23,478 nt of DNA from a virus. Within the stretch, counting starts at the first letter, position 1. Each line of letters opens with the position of its first letter. This document shows positions 1 through 23,478 of this stretch, in pieces. Location of the stretch: positions 1-23,478 of the IMG/VR virus record IMGVR_UViG_3300047494_000136. One strand, given 5' to 3'. Under the pieces are notes generated by a model. It saw only the letters and a program-made list of their open reading frames with translations, was not told the DNA's origin and searched no databases. A program made the position numbers and the translations under genes.

Positions 1-1
1 T

Positions 2-448
2 CTCTCGGATCCCGCGCGGATCAAGCCGATCAAGGGTGCCAGCAACGAGCTGGCGGGTTGGCCGATCAACAAAAGCGAGCAGAAGCAGCACGGGCTTGTG
101 CTGTGGATCGTCGACACCTTCCACCTGAAGAACCTGCTCTCGCGACTGGTGAATGATACAGACACCACCCGCTGGCAGGTCGACGCCGCCGCGGATGACA
201 ACTATTGCACGCAAATGGCCAGCGAACACCTGGTCATTAACCCACAGACTAAGAAGCAGGAGTGGAAGCCAAAGAGCTCCGGCGCCCCGAATCACTATTG
301 GGACTGCGAGGTCTATCAGTGTGCAGCCGCGATCGATTGTTCGCTGGGCGGAGACGAACCGGACGTAGATCCGGACCAGGCGTCTCCTGGCCAAGCATCC
401 GAAGAAGGCGAGAGCAGATCGCAGTGGGCCCTGCGCCCATGGACCTGA
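2..448 (+). CDS. Phage terminase large subunit, C-terminal part (5' truncated by window)
   Basis: This is the 3' end of a GpA-type terminase large subunit, the motor/nuclease that cuts concatemeric DNA and pumps it into the prohead through the portal. The frame is open from base 2, so the true start lies outside the window. The visible 148 residues include the segment WIVDTFHLKNLL and, near the end, NHYWDCEVYQCAAA, both of which resemble the end of the nuclease domain in lambda A-type terminases. The tail of the protein is acidic and Gln/Ser-rich. The stop (446-448) is followed after 3 nt by the next start, as expected in a packed late operon. The gene order that follows (W, portal, protease) supports the call. 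The ATPase domain cannot be assessed. Confidence 0.85.
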   Translation, partial: LSDPARIKPIKGASNELAGWPINKSEQKQHGLVLWIVDTFHLKNLLSRLVNDTDTTRWQVDAAADDNYCTQMASEHLVINPQTKKQEWKPKSSGAPNHYWDCEVYQCAAAIDCSLGGDEPDVDPDQASPGQASEEGESRSQWALRPWT

Positions 449-451
449 TCA

Positions 452-700
452 ATGAGTATCAACGTTGCACAACTTCCGACCTACAGCGACAGCGACCTGC
501 TCACCATCTACCGGTGGGCGCTCGCCAACGGCGCCGCCGGCACGACCCGGAACATCGGCGGCAACATGATCAGCTTCCCGCCTACTGACAAGGTGATCTC
601 AACCATCGCGTGGCTTGAGCAACGCATCCAGGATGACGCGAACCAGATCAGCGGGCAATCCGGCAACGTAAGCGTCGTTGTCTTCGACGATCCAACCTGA
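452..700 (+). CDS. gpW-like head completion (head-tail joining) protein
   Basis: This encodes a small 82-aa protein between terminase and portal, exactly where lambda has W (68 aa). It has an N-terminal helix (YSDSDLLTIYRWALANGAA), a short beta-hairpin (TRNIGGNMISFPP) and a second helix (DKVISTIAWLEQRIQD), matching the helix-hairpin-helix plan of gpW. gpW joins the filled head at the portal and stabilises packaged DNA before tail attachment. The ATG lies 3 nt after the terminase stop and the gene ends 8 nt before the portal start, so translational coupling is likely. The last 15 residues (NVSVVVFDDPT end) are an extension beyond the gpW core. The assignment rests on position and fold pattern rather than strong identity. 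Confidence 0.7.
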   Translation: MSINVAQLPTYSDSDLLTIYRWALANGAAGTTRNIGGNMISFPPTDKVISTIAWLEQRIQDDANQISGQSGNVSVVVFDDPT

Positions 701-708
701 CTTAAAGC

Positions 709-2436
709 GTGAGTAACATTACACAGAAACAGCCGTTCCTCGAACGGATGATCGGCACCTTTTCGCCCGGCTGGGCGGCACGGCGCGAGTATGACCGCGC
801 GGTGCTGGGCGCTATCGAGCAGCTCTCCGACAGGCCCGCACCCGACACGCGAAGCTTCCCCAGGGACTATCGCCGCGGATCCAAGAGCGGCCAAGCGTTG
901 CCATCGGGCGAGGCCAGCCTGATGTATTCCGGCTCATACCAGGGGCGGCTGGACAACCAGTGGCCGATGTCCCGGGCCTACAAGGGCGTGAACGCGCCGC
1001 TGAACCGGTGGCGACTGACAAGGCTGCGGGATCGGTCCCGCCAGCTCGACCGCGAATATGCACTTGCCACCGGCATGCTCGATCGAGCGACCGAGAACGT
1101 GATCGGGCACGGGATGCGCAATGATCCCACCACCGGGGATCCTGAGACCGACGAGCGGCTCCGCGAACTCTGGCCGGCGTGGTGGGACACCGCGGACCTC
1201 ACCGGAATGTTCGGCGGGGTGGAACTCGAGCGGCTCGCGCACCGGTCATTCCTGCGAGATGGCGACATCGGTTTCGCGCTGGTCGATCGAGGATGGAACA
1301 AAGCTTTCGTGCAGCCGATCGAAGGCGACCTGATCGACACGATGGAGGGCGGATACGACCTTGCCAAGCGGATCGTGGACGGGATCCAGCTCAACGAGGA
1401 CATGCGGCCGATCGCCTACTACGTGCTCGGCCTTGCGATCACCGGTGTGCAGATGGAGTCCGTGCCGGTACCGGCGAAGAACTTCGTCTTCTACGCACGC
1501 AGGAAAAGCTTCACGCAACTCCGCGGCGAACCATGCTTCGCCCAAGTTGAGCGGCTGTTTGACCAGATCGACGGATATGTTGAGGCGTCCGTCGTCGCGG
1601 CGCGCATCGCAGCGTGCCAGGGGCTGATCGTCAAGAAGTTGGACGGCGGCAAGATCGTCGGCAACCTGGCGACGCAGCTCAATTCGAAGAACAACCCGCA
1701 GAAGGTTGAGGGCATGGAGCCGGGTATGATCCGGTACCTCAACCCCGGCGAGTCGATCGAGCAGCTGAAGCCGAATCAGCCGACGCAATCCTTCCCCGAT
1801 TTTGTTTCTTCACTGATCCGGTTCACCGGCATCACAATGGGTCTGCCGCTGGAGCTGGTCTTCCTGGATTTCAGTCGCACGACCTACTCCTCCGCGCGGG
1901 CATCGCTCCTCCAGAGTTATGCGTCGTTCCGCGCCGCTCAGCAGCTGTTCATTAATCAGGTGATGGCTCCCATCTACCGGTGGCGTGTCGAGAAGTGGGT
2001 CCGCGATGGCGTACTCAAGATCCCAAATAAGCTCAACGCAGACCCACGCAGCGGGCTGCCGGCAAAATACCTTTCTCACCAGTGGATCGCTCCCGGCTGG
2101 GCATGGATTGATCCCGTCAAGGAAATTCAGGCGGCGATGATGGAGGTCGACGCCGGCTTCAACTCCGAAGAGTCGATCTGCCTGCAGCACGGCCGCACGA
2201 TCGCCGAAGTCTTCGCATCCAAGAAGCGCGCGAAGGACCTGGCCAAGAAACTGCAGATCGACCTCGCTCGCAGCGGGCTGACCCGTGACCAGAACTTCAC
2301 GCCATCGGCGCAGGTTGTGGCCCAGGGCTTTGCCCAGGCAAACGCTCCTGATGAGAAACCGATCCCATCGTCGTCACCCGACAGCCCACAGCCTCCCGAA
2401 GACGGCCCCTCGGACGCTCCCGAGACCGACGAGTAA
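709..2436 (+). CDS. Phage portal protein, lambda gpB family
   Basis: This 575-aa protein (lambda gpB is 533) is the likely dodecameric portal through which DNA enters and leaves the capsid. Typical features of the lambda portal family are visible: an N-terminal arginine/tyrosine-rich stretch around LNRWRLTRLRDRSRQLDREY, the segment GHGMRNDPTTGDPETDE, the phrase RSFLRDGDIGFAL in the wing region, and the conserved block FTGITMGLPLELVFLDFSRTTYSSARASLLQSY before the C-terminal domain. The last 40 residues are Pro/Ser/Asp-rich and probably disordered. Translation starts at GTG 709, 8 nt after the gpW stop; the ribosome site is weak, consistent with coupling. It sits between gpW and the protease, as in lambda. 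Confidence 0.92.
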   Translation: MSNITQKQPFLERMIGTFSPGWAARREYDRAVLGAIEQLSDRPAPDTRSFPRDYRRGSKSGQALPSGEASLMYSGSYQGRLDNQWPMSRAYKGVNAPLNRWRLTRLRDRSRQLDREYALATGMLDRATENVIGHGMRNDPTTGDPETDERLRELWPAWWDTADLTGMFGGVELERLAHRSFLRDGDIGFALVDRGWNKAFVQPIEGDLIDTMEGGYDLAKRIVDGIQLNEDMRPIAYYVLGLAITGVQMESVPVPAKNFVFYARRKSFTQLRGEPCFAQVERLFDQIDGYVEASVVAARIAACQGLIVKKLDGGKIVGNLATQLNSKNNPQKVEGMEPGMIRYLNPGESIEQLKPNQPTQSFPDFVSSLIRFTGITMGLPLELVFLDFSRTTYSSARASLLQSYASFRAAQQLFINQVMAPIYRWRVEKWVRDGVLKIPNKLNADPRSGLPAKYLSHQWIAPGWAWIDPVKEIQAAMMEVDAGFNSEESICLQHGRTIAEVFASKKRAKDLAKKLQIDLARSGLTRDQNFTPSAQVVAQGFAQANAPDEKPIPSSSPDSPQPPEDGPSDAPETDE

Positions 2437-2442
2437 ACAATC

Positions 2443-3957
2443 ATGAGCAAGCCACGCAAGAACATTGCCCAATTGTCACCGACCGGATGCACGCGACCGG
2501 AGTCTCTCTTCGGTCCATGGTTCATCGAGCCCACGCGGTTCGCCGAGATCGTCCGCGTCTGCAAGAACGTCGACCTGGTCGCACTGGCGAATAGCCGCAT
2601 CGGGCGGGCGGACGGAGCGCCGGGAATCGGATTGCCCACGCTCAGCCCGGAGACGCCAGGCAAGAAACGCAGAGCAGAAGCCGACGACTCGGACGATGGC
2701 GAAGATGATGTCGCCTGCGATCAGCAGAGTGATTATCCGCTGGTTGACGGCATCGCCATGATTTCGATCACGGGGCCGATGACGAAGTACCCGACGTCAT
2801 TTCAGAGCTTTGTCGGCGGATGCTCAACACTCAACGTGCGGAGACAGCTCCGCATGGCCGCCAACGATCCGGAGGTCAACGCTGTGATGCTGCTCATCGA
2901 CAGCCCCGGGGGCACCGTCTCTGGAACCTCCGATCTCGGCGCTGACATTCGATCGGTCGACGCAATTAAGCCGTGCTACGCCTATTGCCAGGACATGACC
3001 GGATCGGCCGCCTACTGGGCTGCCAGCCAGTGCCGGAAGATCTTCGCCAACGCCAATGCCACGGTCGGCTGCATCGGCACTATGAGCGTTCTCGAGGACA
3101 CGAGCGATCAGCTGAAGCAGGACGGTATCACAATGCACCTTGTGACCTCCGATGTCCCCGCGGGTCAGACGACGGCCAAGGGCATGGGTACCAGCGGCAT
3201 GCCAGTCACCGCCGAGGTCCTCGCCGAGGTCAAGCGCACCATCAACGACCAAAACGACCTCTTTGTCGCGGACGTGGCGAAGGGTCGAAAGCTCTCTCCT
3301 GATCGCGTCCGCGCCATGGCCGACGGGCGTGTCCACGTCGGCGCAAAGGCCAAGACCATCGGGCTGGTCGACGAAATCGCTTCGCTCGACGCTGCGATGC
3401 AGGCCGCTTACCAGGAGTCCTTTTCCATGACCTCAGATCAATTCAAGGCCTTCGCCGCCGCCAACCCTGAAGATCCAGCAGTCAAATCGCTGATCGCCCA
3501 GGGACAGCAGGCCGCCTCGGCTAACGTCAAGACAGATGCCGCGGCCGAGAGCCGACAGCAGCTGGCCGCCATGATGGCGGCATTCCCCGGCCGCGAAAAG
3601 TTCGCAGCTGAACAGTTCGCCAAGGGCCACGACATCTCCGCGGCGAAGGCCGCTCTGTCGGATGTCCTGATCACCGAACTGGCTGACGCCAACGCGAAGC
3701 TGGCGAAAGCGGCGGCTCCAGCGGGCGGAGAATTCAGCGGCGTTCGGTTCGCGCCGCCTGGCAGCCCGGCGCTCGATGTCTTGGACAAGGGTGCCGCGCC
3801 GGATTCTGCGAAAGCAATCACCGATTTCGAAGATGCCTGGAAAGCGCACGTTGCGAAAGGCATGCCCGCCAACAAAGCAATCGCCAAGGTCGTACAGGAA
3901 CGACCGGATCTGCATGCCGCATACACGGCTGCCCAGACAGGACGGCGCGCGAAGTAA
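2443..3957 (+). CDS. Phage S49-family capsid protease with C-terminal scaffold (gpC/Nu3-like)
   Basis: This is a 504-aa SppA/ClpP-fold serine protease (lambda gpC is 439) that matures the prohead. Residues 1-75 are an N-terminal arm and residues 76-95 an acidic linker (DDSDDGEDD). Residues 100-325 are the peptidase: DSPGG at 153-157 (oxyanion region), the likely nucleophile Ser188 in TGSAAYW, and the likely general base Lys246 in TTAKGMG, 58 residues downstream, comparable to the spacing in bacterial SppA. Residues 329-504 are Ala/Lys/Glu-rich and helical, as in a scaffold, and can be made separately from an internal start at 3427. The gene follows the portal by 6 nt. The catalytic residues are assigned by motif only. 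Confidence 0.88.
   Translation: MSKPRKNIAQLSPTGCTRPESLFGPWFIEPTRFAEIVRVCKNVDLVALANSRIGRADGAPGIGLPTLSPETPGKKRRAEADDSDDGEDDVACDQQSDYPLVDGIAMISITGPMTKYPTSFQSFVGGCSTLNVRRQLRMAANDPEVNAVMLLIDSPGGTVSGTSDLGADIRSVDAIKPCYAYCQDMTGSAAYWAASQCRKIFANANATVGCIGTMSVLEDTSDQLKQDGITMHLVTSDVPAGQTTAKGMGTSGMPVTAEVLAEVKRTINDQNDLFVADVAKGRKLSPDRVRAMADGRVHVGAKAKTIGLVDEIASLDAAMQAAYQESFSMTSDQFKAFAAANPEDPAVKSLIAQGQQAASANVKTDAAAESRQQLAAMMAAFPGREKFAAEQFAKGHDISAAKAALSDVLITELADANAKLAKAAAPAGGEFSGVRFAPPGSPALDVLDKGAAPDSAKAITDFEDAWKAHVAKGMPANKAIAKVVQERPDLHAAYTAAQTGRRAK
3413..3417 (+). promoter_or_regulatory. Internal ribosome binding site for nested scaffold
   Basis: AGGAG lies 9 nt upstream of an in-frame ATG (3427) inside the protease gene. 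It is a better Shine-Dalgarno match than the one before the full-length start at 2443, and it sits exactly at the junction between protease and helical scaffold regions. Confidence 0.65.
3427..3957 (+). CDS. Nested capsid scaffold protein (Nu3-like), in frame within the protease gene
   Basis: An in-frame ATG at codon 329 of the protease gene, with AGGAG 9 nt upstream, would yield a 176-aa protein sharing the protease C-terminus. Lambda does the same with Nu3 inside C, where the shorter product is the internal scaffold around which the capsid lattice forms. The segment begins MTSDQFKAFAAANPEDPAVK and is rich in Ala, Lys, Glu and Gln, as expected for a helical, coiled-coil scaffold. It ends with a basic tail (TGRRAK) that could contact the capsid or portal. 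No separate scaffold gene is present between protease and major capsid gene, so a nested product is the simplest source. Production from this start is inferred. Confidence 0.6.
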   Translation: MTSDQFKAFAAANPEDPAVKSLIAQGQQAASANVKTDAAAESRQQLAAMMAAFPGREKFAAEQFAKGHDISAAKAALSDVLITELADANAKLAKAAAPAGGEFSGVRFAPPGSPALDVLDKGAAPDSAKAITDFEDAWKAHVAKGMPANKAIAKVVQERPDLHAAYTAAQTGRRAK

Positions 3958-4022
3958 GAAGTCCGCAGCTTGCCCCCTCGTTGCCGCCGCCCAGCGGCTC
4001 ACTCCACTCACCGGAAAATCAC

Positions 4023-4868
4023 ATGTCTCAGTATGTAGAAAGTATCTACCGGAGCTTCCTCGTTGATGCCGCTTACCCCCGCGGCACACGGGTCAAGCTC
4101 TCGGCCACAGCCAACACGGTCACCATCGCCGGCCCGGCCGACGCTCACATAGGCACCCTCGTGCAGGCCACCTTCGCCGCTGGCGCAGTCGTCACCGTCA
4201 TGCTCGTCGGGTACGGCACCCGCCAAGTTATCGCGAGCGGCGCGATCGCAGTGAACAGCAAGGTGTACGGTGATGCCAATGGGTACGTCACCGGCAGCGC
4301 CAACGGCAACCTCCTGGGTTACTCCCTGACCGCGGCGACCGCGAATGGCGATTTCATCGAAATCCTCTACTTGTCTCCCTCGGCGCAATCAAAGCTCTTC
4401 GTGGCGACGGGAACGGCTGACATTGTCACCAACACTGTCGCGGAAACACCGTTTACGCAGCAATTCGTGGTCCCCGCCAATCTCCTGCAGGTGGGCGATC
4501 GCATTGTCATCCGCGCTGCAGGCACAATCACCGGCCATAACAGCACGGATACGCTCAACGTCAAGCTGTACATCGGCAACATAGTGGTCGCGAGCACCGG
4601 CGCCGTGCAGAACGCGGCGAACGACATCTTCTACTTCGAGTGCGAGGTGGTCGTTCGAAGCATCACCTCGGCCGGCACAATCGTTGCAACCGGGGAAGTC
4701 GGCGACGGAACGCCAGGCACTGCAACGGAAAAGCCATTCCTCCTGCAGAGCTCCACACTCGACTCCACGATCGCGGAAACCATCAAGCTGACGGCAACCT
4801 GGTCGGTTGCTTCCGCAGCCGACATTGTCCGACTCGACGTGCTCAATATCGATCGACTCCCGGCCTGA
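4023..4868 (+). CDS. Two-domain capsid decoration/cement protein
   Basis: This 281-aa protein is in the lambda D position, just before the major capsid gene. Residues 1 to about 120 (SQYVESIYRSFLVDAA, then short beta-strands such as LVQATFAAGAVVTVMLVG) resemble small DUF2190-type cement proteins, which bind the outer capsid. Residues about 125-281 form a second, strand-rich domain (FVVPANLLQVGDRIVIRAAG; STDTLNVKLYIG; DIFYFECEVVVR; ATWSVASAADIVRLDVLN) that looks like a jelly-roll head-fibre domain. It is therefore larger than lambda D (110 aa). ATG 4023 is chosen because the sequence upstream of it in the same frame (from TTG 3981) does not resemble protein. The ribosome site is weak (GGAAAA). 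Assignment is by position and domain style. Confidence 0.65.
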   Translation: MSQYVESIYRSFLVDAAYPRGTRVKLSATANTVTIAGPADAHIGTLVQATFAAGAVVTVMLVGYGTRQVIASGAIAVNSKVYGDANGYVTGSANGNLLGYSLTAATANGDFIEILYLSPSAQSKLFVATGTADIVTNTVAETPFTQQFVVPANLLQVGDRIVIRAAGTITGHNSTDTLNVKLYIGNIVVASTGAVQNAANDIFYFECEVVVRSITSAGTIVATGEVGDGTPGTATEKPFLLQSSTLDSTIAETIKLTATWSVASAADIVRLDVLNIDRLPA

Positions 4869-4897
4869 TCGATTTCTTTTGCATTCAACCAACGTAT

Positions 4898-4961
4898 TCG
4901 GGGCTTGGCGTCGGCATCGAACCGGCGCGACGAGATGCTCGGGCAGCATCGCCCCGATTTT
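4898..4961 (+). other. Predicted three-way-junction RNA structure in the capsid gene leader
   Basis: The 152-nt gap before the major capsid gene can fold into three perfect stems. P1 is TCGGGGC (4898-4904) with GCCCCGA (4951-4957). P2 is CGTCG (4909-4913) with CGACG (4928-4932). P3 is GATGCT (4934-4939) with AGCATC (4945-4950), closed by a 5-nt loop. P3 abuts P1 directly and P2 is one base from P3. TTTT follows P1. It could be a translation or stability element, or a weak terminator. Found by eye; no folding energy was computed. Confidence 0.4.
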
Positions 4962-5020
4962 GATTCAACGCCCTCACCGCAGCCCACGGTGTCCTCCAAC
5001 CACCCACAAGGACACCTACC

Positions 5021-5995
5021 ATGGCAACCCCAAGTAGTAGTTTAGCCACCCTGCGCCCGGAGTTGGGCGCGTCGCTCACACTCTTTGATCTGGCAATGAG
5101 CCAAAAGGGGTTCGTCGCCCCAAAAGTCGCGCCGGTTATCGAGGTCGACAAACAGAGCGGCCCCTTCGGCAAGATCAACATCGAAGCACTGCTTCAGACG
5201 CGCAACACCACGCGAACCAGCCGCGGAGCCTATAGCCGCCAGGACTGGCAGTTCACGACCTCCAACTACGGCACAATCGAATATGGCGCCGAAGAAAAGG
5301 TCGACGATCGCGACAAGAACCTGTACGGCAGCTACTTCATCGCCGAGCAGCTCGCCGCGAGCCGCGCGCGGGATGCGGTTCTCCGCAATTACGAGCTGCG
5401 GATGGCCGCCGCGATATTCAACACCACCACGTGGACCGGCAGTTCGCTCACCGGGGCAGTCACCAGCGCCTGGAGCAACTTCAGCGCTTCCACGCCGATC
5501 GCGGATATCACCGCCGGCAAGAAGGCTGTTTACAACAACATCGGCCTCCAGGCCAACACGCTGATTATCAACTATCACGTGTATCTAAACCTGCAGCAGA
5601 ATGCGGATCTGATCAGCCGCATCAAGTACAGCGGATTGCAGGATCCCAACACGGACAAGATCACCAGTTCCGCAATGGCCCAGGCTTTTGGAATCGATCA
5701 GATCGTGATCGCGGGCGCTCAGTACAACAGTGCGAACGAAGGCCAGGCGGCCTCGCTCGCACCGGCATGGGCAGACGCCAACGCCATGCTCGCCTATGTG
5801 GCTCAGTCGGATGACATCCAGGAGCCGTGCATCGCGCGTACGTTCCATTGGGGCGGCGACGGAAGCACCGTCGGCGGCACGATGGAAAGCTATCGCGACG
5901 AAACGGTCCGCGCTGACATCATCCGCTGCCGTCACGACGTCCAGGAACTCGTCCTGGTCCCGCAGTGCGGCTATCTGCTGAGCAACATCACCTGA
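5021..5995 (+). CDS. Major capsid protein (HK97 fold, lambda gpE family)
   Basis: This 324-aa protein (lambda gpE is 341) forms the icosahedral shell. It starts with a short Ser-rich arm, then LFDLAMSQKGFVAPKVAPVIEVDKQSG, a typical gpE-family opening in which the protein spans the lattice. It continues with the E-loop region around residues 60-80 (TRTSRGAYSRQDW) and the long 'spine' helix region (YFIAEQLAASRARDAVLRNYELRMAAAIF). The C-terminal part (TMESYRDETVRADIIRCRHDVQELVLVPQCGYLLSNI) is the usual end with a conserved acid/base segment. The start has a good AAGGA site 9 nt upstream. It is preceded by a structured leader and followed by a terminator-like hairpin, so its mRNA is probably the most abundant in the block. 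Confidence 0.9.
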   Translation: MATPSSSLATLRPELGASLTLFDLAMSQKGFVAPKVAPVIEVDKQSGPFGKINIEALLQTRNTTRTSRGAYSRQDWQFTTSNYGTIEYGAEEKVDDRDKNLYGSYFIAEQLAASRARDAVLRNYELRMAAAIFNTTTWTGSSLTGAVTSAWSNFSASTPIADITAGKKAVYNNIGLQANTLIINYHVYLNLQQNADLISRIKYSGLQDPNTDKITSSAMAQAFGIDQIVIAGAQYNSANEGQAASLAPAWADANAMLAYVAQSDDIQEPCIARTFHWGGDGSTVGGTMESYRDETVRADIIRCRHDVQELVLVPQCGYLLSNIT

Positions 5996-6039
5996 TCTGC
6001 GCAACGTCTCCTGATCGTCGTGTGTCTGCCTCCTTGGGC

Positions 6040-6080
6040 GACGGCCCGAAAGGGCCGCCGTCCTGTTTTCCTCTTTTTTA
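6040..6080 (+). terminator. Intrinsic terminator-like hairpin after the major capsid gene
   Basis: GACGG-CCC (6040-6047), a GAAA tetraloop (6048-6051) and GGG-(ccg)-CCGTC (6052-6062) form a GC-rich stem with a 3-nt bulge. It is followed by a pyrimidine tract containing TTTT and TTTTTT up to about 6080. The position directly after the capsid gene suggests partial termination or an mRNA 3' end that sets capsid dosage. Downstream late genes must still be read, so it is probably leaky or anti-terminated. Confidence 0.6.
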
Positions 6081-6093
6081 TCCCGGAGTTGTT

Positions 6094-6351
6094 ATGCCCG
6101 AAGAAACCGACAAGTCTCAACTGAAGTTCCCCGCGCCAACCCTGAAAAAGGGCCAGCACACCAGCGCGACCATGAAGGCCGAGCTGAAGCGGAAAAAGAC
6201 GGTAGTGCTGCCCAACGGCGAATCCGTCCAGATCCAGGCAGGCGGCATCATCTTCAACGGCAACATCATCACCGACCCCGAGCAGGTCCCGACAGATTCC
6301 GAAATCGACGCGCTTAACCGCGAAGTGCTTGCTCGCCGCATCCCGCAGTGA
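6094..6351 (+). CDS. Small head protein of unknown function (lambda FI position)
   Basis: This encodes an 85-aa, charged protein starting at ATG 6094 with GGAG 5 nt upstream (6085-6088). The longer in-frame opening from 5965 overlaps the capsid gene and the terminator, and is rejected. The N-terminal half is Lys-rich (KFPAPTLKKGQHTS; ELKRKKTVV). The C-terminal half has a short beta-like segment (VLPNGESVQIQAGGIIFNG) and an acidic helix. It lies between capsid and connector genes, where lambda has FI, but no sequence resemblance to FI is evident. It could be a head-tail or packaging accessory. The gene is separated from the next start by 3 nt. Confidence 0.7.
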   Translation: MPEETDKSQLKFPAPTLKKGQHTSATMKAELKRKKTVVLPNGESVQIQAGGIIFNGNIITDPEQVPTDSEIDALNREVLARRIPQ

Positions 6352-6354
6352 CGC

Positions 6355-6705
6355 GTGGGCATCTACGATTCCATCTTCACCGATGATCTGACGACGCTGA
6401 CTGATCCGGATTTCTTCGGAGAGTCGGCGATCTATGTCGCAACGCCCCTTAGCTCGGGCGTGCCGATCCAGCTCTACGCAAAGCGCCAGCCTCTCACCGC
6501 CAATGGCGAGGATCGCGTTGCCACCAAGACGCTGGAGGTTTGGGTCAGCGCGGATCCCAACGTCGGGATCCCCATGAAGCCGGCGCAAAACGTTGGCAGG
6601 ATCATCATCGCCTGGGGCATAGGCGACACTCCCAAGCCTTATCTCATTGTCGAGCTCCCGGAGCAGGATAAAGGCGGCTGGCTCCTCAAGCTCAAAGGCA
6701 ACTGA
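6355..6705 (+). CDS. gpFII-like head-tail connector protein
   Basis: This 116-aa protein (lambda gpFII is 117) starts at GTG 6355, 3 nt after the previous stop. It begins with an aromatic, acidic helix and a short segment of the kind seen in gpFII (GIYDSIFTDDLTTL..FFGESAIYV). It continues with a beta-barrel-like body (VPIQLYAKR; TKTLEVWVSAD; GRIIIAWG; YLIVELPEQDKGGWLLKLKGN). Proteins of this type sit under the portal and provide the docking surface for the tail tube. Length, position and the opening pattern support the call; residue-level identity to gpFII is low. Confidence 0.6.
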   Translation: MGIYDSIFTDDLTTLTDPDFFGESAIYVATPLSSGVPIQLYAKRQPLTANGEDRVATKTLEVWVSADPNVGIPMKPAQNVGRIIIAWGIGDTPKPYLIVELPEQDKGGWLLKLKGN

Positions 6706-6707
6706 CC

Positions 6708-7922
6708 ATGTCGTCACTCTATTGGACAGGCTCGGCTCAGGCCGTGGCACAGATCGATGTTTTTAGCGTGGCCGGCGCCACAGCTGCCGACGTTGATGCG
6801 TTGACCATCAAGGATGAATACGCCAACACGCTGGCGACGATCTCCTACACGGTGCCGGCATCGCCCACCAACGCGGCGGTGGCTACTGCGATCGCTGCCG
6901 CGTGGAATGCCAGCGCCATTGCCGCGGCAATCGCCACGGCCTCGGCGACTTCCGCCAACGTGGTGCTGACAGCAACGAGCGCGGGCGTTCCGCAATATGT
7001 CACCAGCGCGGTGACAGGCACCGGCACGCTTGCCAAGAGCTCCCCCGGATCCAACGGAGCTGTGGCTAACTCGGGGCCCAGCGATCTGAACACGCTCGCG
7101 AATTACTCCACCGGTGCAAAGCCATCGGCGGGGGACACGATGCGAGTCGATGCCCGCGCCAAAGCGCCGATCCTCTACGGCTTGAACCAGATTGGCACGA
7201 CGCTGGCCAACCTCTATATCGATGCATCCAATTCGCAGCTGGTCGGCAGTGCTGCGGTTCCCTGGCAGGTCAATGCCACAAACGTAGTGATCGGCGAGTC
7301 GCAGGCGAGCAGCTCGACAGGCGCTCGGCGGATCAACCTGGATCTGGGCGCGGTGCAAACGAGCGTAAGTGTGCTGGCCGGCGCAACCGCCTCTTATGAC
7401 AACGGCCTTGAACCGATCCGGGTTAAGGGTGCCAATGCCGGAAATATCCTGAGCGTTTCGTCCGGTCTCGTGGGTGTCGCGACAAGCCTGCCGGCCGACG
7501 CGGCGAACTTCCCATCGGTGACCGTGAATGGCGGCCAGGTGAATCTTTCCGCCGGCTGCTCGACGTTCACCCTCGTCAATAGCGGCGGCAGCGTCAACAT
7601 CAACGGTCCGTCGACCTCCGTCACCACGTCCAAGACCGGGTCAACAAGTTTTTATGGAACCGCTGTAGCAACAGCCGTCGTCGCCGTCGGCGGAGTCACC
7701 TATCCGGCCAGCCGGCCGGCCAGCGGCGCGGCCATCACGACTCTGACCCTCGCCGGCGGCATCGTTGATTTCACGAAGGACAATCGGCCCACAACTGTCG
7801 GTTCGCTCGTTCTAGGCGGCGGCGCCGTCAAGCAATCCTCGCCGTCGCAGGTGACTTTCTCATCGCTCAGCAGCCCGTTCTCCGGCACTCAATTCACATC
7901 GCTCAGTCTGCAGGTGCAATAA
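6708..7922 (+). CDS. Beta-rich phage structural protein, likely beta-solenoid; no lambda counterpart
   Basis: This 404-aa protein is Ala/Ser/Thr/Gly/Val-rich with almost no Cys, His or Met. Residues 1 to about 115 look like an independent domain: an opening WTGSAQAVAQIDVFSVAG, a helix (TNAAVATAIAAAWNASAI), then VVLTATSAGVPQYVTSAV. The rest is built of short strands separated by Gly/Asn/Ser turns (LANLYIDASNSQLVG; VTVNGGQVNLSAG; STFTLVNSGGSVNINGPS; LTLAGGIVDF; GSLVLGGGAVKQ), typical of a right-handed beta-helix. It starts 2 nt after the gpFII-like gene and ends 1 nt before the gpZ-like gene. It is probably a virion surface or fibre protein. I cannot name a family with confidence. Confidence 0.75.
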   Translation: MSSLYWTGSAQAVAQIDVFSVAGATAADVDALTIKDEYANTLATISYTVPASPTNAAVATAIAAAWNASAIAAAIATASATSANVVLTATSAGVPQYVTSAVTGTGTLAKSSPGSNGAVANSGPSDLNTLANYSTGAKPSAGDTMRVDARAKAPILYGLNQIGTTLANLYIDASNSQLVGSAAVPWQVNATNVVIGESQASSSTGARRINLDLGAVQTSVSVLAGATASYDNGLEPIRVKGANAGNILSVSSGLVGVATSLPADAANFPSVTVNGGQVNLSAGCSTFTLVNSGGSVNINGPSTSVTTSKTGSTSFYGTAVATAVVAVGGVTYPASRPASGAAITTLTLAGGIVDFTKDNRPTTVGSLVLGGGAVKQSSPSQVTFSSLSSPFSGTQFTSLSLQVQ

Positions 7923-7923
7923 A

Positions 7924-8544
7924 ATGGCGAAGCTGTCGGTGCTGGCTAATCCTGACCAGGTCAAAGACCTGGCTGACACGCTGGAGGGCGTGGCTAACGG
8001 CGTGAGCCGCGCGGAAGCCGCGGCGATCAATCGGACCGTCACGCACATCCGCGCGGTGTCCGCTCGCAAGGTGCGAGAGCACCTCAATCTTCCGGTCAGC
8101 CGCATCAAAGAGGCGATCACTGCGCCGCAGAAAGCGACAGCCGCCAACCCCTCGGCCACTATTCGCTACTCGCACAAGCCAGTCCCGCTGATGGACTATA
8201 AAGCGCGGGATGTTCGGCCGAACGGTGTGACTGTCACGGAGCGATTGGATAAGGGCCGGCAGACCTACCGGCATTACTTCATCGCGACGATGCCGAACGG
8301 GCATCAAGGCGTCTTCCGCAGAGCTCCGGGGGCCAAGTCGTGGCGCATCGGCGGCCGATGGACCGCTCTGCCGATCCGAGAAGTATTCGGGGCCAGCGTG
8401 CAGGGCACCTTCGCCCGCGCACCTGGGATCCTCGGTGAGACGATCGCCGATGCCGGTCCATTTCTAGCGCAACAACTTGCTTCTCAGGTCAACCGATTGC
8501 TACACCGCCAAAAGCCGGCCGACGACGTCGATTCCGAGCCCTAA
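7924..8544 (+). CDS. Minor tail protein Z-like
   Basis: This 206-aa protein (lambda gpZ is 192) helps finish the tail end that joins the head. Its opening half is typical of the prophage GPZ family: a helix with EAAAINRTVTHIRAVSARKVREHLNL, followed by SRIKEAITAPQKATA and a strand region ATIRYSHKPVPLMDYKARDV. The central part (HYFIATMPNGHQGVFRRAP; IGGRWTALPIREVFG) also matches the family pattern of a conserved Gly-His-x-Gly-Val-Phe and a Leu-Pro-Ile-x-Glu segment. The C-terminal segment ends with basic residues then an acidic tail. Its position before the gpU- and gpV-like genes is as in lambda. The stop TAA is directly followed by the next ATG. Confidence 0.8.
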   Translation: MAKLSVLANPDQVKDLADTLEGVANGVSRAEAAAINRTVTHIRAVSARKVREHLNLPVSRIKEAITAPQKATAANPSATIRYSHKPVPLMDYKARDVRPNGVTVTERLDKGRQTYRHYFIATMPNGHQGVFRRAPGAKSWRIGGRWTALPIREVFGASVQGTFARAPGILGETIADAGPFLAQQLASQVNRLLHRQKPADDVDSEP

Positions 8545-9267
8545 ATGTCCGCCACGATCTCAACCTCAATCGCCGCCCAGGCCTCCGCGACGACGACGCT
8601 GCTCATTACGGGCACTGGCACCACGTTCACTTTACGGCCGTCGCCGATCGGATGCAGCAGCGGCACCATCGTTTCGCAGCAAGTCATCAGCGACAGCGTC
8701 GTATCGATCTCGTTCGCCGCTCCGGCGCAGGGAGACCAGATGCCTTCAGGCTCGGTGCTGTTCACCGACCTATCCGGCAGCGGCGGGACTTGCCTGGTGA
8801 TGGTGCGAGCGTTGCCGATTCTGGAGAGGATCCGGCAGAACCTCGTTGCAGCGATCGGCCAGATCAACCAGGCGGCCGGATTCTTCACCAACCCGAGCGT
8901 GCAGGAGATTGCCAGCGCCAACAGCGATGTCGATCAGATGATCCTGGTCGGCCTGGGCGAGAGCCGGCTGATCAAACCTCCACTGCAGCACGTTTACTGG
9001 AAACAGACATTCTGGGTGCTCTGTTATTCGTTGCCGCCGGAAGGTCAGGTTGGCTCCGCGGCCGCGGTGGATCCGGGCCTGCTCTATCTTTTCTCCGACG
9101 TGTTCAAGGCGGTCTATGTCGACCGCACACGCGGTCAGCTCGCGTATGACACCGTGATCCAGCCGCCGCAATTCGAAGCGATCACCTCCGAAGCGCAGTT
9201 CCGCGTCGCGATCCCGATCCATGTGCTTTATCGAACACTCGAAAACGATCCGACTTCGCTCGGTTAA
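8545..9267 (+). CDS. Tail terminator (gpU-like) with an extra N-terminal beta domain
   Basis: This 240-aa protein is in the lambda U position (131 aa). Residues about 91-240 fit a tail terminator: a first helix ILERIRQNLVAAIGQINQAAG, then a strand-rich body (QMILVGLGESRLI; KQTFWVLCYSL; AQFRVAIPIHVLYRTLENDP) in which the closing line is typical of this group. The hexameric terminator caps the tube and attaches to the connector. Residues 1 to about 88 are an additional Thr/Ser/Gly-rich domain with short strands (TTLLITGTGTTFTL; SVVSISFAAPAQGD), perhaps Ig-like. ATG 8545 immediately follows the previous stop. An internal start near residue 88 (ATG 8806) is conceivable but has no clear ribosome site. 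Confidence 0.6.
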   Translation: MSATISTSIAAQASATTTLLITGTGTTFTLRPSPIGCSSGTIVSQQVISDSVVSISFAAPAQGDQMPSGSVLFTDLSGSGGTCLVMVRALPILERIRQNLVAAIGQINQAAGFFTNPSVQEIASANSDVDQMILVGLGESRLIKPPLQHVYWKQTFWVLCYSLPPEGQVGSAAAVDPGLLYLFSDVFKAVYVDRTRGQLAYDTVIQPPQFEAITSEAQFRVAIPIHVLYRTLENDPTSLG

Positions 9268-9290
9268 CCCGCCCATTCAAAGGACTTCAC

Positions 9291-10235
9291 ATGTCACTCG
9301 ATGCACCCATTTTATCGCGGCAGAAGATCATCGCGTTCGCTCCGGAAACCACTACGGGCACCCCGATCGCCCTTCAGGGATCCAACGGCGCTTACGTCAA
9401 TGCGTTCGACGCGAAGCTGAATTATGACATCAAGCCGACCGAGCGCCGAGGCCAGGGCTCACTGTCCAGGCTCAACCCGGTGCCGGGCGCGCGGTCTGGG
9501 AAATTCACTTTCAGTTCCGAGCTCTTCGGCTCGGGGACCGCAGCCACCGCACCGGGCTACAGCAGCCTGCTGCTGGCGTGCGGAATGCAGCTGACTTCAG
9601 CCGTGTACACACCGCTGACAGGTGGCACCTCCACTCTCACGATGGGGATTTACCAGGGTGCGGGCACCGCGGCGCGATTCAAATCGATCGTCGGCTCCGT
9701 AGGAGATCTGACCATCAAAGGCAGCACAGGTGCTCCTGTCATGCTCGACTGGTCTTTCATGGGCGTGCATGTCGCGCCGACTACGGTGACCGATATCGCG
9801 CCGACCTACCCGACGACGATCCCGCCGCGGTGTGCCGGCGGAGCCATCACCATCGGGGGGACTGCCTACAGGGTAGGCGCTTTCGAAATCGCGTTCGGCA
9901 ACAAGATCGCTCTGCGAAAGGACATCAGCCAGGTCAGTGGTTACCACTCGGGCTATATCGTGGACCGCAACATCACCCTCAAGCTTTCTCCCGAAGCGCT
10001 GCCGTTGACGAGCGAGGACTGGTACGCCGCGCACCTCGCGGGCACTACCCTCGCGTTCTCGATGACAGTCGGGGGCACCGCCGGCAACGAGTTCACCATC
10101 GCCGCGCCTGTGCTGCAGTTGCTCAACCCACCGCAGGACGAAGACGACGATGACATACTGAAAGACGGGCTGCAGTTCCAATGCGTCCGTAATTCTGCCG
10201 CCGGTGATGACGAGCTGTCGATCACTTGCGTCTGA
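9291..10235 (+). CDS. Major tail (tube) protein
   Basis: This 314-aa protein occupies the position of lambda gpV (246 aa), just before the tail assembly chaperone. It has a strand-rich composition, with an opening KIIAFAPETTTGTPIAL typical of phage tail tube proteins, a conserved stretch of the type GKFTFSSELFGSG, and a later segment DISQVSGYHSGYIVDRNITLKL in which the tube core domain ends. An acidic run (EDEDDDDIL type, residues about 282-291) lies before the C-terminal strand. Hexamers stack to form the tube. It has a good AAGGA ribosome site. A pyrimidine-rich gap follows it, as after the major capsid gene. Confidence 0.85.
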   Translation: MSLDAPILSRQKIIAFAPETTTGTPIALQGSNGAYVNAFDAKLNYDIKPTERRGQGSLSRLNPVPGARSGKFTFSSELFGSGTAATAPGYSSLLLACGMQLTSAVYTPLTGGTSTLTMGIYQGAGTAARFKSIVGSVGDLTIKGSTGAPVMLDWSFMGVHVAPTTVTDIAPTYPTTIPPRCAGGAITIGGTAYRVGAFEIAFGNKIALRKDISQVSGYHSGYIVDRNITLKLSPEALPLTSEDWYAAHLAGTTLAFSMTVGGTAGNEFTIAAPVLQLLNPPQDEDDDDILKDGLQFQCVRNSAAGDDELSITCV

Positions 10236-10249
10236 TCTTTCAAACCAGC

Positions 10250-10283
10250 TTTTTTTCTCTTCTTTTTTGCCTCTGGAGTTGCA
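10250..10283 (+). promoter_or_regulatory. Pyrimidine-rich leader resembling the one before 6094
   Basis: Two T runs (TTTTTTT at 10250-10256 and TTTTTT at 10263-10268) lie in a C/T-only stretch, followed by GGAGTTGCAATGCC. The leader of the gene at 6094 reads TTTTTTATCCCGGAGTTGTT before ATGCC. Both follow the two most abundant virion protein genes. No convincing stem precedes the T runs here; CAGCT at 10245 could pair with AGCTG at 10213, but the loop is long. Confidence 0.35.
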
Positions 10284-10733
10284 ATGCCGATTGCCCTGGA
10301 TCCCGCCCAAACCGTTCCGTTTTCGCTCGCGACCGATCGATCCGTACCCGAGCACATCCGTCCGAGATTTCTGCTTCGCTACCTCACTTGTCGGCAGACC
10401 AACCAGCTCACATCGCTGGTGAGTCGAGCCGCGGATCCCAACGTCTCGGCCGAGGACCAGCATACGGCGCTGCGCCGCGCCATGGCGTTGCTGATTGCGG
10501 GTTGGGGACACCTGAAGGACAAGTCAGGCCAGCCGATCGCATATCAGCTGGGCGGACCAGACTCGGACGAGCTGGAAGTTTTTGACGACGTGCTCACGTT
10601 GGAGGAAATGTGGGAGCTCGTCCTTGACGGTCGACGCGAAACACGGTTGGCGGAGCGTGACAAAAAAAAATCGCTCTCGCAGCCGGCTTCCGCCATCGAC
10701 GCATCTGCGCCGACTGCGGATCGGGCTGCGTAG
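10284..10733 (+). CDS. Tail assembly chaperone (gpG-like), zero-frame product
   Basis: This 149-aa protein (lambda gpG is 140) lies between the major tail protein and the tape measure, the standard place for tail assembly chaperones that coat the tape measure before tube polymerisation. It is mostly helical and acidic in the middle (DELEVFDDVLTLEEMWELVL), typical of the family. The end after codon 129 (SLSQPASAIDASAPTADRAA) is a low-complexity tail of the unshifted product. GGAG lies 5 nt upstream of ATG 10284. Nine consecutive A at 10662-10670 form a -1 slip site, described under the fusion. The stop TAG is at 10731-10733. Confidence 0.75.
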   Translation: MPIALDPAQTVPFSLATDRSVPEHIRPRFLLRYLTCRQTNQLTSLVSRAADPNVSAEDQHTALRRAMALLIAGWGHLKDKSGQPIAYQLGGPDSDELEVFDDVLTLEEMWELVLDGRRETRLAERDKKKSLSQPASAIDASAPTADRAA

Positions 10734-11029
10734 ACGAACCGTCGGAGCGGAGCCCCTTGTGGATCCGCTGTAGCTGCAGGGGGGAAGGATGCCAGGCCTG
10801 CAGCGGATCCGCCAGGCCGGGCTATCTCAAGATCACCTCCTGTCCGCTTGCGATCATCACACCCGACATCTGGGAAGCCTTCGACGCCGCCGCGCTTGCG
10901 AAGCGCGGCAGTTGGCCCAATGCCGGCGGCTGGCTCGACCAGCCGCGGGTCTTGATGGATGGCATCGCCGCGATTCGTTCGTGCGAGGCCGCCATGCAAT
11001 CTCACGCGCCTGCCGAACCTGACGAATGA
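10284..11029 (+). CDS. Tail assembly chaperone -1 frameshift fusion (gpGT-like) with Cys-rich extension
   Basis: A -1 shift on A_AAA_AAA (10664-10670) joins codons 10284-10670 to the frame read from 10670 to 11029, giving a 248-aa protein (lambda gpGT is about 276). The -1 frame has a stop (TGA 10658-10660) just before the slip site and is then open to 11029. The extension starts IALAAGFRHRR and carries seven cysteines as CADCGSGC (residues 142-149) and CSCRGEGCQAC (163-173), followed by a conserved-looking GYLKITSCPL and a helix. The second cluster looks like a zinc-binding knuckle. The downstream open region by itself would have only a TTG start (10757) and no clear ribosome site. The stop overlaps the tape measure start by 4 nt. 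Frameshifting is inferred but strongly supported. Confidence 0.75.
10664..10730 (+). promoter_or_regulatory. Programmed -1 ribosomal frameshift signal
   Basis: The signal has a zero-frame-phased slippery heptamer A_AAA_AAA (10664-10670) within A9, a 7-nt spacer (10671-10677), and a stem CGCAGCC (10678-10684) with GGCTGCG (10724-10730). Inside the stem a second pairing TCCGC (10689-10693) with GCGGA (10716-10720) is possible. The zero-frame stop lies immediately after the stem. Stems were found by eye and not scored for energy. Confidence 0.7.
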
Positions 11030-13452
11030 GCGACGTCGATAAAAAACTGGATATCACCGTCGCGGCCAAAGACGAAGCCAGCCGGGTCATGGACCAGGTT
11101 GCGGCGAATGCGCGCAAAAATGAAAGGCAGCTCGCTGCGGATTCCGCCGCCCATGCCGAGGCAGATCAGGCACGTTGGCGCATTCAGCAGAAAATCCAGG
11201 ATGACCTTATCCGCCAGCAAGATGGGCTCGCAGAGCGGGCCCGGCGCGCCGCCGCGGAGCTTCGCTTGGTCCAGGCGGCCACGCCGGAGGCTCGCCAGCA
11301 GGTCGACCATGAAAACGAGCGGGAGGACCGGGCTGCCGGCTACGAAAAAGATGCGAAGGAGTTTGCCGCCGCTGCCAGGCAGAAAGAACAGGTTGCGCTG
11401 GAGGCGATCGCCGAGGAAGGCGCCGCGCGGGCCAAGCTTGTCGAAGGTCAGCTTCGGGCCGATGCCGCCCAGCTCGCCGCCGGCCGCACACTCAGCACCG
11501 AGCAAAAGGCAATCCTGGAAGAGGGTGTCGCCAACGCGCGGGCGCAGGTGCTCAAAGAAACCGCGGACCTGAAACAGGCGTACCGCCTGCAGACCGAGGA
11601 GCGTATCGAGGAATACCAGCGCGGGCTGGCGAAGATCGCCGAACTGGAGGAGCAAGCCGCTATCTCCCGGCGCGTTCAGCAGACACGCCCGGAACCCGCA
11701 CCAGCGCAGGCCGGGCCCGGCGGGATCGCCGGCTGGGCGAGACAACAGAACATGTTGGCCCGGGCCAACGGCGACGTTGCCCTCGAGCGCCTGTTGCGAG
11801 GCGGCGGCGCTCTCGGTTTGTTCACCCTCGTGGGCGACGGTCTGAAAGACCTCACCGCCAAGATGGTCGAACTCAACAAAGAGTTTGAAAAGGGTGAAGT
11901 CGACGCCGCGGGCGTGGCCGTGGAGATCGGTAAATCGATCCCGATGCTCGGCGGGTTTGTCGCCGCCGGCCAGAACATCCGCGAACTGCTTACCCATGAA
12001 AAGCAGCAAATCGACGACATCAACCAGGAGATCCGCGCCGGCAACGAGTTGATGGAGCTGCGACTGCGGATCCAGCGCGATCAGCTCAAGGCGCAGGAGG
12101 ACCTCGCCGAACGGCAACGGAAGGCGACCGAGGAGCTGAAAGCCGCCCAGGCCGGCCCGCTTGAAAAGCCCATAGTCGAAGGAGCCAATCGATTAGCCGA
12201 CATCCAGGCCCAGCGACTGAAAGATCAAAGGGACTACGCGGACAAACGCCGGGAAGATGAGAAAGCAGAACTCGAAGCGATCCGCAAAGCAGGCGAAGCC
12301 AGGAAAAAGGTCCTGCAGGATGATGCCCGTGCGAGTGCGTCCGTCAACGAGCGGCTAGCAACTGCTGCCGGCGGCAAAGGTCTGAACGCTGCTTCGGCCC
12401 AGGCATTAGCAGATCGGATTTCCGCCGCGGCGGCTCAGGCAGACGCGGTCACCAACTCGCAGGTCAACGCGGCAGAGGCCCGCGCGAAGGCAGACATCGC
12501 CAATCACTCCAAGGGGCTTGACGATGTGGCGGCCACCGAGCGCCAGACGGTAATCGCAAACGCCACCAGCAGCTGGCTCGAAAAGACAAAAAAGGAGGTT
12601 GAGGATTTCGCCAAGTTCTCGGCGGAGCGAATCCGAAAAGGGCTCTCGCCTGGTGACGCCGGAGACCAGCTCGCCAGGGATACCGAAGACGCGTTGGCCC
12701 GATCCAAGGAACAGCAGCTGCGGATCTCGGGTAACGCGCTCGAAGCGGACCTGATGCAGCTGCGCCGCGCGCATGAAAAACGCCTGGAAGAAATCAGACG
12801 CCAGGCCCAGGAGGAAGTTGCGGTCGCGAAATCTGCTCCGGAGGTGTCCTCGATCCGGGCGAAGCAGGCCGCGGCTAAAACCGCGGAGAACGATTCCTTC
12901 CAATTCGAGTCAGACCGGCTGACGCATGACGATCGGCTCACGAAGCAGGAGAAGCATCAGGAGATCATGCAGGCGCTCCAGCAGGGGCGGATCGACCAGC
13001 TCGAAAAGGAAGCGGACCTCGGCAACAGGCAGGCAAAGCGCGAGGCCGACCAGCTAAAGGTGGCCCAGGAGTACGCGCGGAAGAAAGAGGAAATTGTCCG
13101 CCTCAGCCGCAATGCCAGCGAGGCCGACAAGAGGGCGCTGCAAGCGGAACTCGACAAGCTGAACAAAGAGGAATTCTCCGCCGAGGCGGCCGCTGGCCTC
13201 GCCGACATCAAGTCACAGATCAAGTCTTTAGAGACACCCGTTCGCTACGCGGGCTTCGAAGATTTCCGCAAGACCGGGGGCGTGATGGACGCCCAGCGCG
13301 AGCGGGATCGCACGAGCGCGAACATAGCGGCCCAGCAGCTCGCCAAACTTGAGGCCCAGCTCCAGGCTCTCGATGAAATCAGCCTCAAGATCAACGCGAT
13401 GGTCGCCTGGATACTCGACGGCGACAGCTCTTACGACCCCAACCTCTCATGA
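11026..13452 (+). CDS. Tail tape measure protein
   Basis: This 808-aa protein (lambda gpH is 853) is the longest in the block and follows the tail chaperone, as tape measure genes do. It is Ala/Glu/Lys/Arg/Gln-rich with long helices and coiled coils (for example around residues 1-230 and 330-780). A short hydrophobic, Gly-rich interval lies around residues 256-270 (LLRGGGALGLFTLVG) and another around 305-317 (IPMLGGFVAAGQN); these are the only parts that could enter a membrane during DNA delivery. The opening KKLDITVAAKDEASRVMDQV is typical of tape measures. The length suggests a tail of roughly the lambda size. ATG 11026 overlaps the preceding stop (ATGA). No peptidoglycan-hydrolase domain is seen. 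Confidence 0.88.
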   Translation: MSDVDKKLDITVAAKDEASRVMDQVAANARKNERQLAADSAAHAEADQARWRIQQKIQDDLIRQQDGLAERARRAAAELRLVQAATPEARQQVDHENEREDRAAGYEKDAKEFAAAARQKEQVALEAIAEEGAARAKLVEGQLRADAAQLAAGRTLSTEQKAILEEGVANARAQVLKETADLKQAYRLQTEERIEEYQRGLAKIAELEEQAAISRRVQQTRPEPAPAQAGPGGIAGWARQQNMLARANGDVALERLLRGGGALGLFTLVGDGLKDLTAKMVELNKEFEKGEVDAAGVAVEIGKSIPMLGGFVAAGQNIRELLTHEKQQIDDINQEIRAGNELMELRLRIQRDQLKAQEDLAERQRKATEELKAAQAGPLEKPIVEGANRLADIQAQRLKDQRDYADKRREDEKAELEAIRKAGEARKKVLQDDARASASVNERLATAAGGKGLNAASAQALADRISAAAAQADAVTNSQVNAAEARAKADIANHSKGLDDVAATERQTVIANATSSWLEKTKKEVEDFAKFSAERIRKGLSPGDAGDQLARDTEDALARSKEQQLRISGNALEADLMQLRRAHEKRLEEIRRQAQEEVAVAKSAPEVSSIRAKQAAAKTAENDSFQFESDRLTHDDRLTKQEKHQEIMQALQQGRIDQLEKEADLGNRQAKREADQLKVAQEYARKKEEIVRLSRNASEADKRALQAELDKLNKEEFSAEAAAGLADIKSQIKSLETPVRYAGFEDFRKTGGVMDAQRERDRTSANIAAQQLAKLEAQLQALDEISLKINAMVAWILDGDSSYDPNLS

Positions 13453-14444
13453 CGAACTCACCCAATTGCGCCGAAGACTATTCCAAGCGGACGATGAACC
13501 TGTCGATCGCCCTGGACAAGAACGCTTGGTCCGCCACGCGCGTCTGGACCGTCTTTTCCACCGATCCGAACTGGAGCTCATCTTCGGTGACGCCGCTGCC
13601 TGGGAATGACCCGCTGCCGAATGGGGGTGACCCTCATCCCCAGAACGCCGCATTGGTCGCCACACTGGGAACCACGAAGGCCACGGACAACCCGACTGTT
13701 TGGGAAGTCACGATGGTGTATCGGATCACACCCAACGTGTCGCTGGAGCCAAACCCGCTGCTGCAACCCCCCAAGTGGCGATTCCTGATCGGCGAAGAAT
13801 CCGTTCCGCTTTTCTTCGACAAAGACGGTAACCCGATCGTCAACTCGGCGGGCGACTTCTTCGACCCCCAGCCCCAGGACATCCGCGGGACCCTTTCGAT
13901 CCGGATTACTCGCTGCGAGTCAACTTACGATGTCAACAAGGCGCTGCAGTACATGAATAGCACCAACTCTGATCCCTGGGTGCTTCCGAATGGTCAGACC
14001 GTTCAGCCTGGTCAGGCGCGGATGCACAGCATCGAACAGATCGGCGACGTCGACAAAAACAGCCGCTATGTGCCAATGTGCTATGTTGCCTATCTCACCC
14101 CCAATGATTTTAACCTGATCGCAGTCGACCAAGGCTTCCAATCCTGGGACACACCGCCCGGCGGTTCTGGTCCGGCGCTCGAGAAGATCTATAACGCTTC
14201 CACCGGATTGGGAGCTACGAGCGTTTCTCCAAATCCCACTCTTATCTCGGCACCGGCACTTCTAAATGGTTACGGCCAGGCGATGGTGCCGGCCAATTAC
14301 CAGCTGGGCATAATGGGTGGGTCACCAACTGCGAATCCGAACACGCTGCCCTACATCACGCGAGTGACGACTACGCCCGGCGTCGTGGGTCTGAAATTTA
14401 AACAGCTCAAACTGCAGGCGTTCAACGCGCTGAACCTGGTCTAA
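13449..14444 (+). CDS. Phage tail protein of unknown family, downstream of tape measure
   Basis: This 331-aa protein starts at ATG 13449, overlapping the tape measure stop by 4 nt, so it is likely co-translated and part of the tail tip. It is rich in Pro, Asn, Thr and aromatic residues, with beta-type segments (WEVTMVYRITPNVSLEPNP; WRFLIGEESVPLFFDKDGNPIVNSAG; TLSIRITRCESTY; FKQLKLQAFNALNL). The element SVPLFFDKDGNPIVNSAGDFFDP suggests a surface loop followed by a conserved Asn-Ser-Ala-Gly-x-x-Phe turn. In lambda this position holds gpM; no resemblance to gpM is visible. A distal tail or baseplate hub role is inferred from position only. Confidence 0.7.
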   Translation: MTNSPNCAEDYSKRTMNLSIALDKNAWSATRVWTVFSTDPNWSSSSVTPLPGNDPLPNGGDPHPQNAALVATLGTTKATDNPTVWEVTMVYRITPNVSLEPNPLLQPPKWRFLIGEESVPLFFDKDGNPIVNSAGDFFDPQPQDIRGTLSIRITRCESTYDVNKALQYMNSTNSDPWVLPNGQTVQPGQARMHSIEQIGDVDKNSRYVPMCYVAYLTPNDFNLIAVDQGFQSWDTPPGGSGPALEKIYNASTGLGATSVSPNPTLISAPALLNGYGQAMVPANYQLGIMGGSPTANPNTLPYITRVTTTPGVVGLKFKQLKLQAFNALNLV

Positions 14445-14447
14445 CCG

Positions 14448-14969
14448 GTGAGATACACCAGGCAATATCACGACGCGCTCGTCGCGCTTTGGAAGTGGCA
14501 CAAAAGCTTCCGGGGGGCTGGCGTGCGCAACACGCAGTCGGGCGTAATCTTTTCACCGCCGACATCCGCCCGCCGGGTTGTCTCCGACGCGCAGCCGACG
14601 CTGGTCCCAATTCTTCTAACAGGCGCGGCACCCGGCGGCGGATGGTACATTGGAAATGTTCTAACCAACCCTGCCCCCTCAGATCCCACAACAACCCTTC
14701 AGCAATATGCTTTCGGCACCGTCCCCTCAGGCGCGCCGACGGTCTATATAGCCAACCCAGCCGAGGTCGGGCTTTCCAGTCATCAGTTGGCGGCGGCCGG
14801 ATATCTGCCGTTGGTGTTCTACTGCCGTCAAATCGCCAACACAATCAGCTCTAGCGGGAGCAGCTCAGGATCGCCAGCATCAGGACCGGCGGCATACGCG
14901 ATTGTCTACGGTGAGCAGCCAAACTTCTGCCCGCCGCCGACGACCAGCAGCTCGGGGAGCAGCTCATGA
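14448..14969 (+). CDS. Small tail-region protein with Ser-rich linkers, unknown function
   Basis: This 173-aa protein starts at GTG 14448, 3 nt after the previous stop. The N-terminus is basic and helical (RYTRQYHDALVALWKWHKSF), the middle has short strands (GGWYIGNVLTNPAP; PTVYIANPAEVGLSSHQLAAAGYLPLVFYC), and the last 40 residues hold two Ser/Gly runs (SSSGSSSGSPASG and TTSSSGSSS). The stop overlaps the next ATG (ATGA). I do not recognise the family. It may be a tail-tip adaptor between the 331-aa protein and the large lectin-like protein. The Ser runs are flexible linkers or potential sites of O-glycosylation, given the glycosyltransferase two genes downstream. Confidence 0.65.
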   Translation: MRYTRQYHDALVALWKWHKSFRGAGVRNTQSGVIFSPPTSARRVVSDAQPTLVPILLTGAAPGGGWYIGNVLTNPAPSDPTTTLQQYAFGTVPSGAPTVYIANPAEVGLSSHQLAAAGYLPLVFYCRQIANTISSSGSSSGSPASGPAAYAIVYGEQPNFCPPPTTSSSGSSS

Positions 14970-16819
14970 GCGTGGGACACGTCCAGCGAGGATCGAACGG
15001 CCATGTGGTCAGGGACAAAAGCGGTCATGTAGTTCGTCAGGGCGCTCCACAGACATTCAGGGTCGACATCCGCCTGACCTGCTACGTATATGCCCAGCAG
15101 TTAACCGCAAGCCCGCTGCCGCCACCAGTCGCATTCGACACGGCATCACGTTCGTACTATTTCGTTGACAACAGTGTGATATTCTTGGGAATCCCGCAAG
15201 CCGTTGCCACCATCAACAAAACGCTCATACTAAATCGTGCGTCTGTTTGCATTGATCCGCCACTTTGCCTAGGTTCACCAGGTGAGGCGGGTTGTCCTAA
15301 ATTCGCCCAGCTCTCCGATTGCATTACGTACAGCTATACAACATATGACCAGGGCATCACGACCGACCGCGATCCCCAAGGTTTTCCGTACATTGCCCAG
15401 GATGTTCAGGTCAATTTTTCAACCGGCGGAATCCTCGGCGTCCCTACCACGGCGATCAGCTACCTACCCGGCTCGGACGGAAAATATGTTGCGACATTCC
15501 CCAGTCAGATTAACTTCATAAACGACAGCAATTATTCATACGGGCCGACCGTCGATAACTTTTTCACTCTTAACACCTCAACAGGCGCGATTGGAACGGT
15601 TGACGGGTCAGGACCAATAACTTGCGTAGAAATCGGGCTCGGCGAAGCCCCCGATTTCTACCTCTTCTATCCGCGTCTGAACTCTTCTTCATCCACTTCC
15701 AGCGAGCTGCAACCGAGTTACTCTCTCACTGGTCTTGATGGTTCATCGCCGGTGACGATGACATTTCCAGATCCATCTGCCCAGGATCTGCAAAACCTTT
15801 GGTTCGCTCAGAGCGGTGGCGCTTTCGTGATAGCCTACGCGGCGGGCACCATCACTATCACGCCGATATGTGATGATTGTGTCGATGGCAGTCCGGTTAT
15901 CGACCTTAGGTCGCCCCAGTTTCCGGTCTGCTATTCGTGTTCGAGTAGTTCAACCACCACGACGACGTGCGCTCCGTTCTGCCAATTCCTCGGGAGTTCG
16001 GGCAGCTTCATCGCGCCGTTTGATGGCACACTTTACCTGCTCTACAACGATATCAATTGGACCGACAACACCGGATCTTTCACGGGGACATTTGGGGGCA
16101 CTTCCGTCACAGTCTCAGGCGACAACTACCCCGGCGTGCCGATCCCGGTTACGGCTGGAACTTCATATTCCTACAGTTTCACCGGATCGATCAACAACGG
16201 CAGCGGCTACATCACCGGTCCGAACGGTGACGGGACCATTGGCCAATGCGGCGGTTGCCCTTGCGACGCATCCTATGGGTCGCTGATTGGAAGGTTCGTC
16301 TGCGCAACCACCACGCCGCCAACGTGCGGCGTGCCGGTTGGAACAACTGGCGTGTCTTCGCTGGTGCTGTCTGGCAATGTCAGAATGGCCGTCAGCGACG
16401 GTACGACCATGACCACGTATGCCACCTCGATCGGCGGCGGTGGCAATGCAATCTCGCTTCCGAGCACGAGCGGTTCAATCACAGCGGCCGGCGACTCGTC
16501 TTTCATAGTCGTTGATGTCCCTGATTTCGGCACTGCGGCGGGAATCACGCCGGACGGCGGATATATCAGCGTTGGCAGCCTGAATTGCCCTGGCGGGAAT
16601 TGTATCTGGGTCGCGACACCAAACGTCGGCGGAGGAACCAATCCTTCGGATCTGAAGGGATCGGGACCGGTGACTGGCAGCTATACCGGTCAGTTTTTCT
16701 ATAACGGTTCTTCCAGCGCCTACGACATCCCGATGAATGCGGCTTCTGTCTGGTCATTTGGAACAACATCCGGCTCCGTGAAATGGTGCATCTATATCGA
16801 CAGTGAGGTGATGTCGTGA
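14966..16819 (+). CDS. Putative receptor-binding tail protein with LecA-like calcium-lectin motif
   Basis: This 617-aa protein is Ser/Thr/Gly-rich with many cysteines. Residues 4-27 are three tandem 8-residue repeats (GHVQRGSN, GHVVRDKS, GHVVRQGA). Residues about 30-320 are beta-rich with no recognised family. Cys pairs occur around residues 303-335 (CDDC, CYSC), before a Ser/Thr linker. Residues about 343-385 contain FIAPFDGTLYLLYND followed by INWTDNTGSFTGTF, which parallels the calcium/galactose site of the bacterial lectin LecA (PA-IL): Asn361-Asp362, Thr366, Asp367-Asn368, Gly370. The C-terminal 200 residues are further beta segments. It starts at ATG overlapping the previous stop. A host-glycan-binding role is inferred from this motif and tail position. 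Confidence 0.65.
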   Translation: MSVGHVQRGSNGHVVRDKSGHVVRQGAPQTFRVDIRLTCYVYAQQLTASPLPPPVAFDTASRSYYFVDNSVIFLGIPQAVATINKTLILNRASVCIDPPLCLGSPGEAGCPKFAQLSDCITYSYTTYDQGITTDRDPQGFPYIAQDVQVNFSTGGILGVPTTAISYLPGSDGKYVATFPSQINFINDSNYSYGPTVDNFFTLNTSTGAIGTVDGSGPITCVEIGLGEAPDFYLFYPRLNSSSSTSSELQPSYSLTGLDGSSPVTMTFPDPSAQDLQNLWFAQSGGAFVIAYAAGTITITPICDDCVDGSPVIDLRSPQFPVCYSCSSSSTTTTTCAPFCQFLGSSGSFIAPFDGTLYLLYNDINWTDNTGSFTGTFGGTSVTVSGDNYPGVPIPVTAGTSYSYSFTGSINNGSGYITGPNGDGTIGQCGGCPCDASYGSLIGRFVCATTTPPTCGVPVGTTGVSSLVLSGNVRMAVSDGTTMTTYATSIGGGGNAISLPSTSGSITAAGDSSFIVVDVPDFGTAAGITPDGGYISVGSLNCPGGNCIWVATPNVGGGTNPSDLKGSGPVTGSYTGQFFYNGSSSAYDIPMNAASVWSFGTTSGSVKWCIYIDSEVMS

Positions 16820-18081
16820 AGCAATGGCACATCTGCGAACACGCGACTTCGCATAACGAAGCCGGTGTCGTCTGCGGCAAGGGACTGCGCGGCGGGAAGC
16901 CGTCACACAACATCTGCAACGTGTATTGCGATTCCTTCACCAAATCGGCGAAGCCGACCATTAACGGCGCTCATCTACAGTCCGTGTTCCCTTCGCCACC
17001 GGCCCCGGCCGCCGCCATCATCGGTTCAGAGGCGTGGGGTCCCCGGCTCTGGCGAAAGATTTTCCTACGAAAGAACCCAGACATACTTTTCGTCCAGTGG
17101 GTGCTTGCAAAGCTCAAAGAGTACCGCGGCTGCGGGTGCTATGATCCGGCCGTCGCCTACGTTGCTGCTTTCCCGCCGGTATTCGGTATTGGCTGGTTCG
17201 AATGGGTGTGGGCATGGAAGAATCACGTCAACCGATTGCTTGGCAAGCCGATGCTTTCGCTCCAGGCGGCGCGGGACATTTACTTCCCGGCAAGGCCTGA
17301 AAATCCCGCGCGGGCCATCATCGTTGGCCGCTGGTTCGGGCTGAACATGCGATCGAATGCGAGGGATTCGATGCGCGCTGCTGCGAACCGCTGGGGTGTC
17401 GATTATGTCGAGCTCACAAAGTCGATCGCCCCGCGCGACCCGCACGGTGGCAGCGCTGCGTTTGCGGAGAAGTTGCAGCTCGATCGACACGCCGCCGGAT
17501 ACGGCCAGGTGCTTTACCTGGATGCCGATATGATTGTGCGGTCCGATTGCCCTTCGCCGTTCGACCTTGTTCCCATTGACGCCTTCGGCGTGGTTTCATC
17601 CGACCAGCCGGGCCACGAGAATCGTCAACTGGCAACAACCACGCTGAAGCCGATATTTGCGAAACTGGACATGGATTTTGATCCGCAAGTCGACCATTTC
17701 AACGGCGGCTTTTATCTGTTCTCACCGATCTTTCATAGCAGGGTTTTCGAAGATGCCCGCGCACTCGCCAGCCGTGAAAGTAATCGTCATTGGACGTGCT
17801 TCGAAGAGGGCTATATGTCCGCGGCGATCAAAGACGCCGACTGCCCTGTTACGCGGCTTCCCATAACTTACAACCGCTGCGGCGGTCCATCGCGCGAATG
17901 GTGGAAGCCGGAGATGCAGGACTACATCCAACACTACGCCGGCGGGGGCACCCGCGATGCGCGAATGGACGCCACGATCTGGGATCTCGCGCCGGGGATG
18001 CGGATCCAGGCGGACCACGGAAGCGCTGCCGAATCGCGATCCACTGCCGCTGCAGCGCATCCAGAATCGAAAGCCGCCTGA
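16816..18081 (+). CDS. Phage-encoded GT8-like glycosyltransferase with N-terminal Cys motif
   Basis: This 421-aa protein starts at GTG 16816, overlapping the lectin-like gene stop, with GAGGTG 5 nt upstream. Residues about 165-380 look like a GT-A fold of family GT8 (glycogenin-like, UDP-sugar donors): VLYLDADMIV with the metal-binding DAD at 236-238, FNGGFYLFSP (Asn296-Gly-Gly), and IQHYAGG (His373). Residues 1-40 carry four cysteines (C7, C20, C34, C38), a possible zinc site. Residues 41-160 are a Trp-rich helical region of unknown role. The last 30 residues are Ala/Ser-rich. It could glycosylate a virion protein or the host surface. It is the last gene of the late block. Sugar and acceptor are unknown. 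Confidence 0.7.
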   Translation: MKQWHICEHATSHNEAGVVCGKGLRGGKPSHNICNVYCDSFTKSAKPTINGAHLQSVFPSPPAPAAAIIGSEAWGPRLWRKIFLRKNPDILFVQWVLAKLKEYRGCGCYDPAVAYVAAFPPVFGIGWFEWVWAWKNHVNRLLGKPMLSLQAARDIYFPARPENPARAIIVGRWFGLNMRSNARDSMRAAANRWGVDYVELTKSIAPRDPHGGSAAFAEKLQLDRHAAGYGQVLYLDADMIVRSDCPSPFDLVPIDAFGVVSSDQPGHENRQLATTTLKPIFAKLDMDFDPQVDHFNGGFYLFSPIFHSRVFEDARALASRESNRHWTCFEEGYMSAAIKDADCPVTRLPITYNRCGGPSREWWKPEMQDYIQHYAGGGTRDARMDATIWDLAPGMRIQADHGSAAESRSTAAAAHPESKAA

Positions 18082-18109
18082 CCGCCGCGGCAAGGGACCC
18101 GCGCGGTTT
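18081..18109 (+). terminator. Terminator-like hairpin at end of the late operon
   Basis: ACCGCCGCGG (18081-18090) pairs with CCGCGCGGT (18099-18107) with one bulged C. The loop is CAAGGGAC and TTTCTC follows. The hairpin starts at the last base of the glycosyltransferase stop codon. The T tract is short, so termination may be partial. Confidence 0.45.
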
Positions 18110-18271
18110 CTCGGGGTTTGCGAGGCGTGGGAAAGTACCTTTGTTCATGCCCTACAGATTCGACCGCCGGACTTTAATTCAATGAGCCCTCTCGATCGCA
18201 CGTAGTTATCGGCTGTCACCAAATGACGCGCGAATAGCATCTACACATCTGCACTTGTAAGTTCCCCCGCC

Positions 18272-19114
18272 ATGGGGTCGATAGACAACTTTCTGCTGCA
18301 CTTGGCATCCGAACGGGGCCTGGCAAAACTTACTCTTCTCGCCTACGACATCGAGCTTCGCCGCGCCGATCGGTATTGCATCGCCGCCGGTGAAACGCTC
18401 GCCACCGCACACCTCAACACGATTCGAAAGTTCGTGGCCGACAACGCACACCTGTCCTCCAGGACAATCGCCGGCCGACTGCGCAAGATCATCGAGTTTT
18501 GGAAATACCTCGAGCGCGCCGATCGCGACCAGCTCGAACTCCCCAAGCCGTCCGCTCCCCTTCCCCGGGTCATCAGCAAAGCGGCTGCGTTTCGTCTGAT
18601 GCAATCACCCAAGCCGATCGCGCGGTATTACTTCCGCCACGTCGCCATTCTCGAATTGTTCTACGCGGCCGGCCTCCGCGCTGGCGAGCTGCGCGATCTC
18701 CAGCTCAATGACACCAACCTGTCCGATCGCTGGGTCAGGGTCTTCGGCAAAGGCCGCGAACGCCTCGTACCGATCGGCCGGCCGGCCGCCAAAGCGATCC
18801 GGCAATACCTCGATCACCAGCGCCCCGCGCTGAACAAACTCGACTGCGACACGCTCTTCCTCAGCAAGTCCGGCCAGCCGCTGGGCTATAAAGACATCTA
18901 CCTCACGGTGGTCAATCACGCTCGATCGATCGGCCTCTTCTCCTGCACGCCGCACACGCTCCGTCACACCTTCGCCACCCACCTGCTTTGCGGCGGCGCG
19001 AACCTCCGCGCGATCCAGGAGATGCTCGGCCACGGGGATCTGAATTCCACCGCGGTCTACACCCATCTCGACCTCACCCACCTGAAAAAAACGCACCGCC
19101 TGCTCGACCGCTGA
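18272..19114 (+). CDS. XerC/D-type tyrosine recombinase (probable prophage integrase)
   Basis: This 280-aa site-specific recombinase has an N-terminal SAM-like core-binding domain (residues about 1-95: IDNFLLHLASERGLAKLTLLAYDIELRR) and a C-terminal catalytic domain. All expected catalytic residues are visible: Arg136 (AGLRAGEL), Lys160 (FGKGRERLVPIG), His228 and Arg231 (HTLRHTFATHLL), His254 (LGHGDLNSTAVYTHLD) and nucleophile Tyr263. Length and motifs are close to XerC/XerD (about 300 aa), shorter than most phage integrases. It lies 190 nt downstream of the late block and before chromosomal-looking genes, so it is either the prophage integrase or a host Xer-like gene beside which the phage lies. 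No ribosome site is obvious at ATG 18272. Confidence 0.85.
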   Translation: MGSIDNFLLHLASERGLAKLTLLAYDIELRRADRYCIAAGETLATAHLNTIRKFVADNAHLSSRTIAGRLRKIIEFWKYLERADRDQLELPKPSAPLPRVISKAAAFRLMQSPKPIARYYFRHVAILELFYAAGLRAGELRDLQLNDTNLSDRWVRVFGKGRERLVPIGRPAAKAIRQYLDHQRPALNKLDCDTLFLSKSGQPLGYKDIYLTVVNHARSIGLFSCTPHTLRHTFATHLLCGGANLRAIQEMLGHGDLNSTAVYTHLDLTHLKKTHRLLDR

Positions 19115-19219
19115 AAAATTTTCCAGCGTGCAGAAACCCACCCCAAGCCCACCCATTGCCCCCAGCTTACGGGCTCAAGTTTTGCTACAATTCGCGTCGA
19201 TGTTAGGGATGCCACAGTA

Positions 19220-19248
19220 TTGACGCATCTTGCGTTTAACTGTATAAT
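19220..19248 (+). promoter_or_regulatory. Sigma-70-type promoter upstream of small membrane protein
   Basis: TTGACG (19220-19225) is a 5/6 -35 match and TATAAT (19243-19248) a perfect -10, with a 17-nt spacer. The surrounding sequence is AT-rich compared with its neighbours. Transcription would begin near 19255 and give a leader of about 50 nt to GTG 19306. Confidence 0.7.
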
Positions 19249-19293
19249 TTTCAATGTGTTACAGTCCTATAGTAAATGAACTGTGGCAGCAAC

Positions 19294-19300
19294 AAGGAGG
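19294..19300 (+). promoter_or_regulatory. Ribosome binding site deciding a GTG start
   Basis: AAGGAGG lies 5 nt upstream of GTG 19306, an almost ideal Shine-Dalgarno. The upstream in-frame ATG at 19276 has none and would place this site inside the gene, so GTG is preferred. Confidence 0.7.
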
Positions 19301-19305
19301 TTGCA

Positions 19306-19617
19306 GTGGTTCATAAAATAATGATCGGCACCGGGACGGTGCTTACGGCTGTTTTGATGGTGATTTGCCTGTGGACCTGGCAAAGCGCCCCGACATTGGC
19401 GTTCAACCCCAATCGCTCCGACGATCAGGCCATGGTATGGGCCGTTCGCACCGCAGCCATCGCCGCCGGCGCGCTCGCCCAGACCGTGCTTCTGGTGTTC
19501 GTGATCGGCAACTTGTACCGCACCCGTCTGTCGGATGTTCTGCTGCGGTTGCTTACGGCCACGGTGTTCGCCGTGTCGCTGGTCAGCGCGATCGCGCTGG
19601 GACTTGCGGGGCGGTAA
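19306..19617 (+). CDS. Small three-helix membrane protein, unknown function
   Basis: This 103-aa protein has three hydrophobic segments: IMIGTGTVLTAVLMVICLWT near the start, AVRTAAIAAGALAQTVLLVF in the middle and LLTATVFAVSLVSAIALGLA at the end. They are joined by a polar loop with FNPNRSDDQAM and a short basic one (NLYRTRLSD). The basic residues in the second loop suggest that loop is cytoplasmic. The start is chosen at GTG 19306 because of the strong upstream AAGGAGG; an ATG at 19276 would add 10 residues. It has its own promoter and a terminator candidate after it, so it is a single-gene unit. I do not recognise a family. Codon use looks like the chromosomal genes that follow. Confidence 0.7.
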   Translation: MVHKIMIGTGTVLTAVLMVICLWTWQSAPTLAFNPNRSDDQAMVWAVRTAAIAAGALAQTVLLVFVIGNLYRTRLSDVLLRLLTATVFAVSLVSAIALGLAGR

Positions 19618-19678
19618 GCCAACCGCATTACGCTCAGTCAACATCGAAACAAAAAGCCTCGCCTCTTGGATCAGACGA

Positions 19679-19715
19679 AGCTGGCCGACGCGATTTGCCG
19701 GCTGCCGATTTTTTT
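19679..19715 (+). terminator. Intrinsic terminator candidate after the membrane protein gene
   Basis: AGCTGGC (19679-19685) pairs with GCCGGCT (19697-19703) with one G-T wobble and an 11-nt loop. After five bases (GCCGA) a run of seven T follows (19709-19715). Confidence 0.45.
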
Positions 19716-19864
19716 CCACGCCTCCTTATATCTTCGCGTCCCTTGATTGTTTGCCTTCCAATCACTGCGAAAAATCGCATGAGACAAGCCACGACCGGCA
19801 GCCGCTGCCGGTTCCAGATGGCCCGAACCACTTCTCGGTTAAAAGTGACATGTATTATCGCGAA

Positions 19865-19891
19865 AAAACAACGCGCGATGCGTGTTGTTTT
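19865..19891. terminator. Inverted repeat, probable bidirectional terminator
   Basis: AAAACAACGCGC (19865-19876) and GCGTGTTGTTTT (19880-19891) form a 12-bp stem with one G-T wobble and a 3-nt loop. The A-rich 5' and T-rich 3' ends are typical of bidirectional terminators. It lies 6 nt upstream of the porin promoter -35 element, insulating it; an operator role is an alternative. Confidence 0.5.
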
Positions 19892-19897
19892 GCTCAC

Positions 19898-19928
19898 TTG
19901 ACAATTTGAGTCCCGTCCTTATTTTAAT
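19898..19928 (+). promoter_or_regulatory. Promoter of porin/propeller/EfeB operon
   Basis: A perfect TTGACA (19898-19903) is followed by TTTAAT (19923-19928, 5/6 to TATAAT) with a 19-nt spacer, or by TATTTT (19920-19925) with a 16-nt spacer. The non-ideal spacing would suit a regulated promoter. A Fur-box-like palindrome begins 6 nt downstream. Confidence 0.55.
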
Positions 19929-19933
19929 GCGCC

Positions 19934-19948
19934 TGAGATTCAGTCTCA
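19934..19948. promoter_or_regulatory. Fur-box-like operator
   Basis: TGAGATTCAGTCTCA is a 7-1-7 palindrome-like site that matches the Fur pattern TGAGAAT-N-ATTCTCA at 12 of 14 positions. It overlaps the expected transcription start of the operon encoding EfeB, a known iron/haem-related protein. Iron-dependent repression by a Fur protein is inferred; no fur gene is in the window. Confidence 0.6.
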
Positions 19949-19962
19949 TCTAAGGAGAGCAA

Positions 19963-21435
19963 TTGTTTAAAGTTGCATGCAAAAATTGGTGTGTCGTCGT
20001 TCTCGCCGCGTCGGGGGTTTCCGTGGGACTGTCGGCGTCGCGGACGCTGGCGACACCGCCCGTGATCGCCCCGCAAAATATCGACCAGTCGGATGACACA
20101 CACGCGGTGGACAAATCGCCGGGCTTCCTGCCGGGTTTGGCCCGCAGCAGTTATCTGTTGGGGGACATTGGCGGGTTCCGCACCTTCCTCAGCAAATACG
20201 GCATGTCGCTGGACATCTCCGAGACCAGCGAAATCCTCGGGAACGTCACGGGCGGGTCCAGGCGTGGGCTGGATTATGACGGGCTGACCCAGATGGATTT
20301 CCAGCTTGACACCTCGCGGGCGTTTGGGTTGCACGGGGGTCTGTTTAACGTCAGTGGTCTGCAGATCTATGGGCGAAATCAAAGTGCCGACTATCTGCAG
20401 ACCCTGCAGACGGCCAGCGGGATCGAATCCGATCGGTCCACCCGGCTTTGGGAACTGTGGTACCAGCAGAAATTCCTGGATGAGGATCGCCTGGATGTGA
20501 AGCTCGGTCAGCAGAGCCTGGACCAGGAGTTCATGGTCAGTCAGAACGCGCTGCTGTTTGTGAACACCATGTTCGGCTGGCCGATGGTTCCATCGGCGGA
20601 CTTACCGGGGGGAGGGCCGGCCTATCCGCTGTCGGCGCTGGGTGTGCGGGCGCGCTGGCGGCCGACTGATTCCCTCACCGTGCTGGCCGGTGTGTTCAAT
20701 GGCAGCCCGGTGTCGAACAATTCCGGCGACCCTCAGCAGCAGAACCAATCAGGTGTCAGCTTCCCGCTCAACGGCGGTCTGCTGGGGATCGCAGAAATCC
20801 AATATGCCTACCCGGCGGTCGGATCGATGGTCTACGACGGCGATTCCGAACCGCTGGCGCGCACCTATCGGCTTGGTGTCTGGTACGACACCGAAAGTTT
20901 TGCCGACCAGCGATTCGATACCAACGGGTTGTCGCTGGCGAACCCGGCCAGCAACGGAAACCCGCGGACCCACCGGGGTGATGTCGGCTTCTATGCGGTT
21001 GTCGATCAAATGCTTTGGCATTCGGAGGACGATCCGGATCATGCTCTGAACTTTTTCACGCGAGTGATGGGCACGCCGCAGACCGATCGCAACCTGATCG
21101 AGTTCAGTGCCAACATCGGACTGACGCTGCACGACCCGATTCCGCATCGGGATGATGATACGCTGGGGCTTGCATTGGGATACACACACGTCAGCGGCAG
21201 CGATTCGGCGCTGGATCGTGACACGGCAAACTTCAGCGGAACCCATTACCCGGTCCGCAGCGATGAAACCTTTATCGAACTGACCTATCAGTATGAGCTG
21301 ACGCCGTGGTGCCAGCTGCAGCCGGATTTCCAGTATGTGTTCAATCCCGGCGGAGGCATTCCCAACCCGAACGCGCCGGGCGAGCGAATCCACAACGAAG
21401 CGGTGTTCGGACTCCGCGCCAATATCCTGTTCTAA
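19963..21435 (+). CDS. Outer-membrane porin, OprB (carbohydrate-selective porin) family
   Basis: This 490-aa outer-membrane beta-barrel starts at TTG 19963 with AAGGAGAG 3-11 nt upstream. Residues 1-30 are a signal peptide (hydrophobic VVVLAASGVSVGL; cleavage likely after TLA30). The mature protein shows OprB-family features: SSYLLGDIGGFRTFLSKYGMSL at the start, a region WELWYQQKFLDEDRLDVKLGQQSLDQEF with the conserved Gly-Gln, and alternating strands such as GVRARWRPTDSLTVLAGVFNGSP. It ends in FGLRANILF with a terminal Phe, the usual barrel-assembly signal. It is the first gene of a probable Fur-controlled operon with the propeller and EfeB genes, so its substrate may be an iron or haem chelate rather than a sugar. 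Substrate is unknown. Confidence 0.82.
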   Translation: MFKVACKNWCVVVLAASGVSVGLSASRTLATPPVIAPQNIDQSDDTHAVDKSPGFLPGLARSSYLLGDIGGFRTFLSKYGMSLDISETSEILGNVTGGSRRGLDYDGLTQMDFQLDTSRAFGLHGGLFNVSGLQIYGRNQSADYLQTLQTASGIESDRSTRLWELWYQQKFLDEDRLDVKLGQQSLDQEFMVSQNALLFVNTMFGWPMVPSADLPGGGPAYPLSALGVRARWRPTDSLTVLAGVFNGSPVSNNSGDPQQQNQSGVSFPLNGGLLGIAEIQYAYPAVGSMVYDGDSEPLARTYRLGVWYDTESFADQRFDTNGLSLANPASNGNPRTHRGDVGFYAVVDQMLWHSEDDPDHALNFFTRVMGTPQTDRNLIEFSANIGLTLHDPIPHRDDDTLGLALGYTHVSGSDSALDRDTANFSGTHYPVRSDETFIELTYQYELTPWCQLQPDFQYVFNPGGGIPNPNAPGERIHNEAVFGLRANILF

Positions 21436-21448
21436 TTGAGGCGATGCC

Positions 21449-22600
21449 ATGACATTGAAACTCTCACGAAAAACTGCCGCTGTGCTGGCCGGACTGGTTG
21501 TAACACTCCCCTGGTGTTCGCAGTCGTTTGGCGATGAACCCACGACGCTGCTGCAGACGGTGCATCGGCATGTGACTCGCACGTCCACTGTGCCGGGTAA
21601 CGGCGACACCAATCCGTATGCGATCGTTGTCGCGCCGGTTTCGGCCGGTCCGATCCACCAGGGCGATGTGCTGGTCGACAACTTCAACAACCTCGCAAAC
21701 CTGCAGGGGATGGGCACGACGATTGTCGACTTCAACCCGACGACGAAGCAGACCAGTGTGATCGCGCAGCTGCCGCACAACCTGCCCGAATGCCCCGGCG
21801 GGGTGGGGCTGACCACCGCGATGACGATGCTGAAAACCGGATGGATCATCGTAGGCAGCACGCCGAGCAATGATGGCACCACCCGGACCAAGGGTCCCGG
21901 CGGGTTGATCGTGCTCGATCCCAACGGGCATTTGATTACGGTCTGGAAAGGTCCCAACATCAACGGGCCCTGGGGGAATGTGGCCGTGATCGACAACGGT
22001 TCGACCGCAACGCTGTTCGTCAGCATGGCCGGTTTCGGTGTAAAGGGACCCGATGTGATCGATCCCAGCACGGGGCTTCCGAAGGTCGCACACGAAGCGA
22101 CCGTGCTTCGGCTGGATCTGTCGATCCCGGAGGGCAGACCGCCGGAGATCAAAAGCCAGACCGTCATCGCCAAGGGCTTTGGCGCCCGGGCTGACAAGGA
22201 TTCGTTCATGATTGGACCGACCGGTCTGACCATCGCGCCGGATGGCACGCTGTACGCGTCAGATGCGCTGGGGAACCAGATTGTAGCGATCGACCATGCC
22301 GCCACTCGCAATGACAGCGTGGGCATGGGGCGGGTTGTGACCAAAGGGCATCTGCTACGCCGGCCGCTGGCTTTGATCATGGCGGGTAACGGGCACCTGC
22401 TAACCTGCAACGGCACCAACGGTGAGTTGGTCGAGATCGATCCGACCACAGGCAAACAGTTGTGCGCCCAGTGGGTCGATGCCGATCAGGCTCAGAATCC
22501 TCCCGGGAATGGCGATCTGTTTGGCATTGCCATCTCGCCGGATGGAAAGGGCATCTATTATGTAGAGGATGACATGAACACACTGGTAGAGGCGCGATGA
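21449..22600 (+). CDS. Secreted NHL/SMP-30-like beta-propeller protein
   Basis: This 383-aa protein starts at ATG 21449, 13 nt after the porin stop, with GAGG upstream. Residues 1-28 are a signal peptide (AAVLAGLVVTLPW; cleavage near SFG28). The mature part is a series of propeller-blade segments of the NHL/gluconolactonase kind: PYAIVVAPVSAGPIHQGDVLVDNFNN, GLIVLDPNGHLITVW, TGLTIAPDGTLYASDALGNQIVAI, HLLTCNGTNGELVEIDPTTG and FGIAISPDGKGIYYVEDD. The PDG and the Asp-Pro/Asn turns are typical. It is probably periplasmic or surface-bound. Enzyme activity cannot be concluded; such propellers also act as binding scaffolds. It overlaps the next start by 4 nt, so it is translationally coupled to EfeB. 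Confidence 0.78.
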   Translation: MTLKLSRKTAAVLAGLVVTLPWCSQSFGDEPTTLLQTVHRHVTRTSTVPGNGDTNPYAIVVAPVSAGPIHQGDVLVDNFNNLANLQGMGTTIVDFNPTTKQTSVIAQLPHNLPECPGGVGLTTAMTMLKTGWIIVGSTPSNDGTTRTKGPGGLIVLDPNGHLITVWKGPNINGPWGNVAVIDNGSTATLFVSMAGFGVKGPDVIDPSTGLPKVAHEATVLRLDLSIPEGRPPEIKSQTVIAKGFGARADKDSFMIGPTGLTIAPDGTLYASDALGNQIVAIDHAATRNDSVGMGRVVTKGHLLRRPLALIMAGNGHLLTCNGTNGELVEIDPTTGKQLCAQWVDADQAQNPPGNGDLFGIAISPDGKGIYYVEDDMNTLVEAR

Positions 22601-23478
22601 ACCCGGATAAAGAACAAGAACTGAATCCACAGATGAACCGCCGGCGATTCCTCGCCTTGACCGGCGGCGCTGTCGCCGCGGCGGCATCGACGCACGTTGG
22701 CGCGCAGATCGCCACGACTGAACCGGACGTGGGGCAGGCCGTGCCTTTCTACGGACAGCGGCAGGCGGGGATCCTGACCCCGTCGCAGAACCACACCTAT
22801 TTTGCGACGTTTGACGTCACCACCACCAAGCGGGAAGAACTCGCCGACCTTTTCCGCCGATGGACCACCGCCGCAGCCCGGCTGACGACCGGTCAACCCG
22901 CCGAAGAACTCTCGCCCGACCTCAGCGTGCCCGCCAACGATTCTGGCGAAGCGCTCGAACTGTCTCCGTCAAAACTGACGCTGACGTTTGGCGTTGGTCC
23001 CGGAATTTTTACGAAAAATGGACAGGATCGTTTCGGCCTTGCCAGCCGCCGGCCGGCGGCGTTGATCGATCTGCCGCGCTTCAATGGCGATCAGCTGGTC
23101 GAAGCCCAAACCGGTGGCGACCTTTCCATTCAGGCCTGCGCGGATGACCCGCAGGTGGCGTTCCACGCGGTTCGCCAACTGGCGCGGCTGGCGTATGGCG
23201 TCGTCGAACCGCGTTGGGCGCAGACCGGGTTCCTCGCCAATTTCGGGCACAAGAAAACCCCGCGAAATTTGATGGGATTCAAGGACGGCACCGCGAACCC
23301 CTCGCCGGAAGATCCCGCGCTGATGGACCAGCATGTCTGGGCCGGCAACGAAGGCCCGGCTTGGATGAATGGCGGTACATATCTCGTCGTCCGCCGGGCG
23401 CGAATCGCACTGGAACACTGGGACCGTATGAATGTTGGTTTCCAGGAGCAGGTGATCGGCCGACATAAATATTCCGGC
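22597..23478 (+). CDS. efeB: EfeB-like Dyp-type haem peroxidase/deferrochelatase (3' truncated)
   Basis: The first 294 codons of an EfeB-type protein are present; the gene runs off the window (family length about 420). ATG 22597 overlaps the previous stop. The Tat signal has RRRFL at residues 15-19, then a hydrophobic GGAVAAAA and likely cleavage near VGA36. The mature start YGQRQAGILTPSQNHTYFATF is characteristic of EfeB, as is GFKDGTAN (227-234) containing the catalytic Asp230, and GGTYLVVRRARI near the visible end. EfeB binds haem in the periplasm and is reported to act as a Dyp peroxidase and to release iron from haem. The haem-ligand His lies beyond the window. EfeO/EfeU genes are not visible upstream; they could follow. 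Confidence 0.9.
   Translation, partial: MNPDKEQELNPQMNRRRFLALTGGAVAAAASTHVGAQIATTEPDVGQAVPFYGQRQAGILTPSQNHTYFATFDVTTTKREELADLFRRWTTAAARLTTGQPAEELSPDLSVPANDSGEALELSPSKLTLTFGVGPGIFTKNGQDRFGLASRRPAALIDLPRFNGDQLVEAQTGGDLSIQACADDPQVAFHAVRQLARLAYGVVEPRWAQTGFLANFGHKKTPRNLMGFKDGTANPSPEDPALMDQHVWAGNEGPAWMNGGTYLVVRRARIALEHWDRMNVGFQEQVIGRHKYSG

Follow-up and report, generated by a model that had tools for sequence, protein, structure and literature searches.

A probable programmed −1 ribosomal frameshift in a phage tail assembly chaperone gene with a cysteine-rich downstream domain

Between the gene of the major tail tube protein and that of the presumed tape measure, the virus record IMGVR_UViG_3300047494_000136 contains a gene with a run of nine adenines (A9), at which a second open frame begins in the −1 register. 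The locus raises the question whether one gene yields two tail proteins here and, if so, whether it is the ribosome or the RNA polymerase that slips. The window is the whole stretch of 23,478 nucleotides analysed; within it the tape measure is assigned by position and length only. Taken together, the data described below make it very probable that the gene encodes a tail assembly chaperone and undergoes programmed −1 ribosomal frameshifting of the lambda gpG/gpGT kind. The features concerned are the following (L numbers denote related loci):

9291..10235, plus strand: major tail tube protein (Phage_tube_2, E 4e-17), the upstream neighbour
10284..10733, plus strand: zero-frame gene of 149 aa with ATG at 10284, a probable gpG-like tail assembly chaperone
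10652..10655, plus strand: GGAG, a Shine-Dalgarno (SD)-like candidate stimulator 8 nt 5' of the heptamer, of presumed function
10658..10660, plus strand: TGA closing the −1 frame just 5' of the slip site
10662..10670, plus strand: A9 run with the heptamer A_AAA_AAA at 10664–10670; same A9 and codon phase in L097 and L003
10670..11029, plus strand: −1-frame domain of 119 codons, T-like, cysteine-rich and probably frameshift-dependent; the fusion would have 248 aa
10671..10737, plus strand: downstream RNA structure with a 7-bp stem (10678–10684/10724–10730) after a 7-nt spacer, inside a larger predicted fold
11026..13452, plus strand: presumed tape measure gene, 808 aa, by position and length; relatives in the L005 and L099 contigs, no family match

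The positions of A9, of the heptamer and of the −1 TGA, as given in a preliminary description of this DNA, were confirmed on the sequence, as were the 119 open −1 codons up to 11029 and the length of the fusion (129 + 119 = 248 aa). At the site the zero frame reads GAC AAA AAA AAA TCG, and the slippery heptamer thus lies in the zero frame within the −1 overlap, an arrangement kept in relatives. The zero frame is closed by TAG at 10731–10733, 60 nt 3' of the heptamer (78 nt in L097, 132 nt in L003), the −1 frame by TGA at 11027–11029, which is overlapped by the ATG of the presumed tape measure gene (ATGA). A9 is the only run of at least eight A or T in the window, 0.025 A9/T9 runs being expected from the base composition, and an in-phase heptamer arises in 1.3 % of codon shuffles of the overlap.

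Elsewhere in the window, the genes of an S49 protease and of the presumed major capsid protein enclose a Phage_cement_2-like ORF (3981–4868; weak match just over the curated cut-off). The ORF that separates the tail genes from the integrase (16816–18081; 421 aa) has no Pfam match; in our own reading of the translation, parts of it resemble a glycosyltransferase. At the right end (18272–23478) a tyrosine integrase gene precedes those of an OprB-family porin, an SMP-30/NHL-like protein (weak match) and an incomplete Dyp-type peroxidase; this part looks like host DNA beside a prophage.

Relatives of the locus were found by several routes. Searches that started from one protein of the window, be it the tail tube or one of the chaperone halves, retrieved no confirmed relative from viral contigs, and the zero-frame half retrieved none from named phages. 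With the portal as query, viral contigs yielded L002–L009, and genome contigs yielded nothing and then only distant prophages. In L003 and L005, too, the tail tube gene is followed by the chaperone gene and its overlapping frame; in L003 the A9 has the same phase and is followed by the same TCGCT. Profiles of the downstream domain and the tail tube gave L096 (A_AAA_AAC with a stop directly after it), L097 (A9) and L099 (U_UUU_UUC). Profiles from these six loci, the window among them, were run on both strands and all frames of all loci. Nine further loci carried the downstream domain, including Agrobacterium phage JP1, Alteromonas phage P24 and Rhizobium phage RHph_TM16, and 13 more, including Synechococcus and Rhodobacter phages, had the tail tube in common, with no match to the cysteine-rich domain. 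At this stage the 28 loci, with or without a match to that domain, showed the −1 overlap without exception (28/28) and an in-phase heptamer in 27 cases (4.5 expected). Whole-genome searches in three phylum-level groups added 22 loci with the window's own domain; a last viral scan returned only contigs already known.

Three observations concern the relatives themselves. L097 has about 0.4 kb between tail tube and chaperone with a 118-aa ORF on the opposite strand (3965–4321), possibly a moron insertion. In Synechococcus phage S-LBS1 (L103, 4928–5308) the zero-frame chaperone is annotated as a FepC-like ABC ATPase (S-LBS1_A18); its position and PHROG match identify it as a tail assembly chaperone. 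Furthermore, the annotation begins the −1 half at an internal start codon in JP1, TM16, S-CBS1 and S-CBS3 and omits it in P24 (L102, L104, L105, L107, L108); in the stretch shown, the tables of these five phages carry no frameshift marking.

The final tally covers 37 loci of the window's domain family from virus contigs, named phages and bacterial genomes; at genome loci the ORF ending near the domain was taken as the upstream gene and the frame was not imposed. Relative to the upstream gene, the downstream domain is in the −1 frame at all 37. A canonical X_XXY_YYZ heptamer is in phase within the overlap in 36 (5.4 expected), counts which are not independent events since some loci are closely related (e.g. 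L013 and L037), and off-phase heptamers are frequent as well (9 and 21 loci), at least partly because A runs hold several. The in-phase heptamers are A_AAA_AAC (24), A_AAA_AAA (5), A_AAA_AAG (4), G_GGA_AAA (2) and U_UUU_UUC (1), and in 20 of the 37 loci the zero-frame stop follows directly; the more distant stop of the window is a point against the reading. Apart from this, the numbers support the frameshift that had been proposed from the window alone. The sole relative lacking a canonical heptamer, L005, has CTT TTT CTC at the expected place (10184–10192), where one tRNA might slip on U_UUU or the sequence might be in error. As a control, the scan found G_GGA_AAG in lambda G/T; on HK97 it found nothing despite the annotated frameshift, and the exception of L005 is therefore not alarming.

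Two candidate stimulatory elements flank the heptamer. The 70 nt 3' of it fold with −38.2 kcal/mol (z −4.66), a value reached by none of 200 shuffles, so the folding check proposed in the preliminary description turned out in favour of a structure. The stem described there (CGCAGCC, 10678–10684; GGCTGCG, 10724–10730, abutting the zero-frame TAG) is exact in its 7-nt spacer and its position before the stop; as the whole structure it did not stand, since it forms no more than the centre of a larger fold. The minimum free energy structure has outer pairs that start right after the heptamer and reach beyond the zero-frame stop (10735–10737), and the 39-nt 'loop' of the stem holds further helices. 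Across the family the downstream fold is within the best 5 % of its own locus in 25 of 37 cases. Base-pair covariation of the window's stem is not claimable, the arms in L097 and L003 being at non-homologous positions (in L097 this applies to the 3' arm of its hairpin, read by eye); L003 has no fold stronger than shuffles. The second candidate, GGAG at 10652–10655, is absent from the preliminary description. Its duplex with the anti-SD sequence (−10.0 kcal/mol) beats all control positions in its own gene, and comparable pairing falls within the best 10 % of the own locus in 17 of the 37 loci.

The upstream half has no sequence match in family databases or among solved structures. For its structure, which was modelled from alignments built without rows from annotated phage records (as were the other models), a pLDDT of 81 was obtained, falling below 50 at residues 139–149. 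The slip codons 127–129 are carried by a long helix (106–132), and the end of the modelled protein is disordered. Foldseek alone gave nothing significant; when its candidates were realigned, 2OB9, the tail assembly chaperone of HK97, ranked highest (Z 5.6 across 96 of 107 residues, below the level safe on its own), followed by YqbN (3KLU, Z 4.7) and by others at Z ≤3.2. Gene order together with the match to 2OB9 supports the earlier designation as tail chaperone. The last 20 codons of the zero-frame product past the slip site encode an A/S-rich tail, predicted to be largely disordered, which is written over the start of the downstream domain, the same as in L097 and L003.

A frame-specific coding signal for the −1 frame, whose absence from 10670–10757 had been named as a point against the fusion, was looked for and is present. 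Conserved Cys codons lie in this stretch at 10706 and 10727. Past the zero-frame stop the comparison of window and L097 gives a pN/pS of 0.39 in the −1 frame, where 27, 19 and 47 differences fall on the first, second and third codon positions; both other frames are interrupted by stops and have ratios above 1. Within the 20-codon overlap neither frame shows a synonymous excess between these two loci, which is expected for dual coding (and the stretch is short).

The model of the downstream half (pLDDT 79) has a helix at the junction, KK(I/L)xLA, followed in 31 of the 37 loci by the pattern CxxC...C...CP; a GGxLDQ-type motif precedes the last helix. From its cysteines the domain is predicted to bind zinc. 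In the window and the relatives tested, no significant match to Pfam, PHROGs or NCBIfam was obtained for this half, the weak best matches being under the curated cut-offs or in families of unknown function. Foldseek against PDB and BFVD likewise returned no significant match (best BFVD E 0.024, an uncharacterised viral protein), and neither did a profile search of solved structures by sequence. An assignment to DUF1799 / phrog_680 was rejected (no Pfam or PHROG match, hhalign probability 0.2 %), and no homology to lambda T was found.

In the proposed mechanism most ribosomes would read through A9, stop at 10731–10733 and release the 149-aa chaperone. The downstream RNA structure, probably together with pairing of the upstream GGAG with 16S rRNA, would make a minority pause on A_AAA_AAA. 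The two Lys-tRNAs would then re-pair one base back, and translation in the −1 frame to 11029 would give the 248-aa fusion. On the lambda model, the common half may coat the tape measure and the cysteine-rich domain of the rare fusion may recruit tail tube subunits. The analysis establishes the sites, the conserved −1 relation, the coding constraint, the conservation of the downstream domain and a structural match of the upstream half; from these we infer the slippage itself, its efficiency, the binding of zinc and the role in assembly.

The same fusion could also be made by transcription. RNA polymerase would add one A at A9, and the A10 messenger would encode an identical protein (D K K K I A L A...); mass spectrometry alone therefore cannot tell the mechanism. 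Bacterial polymerase slips efficiently on nine A or T (PMC5009743), a homopolymer of about this length is present at 10662–10670, and 7 of the family's 33 A-type sites contain A9, which is kept in phase in L097 and L003. However, most homologous sites have only six or seven A, or read G_GGA_AAA or U_UUU_UUC, too short for typical polymerase slippage, so that homopolymer length is not kept across homologues. In addition, an SD-like motif and a downstream structure fit the ribosome and not the polymerase, and the structure is still untranscribed while the polymerase sits on A9. The variety of heptamers favours ribosomal −1 frameshifting over polymerase slippage and, together with motif and structure, points to the ribosome as the main agent; slippage of the polymerase instead of the ribosome is improbable. 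Somewhat more credible, and still rather unlikely, is the operation of both at A9 in this clade, the ribosome slipping and the polymerase adding a share of A10 messengers. The site satisfies the requirements of each (PMC5009743; the tally of 37 loci), but the ribosomal signals suffice for a low level as in lambda. It is similarly doubtful whether, in the A9 clade, an ancestral ribosomal heptamer has been extended to A9 and RNA polymerase slippage now accounts for some or most of the fusion, whose cysteine-rich domain would be a zinc-binding tail initiator not yet in the family databases. If true, this tail gene would have exchanged ribosomal for transcriptional recoding with its product unchanged.

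Two further explanations dispense with recoding, and both are largely refuted. A separate downstream gene with its own start, for which the TTG at 10757 with GGAG motifs upstream and the internal starts annotated in JP1 and TM16 might speak, is very improbable. No ATG, GTG or TTG is found in the −1 frame of the window between the upstream stop and the Cys codon 10706, and of 15 loci tested, 11, among them the window, have no start codon from 30 nt 5' of the slip site to the first Cys. The TTG at 10757, rejected as a start by this survey, lies 3' of the conserved Cys codons 10706 and 10727 and is CTG in L097. The search for a separate start, also called for earlier, thus ended with a conserved domain that, in the window and most relatives, has no start of its own. 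It is hardly credible at all that a single ORF was split here by misassembly or by the frameshift of a pseudogene. Homopolymers are error-prone and one extra A would fuse the frames, but three separate records, those of the window, L097 and L003, agree in A9 and its phase, and the −1 relation is found in 37 of 37 loci at sites of different sequence.

Programmed ribosomal frameshifting, the preferred reading, places the gene beside known systems. In lambda, gpG and gpGT are made at about 30:1, the G part binding the tape measure and T the tail tube (PMC5009743). The window's anatomy fits this scheme, with A_AAA_AAA, a downstream fold and an SD-like motif in place of the lambda slip site G_GGA_AAG; its downstream domain differs in being cysteine-rich, and its zero-frame tail past the slip site is longer. 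Neither half of the fusion has detectable sequence similarity to lambda, and a sequence-level link to lambda G or HK97 gp13 was not found. HK97 gp13/gp13-14 is likewise annotated as a −1 fusion between tail tube and tape measure and provides the best structural match of the modelled upstream half, but the scan detects no canonical heptamer in its overlap, and the profile of the window's family does not recognise its downstream domain. The phrog_569/phrog_313 chaperones with DUF1799 (S-LBS1, RcWaterboi and relatives) share the homologous tail tube upstream, the −1 overlap and a canonical heptamer; their upstream half is weakly similar, whereas the downstream domain is unrelated by profile comparison, and DUF1799 holds the same place in some sister phages. 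Outside tail genes, dnaX of E. coli and Thermus thermophilus, an unrelated gene, also has a poly-A slip site; in contrast to dnaX, the frameshift in the window gives the longer product. The E. coli dnaX frameshift uses an upstream SD sequence and a downstream stem. In Thermus thermophilus dnaX, slippage takes place on a run of nine (PMC5009743).

In long-tailed phages a frameshift of this sort is to be expected. New is the family of downstream domains, usually with CxxC...C...CP and GGxLDQ motifs, in 37 loci. The lack of a significant match in Pfam, PHROGs and NCBIfam is probably due to the domain rarely having a start codon of its own, so that gene callers miss or shorten it. The domain profile provides a means to find such genes and to join them correctly, and a way to ask whether zinc serves in the recruitment of the tail tube.
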